From NCBI RefSeq assembly GCF_947259345.1, contig NZ_CAMYLS010000007.1, positions 62,001 through 126,000 of the forward strand: a stretch of DNA of 64,000 nt, written 5' to 3'. The stretch is from an uncultured Maricaulis sp. GTDB lineage: Bacteria; Pseudomonadota; Alphaproteobacteria; Caulobacterales; Maricaulaceae. Below are positions 1-64,000 of the stretch, in pieces (within the stretch, counting starts at the first letter, position 1; the number at the start of each line of letters is the position of its first letter). The notes beneath the pieces were generated by a model that was given only the letters and a program-made list of their open reading frames with translations, ran no database searches and was not told where the DNA came from. The position numbers and the translations under genes were made by a program.

Positions 1-15
1 ATAAGCCTGTCAACG

Positions 16-417
16 CTAGTGCGCGACAACCGCCTGCATGGCTTCATACTTGGCAACAAGCGCAGCCGCCTGTTCGCGCTCTTCGTCGTCCTTGGCGGCG
101 GTTACGTCTTCGCGCGCGTCGGAGAGGTCTTGGGAAAGCTTCTCAGTGTCGATATCAGCGACGGCAATCGCTTCCTCGGCGAGGATGGTCAGACCAGCCG
201 GTGTCACCTCGGCAAAACCGCCATGAATGAAAGTCCGGGTTTCCGAACCGCCATCAATGACCGTAATTGCACCGGGACGGATGACGGACATGAATGGCGC
301 GTGGTTCGGCAGGACACCGAAATCACCCTCTTCGCCCGGCACCACCACCTGGTCGACATTGCCCGCGAACAGGCGGCGCTCGGGAGAGACGAGATCAAAA
401 TGGAGTTTGTCAGCCAT
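16..417 (-). CDS. atpC: ATP synthase F1 subunit epsilon
   Basis: This gene encodes the epsilon subunit of the F1 ATPase central stalk, which couples rotation to catalysis and restrains ATP hydrolysis. The 133-residue protein opens MADKLHFDLVSPER and carries the family beta-sandwich motif VVVPGEEGDFGVLPNHAP, followed by a helical C-terminal hairpin. The reading frame is open for 29 more codons upstream, but homologues start at MADK and a purine-rich AAGGG lies about 8 nt before that ATG. It is separated from atpD by a terminator and by an unrelated gene, so it may be transcribed partly on its own. The family assignment is secure. Confidence 0.95.
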   Translation of the reverse strand: MADKLHFDLVSPERRLFAGNVDQVVVPGEEGDFGVLPNHAPFMSVIRPGAITVIDGGSETRTFIHGGFAEVTPAGLTILAEEAIAVADIDTEKLSQDLSDAREDVTAAKDDEEREQAAALVAKYEAMQAVVAH

Positions 418-518
418 GAGTAAGCCCTTCGATATTCCGCGTCCGTCTAGCAGGTATTCCGCAGCTTGTGGACCCCCTAGATCACAGGGCCTCATCGGGC
501 TCAACGCGCGAGCAGCAC

Positions 519-1298
519 CTAGCCGTCACAGGCCTGCACGCCAGCGGTAATGGTCTGCCAGAGCGCCGATATTTGCGGATTGCGGGAATCCTCTATCCGG
601 ACGTTCACATTGGCACCGCCGAACGCCTTCATGGGAATATCGAGTGTGTAGCGGATATGGATCGGAATCGGGGGCAGCACGGGGCCGCGGGCATCATCGC
701 GCTCACCGGCAAGGGGCAGGGGCTGCAAGTCAGCCAGCGCGGCTTGCCACTCGCCGACAGCGGGGCAATCAGCTTCACGCACCTGCCGCAGCCGAAGGCT
801 GGATGCAATCAAATCGTCAAGAGAGGCGTCTGCTTCGAATCGATGACCCTCAAGTCCGGCGCGGTCCGATGGCGGAATTCCATTCGCACGGAGCGCTGCA
901 GCCAGCCTCGCTCCGTCAAAATGGGTTTCCGCCATATCAGCATAGATTTGCGCGTTCTGTTGCAGGCCCGCGGACCGGAAAATCCATTCGCAGCTTGCGT
1001 CTGTATTGGGGCAGGAACGGACATAGCCAGCCTGAAAATACTCCGTCCACCAGCCGGTATTACGCTCGAAACTCGGCCCGGCCCGGTAGATGCGCCATCC
1101 ATCCGGCGCGCCGAGCGCCTCGAAGGCATCTGCGCGTGTTGTGATCGCGCGAAGTCGAACCGCACTCAGCCACGCATCCCAGAGATCCGGGCCGGAATAA
1201 CCATCGAACTCGCCCTGCGCGATGTCAGGCGCTGGATTTGGGGGCGGGGGCGGCGAGGCGGTATGGCTCAGCACCAAGGCTGCAATCGCGACAAGCAT
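519..1298 (-). CDS. Hypothetical secreted protein inserted between atpD and atpC
   Basis: I do not recognise the family. The 259-residue protein begins with a short hydrophobic stretch (MLVAIAALVLSHTAS) and then a proline run, which suggests export with a weak or atypical signal peptide. It has several cysteines (RSCPNTDASC, ADCP and QACDG near the end) that could form periplasmic disulfides. A GGGGGA Shine-Dalgarno sits about 6 nt before the ATG. It lies on the same strand as the ATP synthase genes, downstream of the atpD terminator and 101 nt before atpC. Nothing in it suggests an ATPase function. Confidence 0.7.
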   Translation of the reverse strand: MLVAIAALVLSHTASPPPPPNPAPDIAQGEFDGYSGPDLWDAWLSAVRLRAITTRADAFEALGAPDGWRIYRAGPSFERNTGWWTEYFQAGYVRSCPNTDASCEWIFRSAGLQQNAQIYADMAETHFDGARLAAALRANGIPPSDRAGLEGHRFEADASLDDLIASSLRLRQVREADCPAVGEWQAALADLQPLPLAGERDDARGPVLPPIPIHIRYTLDIPMKAFGGANVNVRIEDSRNPQISALWQTITAGVQACDG

Positions 1299-1349
1299 TG
1301 TGAATCCCCCAACTCGAACGGCTCCAGAGTGACCGAGAGACTGGCAAAA

Positions 1350-1382
1350 GAAAAGGCCGGCTCACGAGGAACCGGCCTTTGT
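1350..1382 (-). terminator. Rho-independent terminator after atpD
   Basis: The perfect 9-bp stem AAAGGCCGG / CCGGCCTTT (1352-1360 and 1372-1380) has an 11-nt loop. Read on the minus strand it is followed by CTTTTCTTTT. It lies 26 nt beyond the atpD stop codon and before the two downstream genes, so it should end or attenuate atpHAGD transcripts before atpC. Confidence 0.8.
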
Positions 1383-1405
1383 CTCGATCAGGCGTGCGGA
1401 GAAGC

Positions 1406-3752
<2,347 letters not shown>

Positions 3753-3785
3753 CAGGCTCTCCTCAGCGGTTAAACTCGATCAGGC

Positions 3786-5883
<2,098 letters not shown>

Positions 5884-6120
5884 CGTGACGTCACTCTCTA
5901 GCTGGATCAGCGCTCATAAACTTGCCGGGATCGGCATAAACGCTTGATTATCAACGACATAAAAAACAGGACTCATCGTGTTGCACTGCAAGCCCCTGAG
6001 GTTCGGCGCTGCGATAGCACAGGGGGGAGCAGGCAGCAAGCCACTCACACCGGGGGATTCAGCGTACGGACGCAATCTACTGGGACACAAATCGAGACCC
6101 AGCTACCCAGCCCGGGTCCC
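5884..6120. other. Intergenic region upstream of atpH
   Basis: This 237-bp non-coding stretch separates atpH from the TerC-like gene, both on the minus strand. It has an A/T-rich patch around 5930-5975 and should hold the atp operon promoter. I could not pick out a convincing -35/-10 pair and see no gene in it. Confidence 0.4.
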
Positions 6121-6849
6121 TCAGGCGTCCGGATCACCCTTGGTCCGGGACCGCCTCGCGAAAATATTCAGTGTTTCGACCAGCAGCGAGAAGGCTATCG
6201 CAAAGTAGAGGTAGCCGCGCGGAATGTGGAAGCCCAACCCGTCGGCGACGAGTGCGACGCCGACCAGGAGCAGGAAGGACAGGGCCAGCATTTTCGTCGT
6301 GGGGTGGCGTTCGATGAAGGTGGCGACTGTGGTGGCGGCCAACAGCATGACCCCCATCGCAATAACCACGGCAGCGATCATGATTGGCACTTCATCCGTC
6401 ATGCCAACCGCTGTGATGACCGAATCGAGCGAGAAAACGACATCAATCACCACGATCTGGGCGACAACCGTCGCGAACGCCGCATGAACCGGGTTGCCCG
6501 CGTGTTGGCTGGGCCCTTCAACCGCGTGATGGATTTCCAACGTTCCCTTGCCGAGCAGGAAAAGCCCGCCGGCAATGAGGATCAGGTCACGCCAGGAATA
6601 GCCATGCTCGAAGACCTCGAAGAGCTCGGTTTCCAGCTTCGTGATCCACACCAGTCCAAACAACATGACGACACGGAAGACCAGAGCCATCCCAAGACCG
6701 AGCGCTCGCGCCCTGGCGCGCTCCTCTTCCTTCAGGCGCGATGCCATCAGGGCCACGAAGATCACATTGTCGATGCCAAGGACGATTTCCAGAAAGGTCA
6801 GCGTCGCGAGAGACAGCCAGATTTCTGGAGATGCGAGCAGGTCCAGCAT
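6121..6849 (-). CDS. TerC family integral membrane protein
   Basis: This 242-residue protein has about seven hydrophobic segments and the two acidic motifs typical of TerC proteins: EIVLGIDNVIF (residues about 21-31) and DVVFSLDSVITA (about 139-150). Members are linked to tellurite resistance and to metal (manganese) export or metal loading of exported proteins. Here I can only assign the family and membrane location. It follows priA on the same strand with 62 nt between them. The C-terminal tail RRSRTKGDPDA is cytoplasmic-looking and basic. Confidence 0.88.
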   Translation of the reverse strand: MLDLLASPEIWLSLATLTFLEIVLGIDNVIFVALMASRLKEEERARARALGLGMALVFRVVMLFGLVWITKLETELFEVFEHGYSWRDLILIAGGLFLLGKGTLEIHHAVEGPSQHAGNPVHAAFATVVAQIVVIDVVFSLDSVITAVGMTDEVPIMIAAVVIAMGVMLLAATTVATFIERHPTTKMLALSFLLLVGVALVADGLGFHIPRGYLYFAIAFSLLVETLNIFARRSRTKGDPDA

Positions 6850-6911
6850 GATGTGTCATCCGTCGGCTTGGGAAAAGCCGGACCTCAAGGTCGGGAGGCG
6901 CGGCGCGATGG

Positions 6912-9077
6912 TCAGATGAAACTATAGGGTTCGACGTCGATTGAAACCCTGACAGACGGCGGTGTCTTCACGCGCTGCGACCAAGCCCGAAGATAGGCGG
7001 AGATGTCGATTTCCTTGTCGGCGCGCACGAGGATGCGGCGTCGATGCCAGCCGCGAACCATCGCGCGCGGCGGCTCGGCGGGCCCCCATATCTCCACGCC
7101 TTCGGAGTTGGGGGCTTTGGCAGCATAGTCATTGGCAACACGGTCGACCTGCTCGGGATTCATCGACATGAAACCGATCGCCGCCAAGCGGCCGAAAGGC
7201 GGAAGGCCGAGTGATTCGCGAACCATGAATTCCATGTCGAGAAAGGCATCCCGGTCACCGGCGATCAGGGCCTGGATGGCATCATGCTCAGGCTGGTGTG
7301 TCTGCAGAAGCGCTCGTCCCGGACGGTCTGCGCGACCGGCGCGCCCGGCGACCTGGACCAGTGTCTGGAAAGTGCGTTCGCCCGCCCGCGGATCACCGCC
7401 GGCCAGACCGAGATCGGCATCGATCACACCGACCAGGGTCAGGCACGGAAAGTTGTGACCTTTTGCGGCAATCTGAGTGCCGACGAGAATGTCGATTTCA
7501 CCCTGTTCCATCGCTGCGACGATTTCGGCCCCGGAGCGACTGTCCGACGAATAGATCTCGACGCGCGCGTCGGGAAAGGTCAGCCGCGCCTCCTCGGCGA
7601 CACGCTCCACGCCCGGCCCGATTGAGGTCAGACTGTCCTCGGCGTCGCAGCTTGGGCAGCGTTTGGGCTTGGCCATGGAGAAGCCGGTGACGTGGCAAAC
7701 CAGACGCCCGGTATAGCGGTGCTCGACGAGATAGGACTGCGTGTCCGGCGAGACCATGCGATGCCCGCAGGCGCGACAAAGGACCAAAGGCGCATAACCG
7801 CGTCGATTGAGGTAGAGCAGTGACTGCTCGCCTCGCTCCAAAGTTTCACGCACCGCCTCGATCATCGGGGGCGACATCCAGCGACCTTTCTCGGCCGGGT
7901 GTTCTCGCAAATCGATTGTGTCGACCGCCGGCAGGATTGCCGTACCGGGACGGGCTGCCAAGCGGACATGGACGTAGCGACCCGCCTGGGCGTTCGAAAG
8001 ACTTTCCAATGACGGCGTGGCCGACGCCAGGATGACATTTGCGCCCTCGATCTTTGCCCTCACCACCGCAAGATCGCGCCCCTGATAGGGCAATCCTTCA
8101 TCCTGCTTGTAGGTCGGGTCATGCTCCTCATCGACGACAATCATGCGCAGGGCCGGAAACGGCAGAAAAAGCGCCGAACGCGCGCCGACCACGATGCGTG
8201 CGCGCCCCTCTGCCACCTCTCGCCAGGTGCGGCGGCGAGCTTTTGGAGCGGCCCCGGAATGCCAGAGCGCGGGTTCTGCGCCAAAGCGCGCCTTGAAGCG
8301 CGAGAGCACTGCTTCGGTCAGCGCGATTTCCGGCAGCATGATGAGAATCTGCGCATCGGGTTCCCGGCGCAGCAATTCGGCGATAGCCTCGAAATATACC
8401 TCCGTCTTGCCGGACCCGGTTACCCCGTCGAGCAAAGCGGCCTGAAAACCCCCGGCTTGCACCAGCCGACGAAGCACGCCGGCTGCCTCGGTCTGCATCG
8501 GGGTCAAGGTAAGCCCCTCACCCTCCGGATCCGGGCGTTCGAATGGCGGATCGACGAGGCGGATCAACTCGGTCAGCGCGCCCGCCCTGGCCAGGCCTTT
8601 TACCACGGAGGCGGTGACTCCGGCTTCTCGGGCCAGCTCTGCGGCACTGGCCTCGCCGAGAACCGCGATCGCATCGAGGACACGCTCGCGGGCGCCGGTC
8701 ATGCGGTCCGGCTCGCCGGTTCCGCGTTGAAAAACCGTCTCCGTTGGCGAAGGCTTGAGCGCTTCGCTGGACCGGAGCACAGAGCGAAGAACGATACCCG
8801 GCGGCTGGACCAGATATCGTGCCAGCCAGTCGACAAACTGACGGATGCCCGGCGGAAGGGGGGCCCCGCCGACCGGCGCTTCGACGGTCTTTAACGCGCG
8901 GTCGCCCTGTCCCGGCTTCACGGCCCAGACAACGCCGCGCGCCGAACGCTTGCCCAAGGGGGCCCGCACATGGTCACCCGGCTGCAGCTCCATCTCGGCC
9001 GGCACAAGATAGTCGAAGGCTTCCGGCAGTGGCAGCGGAAAGAGGATGGACACACGATAGGGCGAGGTGACGGTCAA
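6912..9077 (-). CDS. priA: Primosomal protein N' (replication restart helicase PriA)
   Basis: PriA recognises stalled forks and reloads the replisome. The 721-residue protein has an N-terminal DNA-binding domain, Walker A GVTGSGKTEV (218-227), DEEH box (316-319), a cysteine-rich zinc region (434-477) and helicase motifs including TQIAAKGHNFP. The first zinc site is intact (C434, C437, C474, C477). Of the residues expected at the second site only C461 remains, with S443, T446 and T464 at the others. The start codon is TTG at 9077. It is divergent from the DUF484-xerC pair. Confidence 0.96.
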   Translation of the reverse strand: MTVTSPYRVSILFPLPLPEAFDYLVPAEMELQPGDHVRAPLGKRSARGVVWAVKPGQGDRALKTVEAPVGGAPLPPGIRQFVDWLARYLVQPPGIVLRSVLRSSEALKPSPTETVFQRGTGEPDRMTGARERVLDAIAVLGEASAAELAREAGVTASVVKGLARAGALTELIRLVDPPFERPDPEGEGLTLTPMQTEAAGVLRRLVQAGGFQAALLDGVTGSGKTEVYFEAIAELLRREPDAQILIMLPEIALTEAVLSRFKARFGAEPALWHSGAAPKARRRTWREVAEGRARIVVGARSALFLPFPALRMIVVDEEHDPTYKQDEGLPYQGRDLAVVRAKIEGANVILASATPSLESLSNAQAGRYVHVRLAARPGTAILPAVDTIDLREHPAEKGRWMSPPMIEAVRETLERGEQSLLYLNRRGYAPLVLCRACGHRMVSPDTQSYLVEHRYTGRLVCHVTGFSMAKPKRCPSCDAEDSLTSIGPGVERVAEEARLTFPDARVEIYSSDSRSGAEIVAAMEQGEIDILVGTQIAAKGHNFPCLTLVGVIDADLGLAGGDPRAGERTFQTLVQVAGRAGRADRPGRALLQTHQPEHDAIQALIAGDRDAFLDMEFMVRESLGLPPFGRLAAIGFMSMNPEQVDRVANDYAAKAPNSEGVEIWGPAEPPRAMVRGWHRRRILVRADKEIDISAYLRAWSQRVKTPPSVRVSIDVEPYSFI

Positions 9078-9318
9078 GTTCCGGACCTGATGATTAGCAA
9101 GGACGAATCATATTTTGGCTTGTTGATGATCATAGCGAGGACGCGCCGCACGGACTCCGACCGCGCTCAGCCCGCTTAGCGGGTCGCCGCTTGATCTCAT
9201 TGCAATGCGGTATCAGAGCGCTTGCCATCACAATTACCTTCCGGTCAGGCAGATCGGTTTGCTTCTCGTAAACCGAATGAGACAAGAGTGGGCCTTCAAG
9301 GCGAGGGAGACAATCAGC
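9078..9318. other. Divergent intergenic region priA / DUF484
   Basis: This 241-bp gap separates the divergent priA and DUF484-xerC genes and must contain both promoters. A GAGGGAGA Shine-Dalgarno lies just before the DUF484 ATG. I see no small gene or strong hairpin. Confidence 0.4.
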
Positions 9319-10005
9319 ATGTCACAGGACGAAAACCAGCTAGGAAGCGCTGGCAGTGAAACTGAAGAGATTCGCGCCTTCCTGATCGGCAATCCTGATT
9401 TTGTGCGGGAGGATGCCGAGCTTTTCTCGCTGATTGTGGAGACCGCGCGCGAAGACGGCGCCATCGACCTTGGCGCAGCGGCCCGTGAAAAGCTGCGCGA
9501 GGAAATTCGCCAGTTGAAATCGATGAACGCCTCCATCGTGGAAACCGCGCGCGCCAACCTGGCCATCCAGTCGCAAATTCATATGGCGGTGCTGGCATTA
9601 CTGGAAGTTGATTCCCTTGCTGGTCTCGACAGCAAAGTGTCGAACCGGTTGACCGGTGCGCTGGGCGTGGATGTGTGCCGTGTGCTGATCGAGGGGCACG
9701 CTCCCCTGAAGAATGCCGAATCAATTCTCGGCGCCGCCGACGGTTTTGTGGGCGATGTGCTGGGCGATCATGTGGAAATGTTGGGGCCCGTCGATCCCGG
9801 CAATGCCCACGCGCTTTACGGTCAACAGGGTGCCCGCGTCAGCTCCCAGGCAATCGTGAGACTGGATTTCAACGGCCATGACGGTCTGATGGCCCTTGCC
9901 GCTCGTGATGCCCATCTGTTTCAGGCAGGCCAGGGGACCGAGTTGCTGAATTTTCTCGCAAGAGCCGTTGAGCGCATGGTTGTGCAATGGCTGCATCAGA
10001 GCTGA
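9319..10005 (+). CDS. DUF484 family protein
   Basis: The 228-residue protein (start MSQDENQLGSAGSETEE) belongs to the DUF484 family, a GAF-like domain preceded by a helical region. The pattern IRAFLIGNPDFVREDAELF is typical of its N-terminus. I chose the ATG at 9319 because AGGGAGA precedes it; the frame is open 38 codons further upstream without family similarity. Its last 19 nt overlap the start of xerC, and DUF484-xerC is a conserved pair in proteobacteria. Its function is unknown; a link to recombination or chromosome segregation is inferred only from position. Confidence 0.88.
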   Translation: MSQDENQLGSAGSETEEIRAFLIGNPDFVREDAELFSLIVETAREDGAIDLGAAAREKLREEIRQLKSMNASIVETARANLAIQSQIHMAVLALLEVDSLAGLDSKVSNRLTGALGVDVCRVLIEGHAPLKNAESILGAADGFVGDVLGDHVEMLGPVDPGNAHALYGQQGARVSSQAIVRLDFNGHDGLMALAARDAHLFQAGQGTELLNFLARAVERMVVQWLHQS

Positions 10006-10922
10006 AACCTGGCTGGGCGGAGGCGCTTTCCGCCTTCCTCGGCCACCTGGCTGGAGAGCGGCGCCTCTCGCCCCGGACGCTGGAAGCCTATCAGCGGGAC
10101 TTGAACGGGTTCGGTGATTTCCTGCTCGATCATTTGGGATCACCGCCAGACCTTGGCGATCTCGCTACCCTTACTTCGCGGGACTTCCGCGCGTGGATGG
10201 CCGAGCGCCGCCGCGCCGGGCTCTCAGCCCGCTCGCTCGCTCGTTCGCTATCCGCGGTCCGCACATTCTTCGCCTATGCCAAGCGGCGCTGGGGGGTCGA
10301 CAATCCGGCGCTCTCGCTCGTTGAAAGCCCCAAACTCGGCCGGAGCGCCCCCAAACCGGTCAGCGAGAACGCGGCCCGACAGATACTGGACGAGACGAGC
10401 GCGCGCGGGAAGCCGGACTGGATCGCCGCCCGCGACGAGGCCGTATTGTTGCTGCTTTATGGATGCGGCCTGCGGATTTCCGAAGCGCTCGGCCTGACCG
10501 GGCGGGATTATCCATTCGGGGACAGTCTGCGAATCGCCGGCAAGGGCAACAAGACCCGGATTGTTCCAGTACTCCCGACCGTCGCCGAAGCGGCAGCGCG
10601 CTACGTATCGCTCTGCCCGCATCCGGTCGAGCGGGAAGCTGCCCTTTTTCGCGGCGTCCGCGGCGGCGCGCTTGGTGCTCGCGGCGTTCAAACGCTGATG
10701 CAGGAGTTGCGGGGTCGACTGGGCCTTTCTGATAGCGCAACGCCCCACGCTCTCCGACACGCCTTCGCGACGCACTTGCTCGCCCATGGTGGCGATCTGC
10801 GGGCGATCCAGGAATTGCTGGGCCATGCCAGCCTCTCCACGACGCAGATTTATGCCGACGTGGAGAGCGCGCGCTTGATGGCCATTTACGACGGCGCCCA
10901 TCCGCGGGCGCGCAAGCGCTAA
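9987..10922 (+). CDS. xerC: Tyrosine recombinase XerC
   Basis: XerC with XerD resolves chromosome dimers at dif during division. The 311-residue protein has an N-terminal SAM-like core-binding domain (about 10-105) and a C-terminal catalytic domain with all expected residues: R163 (GCGLRISEAL), K186 (GKGNKTR), H254 and R257 (PHALRHAF), H280 (LLGHASLS) and the nucleophile Y289. It is translationally linked to DUF484 by a 19-nt overlap. No integrase-type neighbours are present, so this is the housekeeping enzyme. Confidence 0.95.
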   Translation: MAASELKPGWAEALSAFLGHLAGERRLSPRTLEAYQRDLNGFGDFLLDHLGSPPDLGDLATLTSRDFRAWMAERRRAGLSARSLARSLSAVRTFFAYAKRRWGVDNPALSLVESPKLGRSAPKPVSENAARQILDETSARGKPDWIAARDEAVLLLLYGCGLRISEALGLTGRDYPFGDSLRIAGKGNKTRIVPVLPTVAEAAARYVSLCPHPVEREAALFRGVRGGALGARGVQTLMQELRGRLGLSDSATPHALRHAFATHLLAHGGDLRAIQELLGHASLSTTQIYADVESARLMAIYDGAHPRARKR

Positions 10923-11018
10923 TTCGCGCCTCGTGACCGCTTCACCCACATGGCGGTCCGCCGCAGGCACCCGACGCACCGGCCCGGAATAAGGGGGGAC
11001 AATCGCATCCTCAATCCC

Positions 11019-11046
11019 CTTGCCGAATGAGGTTGAGCGCTATACT
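11019..11046 (+). promoter_or_regulatory. Candidate sigma-70 promoter of the membrane protein / winged-helix pair
   Basis: CTTGCC (11019-11024) and TATACT (11041-11046) are separated by 16 nt and lie 30 nt before the ATG at 11076. The -10 is close to consensus and the -35 is weak. This is a match by eye only. Confidence 0.4.
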
Positions 11047-11075
11047 TTAATTTACAAAGAACTTGGGAGCTGACA

Positions 11076-11690
11076 ATGAACGAAAAACCCGACCTCGAAT
11101 ATCTGCGCGACGTTGCCGCGAGTGGACAGTATGCTCCTTCCCTCAGCGGGCGCTTTTTCATCTGGTGGGGCGGGCTGGCCGCACCGGCGCTCCTGGCACA
11201 TTGGAGCATCATCACCGGAATGGTCGCCATCCCTGTTCAGTATGTTGGCCTGGTCTGGCTGGCCTATGGAATGATCGGACTGATCGGATCCGGGCTTCTG
11301 GGACGCGGCTTGCGGAACAAACCCGGCACCGGGGCTGTCAATAATCGTGGCGAGGCTGCCGCTTGGCGCAGCGTCACCTGGATGGTGGCCGCCTATGCGA
11401 TCGGCGCCGTTGTCGCCGCCTTTCTTGGCCGGGGTCATGCGATATTGTTCGACACTATCCCGCTGGTGGCCTTCGCGGGCTACGGTCTGTCATTCAATGT
11501 CAGCGCCCAGCTGGGCGGGGCCCGCTGGATGCAAGGCATGGCCGTCCTGGCATGGCTGTTCAGCGGCGCGGGCCTGTTATTGGTTGGAACCCCTGGTCTC
11601 TATCTCTTCGCAGCGGCCGCGGTGGGCATCCTGGCCATCTTGCCCGGACTTGTGCTCCTGCGCGGAGAGCCGGCTGCGGAGGCCGGGTGA
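11076..11690 (+). CDS. Hypothetical multi-pass membrane protein
   Basis: The 204-residue protein has a short cytoplasmic N-terminus (MNEKPDLEYLRDVAASG) followed by five or six hydrophobic segments from about residue 28 to 196. I recognise no catalytic motif. GGGAGC lies 5 nt before the ATG. The stop codon abuts the ATG of the next gene, a winged-helix regulator, so the two are coupled. Membrane protein plus HTH pairs of this type are common, and the regulator often controls its partner; that role is inferred here. Confidence 0.75.
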   Translation: MNEKPDLEYLRDVAASGQYAPSLSGRFFIWWGGLAAPALLAHWSIITGMVAIPVQYVGLVWLAYGMIGLIGSGLLGRGLRNKPGTGAVNNRGEAAAWRSVTWMVAAYAIGAVVAAFLGRGHAILFDTIPLVAFAGYGLSFNVSAQLGGARWMQGMAVLAWLFSGAGLLLVGTPGLYLFAAAAVGILAILPGLVLLRGEPAAEAG

Positions 11691-11990
11691 ATGCCGGATA
11701 GTTTCGACGCCAGCGCGCTGGATGATGTCATTCACGGCAAGCTTCGACTTGCCGTGATGGCCTTTCTGTCGGCGACGCGGGATGCCAGCTTTACCGAGAT
11801 CAGGGCCCGAACAGGCGCATCGGACGGCAATCTGTCAGTGCATTTGCGCAAGCTGGAAGAGGCGGGCTATGTCGCGATCGAGAAGAGTTTCGTTGACCGC
11901 AAACCCCAGACCCGCGCCTCATTGACCGAGGCCGGACGCGCGGCGTGGATTGCCTATTTGGATCAGCTCAAAAACCTGATCCAGCCGTAG
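11691..11990 (+). CDS. Winged-helix DNA-binding transcriptional regulator
   Basis: This 99-residue single-domain regulator has the winged-helix pattern IHGKLRLAVMAFLSA, then FTEIRARTGASDGNLSVHLR, then KLEEAGYVAI and a beta-wing rich in basic residues (KSFVDRKPQTR). It resembles small ArsR/MarR-like proteins of the HTH_34 type. It has no sensor domain and no metal-binding cysteines. It starts directly after the stop codon of the membrane gene, implying joint expression and possible autoregulation. Confidence 0.85.
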   Translation: MPDSFDASALDDVIHGKLRLAVMAFLSATRDASFTEIRARTGASDGNLSVHLRKLEEAGYVAIEKSFVDRKPQTRASLTEAGRAAWIAYLDQLKNLIQP

Positions 11991-12009
11991 GCGGCGACCC
12001 CGCCAGGCG

Positions 12010-12558
12010 TCAGGCCGGATGCTTGTTTGGCGTATGGTGCCACGCGATTACGTCGACCCCCTCATCGGGCTCGGCGTGCGTCTTGCCTTGTACAAATCCG
12101 GCTTTCTCGAGCACGCGGTGCGACGCATCCCGATCATCACGCGTGTGAGCGATGACCGATTTGACCTGGTCGTGCGAATAGGCCCAGTCCAGAAGCGCCA
12201 CGACCCCCTCAGTCGCCAGTCCCTGCTCACGGTAGGAGGTCAGCATTGAGTACTCGATTTCAACAACGCCATCCGCGTCCGGCGCGCCCTTGAACCCGCC
12301 AGTGCCAAGCAGCCGGTTCATGACCGACGATATGTAGACCCAAGCATACCAACCCGACTCCCCGGGACGGGCGCTCAACCGGTCACGCGTCCACTCCATG
12401 GCCGCCTGGTCCATCAGTTCCGGCGGCCAGGTTGGTTCGGGATCAACGCCGAGGGCCTTGAAGAACGCCTTGCGGTCCTCAAGCTGAAGCGTGGCCAGTT
12501 CAGCATTCAGTGCAACCAGCCGCAAACGCGGCGAAGCGATTTCGATCAGCTTCGGCAT
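12010..12558 (-). CDS. GNAT family N-acetyltransferase
   Basis: The 182-residue protein begins with the first GNAT strand (IEIASPRLRLVAL) and has the acetyl-CoA-binding region EYSMLTSYREQGLATEGV, followed by the terminal pattern SHRVLEKAGFV. Such enzymes of the RimJ/RimL-like group acetylate small molecules or protein N-termini; the substrate here is unknown. The frame is open to a GTG at 12612, with another ATG at 12573, so the start is uncertain; I chose the ATG nearest the domain. It is convergent with the winged-helix gene. Confidence 0.8.
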   Translation of the reverse strand: MPKLIEIASPRLRLVALNAELATLQLEDRKAFFKALGVDPEPTWPPELMDQAAMEWTRDRLSARPGESGWYAWVYISSVMNRLLGTGGFKGAPDADGVVEIEYSMLTSYREQGLATEGVVALLDWAYSHDQVKSVIAHTRDDRDASHRVLEKAGFVQGKTHAEPDEGVDVIAWHHTPNKHPA

Positions 12559-12762
12559 TGACTTGTAACCCATGCCCCAGACTTCATCAGACGTGCGCGA
12601 CGCACCGGCCACACCACATTCTTAATGCGCACCGCCACCACCGCCTAGCGTCTGGCGACTCCGTGGACGGCCAACACCGAATGGTCGAAACCTACCACGA
12701 GAAGCGCAGACTTGTACGACATCGTCATGACACAGCTCGCGCCAATCGCCGCGGCAGCGTGG

Positions 12763-14163
12763 TCAGGACTGCATCGTCCAACCCTCGACACCCATTGCGG
12801 CCTGACGAACCGCCTCGGTCAGGGTCGGGTGGGGGTGGCAGGTGCGCGCCACATCCTCTGAGGCCGCCCGAAACTCCATCGCAAGACAGATTTCGGCGAT
12901 CATCTCGCCGACATTGGCGCCGATCATGTGGGCACCAAGAATTTCATCGGTTTCCGCGTCGGCCAGGATTTTCACAAACCCATCAGTCGCGTGATTGGTG
13001 CGTGCTCGGGAGTTGGCCTGGAAGGGGAATTTTCCCTTCTTGTACTTCCGACCTTCCGACTTGAGCTCGTCCTCCGTCTTGCCGACTGAAGCGATTTCCG
13101 GCGCTGTGTAAACAACACCCGGGATGACACCGTAATTCACATGCCCAGCCTTGCCGGCGATGCGTTCAGCACAGGCCACGCCTTCATCTTCCGCCTTGTG
13201 GGCCAGCATTGGCCCATGGGTGCAATCACCCACCACCCAGACATTTTCCGCAGACGTCCGGAAATGATCCTGCGCTATGAAGCCTCGCTGATCAGTCTCG
13301 ATGCCGACCGTTTCCAGCCCGAGCGCTTCAGTGTAGGGACGCCGGCCGATGCAGACGAGAACCGTGTCCGCCTCAATCGTCTCGGCATCGCCACCAGCTG
13401 CCGGCTCGAGTGTCACCGCGAGTTTTTCGCCCGAGGAATCGACGCCGGTCACCTTGGTGCCAAGCTTGAAGTCCATGCCCTGTTTCGCGAAAACTCGCTG
13501 GGCGGTCTTAGCCAACTCGCTGTCCATGCCCGGCAGAATGCGGTCAAGATATTCAACCACGGTGACTTCCGAACCCAGGCGCCGCCAGACCGAGCCCAGC
13601 TCAAGGCCGATCACGCCCGCACCAATGAGGACAAGCTTGCCCGGCACAGCGTCGAGCGAAAGGGCGCCCGTTGACGAGACAACCCGCTTCTCATCAATCT
13701 CAACGCCGGGAAGCGGGGTCACTTCAGAACCGGTGGCAATCACGATGTTGCGGGCTTCCAGCGTCTTGCTGCCGTCTTCGGATTCGACGTCGACCTTGCC
13801 CGGTCCGGCGATCCGGCCTCGGCCGCGAATATAGTCGACGCCATTTTTCTTGAAGAGGAATTCAATCCCCTTGGTCAGGCCGTCCACTGCCTCGTCTTTC
13901 TGACCCAACATCGTATCTAGATCGAGCTCGACCGTGCCGGTCTTGATGCCGAGCCCCGCGAACTGGGTCCGCGCCGACTCGAACAATTCCGACGCATGCA
14001 GCAAGGCCTTGGACGGAATGCATCCAACATTGAGGCAAGTGCCGCCCAGCGTTCCGCGCATTTCGACGCAGGCCACCTTGAGACCAAGCTGACCGGCTCG
14101 TATCGCGCAATTATAGCCGCCGGGGCCACCGCCAATGATTACGATGTCATAGGTATCGGACAT
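12763..14163 (-). CDS. lpdA: Dihydrolipoamide dehydrogenase (E3)
   Basis: This FAD enzyme reoxidises the lipoyl groups of 2-oxo acid dehydrogenases and passes electrons to NAD+. The 466-residue protein shows the FAD motif [10 protein letters not shown] (11-20), the redox pair C43/C48 ([13 protein letters not shown]), an NAD-binding [11 protein letters not shown] and the dimer-interface HPHPTLTEA. The ATG at 14163 has GAGG upstream; longer frames add unrelated residues. It is on the sucA-sucB strand, after two small membrane genes, so it probably serves the 2-oxoglutarate dehydrogenase complex. Confidence 0.97.
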
Positions 14164-14262
14164 GCTCGCCTCACTCTGCTCGCCGCCAATGCGGCACGTT
14201 TGTGCTATATGCCCCTGCCGCGGCCACGGCGGAAGGGGGTGAAATACTGTAGCCACAGCTGA

Positions 14263-14778
14263 TCATCGGATACGGATCATGTGTCGCGGGATGGCACCGG
14301 CCTGGTGCAAAATGATCATGATAATCAGACCCGCCAACAAGAAACCATTCGCGATCCAGTCCGCTGGGGCCGACGTGGACGCCGCCCATAAATCGTAAGT
14401 CGGGCTCGACGAGTAAACCACCCAGCCGGTCAGATCAAAGACAACCGCCGCGACGTAGACCGGAAGCGCTTCAGAGAAACGCCCTGCTAGCAAAACAGTG
14501 CTTGCAGCGTAGCAAATCGCGTTGGCAACCGTCAGCAAAACAAGCAGAGGGCCCATCGCCTCCACGATCATGATCAGGCTTGGATCAATTCCGGCCGAAA
14601 CAGCGTCCCCAAACTTGATCGCGAGGACGTCGGCTGTCGACGAAAGCTGGTTGAAGGCCCACGCGCCTATCGCAATGACGAGGACCCACCTTACTGCGGC
14701 CAGAACAAGATTTGCTGTCACCTGGAAGCCCCTTGTCTCGAACACACCAGTTTCGCAATCCCAAACCGTGCTCGTCAC
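14263..14778 (-). CDS. Small hypothetical membrane protein, first of two before lpdA
   Basis: The 171-residue protein has four predicted transmembrane stretches (about 25-45, 70-100, 105-122 and 143-160) and no motif I recognise. Its start codon overlaps the stop of the preceding membrane gene by 4 nt, so translation is coupled. It lies inside the gene set encoding the 2-oxoglutarate dehydrogenase complex, 99 nt before lpdA. Its role is unknown. Confidence 0.65.
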   Translation of the reverse strand: MTSTVWDCETGVFETRGFQVTANLVLAAVRWVLVIAIGAWAFNQLSSTADVLAIKFGDAVSAGIDPSLIMIVEAMGPLLVLLTVANAICYAASTVLLAGRFSEALPVYVAAVVFDLTGWVVYSSSPTYDLWAASTSAPADWIANGFLLAGLIIMIILHQAGAIPRHMIRIR

Positions 14779-15221
14779 GCTTGCTCCGACCTGTCCCGGA
14801 GCCCGAGGGCAATCGCCCCGGCAGCGATAAGCGTTTCGAGCGTGAACAGGGCCCAGTCAAGAATTTCCGGGTCAAAGTTCTGGTCGACCCTCGCTTGCTG
14901 GTGAGCCGCCACGTCCTCAGGCCGCACACTGAAACCAATCCACATTGCCTGATCGACCAGATAAACGGCCAATGCGAGCCAGAGCAGCCAACGCGCACCT
15001 TTCCAGATCGCCCAGGCAACCAGGAAATAGCTGGCTTGCAAAACCAGAGACAATATGGACAACGCCAAACCGGTCTCGGCCAGCATCCGAGTGACCGGCG
15101 CGGAATAACCAAGTTGCCCCTCGATTCCGACTTGATGCAAGAAGCCCGCGATCGGCGATCGAAGTCCGTATACGGCCCGCGAGACTGTCAGTATGACAAG
15201 CGCATACCGGAGCAGCGGCAT
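14775..15221 (-). CDS. Small hypothetical membrane protein directly after sucB
   Basis: The 148-residue protein starts MPLLRYALVILTVSRAVYG and has about four hydrophobic segments. The ATG at 15221 has GGAG and GAGG upstream and lies 10 nt after the sucB stop codon. It overlaps the next membrane gene by 4 nt. The sequence WAIWKGARWLLWLALAVYL is tryptophan-rich at a membrane edge. I recognise no family; the two membrane genes look like a co-translated pair of possibly related topology. Confidence 0.65.
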   Translation of the reverse strand: MPLLRYALVILTVSRAVYGLRSPIAGFLHQVGIEGQLGYSAPVTRMLAETGLALSILSLVLQASYFLVAWAIWKGARWLLWLALAVYLVDQAMWIGFSVRPEDVAAHQQARVDQNFDPEILDWALFTLETLIAAGAIALGLRDRSEQA

Positions 15222-15231
15222 GGCCTCGCTC

Positions 15232-16797
15232 CTACAAATCAAACATCATGCGTTGCGGGTCCTCGAGATTCTCTTTTACGCGCACGAGATAGGTCACCGC
15301 TTCCTTGCCGTCGACGATCCGGTGATCATAGGACAGGGCCAGATACATCATCGGCTTGATCACGACCTGACCATTCTCAGCCATCGGGCGTTCCTGGATT
15401 TTGTGCATACCCAGAATGCCCGATTGCGGCGCATTGAGGATCGGCATCGACATCAGCGAGCCATAGACCCCCCCATTCGAGATGGTGAAGGTCGCGCCCT
15501 GCATCTCGTCGATGGAAAGCTTGCCGTCGCGCGCCCGCTTGCCCAGACGGATGATCTCTTTTTCGATCTCCGCCAGGGACATCTGGTCGGCATCACGAAC
15601 GACCGGTACGACCAGACCGCGATCGGTCCCAACCGCAACACCCATGTCGTAATAATTCTTGTAGATGATGTCGGTGCCATCGATCTCGGCATTGACTGCC
15701 GGCACTTCCTTGAGGGCATGACAGCACGCCTTCACGAAGAAGCTCATGAAGCCCAGCTTGACGCCGTGTTTGGCCACGAAGGCTTCCTGGTGCGCCTTGC
15801 GCGCCGCCATGATGGCCGACATGTCGGCTTCGTTGTAAGTGGTCAGGATCGCCGCCGAGTTCTGCGCATCCTTCAAACGCTTCGCGATGGTCTGGCGAAG
15901 GCGGGTCATGCGGACACGTTCTTCGCGTGGACCGGTTTCGCGCGGTGCTGCGGTAGCCGCAGGCGTCGAAGCGGGCGTCGCGGCCGGCGAAGGTGCCGCA
16001 GCTTTCGGCGCGGCGGCCGCCTTCAGAGCGTCGCCCTTGGTAATACGTCCGTCCTTGCCTGTGCCGTCTATGGATCCGGAGTCGAGCTTGTTCTCCTCGA
16101 TCACGCGCGCGGCAGACGGCATGGCCTTCTTTTCATCGCCGTCACTGGACTTCGCATCCGACGCATCCGCCGATTGCGCAGGAGACGCCCCCCCGCCGCT
16201 GATCCGTGCCACCGCATCACCCGGCGAGACCGTATCGCCTTCATCGACCAACAGCTCGGAGACAACTCCGGCAACCGGCGACGGGACCTCGACCGCGACC
16301 TTGTCCGTCTCGATCTCGACCAGCGCTTGGTCGATATCGACACTGTCACCGGCCTTGACCAGCCAGGAGCCGATCGTGCCCTCGGTCACGCTCTCACCCA
16401 TTTGCGGCACCGTCGCATCGACGGTCGATCCGGACTCTGCCGGCGCGTCGTCAGCGCCATCAGACGCGGGCTCGCCTTGTGGCGCCCCGTCTTTGGTCGC
16501 CTCTTCGTCCGGAGCCTTCGACGTCTCAGCCGGCTCTTCCTTGGCGGCCGGTGCGGTATCGCCGCCTGCCTCGAGGACGGCCAGCTTGGCGCCGATTTCG
16601 ACATTATCGCCTTCAGCCGCGAGGATGTCTCCCATCACGCCATCAGAATCCGCGCGGACCTCCACGGCGACCTTGTCGGTCTCGAGTTCAACCAGCACAT
16701 CGTCCTTCGAGACGGCATCGCCGGTCTTGACCATCCAGCTGCCTACAGTGGCTTCGGTGACGCTCTCGCCCAGTTGCGGCACGGTGATATCGGTCAT
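15232..16797 (-). CDS. sucB: 2-oxoglutarate dehydrogenase E2 (dihydrolipoyl succinyltransferase), two lipoyl domains
   Basis: This is the core of the 2-oxoglutarate dehydrogenase complex; it transfers succinyl groups from lipoyl-lysine to CoA. The 521-residue protein has two lipoyl domains (about 1-77 and 126-200) with lipoylation lysines K42 and K166 in ETDKVAVEV, an acidic/Ala-rich linker, a peripheral subunit-binding domain (about 226-260), an Ala/Pro linker and the acyltransferase domain (about 290-521) with H492 in DHRIVDG. Many bacterial E2o proteins have one lipoyl domain, so the duplication is notable. It lies 36 nt after sucA. Confidence 0.96.
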
Positions 16798-16833
16798 GTC
16801 TCTCGTCTTTCCTTCAAAGAAGCTTGTCGGGCC

Positions 16834-19818
16834 CTAGGAAAGGGCTTCATCGACCAGGGCATCCTGTTGTTGCTTGTGCTTGGAGGCGATACCGGTTGCC
16901 GTCGAGGCAGTCGGGGCGCGTCCGACATAACGCGGGCGCTCGGCCTTGCCATCAACCTTGCCAAGCACGTACTCGATATTCGGTTCCACGAAGGTCCAGT
17001 AGCCCATATTACGTGGCTCTTCCTGACACCAGACGATCTCGGCATTGGGGAAACGCGCGAGTTCTGAAATCAGCGCCTTGTAGGGGAAAGGATAGAGCTG
17101 CTCGACTCGCATCAAATAGACGTCGTCCGTACCCCGGGACTCGCGCTCTTCAAGCAGATCGTAATACACCTTGCCTGTACACAGGACGACGCGGCGGACC
17201 TCCGTGTCCGGCTTAAGCTTCAGCTCGGTGTGGCGGATCTCGCCTTCGGGGCGTGATGCTTCATCCGCATCATCCCAGAGGACCCGGTGGAAGGAAGAGC
17301 CCGGCCCCATGGCCGCCAGCTGCGAGACGCAACGCTTGTGCCGCAGCAGGCTCTTCGGAGTCATGATCACCAGCGGCGTGCGGAAATTGCGGTGAATTTG
17401 CCGGCGCAGGATGTGGAAGTAATTGGCCGGCGTGGAGCAATTGGCGACCTGCATATTGTCTTCCGCGCACATCTGCAGGAAGCGCTCGGGTCGGGCCGAA
17501 GAGTGTTCCGGTCCCTGACCTTCATAGCCGTGCGGCAGCAACATGGTGAGGCCGGACATGCGCAGCCATTTGCGCTCACCGGAAGAGATGAACTGATCAA
17601 TGATGACCTGGGCGCCATTGGTGAAATCACCGAACTGGGCCTCCCACATCACCAGCGTGTTCGGCGCCGACAGCGAATAGCCGTACTCGAAGCCCAACAC
17701 CGCTTCTTCCGACAACATGGAGTCGATGACCTCATACTTTTTCTGGTCGGCCGAGAGATTATTGAGCGGCGTATATTTCTCGGCCGTTTCCTGGTCGATT
17801 ATGTGCGAGTGGCGCTGCGAGAACGTCCCGCGACCACAGTCCTGACCAGACAGGCGCACTGGGAAACCTTCAGTCAGCAATGTGCCGAATGCGAGATGTT
17901 CCGCTGTCGCCCAATCAATGCCCGACCCGGTTTCAATCGCCTTGCGGCGCCCGCCCAGGACACGGTTGAGCGTGCGGTGAATATTGATCCCGTCCGGCAC
18001 CGCGGTCATCGCCATGCCGACGGCTTCCAGGCTTTCCATGGTGGCCGAGGTCTCACCCCGGCGATCATCGCCTTCCGGCAGACCCAGTCCGGACCAGCGC
18101 CCGTCCAGCCAATCGGCTTTCTTGGGTTCGAATTCCTTGCCGGCGTCGAACTCCTTCTCGAGGAAGGTATCGAACTCGTTCTCGATCGCCTCGGCCTCGG
18201 CTGCGCTGATAACCCCTTCGGCCAGCAGCCGGTCCTGGTACTTTTTCTTGACCGGCGGCATATCTTTGATGATCCGGTACATGATCGGCTGAGTGAAGGT
18301 GGGATCGTCGCCTTCATTGTGGCCGTAGCGCCGGTAGCAAATCATGTCGATGACGACATCCTTGCCAAAAAGCTGGCGATACTCCGTTGCGATTTTGGTC
18401 GCGTGGGTCACCGCTTCCGGATCGTCGCCATTCACGTGGAAGATCGGCGCCTGCACCATCAGGGCGACGTCTGAGGGATAGGGGCTGGAGCGGCTATCCT
18501 TCGGGTCAGTGGTGAAGCCGATCTGGTTGTTGACAATGAAGTGGATCGCGCCGCCCGTCCGGTGGCCGCGCAGGCCGGACAGGCCGAAACACTCCGCAAC
18601 CATGCCCTGGCCGGCAAAGGCCGCATCACCATGCAGAAGCAGCGGCAGCACGCTGGACCGGGGCGTCCCCGGCGACTGGCGGCAATTATATTCCTGCTTG
18701 GCCCGGGCCTTGCCGAGCACGACCGGATCGACCGCTTCAAGGTGAGACGGGTTGGCCGTCAGGGACAGGTGCACCTTGTTGCCGTCGAATTCACGGTCCG
18801 AGGAGGCGCCGAGATGGTATTTCACATCGCCGGACCCGAACTCGTCCTCGCCCTGGGTATTGCCACCCTGGAATTCGTGGAAAATCTGGTGGTAGGGCTT
18901 GCCCATGACCGATGCGAGCACGTTGAGGCGACCGCGGTGCGGCATGCCGACAATGATGTCCTCGACACCCATAGAGCCGCCGCGCTTGATGATCTGCTCA
19001 AGCGCAGGAACCATGCTCTCGCCGCCATCGACACCGAAACGCTTCGTGCCCGGATAGCGCTTGTGCAGGAATTGCTCAAAACGCTCGGTCTCGATCAACT
19101 TCGCCAGGATGGCGATCTTGCCTTCCTTGGTGAAAGAGATGTCCTTGTCCGGCCCTTCAAAACGCTCCTGCAGCCAGGATTTTTCTTCCGGGTTGGAGAT
19201 GTGCATGAACTCGACGCCAACCGGGCCGCAATAGGTGCGCTTGAGGATGTCGAGCATGGCGCGCGGCGTCGCCGTCTCGAGGCCGAGATAGCCATCGATG
19301 AAGACGTCCTCATCCATCGCCGCACCGGAGAATCCGTAGGTCGCCGGGTCGAGCTCGGCCTGGTAGCCGAAATCGGTCAGACCCAGCGGGTCCAGATCCG
19401 CTGCCAGATGGCCGCGCATGCGATAGGCACGGATCATCATGATGGCGCGGATTGAGGCCTGGGTCGCAGCCCGGACATCGTCGGCGTTCGCGCCCGGGCG
19501 GGTCGCGGCCACATGGTCCGCAACCTTGTCGACCATGGCGGCCTCGTCAGGCCCGATATCGCCAAGCGCCGAAACCATCTCGCCATTGACCTTGCGCGGC
19601 CATTCAGGCCGTTTCCAGGCCGGTCCGCGCGCCGCATGCGAGCTTTCCGAGGGCGCATCGCCCATGGCGTCGAAGAAGGCCTTCCAGCTCGGCGGCACCG
19701 AGTTCGGGTTCGACGCATAGGCGGCGGCCATCTGCTCGAGATAAACAGCGTTGGCACCCTGGAGGAAAGAGGTGTCCAGGAAGTTCTGGTTTTCTTGGGA
19801 TCGGCTTTGGTCAGACAT
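16834..19818 (-). CDS. sucA: 2-oxoglutarate dehydrogenase E1 component
   Basis: This thiamine diphosphate enzyme decarboxylates 2-oxoglutarate and succinylates the E2 lipoyl domain. The 994-residue protein starts MSDQSRSQENQNFLDTSFLQ, followed by the E2-binding segment YLEQMAAAYASNPNSVPPSW. It contains MPHRGRLNVLASVMGKPY and the HGDAAFAGQG motif. The frame continues upstream 43 codons, but homologues begin here. The ATG is preceded by CCTCCCCCCCAAA, with no recognisable Shine-Dalgarno. It forms an operon with sucB, two membrane genes and probably lpdA. Confidence 0.97.
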   Translation of the reverse strand: MSDQSRSQENQNFLDTSFLQGANAVYLEQMAAAYASNPNSVPPSWKAFFDAMGDAPSESSHAARGPAWKRPEWPRKVNGEMVSALGDIGPDEAAMVDKVADHVAATRPGANADDVRAATQASIRAIMMIRAYRMRGHLAADLDPLGLTDFGYQAELDPATYGFSGAAMDEDVFIDGYLGLETATPRAMLDILKRTYCGPVGVEFMHISNPEEKSWLQERFEGPDKDISFTKEGKIAILAKLIETERFEQFLHKRYPGTKRFGVDGGESMVPALEQIIKRGGSMGVEDIIVGMPHRGRLNVLASVMGKPYHQIFHEFQGGNTQGEDEFGSGDVKYHLGASSDREFDGNKVHLSLTANPSHLEAVDPVVLGKARAKQEYNCRQSPGTPRSSVLPLLLHGDAAFAGQGMVAECFGLSGLRGHRTGGAIHFIVNNQIGFTTDPKDSRSSPYPSDVALMVQAPIFHVNGDDPEAVTHATKIATEYRQLFGKDVVIDMICYRRYGHNEGDDPTFTQPIMYRIIKDMPPVKKKYQDRLLAEGVISAAEAEAIENEFDTFLEKEFDAGKEFEPKKADWLDGRWSGLGLPEGDDRRGETSATMESLEAVGMAMTAVPDGINIHRTLNRVLGGRRKAIETGSGIDWATAEHLAFGTLLTEGFPVRLSGQDCGRGTFSQRHSHIIDQETAEKYTPLNNLSADQKKYEVIDSMLSEEAVLGFEYGYSLSAPNTLVMWEAQFGDFTNGAQVIIDQFISSGERKWLRMSGLTMLLPHGYEGQGPEHSSARPERFLQMCAEDNMQVANCSTPANYFHILRRQIHRNFRTPLVIMTPKSLLRHKRCVSQLAAMGPGSSFHRVLWDDADEASRPEGEIRHTELKLKPDTEVRRVVLCTGKVYYDLLEERESRGTDDVYLMRVEQLYPFPYKALISELARFPNAEIVWCQEEPRNMGYWTFVEPNIEYVLGKVDGKAERPRYVGRAPTASTATGIASKHKQQQDALVDEALS

Positions 19819-19929
19819 TTTGGGGGGGAGGCCTGAGTCAGGAGTGTGTCCGGATGGGGTTAAACCGAGTGGGTTAATCAACCCTCTATGCCTAATCTGC
19901 ACGCTACGAAAGAGATTCGCGCGGGTCTG

Positions 19930-19954
19930 CTGACAAGTGGGTGACACTTGTCAG
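19930..19954. repeat. Inverted repeat upstream of sucA
   Basis: CTGACAAGTG and CACTTGTCAG (19930-19939 and 19945-19954) form a perfect 10-bp inverted repeat around GGTGA. An outer GCGGG/CCCGC pair is possible with an interior loop. It lies about 112-136 nt before the sucA ATG. No T-run follows on either strand, so an operator or 5'-leader hairpin is likelier than a terminator. Confidence 0.6.
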
Positions 19955-19989
19955 GCCCGCAAGACCGAGTAGCGAAGACGGCCTACTCA

Positions 19990-20025
19990 AACAAAACCGC
20001 GCCCCGGAATTCCGGGGCGCGGCTT
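19990..20025 (-). terminator. Rho-independent terminator after sucD
   Basis: CCGCGCCCCGG and CCGGGGCGCGG (19997-20007 and 20012-20022) form a perfect 11-bp stem around AATT. On the minus strand it is followed by TTTTGTTT. It lies 24 nt beyond the sucD stop codon and separates sucCD from sucA. Confidence 0.85.
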
Positions 20026-20048
20026 GATGTTCAATGATGTTGCCGATG

Positions 20049-20957
20049 CTAGCTCTTGAGCAGCTCGGCCAGCGTCGTGCCAAGACGTGCCGGAGACGGC
20101 GAGACCTTGATCCCGGCCGCTTCCATGGCGGCGATCTTGTCTTCCGCGCCGCCCTTGCCACCGGAGACGATGGCGCCGGCATGGCCCATCGTGCGGCCCG
20201 GAGGTGCCGTGCGGCCGGCGATGAAGCCGACGGTTGGCTTCGAGCGGCCCTTCTTGGCTTCGTCGGCCAGGAATTGCGCGGCGTCTTCCTCGGCCGAGCC
20301 ACCGATCTCGCCAATCATGATGATCGACTTGGTTTCGTCGTCGGCGAGGAATTTCTCGAGCACGTCGATGAATTCCGTCCCCTTGACCGGGTCACCGCCA
20401 ATACCGACGGCCGTGGTCTGGCCGAGGCCGACCTGGGAGGTCTGGAAAACGGCTTCATAGGTCAGCGTGCCCGAACGCGAGACCACGCCGACCGAGCCCT
20501 TCTTGAAGATCGAGCCCGGCATGATGCCGATCTTGCACTCTTCCGGGGTCAGGATGCCCGGGCAGTTCGGACCCAACAGCATGGAGCTCGACTTGTCGAG
20601 ACGGTCCTTGACCTTGACCATGTCCATCACCGGAATGCCTTCGGTGATGCAGACGATGAAGGGGATTTCGGCATCGATGGCCTCGATGATCGCCGCTCCG
20701 GCGCCGGCCGGCGGGACATAGATCACGGAGGCGTCAGCGCCGGTCGCCTCTTTGGCTTCACCGACGGTCGCGAAGATCGGCAGGGAGGCCGCGCTGTCGA
20801 GCCCGGAAGTCCAGCTTTCGCCGCCCTTCTTGGGGTGTACGCCGGCGACCATCTGGGTGCCGTAATACTGCAGCGCCTGTTCGGTGTGGAAAGTGCCCGT
20901 CTTGCCGGTCAGGCCCTGGACGATGACCTTGGTGTTCTTGTCTACGATGATCGACAT
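20049..20957 (-). CDS. sucD: Succinyl-CoA ligase subunit alpha
   Basis: The alpha subunit binds CoA and carries the phosphohistidine intermediate in succinyl-CoA to succinate conversion. The 302-residue protein has the CoA-binding start [17 protein letters not shown] and the active-site loop [10 protein letters not shown] with H259. The segment [20 protein letters not shown] is family-typical. Its ATG overlaps the sucC stop codon by one base (TGATG), so the two subunits are translationally coupled. A strong terminator follows. Confidence 0.98.
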
Positions 20958-22156
20958 CAGTTGGCCTCCTTCACGGCGGCGACAATTTTCTGGGCAGCGT
21001 CGTCGAGGTCATCGGCGGCGATCACGTTGAGACCGCTTTCATTGATGATGGACTTGCCCTTCTCGACATTCGTACCCTCGAGGCGAACCACGAGCGGGAC
21101 CTGAAGGCCGACATCCTTGACCGCGGTGACCACACCTTCGGCGATTACGTCACAGCGCATGATGCCGCCGAAGATGTTGACCAGAATGCCTTTGACGTTC
21201 GGGTCGGCGGTGATGATCTTGAAGGCCGCCGTGACTTTCTCGGTCGTGGCACCGCCCCCGACATCGAGGAAATTGGCCGGCTCGGCACCATAGAGCTTGA
21301 TGATGTCCATCGTCGCCATGGCGAGACCCGCGCCGTTGACCATGCAGCCGATATCGCCATCGAGGGCGACATAGGCGAGGTCGTATTTGGAGGCTTCGAT
21401 TTCCTTGGCGTCTTCCTCGGTCGTGTCACGGAGCTCCATGATGTCCGGGTGACGGAAGAGCGCATTGCCGTCGAAGGAGACCTTGGCGTCCAGAACACGG
21501 ACATGGCCATTGTCCATGACGATGAGCGGATTGATCTCCAGCATCGACATGTCCTTCTCGCAGAAGGCCGTATAGAGGATCTTCGCAAGACCCATCATAT
21601 CGTCGCGGGCCTGGCCTTCCAGCTTCAGCGCGTCGCACACGGCAGCGGCAGAGGCGTCGGTCACGCCGGTGGCCGGATCGACATCAATGGTCTGGATTTT
21701 CTCCGGCGTTTCCGCGGCGACTTCCTCGATATCCATGCCGCCCTCAGTGGAGACGACAAAGGCGACCTGGCCGGTTTCGCGGTTCACCAAGAGCGAGCAA
21801 TAAAGCTCAGTAGCGATGTCGGCTCCGTCCTCGATATAGAGGCGATTGACCTGTTTGCCCTCAGGGCCGGTCTGGTGCGTGACCAGCGTATTGCCCAGCA
21901 TTTCCTTGGCGTTCTTGACCACGTCTTCCTTGGAGAAGGCGAGGCGGACACCGCCCTTGGCGTCAGGTCCAAGTTCCTTGAACTTGCCCTTGCCGCGCCC
22001 ACCGGCGTGGATCTGGGACTTCACCACCCAAAGCGGGCCAGGCAGCTGATCGGCCGCCGCAGCAGCGTCTTCGGCAGAGAAAATGGCAACACCTTCGGCG
22101 ACGGGCGCACCAAAGGATTTCAGAACGGCTTTCGCCTGGTGTTCGTGGATATTCAT
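20957..22156 (-). CDS. sucC: Succinyl-CoA ligase subunit beta
   Basis: The beta subunit binds nucleotide through its ATP-grasp domain and completes substrate-level phosphorylation. The 399-residue length is normal. It begins [19 protein letters not shown] and has [14 protein letters not shown] in the ATP-grasp domain and the C-terminal motif [18 protein letters not shown]. It is first in the sucCD operon. About 100 bp separate it from the upstream EAL-like gene on the same strand. Confidence 0.98.
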
Positions 22157-22257
22157 GAATGGGCCTCGCGGGAGGAAGAAAGCGACAAAACGGCCAGAAT
22201 GGACTCGCCTTATAGCACTGGGCTGCTGCGGTGCAACGCACTCGCAGCGGGTAATTG

Positions 22258-23631
22258 TCAGTCAATCTCGTAGGTATTGCCGGCCTGACCCGCATCGTCT
22301 GGTGGAGCCAGAATATCCGACAGCGACAAACGACGGGGCGCACCGGGCACATCGACATCAGGCGCGATCGCCGGACCGGAGAAATATCGAACACCGGCCG
22401 ACATGGCCGCTTCCAGCAAGGCCGTATTCTCGACCTCCAGCAACGATGTCTCGGCCGTCATTGCCTGGGCGGTCGTGACCCAATCGACACAGGATATCAG
22501 ATCCTTGTCACCCGCGCCGTCATGATTGAGACGCGCAGGCGCATCGGCGGTGAAGATACCAATGCCACAGCTTTCGAAGCGGTCCAGCCCTGGGTGGTCG
22601 AACCGGTGATGCACCAGGACATAGGCGCCGAAATGCTTCATCGATCGACAGACCTCCTGGAGCTGCGCCATCGGCGCACCGTCCGGCACGCCGTCAATGC
22701 GCAGCAGGAAGAAGCGCCGCGCCGAATCAGGGATCGGCTGTAGCACGCTGAAATACTCCATCCGCCGGGACACCGAGGACAGGCTGTCATAGTGCACCGG
22801 CACAATGATCATGCTGGCATGGCCGGCCGCCCGGGCCTTCTGGAAGCCGCGCTGGGCGGCAAGGGCTGTCGCGCGATCCAGTTGGCGGTGCGTCTCGCGA
22901 TCCGGAACACCGGTCAGTGTATCTCGCCCGTAGCTGGCAAAGCCGCCAATAACCTTGCGGGCAACGCAGATATGGTGACTGACAAAGGATTTTCGGCTGT
23001 CCCAGGTGGGCATGAAGGCAAAATCATCCCAACTGACAGAAGCGCCATTCCGGCGGCTGGCAGGCTCTTCCACCCGTGAGGGTTTGCCTTGCGCGACGGA
23101 CTTTGGTGCATTCACCCAGCGAGTCTTGCCATCATCATCGCGGGGCAGAACCGGTACAGATTGCCAAGGCGTTTCCAATGGCGCCGGCATCTCGCTAGCG
23201 GAGTCGACCGGCTCGGTCGCAGGCTTTTCCAGATCATGAGGCTGAGCTCGCGCGACGATATCGAGTAGTTCCACCGTGGGAACATCGCGGGCTTCTGCCT
23301 CGGCCTTGACATCCTCAAGCCCGCTCTCGCCCAGGAAGAAGGCATTCAGCTCGCCCGCGATCGCGTCGACCATGTCTTGCGCAGCGTCGACATCAGCCGC
23401 GCGGAAGATAATCAGGAAGCCGCCCTGAACGCGGATCATCACGTCTTCCGGCCCGATGCGATTCTCGATGAATTGCGTCGATGTTTCGTAGACCTTGTCA
23501 CGAAGGCGCGGCCAGTCGGGGCCAGCGCGCACTCGCACGCGCTCGAGGTTGAGAAACTGGAACTGCCCCATATCGACGGACTGGCGTCCGGCGAGGGCCT
23601 GTTTCAGTTTCTGTCGTAAATCAGGTGGCAT
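22258..23631 (-). CDS. Hypothetical protein with degenerate GGDEF-like and EAL-like regions
   Basis: I recognise no exact family. In this 457-residue protein, [18 protein letters not shown] (about 59-76) resembles the strand-turn-strand of a GGDEF domain with its signature lost. The C-terminal part (about 300-435), ending [20 protein letters not shown], resembles the last strands of EAL phosphodiesterase domains. The EAL, DDFGTG and other metal ligands are not evident. A proline- and charge-rich linker (about 140-205) joins the halves. If correct it is an inactive c-di-GMP-related scaffold. This is an inference from pattern only. Confidence 0.6.
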
Positions 23632-23714
23632 GCGGTGACCATTCGTGTCGGGACCTCCCGAGACGCACAGTCTGCCGCATCATGTCTTGCAAATGTGTAA
23701 GCCCGGCTGCGGGT

Positions 23715-24143
23715 TTAGCGAAGGGTCGCAATAATCGCCCCGTCTATCGAGAGAGCGCCGCCGCCGCGCGCGAACAGATAGAAGCTGATCGCGGCGAATA
23801 CTGCCACCGAGGTCCATGCCTCCGGCAGAACCCAAAACCCGTAAATGGCGCAGGCGATCAACAGGGTCAGCCCGACCAGCCGGGTGAGAAAACCGATAGT
23901 CAACATGAAAGCGATCAAATGCGCGCCCCAGACAGCGATCTGGGCTGTCTGCGCGGCCGAAACAAGCGGGATGTTCCAGACCGTTGCCGCCGCCACCATG
24001 TCCGGCATGACGCCCGGCCAGGCATCCGCATTCGATCGCGCCCAGGCCCAAAGCCCCGGAACGAGCGACAGCCGCAAGACGCCGCCGACAATCCAGTCCG
24101 GCAGGAAACGCTCGGCGCGCGCCGGCTGATCGCTGGATTCCAT
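23715..24143 (-). CDS. DoxX-like small membrane protein, downstream of the buf operon
   Basis: The 142-residue protein has about four hydrophobic segments. HLIAFMLTIGFLTRLVGLTLL resembles the third helix of DoxX-like proteins and parallels LVLGLATRIGALALIGLTLV in its neighbour bufD. It lies 87 nt beyond bufD on the same strand and is likely co-transcribed. DoxX-type proteins occur in bufferin operons; a second, more divergent copy suggests a paired membrane component. Family assignment is tentative. Confidence 0.6.
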   Translation of the reverse strand: MESSDQPARAERFLPDWIVGGVLRLSLVPGLWAWARSNADAWPGVMPDMVAAATVWNIPLVSAAQTAQIAVWGAHLIAFMLTIGFLTRLVGLTLLIACAIYGFWVLPEAWTSVAVFAAISFYLFARGGGALSIDGAIIATLR

Positions 24144-24230
24144 CTCACCCCCCGGTGCTCACTCCACCCGTCCCTCCGGGTGATGCGGATGACCATGCCG
24201 CAGAGGCCAGACCGGTGCAATCAAACGCAC

Positions 24231-24767
24231 CTAAGGCGCGAAATTCCGTCGAAGGATATGGTCCAGAGACACGCGGCCGGGACCGTGGAACACCAGATAG
24301 AGCGCTATGACCAGCCACAGGGCATGGGTGCTCCACCAGGCCTCTGGAAAGATGAAAATCTGTATCACCAGCGTCAGGCCAATGAGCGCGAGCGCCCCGA
24401 TCCGGGTCGCCAAACCCAGAACGAGCATGATGGGAATCACGAATTCGGCAAGCGTGGCCATCCAGGCTGCCCATTCCGGCGGCAGGAGCGGAAGGGCGAA
24501 ATCGGTCCGGAACTGGTGCAATGTCGCAGGTTTGAGATCGAGCGGCAGCTCGGGCACTCGCATCCGGGCCCGTTCGACGGGGAAGTCATTGATCAGCTCG
24601 GTATAGGTGAACAGCTTGCTCGTGTTCACCTTGGTAAGCAGGGAGCGCCAGAATATTCCGGCCAGCGTCAACCGGGCGAGCACGGGGAGGATGTCGGGCG
24701 CCAACCGCGCCGATACCCACTCGAACACCATGTCATGATGGGCTCTCAGGCGATGGATCATAGTCAT
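24231..24767 (-). CDS. bufD: DoxX family membrane protein of the bufferin operon
   Basis: The 178-residue protein has a hydrophilic N-terminus, a first helix near 28-45, a periplasmic-looking loop (about 60-95) and three further helices with VLGLATRIGALALIGLTLVI. This fits the DoxX family. Its ATG overlaps the bufC stop by 4 nt. DoxX-type genes are regular members of bufferin (buf) loci, where they are proposed to act in membrane redox or export steps. The symbol is given by operon position. Confidence 0.8.
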   Translation of the reverse strand: MTMIHRLRAHHDMVFEWVSARLAPDILPVLARLTLAGIFWRSLLTKVNTSKLFTYTELINDFPVERARMRVPELPLDLKPATLHQFRTDFALPLLPPEWAAWMATLAEFVIPIMLVLGLATRIGALALIGLTLVIQIFIFPEAWWSTHALWLVIALYLVFHGPGRVSLDHILRRNFAP

Positions 24768-25546
24768 GGCAAAGCATCTCCGCTCAGATAGCCCCCTGTG
24801 AGTGCCGCCTCGAACGCTCTGGCCGGGTCGAAACCAGCGTGTTGGATGAGCGCATCCTCGCTCGCTTCCGCAAGTGATTGGCCTTCATCGAGACTGGCAA
24901 TAAATCGGACTGAGCCCGGATCGAGCACGACGGATCGCACATCGCCGAACGGGCGCCAGACCAGGACGCCTTGCGCCTTGGGAGCCAGCGTCACCCGCCT
25001 CGCCTCGCTGCGGCCGGATCGGTGTCTTTGCCAAATGCCGTGAACCGGCCAGGCCAGGCACAGCAGTCGGGCGGACGGGTGAAGTCCGGGATTGAGCGCG
25101 GCGATCCTGTCCGGCGGGAGCTGCGCCATCTGCCCCGGCCTGCAGGGCGACGCATCTGCTGCGAGATGCGCTTCCAGCCAGGCCCGGTCGAGGCGGGCGA
25201 TATCGGCAAGATAGGGCAGCGTCCGAGCCGGCTGGTAGCCGTCAACAAAATCCGCAAATCCGCTGCCATACCCGGTCAGACTTCGCGTGCGCGGCGGGCC
25301 CGATTGCCAGAAGGCTTTCGCCATAGGTGAAAAGAAGCGCGCACCGGTCAGCGCGTTGACGACCGGATAGGCCGCGCGCAGAGCTTCGATCGCAGAGGAA
25401 GCGACATTGTTGCAGTAGACCGCCAGTCGAGCCGCGTGCCCGGGTCGCTCCAGATAGGGCCGTGCCGCCTCATGGTCACCGCTCCTAAGGGCGTCTGCGA
25501 AGTCATCGTAAAATTGCCTAGACATGGGCGACTGTGGTTGTGCCAA
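24764..25546 (-). CDS. bufC: HvfC/BufC-type DUF2063 protein, MNIO partner
   Basis: The 260-residue protein begins with the DUF2063 pattern (RQFYDDFADALRSGD), followed by LAVYCNNVASSAIEALRAAYP and the GARFFSPMAKAFWQSGPPR segment typical of the family's N-terminal domain. These proteins bind the precursor peptide and present it to the MNIO enzyme. The start overlaps the end of bufB by 29 nt and the end overlaps bufD by 4 nt. It has no catalytic motif of its own. Assignment is strong from sequence and context together. Confidence 0.9.
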   Translation of the reverse strand: MAQPQSPMSRQFYDDFADALRSGDHEAARPYLERPGHAARLAVYCNNVASSAIEALRAAYPVVNALTGARFFSPMAKAFWQSGPPRTRSLTGYGSGFADFVDGYQPARTLPYLADIARLDRAWLEAHLAADASPCRPGQMAQLPPDRIAALNPGLHPSARLLCLAWPVHGIWQRHRSGRSEARRVTLAPKAQGVLVWRPFGDVRSVVLDPGSVRFIASLDEGQSLAEASEDALIQHAGFDPARAFEAALTGGYLSGDALP

Positions 25547-26372
25547 GCGACGCCAGGCGACGTGCTGCCTGCTCGCGCTCCGCCATCAGCTGCCCGAAGG
25601 CTGGCAAATGCGTGTCGCGTTCGATCAGGGTCGGGCGAGGGCCGATCAGGGCAATAACCGTCTCGAAAAGCCGCCAGACCGGTTTGGCGACCGGTGCACC
25701 ATGGGTGTCGATCAATAAATGTTCACCCAGCCCTGTATCCGCCTCATGCCCGGCCAAATGGATTTCACCCACGGCGTCCGCCGGAATCCGGCGTAGCCAG
25801 TCCTGCACGTCAAAGCCGATATTCTGGGCCCCGAGATAGAGGTTATTGACGTCCAACAGGAGGCCGCAGCCGGTCCGGCGGACCGTCTCGGCGAGAAAGT
25901 CAGCCTCATCGCCATCGCCCTCGAGCCGGACATAGCGCGCCGGGTTTTCAATCAGGATCTGCCGTCCCAGCGCGGTCTGCATGATGTCGACATTGCGACA
26001 GAAAATATCCAGAGCCGTCTGCGTCATCGGGACAGGAAGAAGATCCGGGAACCAGACATCGCCGAGCGCCGACCAGGCGAGATGCTCGGAGATCAGCACA
26101 GGCTCATAGCGGTCGACAAGGCGCGACCAGTTCGCCAAGTGGTGTGGGTCCGGTCGGTCCGGCCCGCCAAGCGACATGGCCACGCCGTGCAGGCTGAGGG
26201 GATGAACCTCGCGGATCGCGTCCAGCCAGCGAAGTCGCGGGCCGCCTTCCGACACGTAGTTTTCGGGATGAATTTCGAACCAGAGGCCGTCCGCCCGCGC
26301 CTCCAACGCCGAACGAAAATGCTCGGGCTTCAGGCTGATGCCTGCAACGGGGGACGTGTCGGGAAGCGCCAT
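25518..26372 (-). CDS. bufB: MNIO (DUF692) peptide-modifying oxidase of the bufferin operon
   Basis: MNIO enzymes are multinuclear non-haem iron oxidases that modify RiPP precursors; BufB converts precursor cysteines to thiooxazoles. The 284-residue protein shows the family metal-binding set in order: WFEIHPENY, SLHGVAMSLG, ISEHLAWS, LIENPARY, LLLDVNNLYLGAQN, EIHLAGHEAD, LLIDTHGAPV and LIERD. The ATG at 26372 has GAGAGG upstream; earlier in-frame codons lack similarity. It follows the bufA precursor by 50 nt and overlaps bufC. Confidence 0.93.
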   Translation of the reverse strand: MALPDTSPVAGISLKPEHFRSALEARADGLWFEIHPENYVSEGGPRLRWLDAIREVHPLSLHGVAMSLGGPDRPDPHHLANWSRLVDRYEPVLISEHLAWSALGDVWFPDLLPVPMTQTALDIFCRNVDIMQTALGRQILIENPARYVRLEGDGDEADFLAETVRRTGCGLLLDVNNLYLGAQNIGFDVQDWLRRIPADAVGEIHLAGHEADTGLGEHLLIDTHGAPVAKPVWRLFETVIALIGPRPTLIERDTHLPAFGQLMAEREQAARRLASLGTTTVAHV

Positions 26373-26422
26373 GGCGAACAGCCTCTCAAGGGGTCGGCGT
26401 GACCAACCCCCTGAGCTTCGGA

Positions 26423-26713
26423 TCAGGGACGCTCGATGGGGGTCAGGGACCCAGTGCCATAGGGTGTCTGGATCGACTCGCATGTACCCTCAGGCACATA
26501 GGTCCAGGCATTGCCCTGATAGTCGACTGTGGACGTACCGGCGCAGGATGTGCCCGGGCCCGCGGCGCAGTCATTCTCACCGGCCAGTGCAATGCCATAA
26601 CATTGCTCCATCTCCTCGGCAGTCGTCGATATACTCGCCTGAGCCGCGGCGCCTGACAGAGACAGGGCAAGGGCGGATACGGCAAGGGCAGTGGTACGTG
26701 TAGGGGCTTTCAT
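26423..26713 (-). CDS. bufA: Bufferin precursor peptide (DUF2282)
   Basis: This 96-residue protein is the likely substrate of the adjacent MNIO. It has a Sec-type signal peptide (about 1-26, ending AAAQA), then a core with four cysteines at 38, 49, 57 and 78 in [25 protein letters not shown] and [10 protein letters not shown], the DUF2282 pattern. In Caulobacter, homologous bufferins have modified cysteines and bind copper in the periplasm. The ATG at 26713 follows GGAG by about 11 nt. It is first in the operon with bufB, bufC and bufD. Confidence 0.92.
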
Positions 26714-27067
26714 CGTGTGCGATCTCCAGCTTGGGTGACGACCGGAACGACCTGCTGGCCGCCCGGACACCCAGACACTGACGCCACGGCGCTTCGCACG
26801 CCAATCACGTAGCCGCGCAGGGCGTCACCTTCGCGTGACTGTCTTTCAATGCAGCCTCCGCATTCCGTCAGGCCTCCGTGAACAAGGCGACTGGTGACAG
26901 ACCAAAGACGCGCACATTGTTGCTGCCGCAGCGCCGATCAAGCTTTGCCCACCGGCTTTGCTCAGCCGCCCGGGCGGTGGACATCGGCGCTACAATCAGG
27001 ATCTGACAACCCGGCTCGAACCCGTATGGAGCGCGTTGCCAGGCACAGCCCCGACACGTTTCCCAGA
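26714..27067. other. 354-bp non-coding region upstream of bufA
   Basis: This gap must hold the buf operon promoter, read on the minus strand, and the end of the DUF3108 transcript. It contains a 12-bp palindrome CCGCCCGGGCGG (26966-26977) without a T-run. I could not identify a clear sigma-70 or ECF promoter and see no gene or RNA in it. Confidence 0.5.
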
Positions 27068-27790
27068 TCAGTCCGCCGGTGCGACAAATCTCATGGGCTG
27101 GCCGCCAACATCAATGCGAACGATCCGGCCACTGTCGCGATCGATGTAGATATCGTTGGGTGGCGTCCCGCCACGCTGCTCGATGTGGAGGGTCTGGAAC
27201 ACACCAGCCGGGGTTTCAATTTCTGCCTCGCCGACTGCCGTAAGCGTCACGGCTTCTTCCGTATTGGTCATCGTGGCGAACCAGTTGAACGACACGCTCT
27301 CGCCGACTTCGAATGGAAACGCCGCGGCGACCAGGAAGTAGCTGGCGCGCAGTATCGTACCACCCGTCAACTCGGACGCGAGCGGCCGCGAATTGACGCC
27401 CGATCCCGGTTGAACGATCTGGAGACTCCCGGCCGCCGAGCCTGGCTCGAAGTCAACGTCGAACACATAGTAATTGGCGCCCTGGTGGAAGCGAATATCG
27501 CTGGAGACCGGCGCGAGTCCCTCCCGGCGCAAACGGACTTCCATCGTCTCGTATACCTCGCCGGAAGCCCACATGGTCCGGTCATAGAGGACGATATCCT
27601 CGCCCTCCGCATGCCAGCCATAGCGCATAAATCCATCCGGTTCGCCTTCATACTGAAGCTCCAGATAGACCTCGCCCTCGTTCAAACGCTCCGGATCGAG
27701 CCGAGACTCCCAATCGCTGGACTGGGCCTGGACAGGCAGGCTGGCAAGGGCCGCCGCCGAAAGGGCGGCAAGACAGGTCATTTTCATCAT
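27068..27790 (-). CDS. Secreted DUF3108-like protein
   Basis: The 240-residue protein has a signal peptide (MMKMTCLAALSAAALASLPVQAQ) and a beta-rich body. Features such as FRYG-like FMRYGWHAEGED, the segment RFHQGANYYVFDVDFEPG, and a late strand GEAEIETPAGVFQTLHIE followed by IYIDRDSGRIVRIDV match DUF3108-type periplasmic proteins. The ATG at 27790 has GGGAG about 5 nt upstream. Function is unknown. It lies upstream of the buf operon on the same strand, but 354 bp apart, so is probably separate. Confidence 0.75.
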   Translation of the reverse strand: MMKMTCLAALSAAALASLPVQAQSSDWESRLDPERLNEGEVYLELQYEGEPDGFMRYGWHAEGEDIVLYDRTMWASGEVYETMEVRLRREGLAPVSSDIRFHQGANYYVFDVDFEPGSAAGSLQIVQPGSGVNSRPLASELTGGTILRASYFLVAAAFPFEVGESVSFNWFATMTNTEEAVTLTAVGEAEIETPAGVFQTLHIEQRGGTPPNDIYIDRDSGRIVRIDVGGQPMRFVAPAD

Positions 27791-27860
27791 GTATCTCCCA
27801 ACGCCCAAGCCGGGAGGGGGACGCTTTCATGTTGCCGATGTCGGCAGTCTTTCCGTCACA

Positions 27861-28268
27861 TTAACTCCCGACAATGACCCCAAACAAGGTCGTGAACATC
27901 AGTCGACCCGGCACGAAGGCGAACAGCCCCGGAATCATCAAGGCCGCGAAAAAGAGCGAAACCGCATTCTTTCGATGACCCGCAAGGTCGCCACGGCGGA
28001 TACTCCAGACCAGACCCGCGAGGCCGATCAGCGTCACCGGGACAAAGAGATGGATCCAGGAGAAGGCACCATCATTGATCTGGCGGATAAAGATCGCGCT
28101 GACGGCGGTCGTGGCCATCAATGCGACAAAGATCATGCCCAACACCCGGTGGGGGAGAAGCCCCTTGGGGCCTAGCCATTGCACGAGGCCCACCGCCATC
28201 GAAGTCAGCGCGCACAGCGCATGAACCTGCACGACCCACGGGGCCTGGAAGAAGGCATCCATATTCAT
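27861..28268 (-). CDS. DUF2306 family membrane protein
   Basis: The 135-residue protein has four hydrophobic segments and the DUF2306 features: HRVLGMIFVALMATTAVSA, the FSWIHLFVPVTL segment, RRGDLAGHRKN and a final PGLFAFVPGRLM. Histidines near helix ends are conserved in the family, but no function is established. Its ATG at 28268 lies one base after the stop codon of the carotenoid oxygenase gene (TGAGATG), so the two are translationally coupled. A longer upstream frame overlapping that gene is spurious. Confidence 0.85.
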   Translation of the reverse strand: MNMDAFFQAPWVVQVHALCALTSMAVGLVQWLGPKGLLPHRVLGMIFVALMATTAVSAIFIRQINDGAFSWIHLFVPVTLIGLAGLVWSIRRGDLAGHRKNAVSLFFAALMIPGLFAFVPGRLMFTTLFGVIVGS

Positions 28269-28269
28269 C

Positions 28270-29793
28270 TCAGGCCAACCTGCCCGAACGCCAGCAGCCA
28301 TGGAATCCAAACGGGCAGGCATAGCCCAGCCGCCAGCTCGCCACCGGACCATCGGACAAATGCCCGGCATTGAACAAATGCAGCTCGGTGCGGCGAGCCC
28401 CCGCGTTGAGCGCGGTGTGGAGGATCCAGCCCTGCCCCTCCGGCGCGTCCGGTGCAGCGGGTATAAAGAGTGGCTCCTCGACATAGATGTCCGGGCCGTG
28501 GTCGAACGCGTCGTGCGCGCCGGTGTGCAAATTGCGCCGCTCGATCCGCGTCGCGCCGCGCGGTTGATCTGCATCCCAGGCGATATGCCAGGTGTCGCGC
28601 CGGCGCAAGCCGGTCAGTCGCGGATCGACCTGCGGGAATTCGATATAGCCCGCGCCCAGCGCCTCGACCCGGCTACGACCACCCGGTGCCAAGGTGACCA
28701 GCATGTGCCGGCTCTGGGAATCCGTCTGGGTTTCGGCCTGACCCCGCATGACGTCATAGGCCCCCGCCATGGCAAAGCGCGCATCCTGCGACAGCGCAGC
28801 GTCAAGCCGGATCGTACCATCCGCCTCCTCCCAGGCGCCACCGAAATGGAAGAGGAAGCCGGGCGGCAATTCCCACGACCGACGCACGGACCAGTCATTC
28901 TTGTCCACCGCGATCGCTAGCATGGGGGCGTCTTCATCGAACTGGAAACTCTCGATGAAGGGGAGGCGCATCCGGTCGAAGCGGTAGCTGCCGACCAGGA
29001 AGACCAGCGAGTGCTCGGTGATCACAAAGTCATGCACCATCCCGCCGGGCACATCATTGAGAAGGCCTGCATCGAGCAGTGTCCCGTCCGGCCCGATTTT
29101 CCAGAGGATCAGCCGAGCGCCCGGCGCATCCTGACCGAAATTCCAGACAATGCCGGTTTCGGGCTCCCGTTTTGGGTGCGCAGAGAAGGGAACGCCGTCC
29201 AGACCATTGCCCCAGCGCCGGGCACCCCGACTGTCCAGCGTATCCGGGTCGATCGACCAGGCGGATCCGCCTTCCCAGAGTGCGAGGAGTTCATCGCCGA
29301 GCAGGATGACAGAGGTGTTGGCGACATTCATGTCGTCCGGCCCCGTCAGCCCGCCCGGCTGAGGGGGCACCGAGCCGAGTGCGGGCACGATAAAACGTCC
29401 CGCCGCTTCCTCGATCTGCCACTTATCGGTCTCGATGAAACGCCCGCGATGATGCACCCCGTCCGGACCGATCTGCCAGGACTGAAGAAAGCCATCACCG
29501 TCGAACCAGTGCCGATAGCGCCAGTCCTGTCGCGAGAACCGGCCCGGTCCATTGCGATAGAGCGTGCCGGTGAACCCGTCCGGCACGTGTCCCGAAATCA
29601 ACTCGGCCCGGCTATCGAACCCGGCAGCCGGGGCGTCCCGGACAATCAATGTCCAGGGATCGTTCGCCGCGGCGGCCTGATAGTCCATAAAGACCGGATC
29701 GCCCTGGCGCGCGAAGGCCGGCGTATTGAACGCAGCGGCGCCTCCGGCAGCGGCGAGGAGTTGGAGCGCGTCTCGACGGGACAGGGCGGTCAT
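28270..29793 (-). CDS. Tat-exported carotenoid cleavage oxygenase
   Basis: Carotenoid oxygenases cleave polyene or stilbene double bonds using iron held by four histidines. In this 507-residue protein the ligands are H206 (SAHPKRE), H254 (GGMVHDFVITEH), H316 (FLFHFGGAWEE) and H498 (PFGFHGCW). The N-terminus MTALSRRDALQLLAAAGGAA carries a twin-arginine signal, implying folded export to the periplasm. The ATG at 29793 starts this signal; the longer frame lacks similarity. It is followed by a DUF2306 gene and preceded by DUF2141. Confidence 0.92.
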   Translation of the reverse strand: MTALSRRDALQLLAAAGGAAAFNTPAFARQGDPVFMDYQAAAANDPWTLIVRDAPAAGFDSRAELISGHVPDGFTGTLYRNGPGRFSRQDWRYRHWFDGDGFLQSWQIGPDGVHHRGRFIETDKWQIEEAAGRFIVPALGSVPPQPGGLTGPDDMNVANTSVILLGDELLALWEGGSAWSIDPDTLDSRGARRWGNGLDGVPFSAHPKREPETGIVWNFGQDAPGARLILWKIGPDGTLLDAGLLNDVPGGMVHDFVITEHSLVFLVGSYRFDRMRLPFIESFQFDEDAPMLAIAVDKNDWSVRRSWELPPGFLFHFGGAWEEADGTIRLDAALSQDARFAMAGAYDVMRGQAETQTDSQSRHMLVTLAPGGRSRVEALGAGYIEFPQVDPRLTGLRRRDTWHIAWDADQPRGATRIERRNLHTGAHDAFDHGPDIYVEEPLFIPAAPDAPEGQGWILHTALNAGARRTELHLFNAGHLSDGPVASWRLGYACPFGFHGCWRSGRLA

Positions 29794-29803
29794 GGCGCTC
29801 TCC

Positions 29804-30253
29804 CTATTCGAAGCGAATGGCGTGGACGGTGCCGTCGGCGGCGACGTCAAACACTGCGGCATCCCAATTCGGCGGACCGAAACGGCCACGGGCATTGTTG
29901 GAAAAGGCGAAGGGCTCACTGGGGATGCCCATGAGATTGGTATCCATCTCACCATTGGCATTCACGTCGTGATACATTTTCACGCCGTAGCGACCGGCTG
30001 GCAGGTCTTCGAACACCGCCACGACCTGACCGCCGGACACTTCTGCACGCGTCCCGGCAACAGCGCTGCCGGAGTCCCAGGACGCCTCGCTGTCATAGAT
30101 GCCGATCATCACGAAGCCTTCGGAAGGGGCGACTCCGGCAATCTCCAGGGTCAATGCCGCCTTGCTGTCCTCGGCGCTGGACAGGCCCGCGAGGCTCGCG
30201 GCCAGAACAGAGGCAGACAGCAGGGTCTTTGTCAGGGTCTTCATGGTGTTCAT
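29804..30253 (-). CDS. Secreted DUF2141 protein
   Basis: The 149-residue protein starts MNTMKTLTKTLLSASVLAASL, a signal peptide ending near SSAED. It has the DUF2141 signature MYHDVNANGEMDTNLMGIP followed by FSNNARGRFGPP. These are small beta-sandwich periplasmic proteins of unknown function. AAGGAG lies 8 nt before the ATG at 30253; further start codons lie 6-9 nt upstream. The gene is 10 nt before the carotenoid oxygenase gene and so heads a three-gene unit with it and DUF2306. It diverges from the LytTR gene. Confidence 0.88.
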   Translation of the reverse strand: MNTMKTLTKTLLSASVLAASLAGLSSAEDSKAALTLEIAGVAPSEGFVMIGIYDSEASWDSGSAVAGTRAEVSGGQVVAVFEDLPAGRYGVKMYHDVNANGEMDTNLMGIPSEPFAFSNNARGRFGPPNWDAAVFDVAADGTVHAIRFE

Positions 30254-30393
30254 TGTCATCACTCCTTGGCGGCCGGACGTCCGGCGTGTTCGAGAGGAGT
30301 GATGGCCGGCTCGGCGATCCGCCGCGAGCGCCTTTGCGCAAACGGGCTGCCAGACTTCGCGAATTGCGCTAGGTGTTCGTTCGCGCTTCGCGA

Positions 30394-31143
30394 ATGACGG
30401 TGACCATGACGCTCAAACGCCTGAAACCCCTGTTGGTGAACATCGCCGCGATCCTGGCCTTGGGGACATTCCTGTCCATTCTGGGCCCCTATAATTCACA
30501 CAATTTCGGTATTCCAGGCGTGTGGTTTTACTGGACCGGCCTGATGGCACTGGGTTGGGGGTCCGGATCACTCTTCACCTGGCTGTTTGATCGCTACCTG
30601 CCGGACTGGCCCCGTGCAGCAACCGGCCTGGCCCTGTCCGTGCTGGTCAGCCTCCCGGTCTTTCTGGCCGTCGCGGGCATCCAGGCGATGATCGGAGCTC
30701 CCTTCGAGCTGGCGGTCGCGCCGATCGTCTTCTTCTTCGTCTGGGTCATCTCGGCAGCCGTTGTGACCATCTCGATTCTGACGGAGCGGAATCGCCCCGC
30801 TTCGGAAAGTCCCGGCCCGCCCGTCGCGAGCCGCGCCCTGACCGACAAGCTCCCTCATCGCCTGAGACGCGCGAGTCTAATCGCCATGGTCGCCGAAGAC
30901 CATTATCTGCGTGTTCATACCGACAAGGGAGAGGCGCTGATTCTGATGCGTCTAAGTGATGCGATCACCGCTGCCGACGCTCTCGATGGCGCGCGGACGC
31001 ACCGATCCTGGTGGGTGGCGCGGGAGGCGGTGGAGAGGGTCGACCGCGGGGATGGCCGGGCGAGGCTGATCCTGAACGGCAATATCGAAGCGCCGGTCAG
31101 TCGCACCTATGCGCCCAAACTGCGCGAAGCCGGCTGGTATTAG
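30394..31143 (+). CDS. Membrane-anchored LytTR transcriptional regulator
   Basis: The roughly 249-residue protein has four N-terminal transmembrane helices (within about 12-130) and a C-terminal LytTR DNA-binding domain, with LIAMVAEDHYLRVHTDKG, the loop MRLSDAI and RTHRSWWVAREAV, then RTYAPKLREAGWY at the end. Such regulators sense membrane or small-molecule signals without a kinase. GTG at 30373 and ATG at 30406 are alternative starts. It diverges from the DUF2141-carotenoid oxygenase operon and is a candidate regulator of it. Confidence 0.88.
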   Translation: MTVTMTLKRLKPLLVNIAAILALGTFLSILGPYNSHNFGIPGVWFYWTGLMALGWGSGSLFTWLFDRYLPDWPRAATGLALSVLVSLPVFLAVAGIQAMIGAPFELAVAPIVFFFVWVISAAVVTISILTERNRPASESPGPPVASRALTDKLPHRLRRASLIAMVAEDHYLRVHTDKGEALILMRLSDAITAADALDGARTHRSWWVAREAVERVDRGDGRARLILNGNIEAPVSRTYAPKLREAGWY

Positions 31144-31682
31144 CGGAAGGCCTTGCGGCGTTCGCGCCACTCCGCCGCGCTTTGACCCCACAAATCGACA
31201 ATCATGTCGAATCCGGCGACCGGGACGTCGCGGCCCAGGTCGCGCGAGCCAAGCTTGCGGGCCACGCCCTGGCTGGGCGTATTGTCCGCGTGGATGAGAT
31301 GGACCACTTCGGGCCATTCCAGCCGGCGGAAAACATCATCAAGGCAGGCCGCTGCCGCCTCGGTCGCATAGCCCTTGCGCCAGGTTGACCGGTTGAGCGA
31401 CCAGCCGACTTCCGGCTGCGGCCAGCCATGCGGGTACCAAGGCCCGACCCGGCCGACCCAGGCACCGCTCGCCTTTTCGATCACCGAATAGAATCCGTAT
31501 CCGCGCAGCGCCCAGTGTCCAACAATACCACACAAGCCGCGCCAGACATGGGCCGGCTCTTGTTGGCCGCCGATGAATTGCGTGGTTTCAGCGTCCGCCA
31601 TGAGCTCACACAAGGGCTCGAAATCAGACAGGTCGGGCTGGCGCAAGATGAGACGGTCGGTCTCGAGATTGATCTGGCTCAT
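31140..31682 (-). CDS. GNAT family N-acetyltransferase (RimJ/RimL type)
   Basis: The 180-residue protein starts MSQINLETDRLILRQPDLSD, a RimJ/RimL-like opening. It contains EVGWSLNRSTWRKGYATEAA, the acetyl-CoA-binding motif A with a Rx2GxAT-type loop, and ends with NTPSQGVARKLG. It acetylates an unknown substrate. The gene is convergent with the LytTR gene and overlaps its end by 4 nt. The frame extends upstream without similarity, so I start at the ATG at 31682. Confidence 0.88.
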   Translation of the reverse strand: MSQINLETDRLILRQPDLSDFEPLCELMADAETTQFIGGQQEPAHVWRGLCGIVGHWALRGYGFYSVIEKASGAWVGRVGPWYPHGWPQPEVGWSLNRSTWRKGYATEAAAACLDDVFRRLEWPEVVHLIHADNTPSQGVARKLGSRDLGRDVPVAGFDMIVDLWGQSAAEWRERRKAFR

Positions 31683-31888
31683 AACGGCAATGGGGCCTGA
31701 TGAGTGGGATTGGTCAAGTGAACTTCCAAAAACGGACTTCACGTATTCTATATGACTGTATGCAGCTGCCCACCGCATTCTGTCCGCTTCAGAATGCGGT
31801 ATGCCTATCAAGGCTCTCGCGCCGTGCGGACTGGATCGATTCTTGCACCGTGTTCGAGCAGAGCAAGCATGAGTGAGTCTTATTTTCC

Positions 31889-32404
31889 ATGGCCGACAAG
31901 CGGCACGGTCCGGGCGTCATCACCCTTCTGGTCTATCTGGTGAGCACAGCATCACTGTCCGGAGGACTGTCCGGCTGGCTGTATGCGACCGGGGCTCTGG
32001 ATTGGGCAAGTACGCTGAGCGCGCCGAATTGGGCCCCCAGTTTCGGCCTGCTGAATCTCATCGGTCTCTTTATTCCTGCCTTCGCCGTCATCGCCCTTTG
32101 GATCCTGCAGCGCAGCGGCAAGGACGGGATGCGACTGGCCTGCAGCCTCCTCATCGCCCTTCTGCTCGCCGGCATGGCGACTCAGATCTGCATCTTCTTC
32201 GGCATGCGCGACCCGGCGCTGGGCTTCCTCGCGGCAATGGCGATGTGGGTCTACACACTCTTCGCTGCCGGAATCGTCGGCCGGGCCTCAAGCGCCGCCG
32301 GCGTCTTGCTGTGGATTCCCTTCGCCTGGGTTACAGCCATGCTCGTGCTCGGCTTCGAATTCATGCGCCTGAACGCTGCCGGAACCTTCGCCGGCGGGAT
32401 CTAG
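31889..32404 (+). CDS. TspO/MBR-like five-helix membrane protein
   Basis: The 171-residue protein has five predicted transmembrane helices and the segment LSAPNWAPSFGLLNLIGLFI after the first helix, similar to the proline- and tryptophan-rich loop of TspO proteins, which bind tetrapyrroles and act in oxidative or light responses. Later helices lack the usual WWaLFF-type tryptophans, so the assignment is tentative. It stands alone between a divergent GNAT gene and the convergent mdh gene. Confidence 0.6.
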   Translation: MADKRHGPGVITLLVYLVSTASLSGGLSGWLYATGALDWASTLSAPNWAPSFGLLNLIGLFIPAFAVIALWILQRSGKDGMRLACSLLIALLLAGMATQICIFFGMRDPALGFLAAMAMWVYTLFAAGIVGRASSAAGVLLWIPFAWVTAMLVLGFEFMRLNAAGTFAGGI

Positions 32405-32407
32405 ACA

Positions 32408-32442
32408 CGAAAAAGCCGCCGCCCTGACAGGCGACGGCTTCT
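32408..32442 (-). terminator. Rho-independent terminator after mdh
   Basis: AAGCCGCCGCC and GGCGACGGCTT (32413-32423 and 32430-32440) form an 11-bp stem with one mismatch around CTGACA. On the minus strand GGCTTTTT follows. It lies 27 nt after the mdh stop codon and may also serve the convergent TspO-like gene. Confidence 0.75.
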
Positions 32443-32466
32443 CCAATTCGTTCTCGCCGTCAGCGA

Positions 32467-33474
<1,008 letters not shown>

Positions 33475-33536
33475 CTAGCGCTGCGCGGCGGCTTCGGCAA
33501 GGCGGCGTTATCGCCGCACCCTGTCAGAGGACGCAC

Positions 33537-33755
33537 TCAATCTTCGCCTCGCGGCTCCAGGCTGAAGATCTCCTCGACCGGAACGGCAAGCGCCGCAGCC
33601 AGCTTCAGCGCGAGAATTGTGGATGGCACGAAGACCCGGTTCTCGACCGTATTGATCGTCTTGCGTGTGACACCGACACGGGCTGCCAGCTCGGCCTGGG
33701 TAAGCCCCTCACGAGCCCTCAGCTCCTTCAGCCTGTTGGCCAGCTCACTGGTCAC
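33537..33755 (-). CDS. XRE-family transcriptional regulator
   Basis: This 72-residue protein is a single helix-turn-helix domain: RLKELRAREGLTQAELAARV, then VTRKTINTVENRVFVPSTIL and a final LAVPVEEIFSLE. It matches short XRE proteins often paired with a membrane protein. Its start overlaps the stop of the upstream membrane gene by 4 nt, so the two are coupled. The inverted repeats upstream of the pair (34225-34283) are plausible operators for it. Confidence 0.92.
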   Translation of the reverse strand: MTSELANRLKELRAREGLTQAELAARVGVTRKTINTVENRVFVPSTILALKLAAALAVPVEEIFSLEPRGED

Positions 33756-34213
33756 GATTCGTCCTCCAGATCATCCCGACCCAGGATGAGGAACCTCGAC
33801 AGCGGCGCCGTGATCCCGATGATCAACAGGGCGCGGAGCGCGATCGTCGCTGAGAAATCAACCAGGAGATCAGCGGCCAGTAACAGCGCGGTCGCCGCAA
33901 TGAGCGCCATGAATCCGAAGCGTATCGCGATGCGCTGATTGTGGCAGAACAGCTCGTCCTGGATGACCGACTGCGCCTTCGAGCGCTGCACCCGGCTCGC
34001 ATACAGCAGGAACAGGAAGGATGCCCCTGCCCAGCCGAGCGCGCCCGCCAGAAGGCAGAGATGAACCACCAGCTCGAACGGTCCGAATTCCCAGCCGCCC
34101 TCCTGCGCAATGTCCATAGCCAGTTGCGCGCCCTGCCAGAACAGAAAGCTCACCGCGGCGAGTGTGAGCAACCGGTCGCGCTGACGAATGAGTTTGGAGA
34201 TTTGATCTTCCAT
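33752..34213 (-). CDS. Membrane protein partner of the XRE regulator
   Basis: The 153-residue protein has about four transmembrane stretches (near 15-33, 47-70, 97-115 and 120-140). Charged stretches lie at the N-terminus (EDQISKLIRQRDR), between helices two and three (SRVQRSKAQSV) and at the C-terminus (GRDDLEDES). AAGGAAG lies 8 nt before its ATG. I recognise no enzymatic motif. Such membrane protein plus XRE pairs are common; the membrane protein may control or be controlled by the regulator. Confidence 0.7.
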   Translation of the reverse strand: MEDQISKLIRQRDRLLTLAAVSFLFWQGAQLAMDIAQEGGWEFGPFELVVHLCLLAGALGWAGASFLFLLYASRVQRSKAQSVIQDELFCHNQRIAIRFGFMALIAATALLLAADLLVDFSATIALRALLIIGITAPLSRFLILGRDDLEDES

Positions 34214-34224
34214 GACACTGCTTC

Positions 34225-34283
34225 CTTGTAACCTTGACGTTACAAGTTACCTATAGGTGACATTGAGTGTCGTCAAGGTTACA
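34225..34283. repeat. Nested inverted repeats upstream of the membrane/XRE operon
   Basis: Three elements lie here. CTTGTAAC and GTTACAAG (34225-34232 and 34239-34246) are perfect arms around CTTGAC. TGTAACCTTGACG and CGTCAAGGTTACA (34227-34239 and 34271-34283) are perfect 13-bp arms. ACCTATAGGT (34249-34258) is a self-palindrome. They overlap a possible promoter and the Shine-Dalgarno approach of the membrane gene, and the distal arm covers the AraC stop codon. This looks like an autoregulatory operator. Confidence 0.75.
34250..34276 (-). promoter_or_regulatory. Candidate promoter of the membrane/XRE operon
   Basis: Read on the minus strand, TTGACG (34276-34271) and TATAGG (34255-34250) are separated by 15 nt, a short spacer. 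Both boxes lie inside the inverted repeats, so a bound regulator would occlude polymerase. The match is by eye. Confidence 0.45.
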
Positions 34284-35091
34284 TTTCATCGGTAGATCGT
34301 TGCGTGTATAGCGCGTCATAAGCCGCTGGCTGGCGCGCCGGTACCGGCGTGATACCTGCGAAATGCCGAAACTCCCGGGTCATGTGCGCCTGATCGGCAT
34401 ACCCCGCCATGTCCGCCACCTCGACAAGGTCCACACCCCGCTTGATGGCGTCACGGGCATGATGGAAGCGGACGATGCGCACCATGTCGCGCGCCGTCAG
34501 GCCGCAAGCCCGTTCAAAACGGCGACTGATTGTGCGCTCGGTCACAGCAAAGCGACGTGCGAGGCCTGCAGTCGTTATCTCCACGCCACTCTCAAGGGCT
34601 TCGACGAGCGCACGTCCGGCTGCCAGCGTATCATTGCGCGGCAATAACCGGTCCAGCAGTGCGTCGGCTGACGCCCGGAAGGCCCTGGGATCGCCCGCCT
34701 TTCGGGCATGGGCAAGCAATTCACCGGCCGGACCCGAACCGATAATCCCGGCCAGCGGGACGGGGCGGTTGCGCCAATGCGTTGGACGGGCGCCCAAAGC
34801 CCCCAGCGCCCAGGGCCGCAACCGAATCCCCATGACGTCCATGGGACCGGTCTGCTGCAGCTTGAGGACTCGATCCAGCGGTCCATAGAGAAAGGCCTCA
34901 TCCTGTCGGATCCAGTTCCCTTCGCGCAGCTCCAGCGGCGGCGTGGCCCGGTGAAGTATGATCTCGCATGATCCATCGGGCGCGATGAATTGCGGCGCGT
35001 CGTCTCCGCCATGGCGCAAGTGCCATACCGCCTCGATGCGGTCGTCGAGACCCGCCCCGGACGGCTCATACTGATAATCGGCCTGGCCCAT
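34279..35091 (-). CDS. AraC-family transcriptional regulator
   Basis: The 270-residue protein has an N-terminal sensor-like half (QADYQYEPSGAGLDDRIEAV to about residue 150) of the type that begins with a cupin-like fold, and a C-terminal AraC domain with ITTAGLARRFAVTERTISRR and the second HTH DLVEVADMAGYADQAHMTREF. GGGGG lies close before the ATG at 35091; an ATG 7 codons earlier is less well placed. Its target is unknown. It diverges from the DUF6265-like gene. Confidence 0.9.
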   Translation of the reverse strand: MGQADYQYEPSGAGLDDRIEAVWHLRHGGDDAPQFIAPDGSCEIILHRATPPLELREGNWIRQDEAFLYGPLDRVLKLQQTGPMDVMGIRLRPWALGALGARPTHWRNRPVPLAGIIGSGPAGELLAHARKAGDPRAFRASADALLDRLLPRNDTLAAGRALVEALESGVEITTAGLARRFAVTERTISRRFERACGLTARDMVRIVRFHHARDAIKRGVDLVEVADMAGYADQAHMTREFRHFAGITPVPARQPAAYDALYTQRSTDEM

Positions 35092-35171
35092 ATTACCCCC
35101 TGTCCGGTTCATTCAAGACGGCGGGCAAAGCGCGTGTCAATAAAGACGGACGCCGATCAGAAAGACCTGTC

Positions 35172-35651
35172 ATGTCCCTTGTACCATCGAGCCTTCTCAC
35201 CCTCGCGGCAGCCGCAATGGCGGGCCTCGCCCTCGCCTGCACCCCGCTCGTTGCCGCCGCTGGCCAGACGCCGGACCTGGACTGGATGTCCGGGCATTGG
35301 ACCAGCACGGGCGGCGATCCCGTGATCGAGGAGATCTGGACCAATGGGGATGGCGGATTGCTGCTTGGCGTCAATCGCACACAGGTCGAGGGGCGCGCCG
35401 TCGGCTTTGAATTCCTGCGCATCGAGATTGGCGAGGAGCAGACCCGCTATTGCGCCCAGCCGGGCGGGCGCAGCGCCGCCTGCTTCACCCTGACCGAGCA
35501 CGGCGACAGCCATGCCCGGTTCGAGAACGCCGAACATGATTTCCCGCAAGTCATCGAGTACAGTCGTGACGGCGACAGGCTGAGCGCACTAATCTCCGAT
35601 CTGTCAGGTGAGCAAGCCATGCAGTTCGACTGGCAGCGTGCGCCTGAATGA
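35172..35651 (+). CDS. Secreted DUF6265-like protein
   Basis: The 159-residue protein has a signal peptide (about 1-30, SSLLTLAAAAMAGLALAC then TPLVAAAGQ) and a beta-rich body opening LDWMSGHWTS, with EIWTNGDGGLLLGVNRTQV and a later AEHDFPQVIEYSRDGD. This pattern fits DUF6265-type calycin-like proteins. A cysteine in the signal region is not in a clear lipobox. Function is unknown. It is divergent from the AraC gene and convergent with the O-methyltransferase gene. Confidence 0.75.
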   Translation: MSLVPSSLLTLAAAAMAGLALACTPLVAAAGQTPDLDWMSGHWTSTGGDPVIEEIWTNGDGGLLLGVNRTQVEGRAVGFEFLRIEIGEEQTRYCAQPGGRSAACFTLTEHGDSHARFENAEHDFPQVIEYSRDGDRLSALISDLSGEQAMQFDWQRAPE

Positions 35652-35662
35652 TCCTCGGCTGA

Positions 35663-36340
35663 TCAGCGCTTCAGCGCCATCAATATGCCGTCGCCCAGCG
35701 TCGTGAAGGCGATATCCACCCGCGTATCAGTGCGCAGTTTTTCCGCCAGCGCCACGAGCGCCGCCGTATCGGCATCCTCGCTGATGCGGTCGGCATCCAC
35801 GACATCGCCGCCCCACAGGACATTGTCGAACAGGATGAGGCCGCCGTGGCGCACCAGCGTCAGGGCCGCCTCGTAATAAGCGTCATAGCCGGTCTTGTCC
35901 GCATCGATGAAGATCATGTCGACGGTGCCGGCTCGGGTCTCGGTCAACCCGGCCAGCGTCTCCCGCGCATCGCCAATGCACAGCTCGACCTGGTCGCTCA
36001 CACCGGCTTCGTCCCAGTATGACCTGGCTTTTCCGGTATAGTCCTCGGAAATGTCACAGCCGATCAGGCGGGCCGCATCACCATGCATGTCGCGCATGGC
36101 CAGGATCGTCGCCAGGGCCGAATAGCCCGTGAAAACCCCGACCTCGACAGCTGTACGGGCGGAAATGAGGCGAGCGCACATTTGCAGGAAAGCACCCTGC
36201 TCCGGCGAAATCTGCATGCGCGAGACGTCGCCCATGGCGTCCGTCTCCGCGCGGCACCGCGCCAGAGCGGGATGCTCGGGCCGATTGGCGCTGCGGACGT
36301 AATCGACGAGTTCCGGCGACAGGCCGATGGACCGTGACAT
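35663..36340 (-). CDS. O-methyltransferase, class I SAM-dependent (family 3)
   Basis: The 225-residue protein resembles caffeoyl-CoA/catechol-type O-methyltransferases. It has the helical N-terminus with QISPEQGAFLQMCARLI, SAM motif I VEVGVFTGYSAL, the metal-binding region DMIFIDADKTGYDAYYE and a late NVLWGGDVVD. Bacterial members methylate catechol-like small molecules with a divalent cation. The substrate is unknown. It lies 12 nt downstream of zapE on the same strand, so is probably co-transcribed. Confidence 0.92.
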   Translation of the reverse strand: MSRSIGLSPELVDYVRSANRPEHPALARCRAETDAMGDVSRMQISPEQGAFLQMCARLISARTAVEVGVFTGYSALATILAMRDMHGDAARLIGCDISEDYTGKARSYWDEAGVSDQVELCIGDARETLAGLTETRAGTVDMIFIDADKTGYDAYYEAALTLVRHGGLILFDNVLWGGDVVDADRISEDADTAALVALAEKLRTDTRVDIAFTTLGDGILMALKR

Positions 36341-36352
36341 GGCGTTTCCCCT

Positions 36353-37492
36353 CTACTCTGCGTCATCCCGCTCGCGGCGCTGGGCGGCGAGATAATCATG
36401 CGTGCGCATTTCCATCAGGCGCGAAGCGGTGCGTTCGAACTCGAAAGCGCCATCGCCGTCGGGATAGAGATCGCCCGGCTCGGCATCGGCGCTCATGACC
36501 AGCTTGGTACGCGCCTCGTAAAGCGCATCGATCAAGGTCACGAAGCGCTTGGCCTCATTGCGCTTGTCTGGCGATAATTGCGGCACATATTCCAGTAGGA
36601 CCGTGTGGAAGCGGTCGGCAAGGGTGAGATAGTCGGCAGGCCCGAGCGGGCGCGCGCACAGTTCAGAGAAGGTAAAGCGGGCCACGCCGGCCGCCTCGCG
36701 CTCCACCGTCAGGCTCCTGCCCTTCACATCAAGGACGCAGTGCTGCGGCACGGCACCGGAGGTCAGCCGTTCCCAGGCCTTGTTCATGGCCAGCTCGGCA
36801 TCCGCCGACAGCGGCGTGTAATAGACCGGGGCGGCCTCCAGCTGGCGCAGCCGGAAGTCCGTCCCGCCGTCCAGCTCCATGACATCGAGCCGGTCCTTCA
36901 GCATCTCGATCACCGGCAGGAAGCGCTGCCGGTTGAGGCCGTTCTTGTAGAGATCGTCCGGGTGCCGGTTGGAGGTCGCCACCACCACCACGCCGCGCTC
37001 GAAGAATTGTTCGAACAGGCGGCCCAGGATCGAGGCGTCGGCGATATCGGTGACCTGGAATTCGTCGAAGGCCAGAAGGCGTGCCTTCGCGGCGATCGCC
37101 TTGGCGACAGGCGGAATGGGATCGTCCCCGGCGCCGCGCACATGTTCGGGCCGCTTGCGCCGCTCCTCCGCGCTCAGCTTGCGCCAGGCGGTGATGCGGG
37201 CATGCACATCCTGCATGAATTCATGAAAATGCGCCCGCCGCTTCGGCGAAACCGGCGCGTTCTCGACAAAGAGATCCATCAGCATGGATTTGCCGCGCCC
37301 CACGCCGCCCCAGAGATAGAGACCACGCGGCGCCGGATCGCGCTTGCCGAACAGGGATTTGCGGTCGGGACGCCAGTCCGAAAGGCGCGCCGCGAGATCG
37401 GTCAGCGCCTCAGCCGCCCGCTCCTGTTCGGGATCGGGGCTCAAAACACCGGCTTCAACGCGCTGGCGCAAAACGGAAAGAGGCGTCGTCAT
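36353..37492 (-). CDS. zapE: Cell division protein ZapE (AFG1-like ATPase)
   Basis: ZapE is an AAA-like ATPase linked to Z-ring behaviour and, in mitochondria (AFG1), to protein quality control. The 379-residue protein has Walker A LWGGVGRGKSMLMD, then RRAHFHEFMQDVHARI and Walker B LLAFDEFQVTDIADA, with ATSNRHPDDLYKNGLNRQRF further on, all family signatures. It is upstream of the O-methyltransferase gene with a 12-nt gap. Confidence 0.96.
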   Translation of the reverse strand: MTTPLSVLRQRVEAGVLSPDPEQERAAEALTDLAARLSDWRPDRKSLFGKRDPAPRGLYLWGGVGRGKSMLMDLFVENAPVSPKRRAHFHEFMQDVHARITAWRKLSAEERRKRPEHVRGAGDDPIPPVAKAIAAKARLLAFDEFQVTDIADASILGRLFEQFFERGVVVVATSNRHPDDLYKNGLNRQRFLPVIEMLKDRLDVMELDGGTDFRLRQLEAAPVYYTPLSADAELAMNKAWERLTSGAVPQHCVLDVKGRSLTVEREAAGVARFTFSELCARPLGPADYLTLADRFHTVLLEYVPQLSPDKRNEAKRFVTLIDALYEARTKLVMSADAEPGDLYPDGDGAFEFERTASRLMEMRTHDYLAAQRRERDDAE

Positions 37493-37557
37493 GCGCGACA
37501 GGCTTGGGTGCTGCGGGTGATCAGGTCAATGCTCAAACACCGCCGCACCGACCTGGC

Positions 37558-37983
37558 TCACGCCTCAATCCCGGCCAGCGCCGCGCGCATTGTGTCCGGG
37601 AGCGCGACCGGGCGGCGCGTGTCGCGGTCGACATAGACATGGACGAAGCGCCCCTGGGCCGCCGGTTCATCCTCGCCCTGTTTGAACAAGCCGATTTCAT
37701 AGGTGACCGAGGAATTCCCCAGCCGCGCCACGCGCACACCGGCCTCGACGGTTTCCGGATAGGCGAGCGGGGCGAAATAATTGCAGCCGGTCTCGACCAC
37801 GAGGCCGATCACGCGGCCGGCATGGATATCCAGCCCGGCCTCCTCGATGAGGAAGCAATTCACCGCTGTGTCGAAGAAGCCGTAATAGGCAGCATTATTG
37901 ATGTGGCCATAGATGTCATTATCGGCCCAGCGGGTCGGCAGGGCACGAAAGCGGGGATAGGCGTCGCGGGCGCGCTTTTCCAT
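37558..37983 (-). CDS. Acyl-CoA thioesterase (4HBT family)
   Basis: The 141-residue hot-dog-fold protein shows the 4-hydroxybenzoyl-CoA thioesterase motif RWADNDIYGHINNAAYYGFF, with the catalytic Asp in DNDIYGHINN. A later TVEAGVRVARLGNSSVTYEI matches the core strand of the family. It hydrolyses an acyl-CoA of unknown chain. Its ATG overlaps the stop codon of the alcohol dehydrogenase gene by one base (TGATG), so the two genes are coupled. Confidence 0.9.
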   Translation of the reverse strand: MEKRARDAYPRFRALPTRWADNDIYGHINNAAYYGFFDTAVNCFLIEEAGLDIHAGRVIGLVVETGCNYFAPLAYPETVEAGVRVARLGNSSVTYEIGLFKQGEDEPAAQGRFVHVYVDRDTRRPVALPDTMRAALAGIEA

Positions 37984-39125
37984 CACAGCACGGCCTCATA
38001 ACAGGCGTGGGCCGCTTCGAGCGTCATCGGGCGCGGATTATTCTTGAGCAGGCGCTCGACCTTCATCGCGTCCTCGGCGAGGCGCGGCAGGTCATTGTGC
38101 GAGACGCCGACCTGGGTCAGGCGCGTTTCGATGCCGACAACGTCGGCGATCCGCTCCATCTCGACAACCAGGGCATCGGTCGAGGCCCCGGGCAGATCGA
38201 GATGGGCCGCCAGCTGCGTATAGAGCGGCTCGGCGCTGGTCGCATTGTAGCGCAGCACCGGCGGCAGCATCAGCGAATTGGATAGCCCGTGCGGGACATG
38301 GAAGATCCCGCCAAGCGGATAGGCCAGCGCATGGACCGCACCGACCGGGGCATTGGCAAAGGCCTGGCCTGTCAGCAAGGCGCCGAGCAACATGTCCTCG
38401 CGCGCCTCGATATCCGCCCCGTCCAGACAGGCCCGCTCGATGGCGCCGTGCAGCTTCTTCAACCCGGCCAACGCCAAGGCGTCGGAGACCGGGTTCTTCT
38501 CGATGGCCGAGGTATAGGCTTCGATACCGTGCACCATGGCGTCAATGCCGGTCGCCGCCGTGACATGACGTGGCAGACCCAGGGTCAGCTCGGCATCCAG
38601 CACGGCCATATCGCCATAGAGCGCCGGATCATTGACCCCCATCTTCGAGGTCTCGCCAACGGTGACCACCGAGATCGGCGTCACTTCGGAGCCCGTACCG
38701 GCGGTCGTCGGGATCAGGATGAGCGGCAGGCGCGCGCCCTTCACCTGATTGACGCCATACATATCGGCCAGGGGCTGATCGCAGCCCAGAAGCAAGGCCA
38801 CCAGCTTGGCGGTATCCATGGACGACCCGCCACCAAAGCCGATCACCAGCTGCGCCCCGAATTCACGCGCCCGTTCGGTCGCCGCCAGCACCATGTCTTC
38901 CGGCGGATCGGCCACGACATCGTCGATCACCAGGACCGAGCGCCCGGCCGCCTCAAGCCCAGCGAGCGCCGCATCGATCAAACCGAACTGGCGCACTCCC
39001 TTGTCAGTCACCAGCACGGCGCGTTCAACCCCGGCCATGAGCGGAGCGGCAATCTCGGTCAACTGGCCGGACGCACCCCGTCCGGCATGAATATGAGGAA
39101 CGGTTCGGAACTGGAATGTGGCCAT
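37983..39125 (-). CDS. Iron-containing alcohol dehydrogenase
   Basis: The 380-residue NAD(P)-dependent enzyme interconverts an alcohol and aldehyde. It shows the nucleotide-binding GFGGGSSMDTAK, IPTTAGTGSEVTPISVV, and metal ligands in TGIDAMVHGIEAY and GAVHALAYPLGGIFHVPHG. Its first 17 codons (39074-39127, with two bases of leader) are repeated exactly at 41384-41437. The S9-like gene now sits between it and the presumed original upstream region. GGGAGAG precedes its present ATG. It is coupled to the thioesterase gene. Confidence 0.95.
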   Translation of the reverse strand: MATFQFRTVPHIHAGRGASGQLTEIAAPLMAGVERAVLVTDKGVRQFGLIDAALAGLEAAGRSVLVIDDVVADPPEDMVLAATERAREFGAQLVIGFGGGSSMDTAKLVALLLGCDQPLADMYGVNQVKGARLPLILIPTTAGTGSEVTPISVVTVGETSKMGVNDPALYGDMAVLDAELTLGLPRHVTAATGIDAMVHGIEAYTSAIEKNPVSDALALAGLKKLHGAIERACLDGADIEAREDMLLGALLTGQAFANAPVGAVHALAYPLGGIFHVPHGLSNSLMLPPVLRYNATSAEPLYTQLAAHLDLPGASTDALVVEMERIADVVGIETRLTQVGVSHNDLPRLAEDAMKVERLLKNNPRPMTLEAAHACYEAVL

Positions 39126-39127
39126 TT
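39074..39127. repeat. 54-bp direct repeat, copy in the intact alcohol dehydrogenase gene
   Basis: This segment, covering the ATG and codons 1-17 of the alcohol dehydrogenase, is identical over 54 nt to 41384-41437, a displacement of 2310 bp. Flanking bases differ on both sides. The pair brackets the S9-like gene. Confidence 0.95.
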
Positions 39128-39153
39128 ATGCAATCTCTCCCGATGATGCCGGC

Positions 39154-41379
39154 TCAGCGCCCATCGCTTGACGCGTCCATGCCGTATGGTGCAGCGGTGT
39201 TTTCAGCAATGAAATTAGACAGGTGGTCGAGAACAACTGCCTGCTCCTCGCCGGGCAACAACCAGAAGACCCGGTGCTGGCACTCAATCGGCTCGGCAGC
39301 CACCGGCCATTGAACCGCCTCAAGGGCCTCAAGCACATCACTGGCAATGTCAAAAGATTGGCCTGGAAACGCATCACAATTCAGTACGGTGACAGCGGTA
39401 TCGTGTTCCGGCAGCCGCACAGCTTCCAGAATTGACCGCGCAATCGCTGAGAGTTTCGTTAAGGCCGTTGAATAGTGGTTGGCGCCAGGCTCGGGGTATT
39501 GGAGATAGGGATAGAAGATCAAGCTCCCGGTGACGGCAACATTTCCAACGTAGTAGTGGTGGGCCGTATAAGTTGAGCTTCGGTCCAGCCGAACCCCGAA
39601 GTTACTGTCGCCCGCAAGATCTGGCACTACGATCGCGCACCTCGCACCTCCGGCGCCTTCGGACAGAGAGCCAATGGCGAAGGACGATCCCTTGCGGAAC
39701 CCAAGAAGGCACGTTCGGGCGGAATCAAGCGATTCATCATCAGATATCCACGCCATCGCACCGCTGACATCGTCAAAAAACCTTGTTCCCGCATCCGCTT
39801 GGTTCACACGCCAGGCATCAAGGCCGCGGCCCGTACCGCCCCTTGCTTCCAATTCAATAACCGTAAAACCAAGCGCGGCGAGGTATTGACGCCGGATATC
39901 CATTCGATCGGAAATCGGCGCGCTCATGGTCTCGGGCATCAAGATTACCGACGCGCCGAAATTGTCTGCGCTCGGATCGCCTCTCAAGACGATCGCGTGC
40001 GCCGGACTATCCGAGTCTGATGGAATGAGAATTCGCTCAGGCGTGGATATGATGTCGTCGAACGCGCTGGACCTCTCACGACCGATCAAACGTAGCTGAG
40101 CATCTCTTGTATCCAGTACATAATAGCTGGCATGGCCATCATGATTGACCGCGCGAACAGTCCAAACAGTTCGGTCAACATCCCAACTCTCGACCTCAAC
40201 GGATCGACCGCGAAGCGAATCCGAGACCAACGAGTGAATACGGCGCACTTCCGGATCAAGATAGTCGACATCTCCGCGAGTTCCGAGCCGCCGAACACCC
40301 ACCAAACGGTTCGTGTGCCGGTCTCTAAGATAAGCGCCCTGATTTCCGCCCACATCAACTTCGGACGATTGAACGACAGGTCCGAACACGGCTCCGTCGT
40401 CCAGGTTCAAGCCGAAAACTGCCAGCCTGCCATTGTAGACGCTTGAGAACGCTACGGTCCGTCCATCGGGCAATATACCCGCCATGTCAGCCGCACGCCC
40501 AAGGCCATCGTGAGCGCCTTCAGACAGTGCTTCGGAGTCGAGCAAATCAACGTCCCTCCAATTGCCCTCTCGACGCACGCGCACATAGAACGAGCGATTA
40601 TTGTCCCAATCGCGAATGGCTCGGTTGAATCCGCCACTTTCTCGCCCGCTGGAATTCACCATTTGCACCAACGGAACTCCATTTGAATCAATCAGATAGG
40701 TTGCCGACAGGCTTCCGGTGAACTCACGCCGCATCTGGCCCGTCTCGAGATTTCGAATGAAGAGTGCCACATCGTCATCCAGTGACGAATTGGTCCGACC
40801 GACGGTTTGCCCAGCTCGTGTTACAGGCATCCAGAAGAGGACACTCTCCGGGTCCGCTGGGAGCGTCCCGGCCAATACAGCGAGTTGGTCCAGCTCCTGT
40901 GCCTGCATTGAGACAAGTGAGTATATGTAGCTGCGCGCGACTAGCCGAACGATGCCTCGATCACGGTCTCGTACTTGGTCCTGATACTTGAGCAGGAGAT
41001 GATTAGAGCCTAACCACTCCGCATTTAACAAGCGGTTTTGCCCACTCGCATCGATCGTGTCGGTTTCCGAACCATCCAGAGAAACGATTACCAAGCGACG
41101 CCCCGACTGAGAGAGCCCAACAAGGGCCAAGAGGCGATTCCCGTCTGGCGAGACGCGGACATTTTCCATCAAAGGAAGCTCGGTGAGAACGTCCACAACC
41201 GCACGCTCCTGCACCGCGGCCCCTCCAACAGCGGTCCAGACGACAGATAAAAGTAAGGCAAGAAGGGCTCTGCGGACCGCGCGGCGCGCGCCGACGCGGA
41301 TAGACGCCACCCATCTGGAACCGCCACGTCGGCCCAAAGCCTCAAACCCGAGTGCCGATCCCGAATCCAGCCCGGTCAT
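39154..41379 (-). CDS. S9-family peptidase-like protein, probable pseudoenzyme
   Basis: The 741-residue protein has an N-terminal membrane or signal segment (ALLALLLSVVWTAVGGAA, about 38-55), a WD40-like beta-propeller region and a C-terminal alpha/beta-hydrolase fold like prolyl oligopeptidases. The GxSxGG nucleophile loop is replaced by GFRKGSS (560-566), with Arg where Ser is expected; the Asp (D669) and His (H702) positions look retained. Sampled lines give 52-62% GC, below neighbours. Its ATG at 41379 overlaps the stop of a 19-codon leader. It lies between 54-bp repeats. Confidence 0.8.
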   Translation of the reverse strand: MTGLDSGSALGFEALGRRGGSRWVASIRVGARRAVRRALLALLLSVVWTAVGGAAVQERAVVDVLTELPLMENVRVSPDGNRLLALVGLSQSGRRLVIVSLDGSETDTIDASGQNRLLNAEWLGSNHLLLKYQDQVRDRDRGIVRLVARSYIYSLVSMQAQELDQLAVLAGTLPADPESVLFWMPVTRAGQTVGRTNSSLDDDVALFIRNLETGQMRREFTGSLSATYLIDSNGVPLVQMVNSSGRESGGFNRAIRDWDNNRSFYVRVRREGNWRDVDLLDSEALSEGAHDGLGRAADMAGILPDGRTVAFSSVYNGRLAVFGLNLDDGAVFGPVVQSSEVDVGGNQGAYLRDRHTNRLVGVRRLGTRGDVDYLDPEVRRIHSLVSDSLRGRSVEVESWDVDRTVWTVRAVNHDGHASYYVLDTRDAQLRLIGRERSSAFDDIISTPERILIPSDSDSPAHAIVLRGDPSADNFGASVILMPETMSAPISDRMDIRRQYLAALGFTVIELEARGGTGRGLDAWRVNQADAGTRFFDDVSGAMAWISDDESLDSARTCLLGFRKGSSFAIGSLSEGAGGARCAIVVPDLAGDSNFGVRLDRSSTYTAHHYYVGNVAVTGSLIFYPYLQYPEPGANHYSTALTKLSAIARSILEAVRLPEHDTAVTVLNCDAFPGQSFDIASDVLEALEAVQWPVAAEPIECQHRVFWLLPGEEQAVVLDHLSNFIAENTAAPYGMDASSDGR

Positions 41380-41435
41380 GATACACCCCGTCCGGCATGA
41401 ATATGAGGAACGGTTCGGAACTGGAATGTGGCCAT
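41376..41435 (-). pseudogene. Truncated alcohol dehydrogenase 5' end acting as a 19-codon leader
   Basis: The copy of the dehydrogenase start encodes MATFQFRTVPHIHAGRG, then VS and a TGA stop at 41378-41376. The TGA overlaps the ATG of the S9-like gene (ATGA). GAGAG lies about 8 nt before this leader ATG. The small frame therefore probably drives translation of the S9-like gene by termination-reinitiation. It is too short to be functional as an enzyme. Confidence 0.85.
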
Positions 41436-41437
41436 TT
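41384..41437. repeat. 54-bp direct repeat, upstream copy
   Basis: This is identical to 39074-39127. It sits at the far end of the 2.3-kb segment and includes the dehydrogenase start codon. Upstream (41438-41700) is a low-GC non-coding stretch that is the likely ancestral promoter region of the dehydrogenase. Confidence 0.95.
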
Positions 41438-41700
41438 TGGACTCTCAACACCGGAATACAGTTAACGGTATGTTTTCCATGTCCTAGCGGGACGGGCTTG
41501 GCAAGGGGAGGGAAGATCGCAGTTTAACGCTCATTTTCTACGCATTTGAATTGATTGAATATGGTTGGTTAATATGGCGAGATAGCCTGCCATTGCAGGC
41601 GATTAGGACCCGACTGCTCATTTTGAAATACTGGCGAACAGCGTTCAAAAAATCTAGTTTGGGCCGGTAAGAAAAACAAAATCGTGTTAGGTGATTGAGT
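41438..41700. other. Low-GC intergenic region between divergent genes
   Basis: This 263-bp stretch is clearly A/T-richer than the surrounding genes (for example around 41520-41580). It separates the leader/S9-like/dehydrogenase unit (minus) from the STAS-like gene (plus) and should hold both promoters. I see no gene in it. Confidence 0.5.
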
Positions 41701-42078
41701 ATGACGGTGCGGGTGACCCTTATCGACGGCGGTAGCGTCGTTGAAATCAAGGCCAGTGGGCAAGCGACGCGTCGCGAGGCGGGCTGGGCGACTGAACGTG
41801 CGCGTGAGCTGAGCGCAAATAATGATGTGATGGCGATCCTCGCCGACTGCCAGGACGCAGAGCCCCAGCAATCACCACAGCTCTCCGCAGAGATAATCGA
41901 GAACTTCCTGTTCGCGCTCGAGCGGCCGCTCCCCAGCGCCTACATCGTGCCGCTGGTCTGGGATGAAACCTATGCGAAGGCCGTGCGCAAGGAGTTGATC
42001 GAATTGCCGCCGAATGCGCGATTTTTTACAGATCGCGAAAGCGCGCTCGACTGGCTCGCCGGTTTTCAGGCCGCCTGA
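41701..42078 (+). CDS. Hypothetical STAS/SpoIIAA-like protein
   Basis: The 125-residue cytoplasmic protein has alternating strands and helices: MTVRVTLIDGGSVVEIKASG, a helix with ERARELSANNDVMAILADC, then ERPLPSAYIVPLVWDE and a final ARFFTDRESALDWLAGF. This resembles SpoIIAA/STAS-like single-domain proteins, but the match is by pattern only. AGGTGA lies 6 nt before the ATG; a TTG two codons earlier is less likely. A strong terminator follows. Confidence 0.7.
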   Translation: MTVRVTLIDGGSVVEIKASGQATRREAGWATERARELSANNDVMAILADCQDAEPQQSPQLSAEIIENFLFALERPLPSAYIVPLVWDETYAKAVRKELIELPPNARFFTDRESALDWLAGFQAA

Positions 42079-42101
42079 CGCCAACGGCGATGACGCATGC
42101 G

Positions 42102-42136
42102 AAAAGGGCCCCCCGGCATTCCGGGGGGCCCTTCTT
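42102..42136. terminator. Bidirectional terminator between the STAS-like gene and mmsA
   Basis: AAGGGCCCCCCGG and CCGGGGGGCCCTT (42104-42116 and 42121-42133) form a perfect 13-bp stem around CATT. The plus strand continues CTTCTTC and the minus strand gives CTTTTCG, so it can serve both convergent genes. Confidence 0.85.
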
Positions 42137-42158
42137 CATTCGGGATTGTGTGTCGGGC

Positions 42159-43658
42159 CTAGTTCATCGTCGGGATGACGAAGGCCTGATCACCGATATC
42201 GCCGGTCGGCCAGCGCTGGGTGACCGTCTTGATCTTGGTGAAGAAGCGGATGCCATCCGTTCCGTACTGGTTGGTGTCGGTAAAGGCCGAGCGCTTCCAG
42301 CCGCCGAAGGAATGATAGGCCACCGGCACCGGGATGGGCACATTGATGCCAACCATGCCGACCTGGACCTTGGAGGCGAATTCGCGCGCGGCCAGGCCGT
42401 TGCGCGTGAAGATGGCCACGCCATTGCCATACTGGTGCTCGGACGGCAGGTGCGCCGCCTCGTCGAGACTGTCAGCACGTACGACCTGCAGGACCGGTCC
42501 GAAAATCTCTTCCTGATAGGAGGACATGGACGGCTTCACATTGTCGAACAGGCTCGGCCCGATAAAGAAGCCCTTCTCATGACCCTGAAGCTCAAAGCCG
42601 CGGCCATCCAGCAATAGGTCAGCGCCTTCATCGACACCGGTCTGGATCCACTTTTCGATCGAGGCACGATGCGCAGAGGAGACGACCGGCCCGTAATGGG
42701 CGTCAGCATCCGTCGATACGCCGACGCGCAGCTTGGCCGCTTCTTCCTTGATGCGGCCGACAAACTCGTCTGCCGTGTCCTTGCCCACCGGAACCGCGAC
42801 CGGCAGTGCCATGCAGCGTTCGCCCGCAGACCCGAAGGCCGCGCCGAGGAAGTCATTGACCACCTGGTCCATATCGGCGTCGGGCATGATAATGCCGTGG
42901 TTCTTGGCGCCACCCATGGCCTGGAAGCGCTTGCCCTCACGGGCGCAGGTCTGGGCGATGTAGTGGGCGATATTGGACGAACCGACGAAGGATACGGCCT
43001 TGATGTCGTCATTGTGGAGCAAGGCATCCACAGCGGTTTTGTCCCCATGCACGATCTGCAGCACGCCTTCCGGCAGGCCGGCCTCGATCATCAGCTCCGC
43101 CAGACGCACCGGCACGGACGGGTCCTTCTCGGACGGCTTCAGGATCATCGCATTGCCGGTCGCGAGCGCCATACCCATGAACCACATCGGGATCATGGCC
43201 GGGAAGTTGAACGGTGAAATGCCAGCGACCACGCCGAGCGGTTGGCGCATCGAGTAGACGTCAATGCCGGTACCGGCACTCTCGGTGTACTCGCCCTTGA
43301 GCAGATGTGGGGCGCCGCAGGCGAATTCGATCACTTCCAAACCACGGATCAGATCACCCTTGGCATCGGCGATGACCTTGCCATGCTCGGAGGAGAGGAG
43401 CGCGGCGAGACTGTCCATCTCGGCTTCGACGAGCGCCTTGTACGTCATGAGAACGCGCGCCCGGCGCTGCGGGTTCATCGCCGCCCATTTGATCTGCGCG
43501 GCCTTGGCGTCGGCAACGGCCTTTGCGACTTCGTCGGTTGTCGCGAACTGGACGCGTGCCTGCACTTCGCCCGTATTGGGATTGAAGACATCGCCATATT
43601 GACCGGACGTGCCGACAGCCGCCTTGCCATTGAGGAAGTGATGGATCTCGCGCGTCAT
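42159..43658 (-). CDS. mmsA: CoA-acylating methylmalonate-semialdehyde dehydrogenase
   Basis: MmsA converts methylmalonate semialdehyde (valine degradation) or malonate semialdehyde to propionyl- or acetyl-CoA. The 499-residue ALDH-superfamily protein has the catalytic C282 in FGSAGERCMA and the segment LGVVAGISPFNFPAMIP. At the position of the general ALDH glutamate it has GGAKNH, typical of MmsA and unlike other ALDHs. The N-terminus MTREIHHFLNGKAAVG starts at 43658. It stands alone, convergent with the STAS-like gene. Confidence 0.95.
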   Translation of the reverse strand: MTREIHHFLNGKAAVGTSGQYGDVFNPNTGEVQARVQFATTDEVAKAVADAKAAQIKWAAMNPQRRARVLMTYKALVEAEMDSLAALLSSEHGKVIADAKGDLIRGLEVIEFACGAPHLLKGEYTESAGTGIDVYSMRQPLGVVAGISPFNFPAMIPMWFMGMALATGNAMILKPSEKDPSVPVRLAELMIEAGLPEGVLQIVHGDKTAVDALLHNDDIKAVSFVGSSNIAHYIAQTCAREGKRFQAMGGAKNHGIIMPDADMDQVVNDFLGAAFGSAGERCMALPVAVPVGKDTADEFVGRIKEEAAKLRVGVSTDADAHYGPVVSSAHRASIEKWIQTGVDEGADLLLDGRGFELQGHEKGFFIGPSLFDNVKPSMSSYQEEIFGPVLQVVRADSLDEAAHLPSEHQYGNGVAIFTRNGLAAREFASKVQVGMVGINVPIPVPVAYHSFGGWKRSAFTDTNQYGTDGIRFFTKIKTVTQRWPTGDIGDQAFVIPTMN

Positions 43659-43876
43659 TTCTACGCTCCCGAAACTCGTGTGGACCCGACCCTCGCCGGG
43701 ACCGGTTGCTGGCGCTGACTTAGTATGCTCGCTTCCGGATGTCGAGCCAGACAGCTGGCCACCAACGCCGATACTGCCGGGTTGATCATCGCTTGATTAT
43801 CACGTCAGCTGACTGCCGGGCGACCGGACGGGTGAACTCACGCGTTCAACCACCAAACCAGCCCGAGGAGTGGCCA

Positions 43877-44578
43877 ATGTATCGCATGATCACCGGATTC
43901 GCGGCGCTGCTCTGTCTGACAGCTTGTGCCAATGATCGCAGCGCTCAGGACGCGCGGCCCCTGACCGGCTTCGAGGGCGCCACGCGCCTGGTTGACCGGG
44001 GTCAGTTCGCCGAGGCTCTGCCAATCCTGCGATGCGTGGCGCGGCAGGGTGAAGGCTTCGAGATCGCCGAGTATCTGGCCGGCCACAGCGCGCTCGCGCT
44101 TTCACGCGCAGCCGAGACGCCCGACCTGCGGCGCGATGACTTGCGGGCGGAGGGTCTTGATCGCCTCATCACCGCCGGCGAAGCGGGATGGCCGGCTGCC
44201 CAGGCCGAGTTGGCAGCGGCCTTCGTGGCAATCGAGGCCGACAGGTCGCCTACCCAAGCCGCCTATTGGGCCGCCGTCTATCGCGGCAACATGCGCGAGC
44301 AGGCCTATGGGATCGACCGCCTGGATGATGACATTGAGGCGCGCATTGACGCCGCCTTGACACCCCAAGAGCGCGCCACTGCCGCAACGCGCGCGGCCGC
44401 TTTCACGCCGACCCGCCTGGAACGCCTGCCCATGACTCCGGAATGCGCCGCCCATGTTCGCTCCGGTCTTGGACGGCCAGGCGCGAGCGACGCGCGAGGC
44501 CGCCCCCATGGTGGCAATGGTCAAAGTGGCAGAGGGCCTGGCGGACAAACCGGCCGTGGTCCCGGCGGTACCAACTAG
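43877..44578 (+). CDS. Hypothetical lipoprotein with glycine-rich tail
   Basis: The 233-residue protein has a lipoprotein signal ending in LTAC (MYRMITGFAALLCLTACAND), so Cys17 is the likely lipidated residue. The body is alpha-helical and Ala/Arg-rich with a Sel1/TPR-like character (FAEALPILRCVARQGEG, AGWPAAQAELAAAFVAIEA). The last 30 residues are low-complexity, with GRGPGG repeated (GRGPGGQTGRGPGGTN). GAGGAG precedes the ATG at 43877; the longer upstream frame is not convincing. Function is unknown. Confidence 0.78.
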   Translation: MYRMITGFAALLCLTACANDRSAQDARPLTGFEGATRLVDRGQFAEALPILRCVARQGEGFEIAEYLAGHSALALSRAAETPDLRRDDLRAEGLDRLITAGEAGWPAAQAELAAAFVAIEADRSPTQAAYWAAVYRGNMREQAYGIDRLDDDIEARIDAALTPQERATAATRAAAFTPTRLERLPMTPECAAHVRSGLGRPGASDARGRPHGGNGQSGRGPGGQTGRGPGGTN

Positions 44579-44587
44579 ATCGCAAAC

Positions 44588-44920
44588 TCAGGACGCCTCG
44601 GCGAGCGCCGCGTTGTCCTTGCCGACAAGGTCGGGGCGATTGTGGCAGCACTCATCCACCAGGAAGGAAACGAGTTCACGTGTGCCCGACGGATTCAGCG
44701 AATAGAGCATGAAACGGGATCGGCGTTCAGCCTTGATCAGGCCGGCACGTCCGAGGGCCTGCAGATGACCGGTCATCGTAGAAGGCGGGATATCGAAGCC
44801 ATGGGCCAGCTCACCGGCGGAGGCACGCTCCGGGGCCTGGTCGCACAATCTGCGAAACAGGGCGAGGCGCACAGGGTGCGCAAGCGCGGCGAATCCGGCG
44901 AGGGCATTGCAAGCAGTCAT
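44588..44920 (-). CDS. ArsR-family transcriptional regulator with C-terminal cysteine pair
   Basis: The 110-residue winged-helix protein has AALAHPVRLALFRRL, then ASAGELAHGFDIPPSTMTGH in the DNA-binding helices and RRSRFMLYSLN in the wing. A C-terminal FLVDECCHNRPDL resembles ArsR proteins that sense arsenite or other thiophilic metal with C-terminal cysteines. The ATG at 44920 was chosen; one 12 codons upstream is possible. No ars operon is nearby. It ends 10 nt from the lipoprotein gene on the other strand. Confidence 0.88.
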   Translation of the reverse strand: MTACNALAGFAALAHPVRLALFRRLCDQAPERASAGELAHGFDIPPSTMTGHLQALGRAGLIKAERRSRFMLYSLNPSGTRELVSFLVDECCHNRPDLVGKDNAALAEAS

Positions 44921-45011
44921 GCCAACCGGGTTACGGGCGAAGCATGACCGCTGCATTCGATTTCGGTGAAAGTTTTACGACAGAAACCGCGTCAGAAAGC
45001 GCTCGCCATGA

Positions 45012-45662
45012 TCAGGCGGCACTTGGTCGCTTGGGAAAGACGCGGTCGATGAGGCGACTGACCAGTCCGTAGCGCACGCCGCGCGGGCGTCTCGCCGGAT
45101 CGGCAACGCGGGCGAGACCTGCCAATGACCTCGCATCGCAGACTGCACCCGTCTTGCGGAAAATGGCGGCTTCACCACCGATACGGGCCTCCAGAACCCA
45201 GCTTGAATCCCCGGCGAGGGCATCAGCAAGACGGGCGCACGCACCGTGATCTGCGCCCAGCAGCACCAGGACGCCGCCGTCACGCAGGCGCCCGGACACA
45301 TGACGCCAATTGGCGGCCATCGCCGGAAAGCCGGTCTCCGCGCCGAAGATGGCCAGATCGAATGGTGCCGCATCCGCGTCAGATCGCGCCGCCGGGCCCC
45401 CGCTCAGGGCGTCGGTCGGGATAGCGCGTCGGTCACAGGCTGCTTGCAAGGCCTCGATCGCACCCATCGGCGCAACGATCTGGTGATGCGCACCTCGCTT
45501 CAGGCAGACAGTGCCGAGATCGCCGCCACCAATTTGGATGGTGCGCTGGCCGGGCTGAATCACCGTGCTCAGATAATCAGCCACGAGATCGTCCTGGATG
45601 CGGGCCCGCTTGGTTGGCAGGCGGCGGATTTCCCCGGCAGGAAGCGTTTGGGTCATCGTCAT
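45012..45662 (-). CDS. Hypothetical SAM-methyltransferase-like protein
   Basis: The 216-residue protein has TIQIGGGDLGTVCLKRG, similar to the glycine-rich SAM motif of class I methyltransferases, then FDLAIFGAETGFPAMAANWR and the strand DGGVLVLLGADHG. It is a probable Rossmann-fold methyltransferase or relative, with unknown substrate; the acidic residue after strand one is not obvious. GGAA precedes the ATG at 45662; an ATG at 45674 is possible. The longer upstream frame overlaps the next divergent gene and is not real. Confidence 0.6.
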   Translation of the reverse strand: MTMTQTLPAGEIRRLPTKRARIQDDLVADYLSTVIQPGQRTIQIGGGDLGTVCLKRGAHHQIVAPMGAIEALQAACDRRAIPTDALSGGPAARSDADAAPFDLAIFGAETGFPAMAANWRHVSGRLRDGGVLVLLGADHGACARLADALAGDSSWVLEARIGGEAAIFRKTGAVCDARSLAGLARVADPARRPRGVRYGLVSRLIDRVFPKRPSAA

Positions 45663-45807
45663 GGCGTGTTCCATTCGTGAACAAGGCGTTAACGTCTGAC
45701 CGGGCTGTCGCAAGCGCCGGGCCAATTTGTAAATCTTCCGGTAACCCTGTTGCCGCGAAACGCGAAAACCCGTTGCTTCGGGGCCGTTGGGGGAGTTTCC
45801 TGCCTGC

Positions 45808-46662
45808 ATGACCGAAGCCGATTCTTCACCGCCCGCGGTGAAGCCGCACATCGTCGACGAGCTGATCGAGGACCGGGCCCCCCGCCTGATCCACACACCG
45901 GTATGGCCGCTGATCCGCACGATCGGCTATCCGATGCTGGGCTACCGTCGCGCCGTGGCCATGGCCGATGCGATCGCCGACCTGTCCGGCACGGAATGTT
46001 TTGAATGGGCGTCTGACTATCTGCGCCTGAATACGCGTTGTGAGGGTCTGGAGAATGTTCCGGAGAGCGGACCCTGCGTGATCGTGGCCAATCATCCCGG
46101 CGGTATCGCGGACGGGATCGCCCTGTGGGACAGTCTGAAAGCACGACGGTCCGACCTGCTCTATTTCGCCAATCGTGATGCCCTGAGAGTCTGCCCTGGC
46201 CTGGAGGAGCGGATCATCCCGGTGGAATGGCGCGACCAGAATCGCAATCGCAATCAGAGCCGCGAAGTCCTTCGGCGCGCCATCGATGCCTTCAAGGACG
46301 GCCAGTGCATTGTCCTTTTCCCGTCCGGGCGGATGTCGGAGTGGAGCTGGAAGCATTGGTGCCTGCGCGAAAAACCCTGGCAGCCGACCGCGATCAGCCT
46401 GGCCCGCAAATTCGGCGCACCGGTCATCCCGCTGGCCGTGCGCCAGCGCATGCCGCTGCTCTACTACGTGCTCGCCCAGATCAATGAAGAGCTCAAGGAC
46501 ATGACGATTTTCCACGGCCTGATGGGCAAGGCCGGCGCCCGCTACGAGCTGGCCTATGGTCGACCTATGACCATCGGCAAGGATGACGGGAGCGACGCCC
46601 ATGTCACCGAGATGTTCCGCGACATCTGCGAGCGCCAGGCCTGGGGGCGAGGCGGCGCGTGA
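45808..46662 (+). CDS. PlsC-type lysophospholipid acyltransferase family protein
   Basis: The 284-residue protein belongs to the glycerolipid acyltransferase superfamily. It has VIVANHPGGIADGIALWD, where the usual NHX4D becomes H-x5-D, the region RIIPVEWRDQNRNRNQSREV and a FPSGRMSEW block in place of FPEGxRS. It may use acyl-CoA or acyl-ACP for membrane lipid synthesis. No hydrophobic anchor is clear. The start at 45808 is preferred over a TTG 7 codons earlier. The stop codon overlaps the GTG of the LysR gene by 4 nt. Confidence 0.82.
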   Translation: MTEADSSPPAVKPHIVDELIEDRAPRLIHTPVWPLIRTIGYPMLGYRRAVAMADAIADLSGTECFEWASDYLRLNTRCEGLENVPESGPCVIVANHPGGIADGIALWDSLKARRSDLLYFANRDALRVCPGLEERIIPVEWRDQNRNRNQSREVLRRAIDAFKDGQCIVLFPSGRMSEWSWKHWCLREKPWQPTAISLARKFGAPVIPLAVRQRMPLLYYVLAQINEELKDMTIFHGLMGKAGARYELAYGRPMTIGKDDGSDAHVTEMFRDICERQAWGRGGA

Positions 46663-47528
46663 GTCTGGCTCCGGGCTTCTCCATCGCCGCGCTGCGGGCC
46701 TTTGTCGGAATCGTGGAGGCTGGCAGCGTCACGCGCGCCGCGCGGACTTTGCATCTCAGCCAGAGCGCGGTGAGCCATCACCTCAAGGCGATCGAGGACC
46801 GCGCCGGACGAGCCCTCTTCACGCGCACCGGACAAAGCCTGACCCTGACCGAGGAAGGCGAGATTTTCTACGTCGATGTCCGCGACGCCCTCGCCTTGCT
46901 GACCGGCGCTGTACGGCGCTTCTCCCCGCAAGACGGAACACGGCTCGTCCTCGGCATTCAATACTCCTTCGGCTATCATTGGCTCGCGCCCCTACTCGCC
47001 CGCCTGCAAGGTGCCTTCCCTGATATCGATTTCGAGCTCACCCTGCTGGCGGATATTCCCGATGCCCGACAGCGAACGATCGACCTCGTCATCTCTGCCT
47101 GGGATGTACCGGGCGATGTCAGAACTCTCGCGACTTTCGACACACAATGGCGGCCCTACGCCCAAACCGGCCTGGTGCGTTCAACCGACTGGGCGGCGGG
47201 ACCCTGGGCGCTCATCACCTTCGAGAACCGAACCGATTGGCGCAGCTGGGGCTTGTCGCTCGACGCAGTCCAGGCGCCCTGGTTGCGAACCGACGCGGCC
47301 GGGATCGCGCTGGAACTCGTCAAACAGGGCCTTGGCATCGGCTTGTGCGCCGACATCATGGCCCGGCCAGCCCGCGCGGCGGGGCTGATCGAACCGATCA
47401 GCCAGCAAACCGCCCCGCTGAGCTGGGGGCAACTCAATCTCCATGGCAGCAATCGGTCACCGCACCGTCAGAGCATCGACGCGGTCGCCGCCTGGTTGGC
47501 CGAGACGATCCGGCACCCGATCGATTGA
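46659..47528 (+). CDS. LysR-type transcriptional regulator (GcvA-like)
   Basis: The 289-residue protein has an N-terminal HTH (FSIAALRAFVGIVEAGSVTR, then AARTLHLSQSAVSHHLKAIE) and a LysR substrate-binding domain with GIQYSFGYHWLAPLLARLQ. It resembles GcvA-like regulators. The GTG start overlaps the stop of the acyltransferase gene by 4 nt, so it is coupled to that gene and may regulate it or a distant target. The effector is unknown. Confidence 0.93.
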   Translation: MSLAPGFSIAALRAFVGIVEAGSVTRAARTLHLSQSAVSHHLKAIEDRAGRALFTRTGQSLTLTEEGEIFYVDVRDALALLTGAVRRFSPQDGTRLVLGIQYSFGYHWLAPLLARLQGAFPDIDFELTLLADIPDARQRTIDLVISAWDVPGDVRTLATFDTQWRPYAQTGLVRSTDWAAGPWALITFENRTDWRSWGLSLDAVQAPWLRTDAAGIALELVKQGLGIGLCADIMARPARAAGLIEPISQQTAPLSWGQLNLHGSNRSPHRQSIDAVAAWLAETIRHPID

Positions 47529-47629
47529 ACTCATAGCTTCATATATTTTTTCGATGCAACGGAGCGACTCTCTGGCCTTCGCCTGAGTGCCCACCTAGGC
47601 AGGTCTCCGAACCAGCGCTGGATTGAGAC

Positions 47630-49357
47630 ATGCACCTCAAACTTCTCTCATCGGCCCTCGCCGTCCTCGCCCTTTCGGCTTGCAGCGATGCCCAGCAAGC
47701 GGACGTTCACGACCTGGCCGATGCCTGGCTGATCGGTTTTGCGGAACATGATCCATTGGAGGCCCGGCTGTGGGGCGTCGACACGCGCGGGCAGCCACTG
47801 ATTGCCTTGCCGGTCGAAGCCCATGAGGCCGCGTGGCTGGCGCAGAACCGAGCCTGGTCCGCCGCCCTGGACCAGATTGATGCCAATGGCCTTTCCCCGG
47901 CCGAGCGCGCCCTTCACGCCAATCTGCGCAACAAGGTCGACGGCACTCTGGCACTGGAGGTGTGCCGTCGGGACCTTTGGCCGCTCAATCATGTCGCGGG
48001 CTGGCATCTCAATCTGCCGAACTCGCTGGGCGTCGCGCTTGAAGAGGCTGGTACATCCCTGACAGCCGAACAGGTAGAGCTCTGGGCGGATGCCCTGCTG
48101 ACCTATCTCCCGGCGGAGCGGGCCAACCTGGAAGCCGGCCTGAATGCCGGCTATTCGACGCCCCGCAGTATCGCGCGCCAGGTGGCCGACCAGTTCGACG
48201 CGCTGGCTGAACTTGACGGGCCACTCTCGCCGGCGGGCCAAGGCCTCCCTCACGAGATTGAATCCGCATGGCTGGACGCGCTCGGCACCCGGATTGGTCC
48301 TGCCTTTCGTGACCATGCCCGCTACATTCGCGATACCTACGCCCCACAGGCACGAGCCGAGCGTTCGATCGCCGCCTTGCCGAACGGCGCGGCGTGCTAC
48401 CAGGCCAGCTTGTTTCAGCAGACTGGTCTGCGGGTCTCCCCCGAGACATTGCTGGCCAGGGCGGACGCTTTCGAGGCAGACGCCGAAGCCGCCCTTGTCC
48501 AAGCCGGTCATGCGCTGTGGGGCCTAAATGACGCCGAGGCAATCCGCGCGCGATTTACAGCGCTGGAAGCGGAGCAACTCGAAACACCCGAGGCTGTGAT
48601 TGCCACCGCCCAGGTCGATGCCGACCGGCTCTTGGCGGCATCGGCTTATCTCTTCCCGCCGCTCCCGGATCAAAGCGTGCGCATCGACACCTACCCGGCT
48701 GATCAACGCGCCGGAATGACCGCGAGCTATCGACCCGATTTCGCCCAAGGCTATGCCGGTGTCTACACGCTCAATCCGGACTCTCCGGGTCTGCGGGACC
48801 GTCGCACATCTGAATCCATCACGTCGCACGAAGTGGCACCCGGTCATCATACCCAGGCCATGGTCGCCCGACATGCCGGTACCGGGACCGACACACCGCT
48901 GCACCCGATCCTGACGGTCGGCATCAACAATACCTTTGTCGAAGGCTGGGCGAATTACGCCGAGATCCTCGCCGCCGAAGAGGGCCTGCTGCGTTATCCG
49001 GAGACCGAGATTGGACTCTGGATTGAGAGTGGCGAGGTCATTCCGATCGCCATCGGATTCAACACGGGCCTGGTGAGCGAAGCGGACACGGCCCGCGCCG
49101 CCCTGCGCCGCCGTGGTACGCCGGACGCGCCGCTCACAGCCGCCGACAATGTTCTCGATTGGCTGGCCATGATGCCGGGTCAGATCCTCACCTATGACCT
49201 TGGCGCCCAGGCCCTGTTGGAGCTGCGCGATCGGGCCCGCTCTATGCTAGGCGACCGGTTTGACTATCCCACCTTCCATCGCCTCATTCTGGAGGAGGGC
49301 AGCGTCCCGCTATGGCGGGTCGAGGAGAAGATTGACGCCTGGATTGACGACCGCTGA
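47630..49357 (+). CDS. DUF885 lipoprotein, metallopeptidase-like
   Basis: The 575-residue protein has a lipoprotein signal (MHLKLLSSALAVLALSAC) with Cys18 as the probable lipidated residue. It has the DUF885 helical body and the metal-binding signature HEVAPGHH (400-407), followed by FVEGWANYAE. Members resemble M32-like or dipeptidase metallopeptidases. It faces the periplasm. It is one of two DUF885 proteins in the window; the second lies near 57400 and is not a near-copy. The LysR gene is 101 nt upstream. Confidence 0.88.
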   Translation: MHLKLLSSALAVLALSACSDAQQADVHDLADAWLIGFAEHDPLEARLWGVDTRGQPLIALPVEAHEAAWLAQNRAWSAALDQIDANGLSPAERALHANLRNKVDGTLALEVCRRDLWPLNHVAGWHLNLPNSLGVALEEAGTSLTAEQVELWADALLTYLPAERANLEAGLNAGYSTPRSIARQVADQFDALAELDGPLSPAGQGLPHEIESAWLDALGTRIGPAFRDHARYIRDTYAPQARAERSIAALPNGAACYQASLFQQTGLRVSPETLLARADAFEADAEAALVQAGHALWGLNDAEAIRARFTALEAEQLETPEAVIATAQVDADRLLAASAYLFPPLPDQSVRIDTYPADQRAGMTASYRPDFAQGYAGVYTLNPDSPGLRDRRTSESITSHEVAPGHHTQAMVARHAGTGTDTPLHPILTVGINNTFVEGWANYAEILAAEEGLLRYPETEIGLWIESGEVIPIAIGFNTGLVSEADTARAALRRRGTPDAPLTAADNVLDWLAMMPGQILTYDLGAQALLELRDRARSMLGDRFDYPTFHRLILEEGSVPLWRVEEKIDAWIDDR

Positions 49358-49402
49358 TCCGCCCAGTGCTGACGCAAATCATTTAAGCGCGGCGGCGGCG
49401 CT

Positions 49403-50527
49403 TCAGTCCGGATCGAGACGATTGATCAGCGTGTAGTTCGAGCCTTCGGACACTGCATAGACAATGTCCGGGCGGCCATCTGCGTTCAGGTCGCCGACCG
49501 AGAGATTATAGCTGTTCGACGCCTCATCCCCGACGTCCAGAGCGACGAAGCCCGCACTATCGCGGAAATAGATGCGGTTGCGCACACCGCCATTGGCGAC
49601 CGCGATATCCATCGCCCCGTCCTGGTTGAAGTCCGCCAGGGCGAGTCCGAACACAACATCCGTCTCAGCGCCGAAACGCTCCACACGCCCGAACCCGCCG
49701 AGCCCGTCATTCACGAAGATCAGGCTCTGCGCCTCCATCCCGCCGGCAATGATATCGGGATGGCCATCGCCGGTCACGTCACCCAGCTCGATCGCCCGGA
49801 TCTCCATCTCCAGCTCGCCGCCCAGCAAGACGGGTTCGGCAAAGCCCCCTTCGGTCAGGCCGCGATAGAGCACAACGCCCTCGCCGCCACGATTTGAGAA
49901 GACCAGATCGAGGCGGTCATCGCCGTCCACATCATCGATGGCGACCTGGATGGTCTGCCAGGCACCGGTCAGTTCGATATCCGCTCCGAAGCCACCCTCG
50001 CCATCATTGAGAAAATAGCGATTGGCCTCGCCGCGCTGGACCAGGACGAGGTCCTGGTCGCCATCTCCGTCAAGATCAGCGGCCGCAATACTGCGTGCCT
50101 GCGCAACGGGCCCCAGCTCGCGCGCTTGTGTGAAATTGGCGTTGCCGTCATTGAAGAGAAGCAGGACCGGCAGGAGATCGCGCGCGACCGCCGCATCCAG
50201 GTCACCATCCCCATCCAGATCGGCCAGCGCCGCTTCATAGCCGGTAGCCCGGTCAGGCCCGGCATTGCGGGCCGAGCGGAAGAAACCCAGCCCGTTATTC
50301 AGGAAGACCTCGTCCTGCTGGATCCAGTGTCGGCCATTGACGGCAAAACCGTCGAGATCGCCATCGCCATCCAGATCTCCCAGATTGACCGAGGCCGTCA
50401 GCGCCGTTTCCTCACCGAAGAAATTATAGGGATGGAGCCAAAAAGGGTCCTGGGCTGACGCAGACGTCGCCAGACCGGTAATCCCGGCAGCGAGGCCCAA
50501 GGCTCCCGCCAATACACGCTTTCTCAT
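49403..50527 (-). CDS. Secreted FG-GAP/VCBS seven-repeat beta-propeller protein
   Basis: The 374-residue protein has a signal peptide (about 1-26, ending SASAQ) and seven calcium-binding motifs of the DxDGDGxxD type at residues 51, 103, 151, 199, 250, 299 and 346. They begin as DLDGDGDLDGF and become less acidic toward the end (DFNQDGAMDIAV, DLNADGRPDIVY). Spacing of about 48-52 residues fits a seven-bladed integrin-like propeller. It is probably extracellular or periplasmic and calcium-stabilised. No enzymatic domain is fused. Confidence 0.88.
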   Translation of the reverse strand: MRKRVLAGALGLAAGITGLATSASAQDPFWLHPYNFFGEETALTASVNLGDLDGDGDLDGFAVNGRHWIQQDEVFLNNGLGFFRSARNAGPDRATGYEAALADLDGDGDLDAAVARDLLPVLLLFNDGNANFTQARELGPVAQARSIAAADLDGDGDQDLVLVQRGEANRYFLNDGEGGFGADIELTGAWQTIQVAIDDVDGDDRLDLVFSNRGGEGVVLYRGLTEGGFAEPVLLGGELEMEIRAIELGDVTGDGHPDIIAGGMEAQSLIFVNDGLGGFGRVERFGAETDVVFGLALADFNQDGAMDIAVANGGVRNRIYFRDSAGFVALDVGDEASNSYNLSVGDLNADGRPDIVYAVSEGSNYTLINRLDPD

Positions 50528-50607
50528 GCCACACTCCCTCGTCTGGCCAGACGCTAGCGGCTGGTCAGGCGAGGCGCCAGTTACGAATTTGTGGGACAGC
50601 GCGGGAC

Positions 50608-50642
50608 CACAAAAAAGCCCCGCCGGACCGAACGGGGCTTGA
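50608..50642 (-). terminator. Rho-independent terminator after sdhB
   Basis: AAGCCCCG and CGGGGCTT (50615-50622 and 50633-50640) form an 8-bp stem around a 10-nt loop. On the minus strand it is followed by CTTTTTTG. It lies 27 nt beyond the sdhB stop codon. Confidence 0.85.
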
Positions 50643-50667
50643 TTGAACTTTGGAGCAATCGCCAAGC

Positions 50668-51447
50668 CTAGCTTTCGCGTTCGACCATCATCTGCTTGAT
50701 CTCGCCAATGGCTTCAGCCGGGTTGAGGCCCTTCGGGCAGACCTGGGCGCAGTTCATGATGGTGTGGCAGCGATAGAGTTTGAACGGGTCATTGAGCTCG
50801 TCGAGGCGCTCGCCGGTGGCTTCGTCGCGACTGTCGGCGAGCCAGCGATAGGCCTGCAGCAGCGCCGCCGGACCCATGTATTTGTCGCCATTCCACCAAT
50901 AGGACGGGCAGGCCGTGGAGCAGGAAGCGCACATGATGCACTCGTAAAGTCCATCCAGCTTTTCGCGCTGTTCGGGGCTCTGCTTCCATTCTTTTTCCGG
51001 CGCCGGCGTGTCGGTCTTGAGATAGGGCTTCACGGCGGCGTGCTGGGCGTAAAACTGCGTCAGGTCCGGGATCAGGTCGCGGACCACCGGCTGGTGCGGC
51101 AGCGGCGAGATAGTGATGTCGCCCTTGTACTCGTCAATGCCCGACGTGCAGGCGATCGTGTTACGGCCACCGATATTCATCGAGCAGGACCCGCAAACGC
51201 CTTCGCGGCAGGAACGCCGGAAGGCCAGCGAGGCGTCGACATTGTTCTTGATCCACAACAGGGCATCGAGAACCATCGGCCCGCAATCATCCATGTCCAC
51301 CTTGTAGGTGTCCCAGCTCGGATTCTCGTCGGTTTCCGGATTATAGCGGTAGACCTTGAAAGTGCGCGTATTCTTCGCCCCGTCCGGTGTCGGGTGGGTC
51401 TTGCCCTTTTTTGGGGCGGAGCCTTTGGGGAGTGTCAGCTGAACCAT
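50668..51447 (-). CDS. sdhB: Succinate dehydrogenase iron-sulfur subunit
   Basis: SdhB carries electrons from FAD to ubiquinone. The 259-residue protein shows the [2Fe-2S] ligands in [15 protein letters not shown], the [4Fe-4S] motif [15 protein letters not shown] and the [3Fe-4S] motif [17 protein letters not shown]. All clusters look complete. It is the last gene of the sdhCDAB set, but a DUF3052 gene lies between it and sdhA. A terminator follows. Confidence 0.98.
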
Positions 51448-51459
51448 TTGGGTCCTCGT

Positions 51460-51885
51460 TCAGTTCACGACGCGCTTGGGGCGCGGGATCATCAGTTTCA
51501 GGCCGGACCAGATCGCGTCGACGGCGCAAACCTTCACATCGACCAGGTCGATGGGCAGGGCGACATCGCGGATCACGTCCTCGGTCATGTCGGTTTCGAC
51601 TTTCGACGCCTTCTTGGGCCAGGAGACCCAGATCATGCCGTCTTGCCGGATGGATGAGCGCAGGCGCGGCAGATCGGTTTCGAACTCGGCGCGCACCTTG
51701 GTGAAATAGTGCACATAGTCGAGCTCGTCGCCGGCATCCGCAGACGCTTGCTCGCGGTCAAAGACCGCCGCCGAGCGCAGTGCGTCATGCGCCTCGGGCA
51801 AATTCAGGAAGGCCACCGCCTGCCCGTCCTTGAGACCGAGCTTTTTTGGCAGGGGCGTGCCTGAATATCCGGCGGTCTGCGCCAT
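51460..51885 (-). CDS. DUF3052 family protein within the sdh operon
   Basis: The 141-residue protein (start MAQTAGYSGTPLPKKLGLKD) matches DUF3052, a small cytoplasmic family with the pattern YFTKVRAEFETDLPRLRSSI and MIWVSWPKKASK near the C-terminal half. Function is unknown. It begins 2 nt after the sdhA stop and ends 12 nt before sdhB, so is fully inside the operon. The frame extends upstream over sdhA without similarity, so I start at 51885. Confidence 0.88.
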   Translation of the reverse strand: MAQTAGYSGTPLPKKLGLKDGQAVAFLNLPEAHDALRSAAVFDREQASADAGDELDYVHYFTKVRAEFETDLPRLRSSIRQDGMIWVSWPKKASKVETDMTEDVIRDVALPIDLVDVKVCAVDAIWSGLKLMIPRPKRVVN

Positions 51886-51887
51886 GC

Positions 51888-53675
51888 CTAGTAAACTCGC
51901 GCCTTCGGCTCGATATACTTGATATCGTTGGACATCGTGTAGGTGTGGACCGGGCGGTAGTCGATCTTCACATTGCCGACCTCGTCGCACCAGGCGAGCG
52001 TGTGCTTCATCCAGTTCTCATCATCGCGATCGGAGAAGTCCTCGCGGGCATGTGCGCCGCGGCTCTCTTCGCGATTGGCCGCACCATTCACCGTCACAGC
52101 CGCCTGGCTGAGCAAATTGTCCATCTCGAGGGTTTCCATGAGATCGGTATTCCAGACCATGGTTCGGTCCGTCACGCCGATATCGGCCATGCCCGTATAG
52201 ACCTGCTTGATCGCCTCAACGCCCTCCTCCAGCACCTCGCCAGTGCGGAAGACCGCGCAGTTATTCTGCATGGAGCGCTGCATTTCGAGGCGCAGCTTGG
52301 CGGTCGGCGTGCCGCCCGAAGCATTGCGGTACTTGTCCAGGCGGTCGAGCGAGATCTGGCCGTCTGTCGCCTTGATCTCCGGCTGGCTGGCACCGGCCTT
52401 GACCGTTTCGCCCAGGCGCAGCCCGGCGGCCCGTCCGAAGACGACGAGGTCGATCAGCGAGTTGGAGCCCAGGCGATTGGCGCCGTGCACCGAGACGCAA
52501 GCCGCTTCGCCGACAGCCATCAGGCCCGGCACGACCGTATCGGCATCGCCGCCGACCTTGGTCAGGACTTCGCCGTGATAATTGGTCGGGATGCCGCCCA
52601 TATTGTAGTGGACCGTCGGCAGAACCGGAATCGGCTCCTTGGTTACATCCACACCCGCAAAGACGCGGGCGCTTTCGGAAATGCCGGGCAGGCGCTCGGC
52701 CAGGATGTCCGGATCGAGGTGATCGAGGTGAAGGTGGATATGGTCGCCATTGGCGCCAACACCCCGGCCTTCGCGAATTTCCATCGTCATCGAGCGTGAA
52801 ACGACGTCGCGGGAGGCTAGGTCCTTGGCGGACGGGGCATAGCGCTCCATGAAACGCTCGCCATTGGAATTGGTCAGATAGCCGCCTTCACCGCGGGCAC
52901 CCTCGGTGATCAGGCAGCCGGCGCCGTAAATCCCGGTCGGGTGGAATTGCACGAATTCCATGTCCTGCAGCGGCAGGCCGGCGCGCAGCACCATGGCATT
53001 GCCGTCACCAGTACAGGTGTGAGCCGAGGTGGCGGAGAAATAGGCGCGGCCATAACCACCGGTCGCCAGGACGACCGTCTGGGCGCGGAAACGGTGCAGC
53101 GTGCCATCGTCCAGCTTCCAGGCGGTGATACCGCGGCAGACACCGTCATCATCCATGATCAGGTCGAGCGCGAAATACTCGATGAAGAATTCGGTCTCAT
53201 TGCGGACCGACTGGCCATAGAGCGTGTGCAGGATGGCGTGACCGGTCCGGTCGGCGGCGGCACAGGTCCGCTGGACCGGGCCTTCGCCGTAATTCTTGGT
53301 CATGCCGCCAAAGGCGCGCTGATAGATCTTGCCGTCCTCGGTGCGCGAGAAGGGCACGCCCCAGTGCTCGAGCTCGTAAACAGCGTCTGGCGCGTTGCGG
53401 CAGAGATATTCAATCGCATCCTGATCGCCCAGCCAGTCCGACCCCTTGACAGTGTCATACATGTGCCAGCGCCAGTCATCCTCGCCCATATTGCCCAGCG
53501 AGGCGGAAATCCCGCCCTGGGCCGCAACCGTGTGCGAGCGGGTCGGGAAGACCTTGGTGATGCAGGCGGTCTTCAGACCAGCCTGGGAAGCTCCGAGTGC
53601 CGCGCGGAGGCCCGAGCCCCCGGCGCCGACGACGACCACGTCATAGGTGTGATCGATCCAGTTGTATTCGGCCAT
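51888..53675 (-). CDS. sdhA: Succinate dehydrogenase flavoprotein subunit
   Basis: SdhA oxidises succinate with covalently bound FAD. The 595-residue protein has the FAD motif [16 protein letters not shown] and the histidyl-FAD residue H48 in [31 protein letters not shown] and the C-terminal [11 protein letters not shown]-like [20 protein letters not shown] are typical. It follows sdhD by 12 nt and is followed closely by the DUF3052 gene. Confidence 0.98.
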
Positions 53676-53687
53676 GTGGTGCGTCCG

Positions 53688-54059
53688 TTAAAGCGCGAGT
53701 TTGAGCAGGGCGAAGGCGGTGACGAGCCACAGCCCCAGCGTCAGGAAGGTATTGCCCAGCATGAGCACCATCTTGGTACCCGACTTGTGGATATAGTCCT
53801 CGATGATCACCTGCATACCCAGGCGCATGTGCGACAAACCGGCCGTCAGCGTGAGCAGGGTGATGATCGCTCCGGCCGGGCTGGCAAAGAAGGCGGTGGC
53901 ATTCGCCGGCGCGCCGGACTTGGCCAGCATCCAGACGAAGACCGGGGCCAGGAAAAAGAGGGCAATCGAGGTCACCCGATGGGTGATCCAGTGACCGGCC
54001 GCGTGGCCGGAAGCACCGAGGCCGCGAACCTTGGCGGCAGGCGTGCGATAATCGCTCAT
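53688..54059 (-). CDS. sdhD: Succinate dehydrogenase membrane anchor subunit D
   Basis: This 123-residue subunit has three transmembrane helices and helps to form the quinone site and haem b pocket. GHWITHRVTSIALFFLAPVF is the first helix. The histidine in LTAGLSHMRLGMQVIIEDYI is the likely axial haem ligand. It lies 2 nt after sdhC and 12 nt before sdhA in the expected order. Confidence 0.95.
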   Translation of the reverse strand: MSDYRTPAAKVRGLGASGHAAGHWITHRVTSIALFFLAPVFVWMLAKSGAPANATAFFASPAGAIITLLTLTAGLSHMRLGMQVIIEDYIHKSGTKMVLMLGNTFLTLGLWLVTAFALLKLAL

Positions 54060-54061
54060 GT

Positions 54062-54454
54062 TCAGATCCCCAGCTCGATCCAGACCAGTGCGGTCGGAAT
54101 GACAGCGCCGACAATGATCAGCACGGAACGCAGGTTGGAGCCCGCCGGATCATAGCCCTTGCCGGCGTCCCAGACGAGGTGACGCAAACCGTTGAGCCAG
54201 TGATAGCTGACCGCATAGGTCAGGGCGATCAGGCCCAGCTGCGTCACCCAGGCCATCCAGCCTTCAAAGAGAAAGCCGACGGCGCCCTCAGCTTCAAAAG
54301 CCAGCAGGATCACCCAGACGCTGATCGCGACAGCGCCGATGTAATTCGCCACGCCGGTGGCACGATGCAGAATGGATGACGCCATCGTCGCGTGCCAGCG
54401 CCAGACCTGAAGGTGTGGCGACAACGGACGCGGATCAGACCAGTCGGAAGCCAT
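54062..54454 (-). CDS. sdhC: Succinate dehydrogenase cytochrome b556 subunit
   Basis: The 130-residue protein anchors succinate dehydrogenase and binds haem b and quinone. It has the SdhC motif SILHRATGVANYIG and the later YHWLNGLRHLVWDAGKG with the haem-ligand histidine. Three transmembrane helices are visible. It is the first gene of the sdhC-D-A-DUF3052-B operon; AAAGG lies shortly before the ATG. The promoter should lie in the 222 bp shared with the divergent SDR gene. Confidence 0.96.
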   Translation of the reverse strand: MASDWSDPRPLSPHLQVWRWHATMASSILHRATGVANYIGAVAISVWVILLAFEAEGAVGFLFEGWMAWVTQLGLIALTYAVSYHWLNGLRHLVWDAGKGYDPAGSNLRSVLIIVGAVIPTALVWIELGI

Positions 54455-54676
54455 GAGGCAGCCTTTCGCTCTTTTGTCCGGAACCCACGCGGCAGCCCCG
54501 CCGACGCGGAAAGTCAGTGTCGAGGCAGCACAATAGGCCTGATGGTGTCAGGGTCAACGCAGGGCGAAGCGCACCGCTGACAACATCCAGACACTTTTTC
54601 AGGGATTCGGTACGCGATCCCGTTTGAGAAAGGCCGCGCACGCCCTAGGTTAGGCGTGTCCATCAGGGAGATCGAC

Positions 54677-55546
54677 ATGAGCCAAGTCCAGCCCTCCGCC
54701 GTCGTGACCGGAGCCTCCACAGGGATCGGCGCCGCCTGCGCCAAACGTCTTGTCGATGAAGGCTGGCGGGTTTTTGCCGGAGTGCGCAAGCCGGAAGATG
54801 GCGAGCGCCTGAAAGGTGAGCTGGGCGCGAACCTGGTTCCCGTCATCATCGACGTCACCGACACAACGAGCGTGAATGCCGCCGCCAAGACGGTCCGCGC
54901 GGCGCTCGACGGGCAGACGCTGAAGGGCCTGGTCAATAATGCCGGCATCGCGGTGGCCGGCCCGATGCTGGAATTGCCGCTGGAGGACTTCCAGAACCAG
55001 ATGGACGTCAATGTGACCGGAATTGTCCGCGTCACCCAGGCCTTCGGTCCGCTTCTGGGCGTCGACGAGAGCCTGAAAGGCGAGCCGGGCCGCATCGTCA
55101 TGATGTCGTCTGTCGCCGGCGAGATGGGCGCACCCTTCCTGGGCCCCTATGCCGCTTCCAAACATGCCGTTGAAGGCATCAGCAAGTCGCTGCGCCGTGA
55201 GCTCATGTTATATGGCATCGAGGTCGTCGTGATCGGGCCGGGCGCGGTCGCCACGCCGATCTGGTCCAAGGCCGAAGAGATCGATACGATACCCTATGAA
55301 AACAGCCCCTTCTTTGAAGCCATGACCCGCATCCAGGGCTGGATGGCCAAGAACGGGCCCGCCGGTTTCCCACCCTCGAAGATTGCCGATCGTGTCTTCC
55401 GGGCCTTCACTGACGCCAAGCCGCGTTTCCGCTATGCCATTGTGCCCCAGCGGCTGACCAATTGGTCGCTGCCCAAGATTCTGCCCGAGCGCCTGGTCAA
55501 CAACATGGTCGCCAAGCGCGTCGGGCTGGAACGCAAGCACCGCTGA
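54677..55546 (+). CDS. Short-chain dehydrogenase/reductase (SDR)
   Basis: The 289-residue NAD(P)-dependent enzyme has the cofactor motif TGASTGIGAACAK, the NNAG motif in LKGLVNNAGIAVAG and the active-site YAASK preceded by serines in MMSSVAGEMG. It lacks a clear substrate assignment; C-terminal extensions resemble 17-beta-hydroxysteroid-type SDRs. AGGGAG lies about 7 nt before the ATG at 54677. It diverges from the sdh operon. Confidence 0.93.
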   Translation: MSQVQPSAVVTGASTGIGAACAKRLVDEGWRVFAGVRKPEDGERLKGELGANLVPVIIDVTDTTSVNAAAKTVRAALDGQTLKGLVNNAGIAVAGPMLELPLEDFQNQMDVNVTGIVRVTQAFGPLLGVDESLKGEPGRIVMMSSVAGEMGAPFLGPYAASKHAVEGISKSLRRELMLYGIEVVVIGPGAVATPIWSKAEEIDTIPYENSPFFEAMTRIQGWMAKNGPAGFPPSKIADRVFRAFTDAKPRFRYAIVPQRLTNWSLPKILPERLVNNMVAKRVGLERKHR

Positions 55547-55619
55547 CACCGTCTGTCGGCTTGTTAATTTGATCGCTCATCCCGATTGCGCATGAATGCC
55601 CCCACTCGGGGAGACAGAC

Positions 55620-57323
55620 ATGCTGACGAAATTATTGGGCGCCGCCGGCGCTCTGGCGCTCCAGGCCACGGCCGACACTGACCAACTGGACTACACGCTC
55701 GAGATGTCCAGCGAAGTCGGTATGACCTATGTCACGATCGCGCTCACCCTGACCGGCGAAGCGGACGGAGAAACCGGCATCATCCTGCCCGGTAATTGGG
55801 GCGGCCAGGATGCGCTCTGGGGTGCCGTCGAGGATATTTCCGTCACCAGCGAAGACGGCACAGTTGCCGTCCTGATCACCGACGACCCATCGCGCCTGAC
55901 GCTCACCCATGAGCCGGGTGCGGCCCTCACCCTGAGCTATTCGATCACACCGGAACGAACCGGAGAACCGCAGGCATCGGCGGGGGACTACTATCGGCCC
56001 TATGTTGAACCGGACTGGGTTCACCTGATCGGTCACACCGTTTTCGCTGTCCCCGATTCCGATGCCGAGTTCGAGGTCTCCATGGCGCTTGATGCGCCGC
56101 CGGGCTGGACCCTCGCCTCGGACCTCGAGCAAGGCGAACTGGACGTTGAAGCACTCCTCACCAGCATCACGGTTGCCGGTGATTTCCGTATCCAGGAACA
56201 AAGGGTCGATGGCGCGCCTCAGCGGGTGGCCATTCGCGGTGATCATGCCTTCACGGATGCCGACATGGCGCAATCGGTCCAACAAGTCCTGGCCGCCAAT
56301 GAAGCCTATTGGGGCGCCGAGCCGGAACCCTTCCTCGTGACCGTCCTGCCACTGGAGGCGGAACCGGGGCATATGAGCGTTGGCGGCACCAATCTGGGCG
56401 ACGCTTTTGCCTTCTTCACCACCAATAATGCGGAAGCCGGCATCCTCCTTCGTATTCTCACTCACGAGCATGTTCACACCTGGATCCCCGGCCGTGTTGG
56501 CGGCCCCATCTCAGGCGAGAACGAACCGGCCGGCTACTGGTTTTCCGAAGGCTTCACCGATTTCCTGACCCAGCGCGCCGCGGTCAGGGCTGGCCTGTGG
56601 CCAGCGGAAGCCGCGATCACGGCCTGGAATGAAGCGTTGCTGGAGGACTTCAATTCACCGGTACGCGATGCGCCGAACGACGCCATCATCGCCGGCTTCT
56701 GGACCGATCCGGATTTTCAGCGCCTGCCCTATCATCGCGGCATGATCTTCGCGGCGCTCGTCGACCACACGATCCGCGCTGAAACCGGCGGCCGACTGGA
56801 TCTCGACGACGTTTTCGCCGCCATGCGGGACGAACCGCCCGTCGAGCCCGCGCCGCTGGTCTTCGCAGAGATCGTGTTGGACATCACCAATGTCGACATC
56901 ACGGACCTTTACGAGCGCCACATCATCAATGGCGAACCGATCAGCCTGCCGGCCGAAACCTTTGGTGACTGCGGGCCGGTCGAAACCATCAGCGAACCGG
57001 TCTTCGTCTATGGCATGTCCGGCCAACGCGATGAGGCGGGCCGCTTCGAGATCACCGCCGTCGATCCGGACGGGCCGGCCGCACCCGCCGGCTTCCAGCC
57101 GGGCATGATCATTCTGGAACGCCTTGAAGGGTCGGTGGGTGACGCCAGGGTCGACAGTGTCCTGCGCGTCCAGACGCCGGAGGGCGAAACCCTGGACCTG
57201 CGCTATCGCCCCACCAATGGCGAGATGCAGACCTATCCGCGCATCGCGATAGCGTCGGGTGATCTGGCATCCAATGGCTGTGCGGCACGACTGGCAGGCC
57301 TGCCTGAAACCCGCACGGACTGA
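55620..57323 (+). CDS. Periplasmic M61-like metallopeptidase with PDZ-like tail
   Basis: The 567-residue protein has a short signal-like N-terminus (MLTKLLGAAGALALQATA), a beta-rich N-terminal domain, a thermolysin-like catalytic part with H282-E283-x-x-H286 in THEHVHTW and E310 in WFSEGFTDF, and a C-terminal region (PAAPAGFQPGMIILERL) like a PDZ domain. This is the layout of M61 glycyl aminopeptidases. GGGGAGA lies 6 nt before the ATG at 55620. It is 77 nt upstream of the second DUF885 gene. Confidence 0.85.
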   Translation: MLTKLLGAAGALALQATADTDQLDYTLEMSSEVGMTYVTIALTLTGEADGETGIILPGNWGGQDALWGAVEDISVTSEDGTVAVLITDDPSRLTLTHEPGAALTLSYSITPERTGEPQASAGDYYRPYVEPDWVHLIGHTVFAVPDSDAEFEVSMALDAPPGWTLASDLEQGELDVEALLTSITVAGDFRIQEQRVDGAPQRVAIRGDHAFTDADMAQSVQQVLAANEAYWGAEPEPFLVTVLPLEAEPGHMSVGGTNLGDAFAFFTTNNAEAGILLRILTHEHVHTWIPGRVGGPISGENEPAGYWFSEGFTDFLTQRAAVRAGLWPAEAAITAWNEALLEDFNSPVRDAPNDAIIAGFWTDPDFQRLPYHRGMIFAALVDHTIRAETGGRLDLDDVFAAMRDEPPVEPAPLVFAEIVLDITNVDITDLYERHIINGEPISLPAETFGDCGPVETISEPVFVYGMSGQRDEAGRFEITAVDPDGPAAPAGFQPGMIILERLEGSVGDARVDSVLRVQTPEGETLDLRYRPTNGEMQTYPRIAIASGDLASNGCAARLAGLPETRTD

Positions 57324-57400
57324 TCGGACCGGCAGGGTGACGGCCCGGCTTGCGGGGCGCTGCCTGCCGGGCCATCCTCTGGCCAACAGGGGAGAGACAC

Positions 57401-59242
57401 ATGCCTTTTCAACGACCCACACGCCTTCTTGCCGGCGCCTCGCTGCTCGTTCTGGGTCTGACAGCACCCGCCGCGCTCGCCATGCCGATCGCCTTCCAAA
57501 CCGCCAAGGCGGGTCTGACCGTCCAGGATGAAACGGCCGCCAGCGCCTTTGCCCAGCTGGTCGAGGACTTCGAAGCCTTCGAGCACGAGAACAGCCCCGG
57601 CGCCCGGGCGCGCGACGGGGACCTGGAAGCGGCCGGTGAATGGTTTGATGTCTCACCGGAGAGCCTTGCCGCCCAGGCTGAAGCCGAAGCGGCCTTCTTG
57701 GAACGCCTGGAGGCCATCGACGAGAGCGCGCTCGACGCGAATGACGCGACGTCCTACGCCGTGCTCGACTATCTCCTGCGCTTCCGCGTCGAGCTCGCGC
57801 CCTTCGACGAGATGCGGGCGCCCTTCCGGAATGATAGCGGCTTCTTCTCGGCCCCCTCCTATGCCTCGTCTTCGACCCGCCCGCGCACGATCGCGCGTGC
57901 TGAAGCCTGGGTCACACGCATCAACGCCATCCCGGATTATTTTGACGCCAATATTGCCTGGATGCGACAGGGCCTTGAAGACGGTTTCACCCAGCCGCGC
58001 CTGATCGCCGAGCTGGCGGCCTCCCAGGTCGAAGCGTTGAGCGATCCGGACACGCTGACGGAACTCCTGATCGCACCGATCGACCGTTTGCCCGAAGGTC
58101 TGCCGCAAGACGAGCGAGACCGCGTCCGCGCCGAGGCGGAGGCCGCGATCCGCGACGCCGCCATCCCGGCTTATGAAAACCTGCTGGCCTTCTTCCAGGA
58201 CGAATACATTCCGCAAACCCGCGAGAGTCTCGGAATTTCAGAGGTTTCGGCGGGGCGCGAATATTACCAGACCCTGGTCCGCTATCACACGACGCTGGAT
58301 ACCTCGCCGGAAGAGGTCCATCAGCGCGGTCTCAATGAAGTCGCCCGTATCCGTGCTGAAATGGATGAGGTGATCTCCCGGACTGGGTTTGACGGCACAT
58401 TCGCCGAATTCCTCCACTTCCTGCGCACCGACCCGCAATTCTACGCTGAAACGCCGGAAGAATTGCTGATGCATGCGGCCTGGATTTCCAAGCGTGCTGA
58501 CGACGCCATGCCACGCTTCTTCGGCAATCTGCCGCGCCTGCCCTATGGCGTGCGCCCCGTGCCGGACACGATGGCGCCGACCTATACAACGGGCCGCTAC
58601 TGGCCGGGCGATCTCGAGAACGGAGTGGCGGGCGGCTATATGGTCAACACTTACGACCTGACCCAACGTCCGCTCTACACCCTGCCCGCCCTGACCGTGC
58701 ACGAGGCAGTTCCGGGCCACCACCACCAGATTTCGATCGCCGCCGAACTCGAGGACGTGCCCGAGTTCCGCCGCGACAATTACATCACCGCCTTCGGCGA
58801 GGGATGGGGCCTCTATACCGAGACCCTGGCCACCGATATGGGCCTGTATACGACGCCCTATGAAGAGTTCGGCCGCCTGACCTATGAGATGTGGCGCGCC
58901 TGCCGGCTCGTGGTTGATACCGGCATCCACTATATGGGCTGGACCCAGGCTCAGGCTGAGGCCTGCCTGCTCGAGAATTCCGCCCTGGCGCCGCACAATG
59001 TGCGCACCGAAGTCCAGCGCTACATTTCCTGGCCGGGTCAGGCCCTGGCCTACAAGTCCGGCGAGTTGCTGATGCGTGACCTGCGCGCCCAGGCGGAAGC
59101 CCGGCTTGGCGCGGACTTCGACATCCGGGCCTTCCATGACCGCCTTCTGGACGATGGCGCCATGCCGCTGTCAGCGCTGGAAGCCAAGATGCTGGCCTGG
59201 ATCGACGAGCAGGAAGCGGAGCTGGCGGAGGCGGGCGAATGA
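57401..59242 (+). CDS. Secreted DUF885 metallopeptidase-like protein
   Basis: The 613-residue protein has a cleavable signal peptide (MPFQRPTRLLAGASLLVLGL to about residue 28). It has the DUF885 signature HEAVPGHHHQI (434 onward), followed by AFGEGWGLYTETLA and the YTTPYEEFGRLTYEMWRACR segment. Members are putative zinc peptidases. GGGGAGAGAC precedes the ATG at 57401. Unlike the DUF885 protein at 47630 it lacks a lipobox. It is coupled to the next membrane gene by a 4-nt overlap. Confidence 0.9.
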   Translation: MPFQRPTRLLAGASLLVLGLTAPAALAMPIAFQTAKAGLTVQDETAASAFAQLVEDFEAFEHENSPGARARDGDLEAAGEWFDVSPESLAAQAEAEAAFLERLEAIDESALDANDATSYAVLDYLLRFRVELAPFDEMRAPFRNDSGFFSAPSYASSSTRPRTIARAEAWVTRINAIPDYFDANIAWMRQGLEDGFTQPRLIAELAASQVEALSDPDTLTELLIAPIDRLPEGLPQDERDRVRAEAEAAIRDAAIPAYENLLAFFQDEYIPQTRESLGISEVSAGREYYQTLVRYHTTLDTSPEEVHQRGLNEVARIRAEMDEVISRTGFDGTFAEFLHFLRTDPQFYAETPEELLMHAAWISKRADDAMPRFFGNLPRLPYGVRPVPDTMAPTYTTGRYWPGDLENGVAGGYMVNTYDLTQRPLYTLPALTVHEAVPGHHHQISIAAELEDVPEFRRDNYITAFGEGWGLYTETLATDMGLYTTPYEEFGRLTYEMWRACRLVVDTGIHYMGWTQAQAEACLLENSALAPHNVRTEVQRYISWPGQALAYKSGELLMRDLRAQAEARLGADFDIRAFHDRLLDDGAMPLSALEAKMLAWIDEQEAELAEAGE

Positions 59243-59853
59243 TTGCCTTTGCCCTGACCGACGCCCTGGTCACGATCGGCGCCATTCTCGGCATCTATCT
59301 GCTGTGGCCGCACCGGCGTGACGGCAAGGTGCGCATGATCCGGCTTGGTCTCGGCCTGATGGGCTTTGCGGCCCTGGTCGGGGCCATTCGCTTCGCCTCC
59401 GGCCAGGTCGATGACCTCGCCGAGATCCACAGCCTCACCAGTCAGTTTGCGGCGGCGGCGGGCCTGTTGCTGATCGCGATCGGCCTGTTGCTGAAAGCCA
59501 ATGATGCTCGGCTTGATCCGGGCATTACGCGCTATGTGCGCTACGGCATTCCGATGCTGGTCATCTTCCTGATGATCTTCCCGGGCACGGGCGGCGTTCT
59601 CGGCTTCCTGCCGACCCTGGCCTTCATTCTCGGACTGGTCGGCAGCGGCATGCTGATCATGCACGGCCAGCGACCGGCTGGCCTGGCCTGGCTGGCCAGC
59701 TTCCTGGTGCTGGGCGTGGCCTCCATCCTGATCGGGGGCAGCCGGACCGAAGCGACATTCGGGATCACCAACTGGCATCTTTACCACGCCCTGCTCGGCA
59801 TCTGGGCGGTCATGGTGGGGGAAGCGACCAAACGCGTGATGGCCCGGTCCTGA
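59239..59853 (+). CDS. Hypothetical multi-pass membrane protein
   Basis: The 204-residue protein has seven hydrophobic segments with short loops (for example ALVTIGAILGIYLLWPH, FAAAAGLLLIAIGLLLKAND, FLMIFPGTGGVLGFLPTLAF). It starts in a 4-nt overlap with the DUF885 gene (ATGA), so the two are co-translated. I recognise no family. Histidines and arginines sit at the C-terminal helix (NWHLYHALLGIWAVMV), possibly binding a ligand or cofactor, which is only a guess. Confidence 0.7.
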   Translation: MIAFALTDALVTIGAILGIYLLWPHRRDGKVRMIRLGLGLMGFAALVGAIRFASGQVDDLAEIHSLTSQFAAAAGLLLIAIGLLLKANDARLDPGITRYVRYGIPMLVIFLMIFPGTGGVLGFLPTLAFILGLVGSGMLIMHGQRPAGLAWLASFLVLGVASILIGGSRTEATFGITNWHLYHALLGIWAVMVGEATKRVMARS

Positions 59854-59891
59854 CGCTGGAATGACGGAGTGGTTGCCCGCGCCGCTTGACG

Positions 59892-61259
59892 ATGGGCGGC
59901 CACTCCACCACTTATCCGCACTCCATGAGTGCGCATGATGACAATCCGGCCGCTTCCGGTGCCGACACCCCGCCGACACGGCCGGTCGGCACCGAAGCCG
60001 GGCTCGACATTTTGACCTTTGGCTGCCGGCTCAATGCCTGGGAGAGCGAGGTCATGCGCAAGCATGCGCGCGAGCAGGGCCTGACCAATACCATTCTGGT
60101 CAATACCTGCGCCGTGACCAATGAAGCCGTGCGTCAGGCACGTCAGCACATTCGCCGCGCCCGCCGCGACAATCCCGACGCCCAGATCATCGTCACCGGC
60201 TGCGCCGCCCAGGTCGATCCGGACATGTTCGGCAAGATGCCGGAAGTGAGCCGCGTCATCGGCAATGACGAGAAGCTCAAGGCGGAGACCTATCGGCCGG
60301 CTGACCTGCTGGGCGGTACGGAGAAGGTGCGCGTCAACGACATCATGAGCGTGACCGAAACGGCGGGCCATCTGGTCGAGGGCATGGAGGGCCGGGCCCG
60401 CGCCTATGTCCAGGTCCAGAATGGCTGCGACCATCGCTGCACTTTCTGCATCATCCCCTATGGCCGCGGCAATTCGCGTTCGGTCGGCGCCGGCGAAGTG
60501 GTCGACCAGATCAAGACACTCGTCGACAGCGGCCATAGCGAAGTCGTCCTGACGGGTGTCGATCTCACCTCCTGGGGTGATGACCTGCCTGGCACGCCGC
60601 CGCTGGGCCGACTGGTCCAGTCCATCCTCAAACATGTGCCGGACCTGCCGCGCCTGCGCCTGTCCTCGATCGACGCCATCGAGATCGACGACGCCCTGTT
60701 CGAAGCGGTGACGGGTGAAGAGCGGATCGCGCCCTATCTTCACCTGTCGCTTCAGGCCGGTGATGACATGATCCTCAAACGCATGAAGCGGCGCCATCTG
60801 CGCGACGACGCCATCGCCTTGTGTGACCGCCTGAAATCCGCCCGGCCGGAGATTGCCTTCGGCGCCGACATGATTGCCGGCTTTCCGACCGAGACCGAGG
60901 CCATGTTCGAGAACTCGATCCGGCTCGTCGACGAGTGCCGGCTCGCCTATCTGCACGTCTTCCCCTATTCGCCGCGCCCCGGCACGCCGGCAGCGCGCAT
61001 GCCGCAGCTCGAACGGTCCGTGATCAAGGAGCGCGCCACCCAGCTGAGGGCCAAGGCTGACGAGGCGCTTGCCGCCCATCTCGACGGCATGATTGGGATT
61101 GAGAAGGCCGCCCTGGTTGAAAAGCCCGGCTTTGCACGGGCCGGTAATTTCGCCAGCATCCGCATCCCCGAGGCCGACATCCCGCGGCCCGGTGCGCTTG
61201 TCGATATCGCCATATCCGGGCATGACGGACGCGAACTTCAGGGGGTCATCACCGGATGA
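59892..61259 (+). CDS. mtaB: tRNA t6A37 methylthiotransferase MtaB
   Basis: This radical-SAM enzyme makes ms2t6A37 in tRNA. The 455-residue protein has an N-terminal UPF0004 domain (LTFGCRLNAWESEVM, then VNTCAVT and VTGCAAQ with cluster cysteines), the radical-SAM motif CDHRCTFC in VQVQNGCDHRCTFCIIPYGR and a TRAM-like tail. The start is uncertain: ATG at 59892 or 59925, neither with a clear Shine-Dalgarno; a disordered 30-40-residue extension precedes the first domain. It overlaps ftsY by 4 nt. Confidence 0.93.
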   Translation: MGGHSTTYPHSMSAHDDNPAASGADTPPTRPVGTEAGLDILTFGCRLNAWESEVMRKHAREQGLTNTILVNTCAVTNEAVRQARQHIRRARRDNPDAQIIVTGCAAQVDPDMFGKMPEVSRVIGNDEKLKAETYRPADLLGGTEKVRVNDIMSVTETAGHLVEGMEGRARAYVQVQNGCDHRCTFCIIPYGRGNSRSVGAGEVVDQIKTLVDSGHSEVVLTGVDLTSWGDDLPGTPPLGRLVQSILKHVPDLPRLRLSSIDAIEIDDALFEAVTGEERIAPYLHLSLQAGDDMILKRMKRRHLRDDAIALCDRLKSARPEIAFGADMIAGFPTETEAMFENSIRLVDECRLAYLHVFPYSPRPGTPAARMPQLERSVIKERATQLRAKADEALAAHLDGMIGIEKAALVEKPGFARAGNFASIRIPEADIPRPGALVDIAISGHDGRELQGVITG

Positions 61260-62185
61260 GCGAAAAGAAACCGGGCTTCTTTTCCCGGCTTGCGCAGGGG
61301 CTGAAACGCTCCTCGACCAAGCTCGGCGACAGTGTCAGCGCGATTTTCACCAAGCGAAAGCTCGACCGCGACGCTCTGGACGAGCTGGAAGATGTCCTCA
61401 TCGCGGCCGATCTCGGCGCGGCGGCGGCCATGCGGGTCACCGACCGTCTGGCCAAGGATCGCTTCGACAAGGAAGTCACGGACGAGGAAGTCCGCGAAGC
61501 CCTCGCCGAGGTCGTGGCAGAAACCCTCACTCCGCTGGAACAGGCGCTCGATCTGAGCGGTGCCAAGCCGCAAGTCGTGCTCTTTGTCGGGGTCAATGGC
61601 TCCGGCAAGACCACCACGCTGGGCAAGATTGCCGTCAAGCTGAAGCGCGAGGGCCGCAATCCGATCCTGGCTGCCGGCGACACCTTCCGCGCCGCCGCCA
61701 TCGAACAGGTCACGATCTGGGGCGAGCGGGCCAAATCCCCGGTCATCAAACGCGAAATCGGGGCGGATGCTGCCGGACTGGCCTTTGACGCCATCGACCA
61801 GGCCGATCGCGACGGCCATGACGTCGTGCTGATCGACACCGCCGGCCGGCTGCAAAACAAGACCGAATTGATGGACGAGCTGAAAAAAGTCGTGCGCGTC
61901 ATCAAGAAGCGCATGCCGGACGCACCCCATCATGTCGTGCTGGTGCTCGACGGCACCGTCGGGTCCAATGCCGTCTCCCAGGCCCAGGCCTTCCTGGAAG
62001 CCTCGGAAGTCACCGGTGTGGTGATGACCAAGCTGGACGGGACTGCAAAGGGTGGCGCGCTGGTGCAGGTGGCCGAGAAATTCCAGCTGCCCATCCACTA
62101 TATCGGGATTGGCGAGGGCGAGGCCGACCTCCAGCCCTTCTCGGCCCGGGACTTCTCGCGCGCGCTGGCCGGTCTGGACGACTGA
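61256..62185 (+). CDS. ftsY: Signal recognition particle receptor FtsY
   Basis: FtsY docks ribosome-SRP complexes at the membrane. The 309-residue protein is the compact NG form with a short lysine-rich N-terminus (MSEKKPGFFSRLAQGLKRS) instead of the long acidic A domain. It has the N domain, P-loop GVNGSGKTTTLGK, DTAGR, and TKLDGTAKGG in the G domain. It overlaps mtaB by 4 nt, and a DMT transporter gene follows 3 nt later. Confidence 0.97.
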   Translation: MSEKKPGFFSRLAQGLKRSSTKLGDSVSAIFTKRKLDRDALDELEDVLIAADLGAAAAMRVTDRLAKDRFDKEVTDEEVREALAEVVAETLTPLEQALDLSGAKPQVVLFVGVNGSGKTTTLGKIAVKLKREGRNPILAAGDTFRAAAIEQVTIWGERAKSPVIKREIGADAAGLAFDAIDQADRDGHDVVLIDTAGRLQNKTELMDELKKVVRVIKKRMPDAPHHVVLVLDGTVGSNAVSQAQAFLEASEVTGVVMTKLDGTAKGGALVQVAEKFQLPIHYIGIGEGEADLQPFSARDFSRALAGLDD

Positions 62186-62188
62186 CGC

Positions 62189-63037
62189 GTGGATAACACG
62201 CTCGTCCTTGCCACCCTGGCCATGCTGGGTTCGGCGCTGGCGCACGCCATCATGACCCTGCTGACCAAGAAGGCGAATGACCGACTGGTCTTTCGCGGTC
62301 TGACCCAGGGCTTCCTGGCCGTTCTCATCCTGCCCTGGCTGCTCTTTCAGCCCATCCCGCCCTGGGAGGTCTGGCGTTTCCTGCTCGCCGGTGCGGTCGT
62401 CATCTGGGCCTTCAACATGTTGCTGGTCGCCGCCTTCAACGAGGGCGAGATGAATCTGGCCTATCCGGTGATGCGCGGCGCCGCGCCGGCGTTGGCCGCG
62501 ATTGCCGCCTTTGTTTTCCTGCGGGAGACCGTCAGCCCTGGGCAAATGGCGGGTCTCGGTGTTGCCACCGCCGCGCTGATCGGTTTTGCCTGGCCGGAGA
62601 AGAATGGTCGCCCCAAGCTGAAACTCATCCTGCTGGCCCTCGCGGCCGCCAGCATGACCGCCAGCTATACCGTCATCGACGCGGCGGGTGTGCGCACCTC
62701 CGGCCAGCTCTTCATCTATCTGGGCTGGTTCTTCGTCCTGTCCGGCGTGACCATCCTGCCGACAGCCATCGCACGGCGCGGCGGCCGCTTCCTGACCATT
62801 GCCCAGCGAGAGACCAAACCGGCCCTGATGTGCATGGGTTTCAACCTCGCCACTTACGGCCTCGCGCTTTATGCCTACGCCAACGCACCGGTTGCGCCAA
62901 TGGCGGCCTTGCGCGAGCTGTCCATCGTCCTGGGAGCGCTGCTCGCCGCGCTCGTACTGAAGGAACCCTTCGGCGGACGGCGCATCGCACTTGCAATCTG
63001 CCTTGCTGCCGGGCTCGTATTGCTTCAGGTGATGTAA
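62189..63037 (+). CDS. EamA/DMT-family transporter
   Basis: The 282-residue protein has about ten transmembrane helices in two repeated halves, typical of drug/metabolite transporters (AYPVMRGAAPALAAIAAFVF in the first half and LYAYANAPVAPMAALRELSI in the second). It exports or imports an unknown small metabolite. GTG is the start codon, 3 nt after ftsY, so it is in that operon. The C-terminus LAAGLVLLQVM is membrane-embedded. Confidence 0.9.
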   Translation: MDNTLVLATLAMLGSALAHAIMTLLTKKANDRLVFRGLTQGFLAVLILPWLLFQPIPPWEVWRFLLAGAVVIWAFNMLLVAAFNEGEMNLAYPVMRGAAPALAAIAAFVFLRETVSPGQMAGLGVATAALIGFAWPEKNGRPKLKLILLALAAASMTASYTVIDAAGVRTSGQLFIYLGWFFVLSGVTILPTAIARRGGRFLTIAQRETKPALMCMGFNLATYGLALYAYANAPVAPMAALRELSIVLGALLAALVLKEPFGGRRIALAICLAAGLVLLQVM

Positions 63038-63049
63038 ACCGCAAACGGA

Positions 63050-63706
63050 GTGCCGATCTTGGCCCAGACCCAGAACACGTCCGAGCAGAGCTCGCGCCTC
63101 CTCATCGATGCCGGCCCCATCGGGGTGTGGATTGTCGTCTACAATGTCGCCCGCATGTTTGCCGCCGATCAGGCGATCTATATCGGTACCGGCGCCTACA
63201 TGATCGCGGCGACCATTGCGCTGGTGATGTCGATCCGGATCGAAAAACGCATTCCGCCCATGCTGGTCTTCACGACGATCATTGTGCTTTTCTTCGGTGC
63301 GCTGGGGATCTTCCTGCAGGACCCCATCTTCATCTACGCCAAGCCGACCATCATCAATCTCTTCCTGTCCTATCTGATCCTGGTCAGCCTCGCCTTCGGC
63401 CAGAATATCTGGAAGATCTTCTTCAAGCATATTTTCGAGCTGACCGACCGCGCCTGGATGCTGCTGGCGATCCGCTGGGCGCTCTGGTTCCAGTTTCTCG
63501 CCTTCCTCAACGAGGTCATGTGGCGCCACATCACCGACAGCGTCGTTCCAGAGAGCGCCCGCTGGTTTGCCGGCCTGGAATTGAGCGAGGCCTTCTGGTC
63601 CAATGCCAAGCTGGGCGTGATGGTCTTGTCGATCGGCTTTGCGGCCTCGCAGATGCCACTCGTGCTGAAAAACCAGCCCAAAGGCGCGGACGAGCCGAGG
63701 CTCTGA
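63050..63706 (+). CDS. yciB: Septation protein A homologue (YciB/IspZ)
   Basis: YciB family proteins are inner-membrane proteins linked to septation and envelope integrity. The roughly 218-residue protein has five or six helices with LLIDAGPIGVWIVVYNVARM at the start, then KPTIINLFLSYLILVSLAFG and FQFLAFLNEVMWRH, all family segments. The start is ambiguous: GTG at 63050, or TTG at 63059, which has GGAG placed 8 nt upstream. It is last in the mtaB-ftsY-DMT-yciB gene run. Confidence 0.93.
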   Translation: MPILAQTQNTSEQSSRLLIDAGPIGVWIVVYNVARMFAADQAIYIGTGAYMIAATIALVMSIRIEKRIPPMLVFTTIIVLFFGALGIFLQDPIFIYAKPTIINLFLSYLILVSLAFGQNIWKIFFKHIFELTDRAWMLLAIRWALWFQFLAFLNEVMWRHITDSVVPESARWFAGLELSEAFWSNAKLGVMVLSIGFAASQMPLVLKNQPKGADEPRL

Positions 63707-63790
63707 AAGCGACACTCCGTGTTCGGACATTTGTCATTTTCACGTTATAAATCCGCCCTAGGATAAATTCCCGAACAGCCGGGGGGCGTC

Positions 63791-64000
63791 ATGGCGCACG
63801 ATGAGCACGACACCGAGAGCTTCCACCTTTCGGACTCTCCGGGACACCTTCTTCATCGGGCCCAGCAATTTGCGGCAGAACGCTTCACCAAAGCCATGGC
63901 CGGAGCCAAACTGACCCAGCGTCAATTCGCCGTCCTGCATGCGACGGCAGAAGCGGAAGGGCTGAGCCAGACCCGATTGGTCAAATCGACCGGAATTGAT
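63791..64000 (+). CDS. MarR-family transcriptional regulator, cut by window end
   Basis: The first 70 codons are visible, from ATG at 63791 (preceded by GGGGGG) to the window end with no stop. They read MAHDEHDTESFHLSDSPG, then LTQRQFAVLHATAEAEGLSQ and TRLVKSTGID, which is the start of a MarR winged-helix domain (recognition helix beyond the window). The target is unknown. It stands downstream of yciB on the same strand after 84 nt. Confidence 0.8.
   Translation, partial: MAHDEHDTESFHLSDSPGHLLHRAQQFAAERFTKAMAGAKLTQRQFAVLHATAEAEGLSQTRLVKSTGID

Follow-up and report, generated by a model that had tools for sequence, protein, structure and literature searches.

A single gene has been inserted into the start of an iron-containing alcohol dehydrogenase (ADH) gene in a Maricaulis lineage, with an exact 54-bp duplication of the target and no visible transposition machinery. 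The window, the whole 64-kb stretch of DNA that was analyzed, comes from the genome of a marine bacterium belonging to Maricaulis and contains the intact target gene (37983..39125, minus strand, 380 codons). The conserved upstream neighbor is a divergent SpoIIAA-like gene (41701..42078, plus strand, with a Pfam match under the cut-off), which provides the yardstick for the empty site. Positions 39074-39127 and 41384-41437 hold the same 54 nucleotides with no mismatch, and the preliminary description, which reported this identity and a dehydrogenase start in both copies, has its coordinates exact. Read in the sense of ADH, each copy is composed of 2 nt of 5'UTR (AA), the ATG, and 49 nt of coding sequence, giving a coding share of 52 nt or 17 codons plus 1 nt. 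The downstream copy (39074..39127, minus strand) is the beginning of the intact ADH gene. The upstream copy (41384..41437, minus strand), identical to it, is an ADH 5' end with its native promoter region and 5'UTR still attached, and the sequence upstream of it is conserved as in the empty sites. The inserted segment between them (39128..41383, minus strand) has a GC content of 0.571 compared with 0.624 for the window; the whole unit spans 2310 bp, of which 2256 bp are unique insert.

The survey of empty sites covered 18 other Maricaulis genomes, and ADH was recovered from 17 of these, with the insert seen at the ADH locus in none of the 17. The SpoIIAA-like neighbor is present in 16 of the 17, and the gap separating it from ADH is 251-355 nt in 14 of the 16 compared with 2575 nt here. 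Two genomes have longer gaps, G005 with 1005 nt and G002 with 745 nt; both contain SpoIIAA-like sequence, and no ADH duplication is seen in G005 or apparent in the stretch of G002 that was read. In G011 the SpoIIAA-like neighbor is not found within ~1.2 kb upstream of ADH. In the upstream sequence available for 80 loci there is no second ADH start. An alignment of the empty sites of seven relatives (G006 and G014 left out) has ancestral sequence at the outer flanks of both 54-nt copies, and since each copy is contiguous with an ancestral flank, neither is identifiable as the new one. The empty sites and the difference in gap length therefore indicate that an insertion of 2256 bp duplicated 54 bp of its target. 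The preliminary description had proposed an insertion that duplicated the ADH 5' end and a search for the empty site in relatives, and the single-copy sites in Maricaulis support its proposal well. Among the genomes compared, the insert is carried by one only.

Judged by length and homology, only one plausible gene lies between the 54-nt copies, an S9-like gene of 741 codons counted from the ATG at 41379 (39154..41379, minus strand), with an in-frame GTG at 41310 as an alternative start. Its GC3 of 0.59 is the second lowest among 42 ORFs (median 0.73). The protein matches PF00326 with an E value of 1.2e-4 and 22.1 bits, just under the curated cut-off of 22.6, and matches nothing in NCBIfam or PADLOC at E 0.1. 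Homology to the S9 (prolyl oligopeptidase) family, including the S9 gene resident in Maricaulis next to a dcd-like gene, is detectable over residues about 34-582, with an E value of 2.9e-43 for the best relative and 26-28% identity to the six best; the second match in its own genome is only 27% identical. This very divergent protein differs from the S9 family in that the serine nucleophile is replaced by arginine, with GFRKG standing where two alignments have GWSYG or GWSNG for the G-x-S-x-G motif, the C-terminal 160 residues are not alignable, and the Pfam score stays just below the cut-off. There is no convincing catalytic Asp/His pair at the aligned positions in a C-terminal part that aligns unreliably. 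The S9-peptidase-like gene of the preliminary description stands as the one plausible gene of the segment, refined by the missing catalytic serine. A signal peptide is probable by eye, and the protein is most likely an S9 relative that is exported and catalytically dead. Its position in the S9 tree is unsure owing to a very long branch, and a single-sequence AlphaFold2 model was discarded with a mean pLDDT of 35.7.

The upstream copy now begins a leader ORF of 19 codons, MATFQFRTVPHIHAGRGVS followed by a stop (41376..41435, minus strand), derived from the duplicated ADH start, and the leader TGA overlaps the ATG of the S9-like gene as ATGA. A conserved near-palindrome in the ADH promoter region, ACCGTTAACTGTA (41457..41469, minus strand), begins 34 nt ahead of the leader ATG, with both the leader and the S9-like gene now downstream of it; the exact pattern of the palindrome occurs once in the whole genome, with no sign of a regulon for which it would be the operator. 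At the opposite end of the insert, the 28-nt spacer from the S9-like stop to the ADH start (39126..39153, minus strand) is shorter than the known attC sites of integron cassettes and contains a Shine-Dalgarno-like GGGAG. This site scores -7.4 kcal/mol against the anti-Shine-Dalgarno sequence compared with about -3.0 for the native 5'UTR, and outscores about 97% of 12,792 sampled window positions (best 3.2%), with a spacing to the ADH start of 11 nt by eye, which is somewhat long. In nine relatives the native ADH starts score between -2.7 and -10.3, placing the stronger site within natural variation. Nothing marks out the site ahead of the S9-like ATG, as 9.4% of positions score equally well, and the GTG at 41310 has a site of -5.5 and fits the signal peptide better by eye; if the gene starts at this GTG, the ATGA overlap is meaningless. 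The overlap of the leader and the new ribosome-binding site were each observed in this one case. A ribosome-binding site for ADH seems to have come with the insert, and both the S9-like gene and ADH can probably still be made.

It is likely that a foreign or relocated gene was inserted by illegitimate recombination, resulting in an operon ordered leader, S9-like gene, ADH; we infer both the mechanism and the operon reading from the arrangement of the locus. The footprint is best read as illegitimate recombination or as template switching, on the pattern of insertion with long target duplication. Non-homologous, possibly microhomology-guided recombination would put a single gene just after codon 17 of ADH, with a strand exiting ADH at that point, copying or joining 2256 bp of donor DNA, and re-entering ADH 54 bp earlier such that the start region comes to lie on both sides. 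The upstream copy would keep the native promoter driving the short leader, whose stop overlapping the S9-like ATG may couple translation of the two, and the 3' end of the insert would provide a ribosome-binding site for full-length ADH, with the three-part operon as the outcome. The insertion may have been tolerated because the native promoter was kept upstream and a ribosome-binding site was supplied for ADH.

A target duplication of 54 bp is too long for common transposons, and to this extent the argument of the preliminary description that it exceeds an ordinary target duplication is correct. Restriction-modification genes in Helicobacter pylori reportedly show insertion with long target duplication. 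Passages of PMC3031569 and PMC1643837 describe such long duplications in bacteria, where a long target duplication surrounds a gene that one genome has and its relative lacks, and the argument does not extend to these. The locus resembles them in its occurrence in one genome only, the empty relatives, and the long direct repeat that is single-copy at the empty site. It differs in its alphaproteobacterial host and in the gene, which is not one of restriction-modification, the insert having only its weak S9 match. In the described cases a tie to restriction-modification genes is common but does not strictly define the class. A further difference from the described cases is the nature of the duplicated piece, a gene start, through which promoter and reading arrangement stay usable. 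Horizontally transferred genes can also capture a promoter by illegitimate recombination and tandem duplications, as outlined in a passage of PMC11111574 citing Li and Bock 2019. Such capture shares the short or absent homology and the placing of an incoming gene behind a resident promoter, but joins gene and promoter through a tandem duplication, whereas the gene here is flanked by a 54-bp target duplication. The event looks like an insertion of an uncommon but already described kind, of which this is a single example, and one case does not establish a new mechanism. It would extend insertion with long target duplication beyond restriction-modification genes. The entry of single genes into existing operons in the absence of a mobile element is an unsettled issue in the study of genome evolution, and the locus preserves an exact footprint with both joints, the duplicated target, and empty sites in named relatives. 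It suggests that duplication of a start region can leave host and incoming gene both expressible, and excision between the repeats is directly testable.

Campbell-type integration would yield exactly such a footprint, perfect repeats included: a circle bearing the S9-like gene together with at least 54 bp of the species' own ADH start would enter by one homologous crossover. Once a first illegitimate event had happened elsewhere, this route could carry the arrangement to other members of the species. However, an earlier event is required to put the ADH start of the same lineage on the donor, and 54 bp is short for RecA-dependent recombination. The same circle model is drawn in an Arabidopsis paper (PMC2869330) for transposed genes with flanking repeats, which favors this route. 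The donor of the S9-like gene that the preliminary description proposed to look for was not found in the genomes and collections searched. The insert DNA has no match in 60 related genomes, and the protein finds nothing there above the 26-28% identical Maricaulis S9 genes. Searches with the protein through 137 genomes of the family (1e-42) and samples of 385 genomes of the class (1e-45) and 398 of the phylum (1e-30), its own genome counted in each, gave no S9-like match beyond its own genome and G001, the sole other family match at E 1e-42 or better, with an S9 gene 28% identical. No relative was found in collections of genome contigs and viral contigs, where a single-protein query detects close relatives only, and the plasmid collection gave one weak S9 match and the phage collection none. 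With no phage, viral contig, or plasmid carrying a close S9-like relative in these collections, we regard Campbell-type integration as unlikely.

The 54-nt pair is the sole exact direct repeat of at least 26 nt at 60-15,000 nt spacing in the window and is therefore not a chance occurrence. An exact-repeat scan of 56 stretches of the same genome, the window included (1,140,983 of 3,248,238 bases), was run per stretch, such that pairs spanning stretch ends escape detection, and is blind to older, diverged events. It gave five exact repeats of at least 24 nt that are 150-15,000 nt apart; those other than the 54-nt pair span 25-31 nt, and the longest of them is a tRNA 3' end. No second exact repeat of at least 32 nt at 150-15,000 nt spacing is present in the 1.14 Mb scanned of 3.25 Mb, where one insertion of this type was found. 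The scan for further events also took in 25 stretches (498,407 bases) of five other Maricaulis genomes, where the repeats lie mostly within one glycine-rich repeat region (L217). A 38-nt exact repeat pair is present in L216 of another Maricaulis genome.

None of the features of a transposon or insertion sequence that were looked for is found at the insert, in agreement with the preliminary description, which saw no transposase and no terminal inverted repeat. The 40-nt ends match at best at 15 of 32 positions, a value equaled by 15% of 500 shuffles, and there is no transposase or recombinase among genes of plausible length in the insert, where the family search returned the S9-like gene. The insert has no further copy in its own genome at the DNA level, and its 5' part has only chance-level matches to the rest of that genome (best other E 0.067). 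A mobile element of undescribed type, moving single genes through a 54-bp staggered cut made by an enzyme in trans, would fit the insert boundaries near the gene edges and the long exact target duplication, but the lack of inverted repeats, of an enzyme in the insert, of a second genomic copy, and of a comparable repeat in the scanned DNA makes it very unlikely. Slightly less credence still is given to a start-codon-guided route for moving single genes, by which the donor would break at its own ribosome-binding site and the start codon of the next gene, pair with a resident start region, and duplicate it; were this true, a new gene would slot between a resident promoter and its gene with both staying translatable. 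The length of 54 nt is near common assembler word lengths, which counts for an assembly or library artifact, but both junctions lie well within the 189-kb contig, and misassembly would not readily give rise to an S9-related gene that stays open over 741 codons and is enclosed by two new joints, leaving an artifact highly improbable.

The nearest species, G006, differs from the repeat at 3 of 54 sites, and both copies differ from it at the same three, which places the insertion after the split from G006 unless gene conversion homogenized the copies. Least probable of all is an ancestral arrangement from which the relatives lost the gene; deletion between direct repeats would recreate the empty site exactly, but separate losses would be needed in each Maricaulis lineage examined, the two copies share their three differences from G006, and among the 137 family genomes only the distant S9 gene of G001 and the gene itself match at the threshold used. 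The perfect identity from which the preliminary description argued for a recent event points weakly in that direction, as 0 differences in 54 sites bound the divergence of the copies only to less than about 5.4% (95%).

The segments at 39074-39127 and 41384-41437 are identical over 54 nt by direct comparison, in agreement with the preliminary description. Read in the sense of the iron-containing alcohol dehydrogenase gene (ADH; 37983-39125, minus strand), each copy comprises 52 nt of coding sequence preceded by 2 nt of 5'UTR, with the ADH ATG at 39125 (-) in the lower copy and the ATG of the upper copy at 41435 (-). The pair is the sole exact repeat of at least 26 nt within the window (spacing 60-15,000 nt) and the sole one of at least 32 nt (spacing 150-15,000 nt) in the part of the genome scanned, 56 stretches covering 1,140,983 of 3,248,238 bases, where pairs spanning stretch ends escape detection.

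The closest named loci to ADH are from Maricaulis, with 96% (uncultured Maricaulis sp.) and 93% (M. maris) amino acid identity, which assigns the window to a Maricaulis species. Nine of these close named loci (L071-L079) come from nine genomes already among the relatives compared here and so add no independent evidence. A DNA search of 60 relatives matches the ADH and upstream parts of the locus in several Maricaulis genomes and the middle part in none. ADH was found in 17 of 18 same-genus genomes, all but G013 (65% complete), and none of the 17 ADH stretches shows the insert. The divergent SpoIIAA-like neighbor (41701-42078, plus strand in the window) is found in 16 of the 17; in G011 it was not found in the ~1.2 kb examined upstream of ADH. 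The distance from the ADH start to this neighbor is 251-355 nt in 14 Maricaulis genomes compared with 2575 nt in the window, and the longer gaps of G002 (745 nt) and G005 (1005 nt) contain SpoIIAA-like sequence. This extra sequence occupies the gap that houses the ADH promoter in other Maricaulis, and in G002 it is apparently decayed. No second ADH start occurs within ~4 kb upstream, or to the end of the stored sequence, in the best 80 of 282 relatives in genome_contigs (at best 32 of 54 positions match; loci with a match beginning at residue 2-4 had the start set a few codons late). Alignment places the ancestral neighbors 5' of the upper copy and 3' of the lower copy, most clearly in G015, G010, G018, and G016, the rows of G006 and G014, taken in the wrong orientation, being uninformative. 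Ancestral flanks outside both copies, together with empty sites lacking the insert, are what an insertion with target duplication leaves behind, and the locus is such an insertion, as had been proposed.

The same description took the perfect identity as a sign of a recent event. The identity stands, and the recency is weakly supported because 0 differences in 54 sites bounds the divergence only to <5.4%. Three differences from G006 within the 54 nt are common to both copies, which places the duplication after the split from G006 unless gene conversion has homogenized the copies.

The insert (39128-41383) is 2256 bp with a GC content of 0.571 compared with 0.624 for the window, and it does contain a single plausible gene, the S9-like gene at 39154-41379 (-), with 741 codons from its ATG and an alternative in-frame start at GTG 41310 (-). 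With a GC3 of 0.59 the gene ranks second from the bottom among 42 ORFs (median 0.73), chosen longest-first without overlap and not all necessarily real genes. The lowest (0.56) belongs to a 335-codon ORF at 50650-51657 (+), possibly acquired or else not a real gene. The insert protein scores 22.1 bits against Pfam Peptidase_S9, just below the 22.6 cut-off, and its best matches in the Maricaulis genomes, S9 genes adjoining a dcd-like gene (named by eye), reach at most 26-28% identity over ~545 residues. Two alignments show the S9 nucleophile serine replaced by arginine, and the C-terminal 160 residues could not be aligned, so no Asp or His can be assigned. The placing in a 36-row tree is unsure because the branch is ~2.8 changes per site. 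The inserted gene is an orphan S9 relative, apparently inactive. In G016 a dcd-like gene adjoins a tandem S9 array whose third member (L060, 9581-11695) has likewise lost the catalytic serine (GGDLGG compared with GWSYGG) and is probably another inactive S9 paralogue in Maricaulis.

The search for a donor of this gene was unproductive. Protein searches at 1e-42 (137 family genomes), 1e-45 (385 sampled class genomes), and 1e-30 (398 sampled phylum genomes) returned none except the genome itself and G001; genome_contigs and viral contigs, where one protein query recovers only close relatives, gave nothing, nor did phages, and plasmids gave one weak S9 match. DNA and protein searches found no second copy in the genome. 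As first noted, the insert ends carry no terminal inverted repeat and no enzyme is seen within the unit. Illegitimate recombination or template switching that returned to the target 54 bp behind where it had left would explain the observed footprint; with no donor found, a role for microhomology at the joints is one we infer. The pattern is the same as the "insertion with long target duplication" that several reports describe for restriction-modification genes (PMC3031569, PMC1643837, PMC3154945, PMC4978471), and flanking repeats matching the empty site have also been reported for Arabidopsis transposed genes (PMC2869330). Transferred genes that come under a resident promoter by way of illegitimate recombination are likewise on record (PMC11111574). 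The locus is a clean single example of an already known kind of event.

A near-palindrome, ACCGTTAACTGTA, lies ~30-35 nt 5' of the ADH start with its core exact in eight of nine Maricaulis genome_contigs loci, the exception being that of G005. In the window it occupies the corresponding place 5' of the upper copy (41456-41471) and is not found within 300 nt upstream of ADH itself. This exact sequence has a single occurrence in the whole genome, and the near-palindrome is a possible operator of a dedicated regulator. Translation of the upper copy gives MATFQFRTVPHIHAGRGVS followed by TGA, which overlaps the S9-like ATG as ATGA, an arrangement classically associated with translational coupling; with GTG 41310 as the real start, the overlap would carry no meaning. 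Anti-Shine-Dalgarno pairing is -6.3 kcal/mol 5' of the ATG (matched or bettered by 9.4% of 12,792 sampled positions) and -5.5 kcal/mol 5' of the GTG. At its present position the ADH start gives -7.4 kcal/mol (3.2% of sampled positions), compared with -3.0 kcal/mol when the native 5'UTR is used (53%; offset by one base) and -2.7 to -10.3 for the native starts of nine relatives, so the ADH translation signal was probably kept after insertion. The regulatory outcome suggested by the arrangement of both genes is neat, if unproven.

Other repeats were seen outside the window. In G016 (stretch L216) a 38-nt exact direct repeat (3725-3762 and 8469-8506, 4.7 kb apart) flanks a 1384-codon ORF resembling a surface protein by eye. 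On contig C14 of the same genome as the window, the region at 15960-18515 of stretch L170 looks like a small tRNA-associated island, with an intact tRNA-Thr gene (ARAGORN), a seemingly degenerate second copy 2.48 kb downstream sharing 31 nt of the 3' end, and between them genes for a membrane protein and for what looks like a regulator of AraC type (both named by eye).
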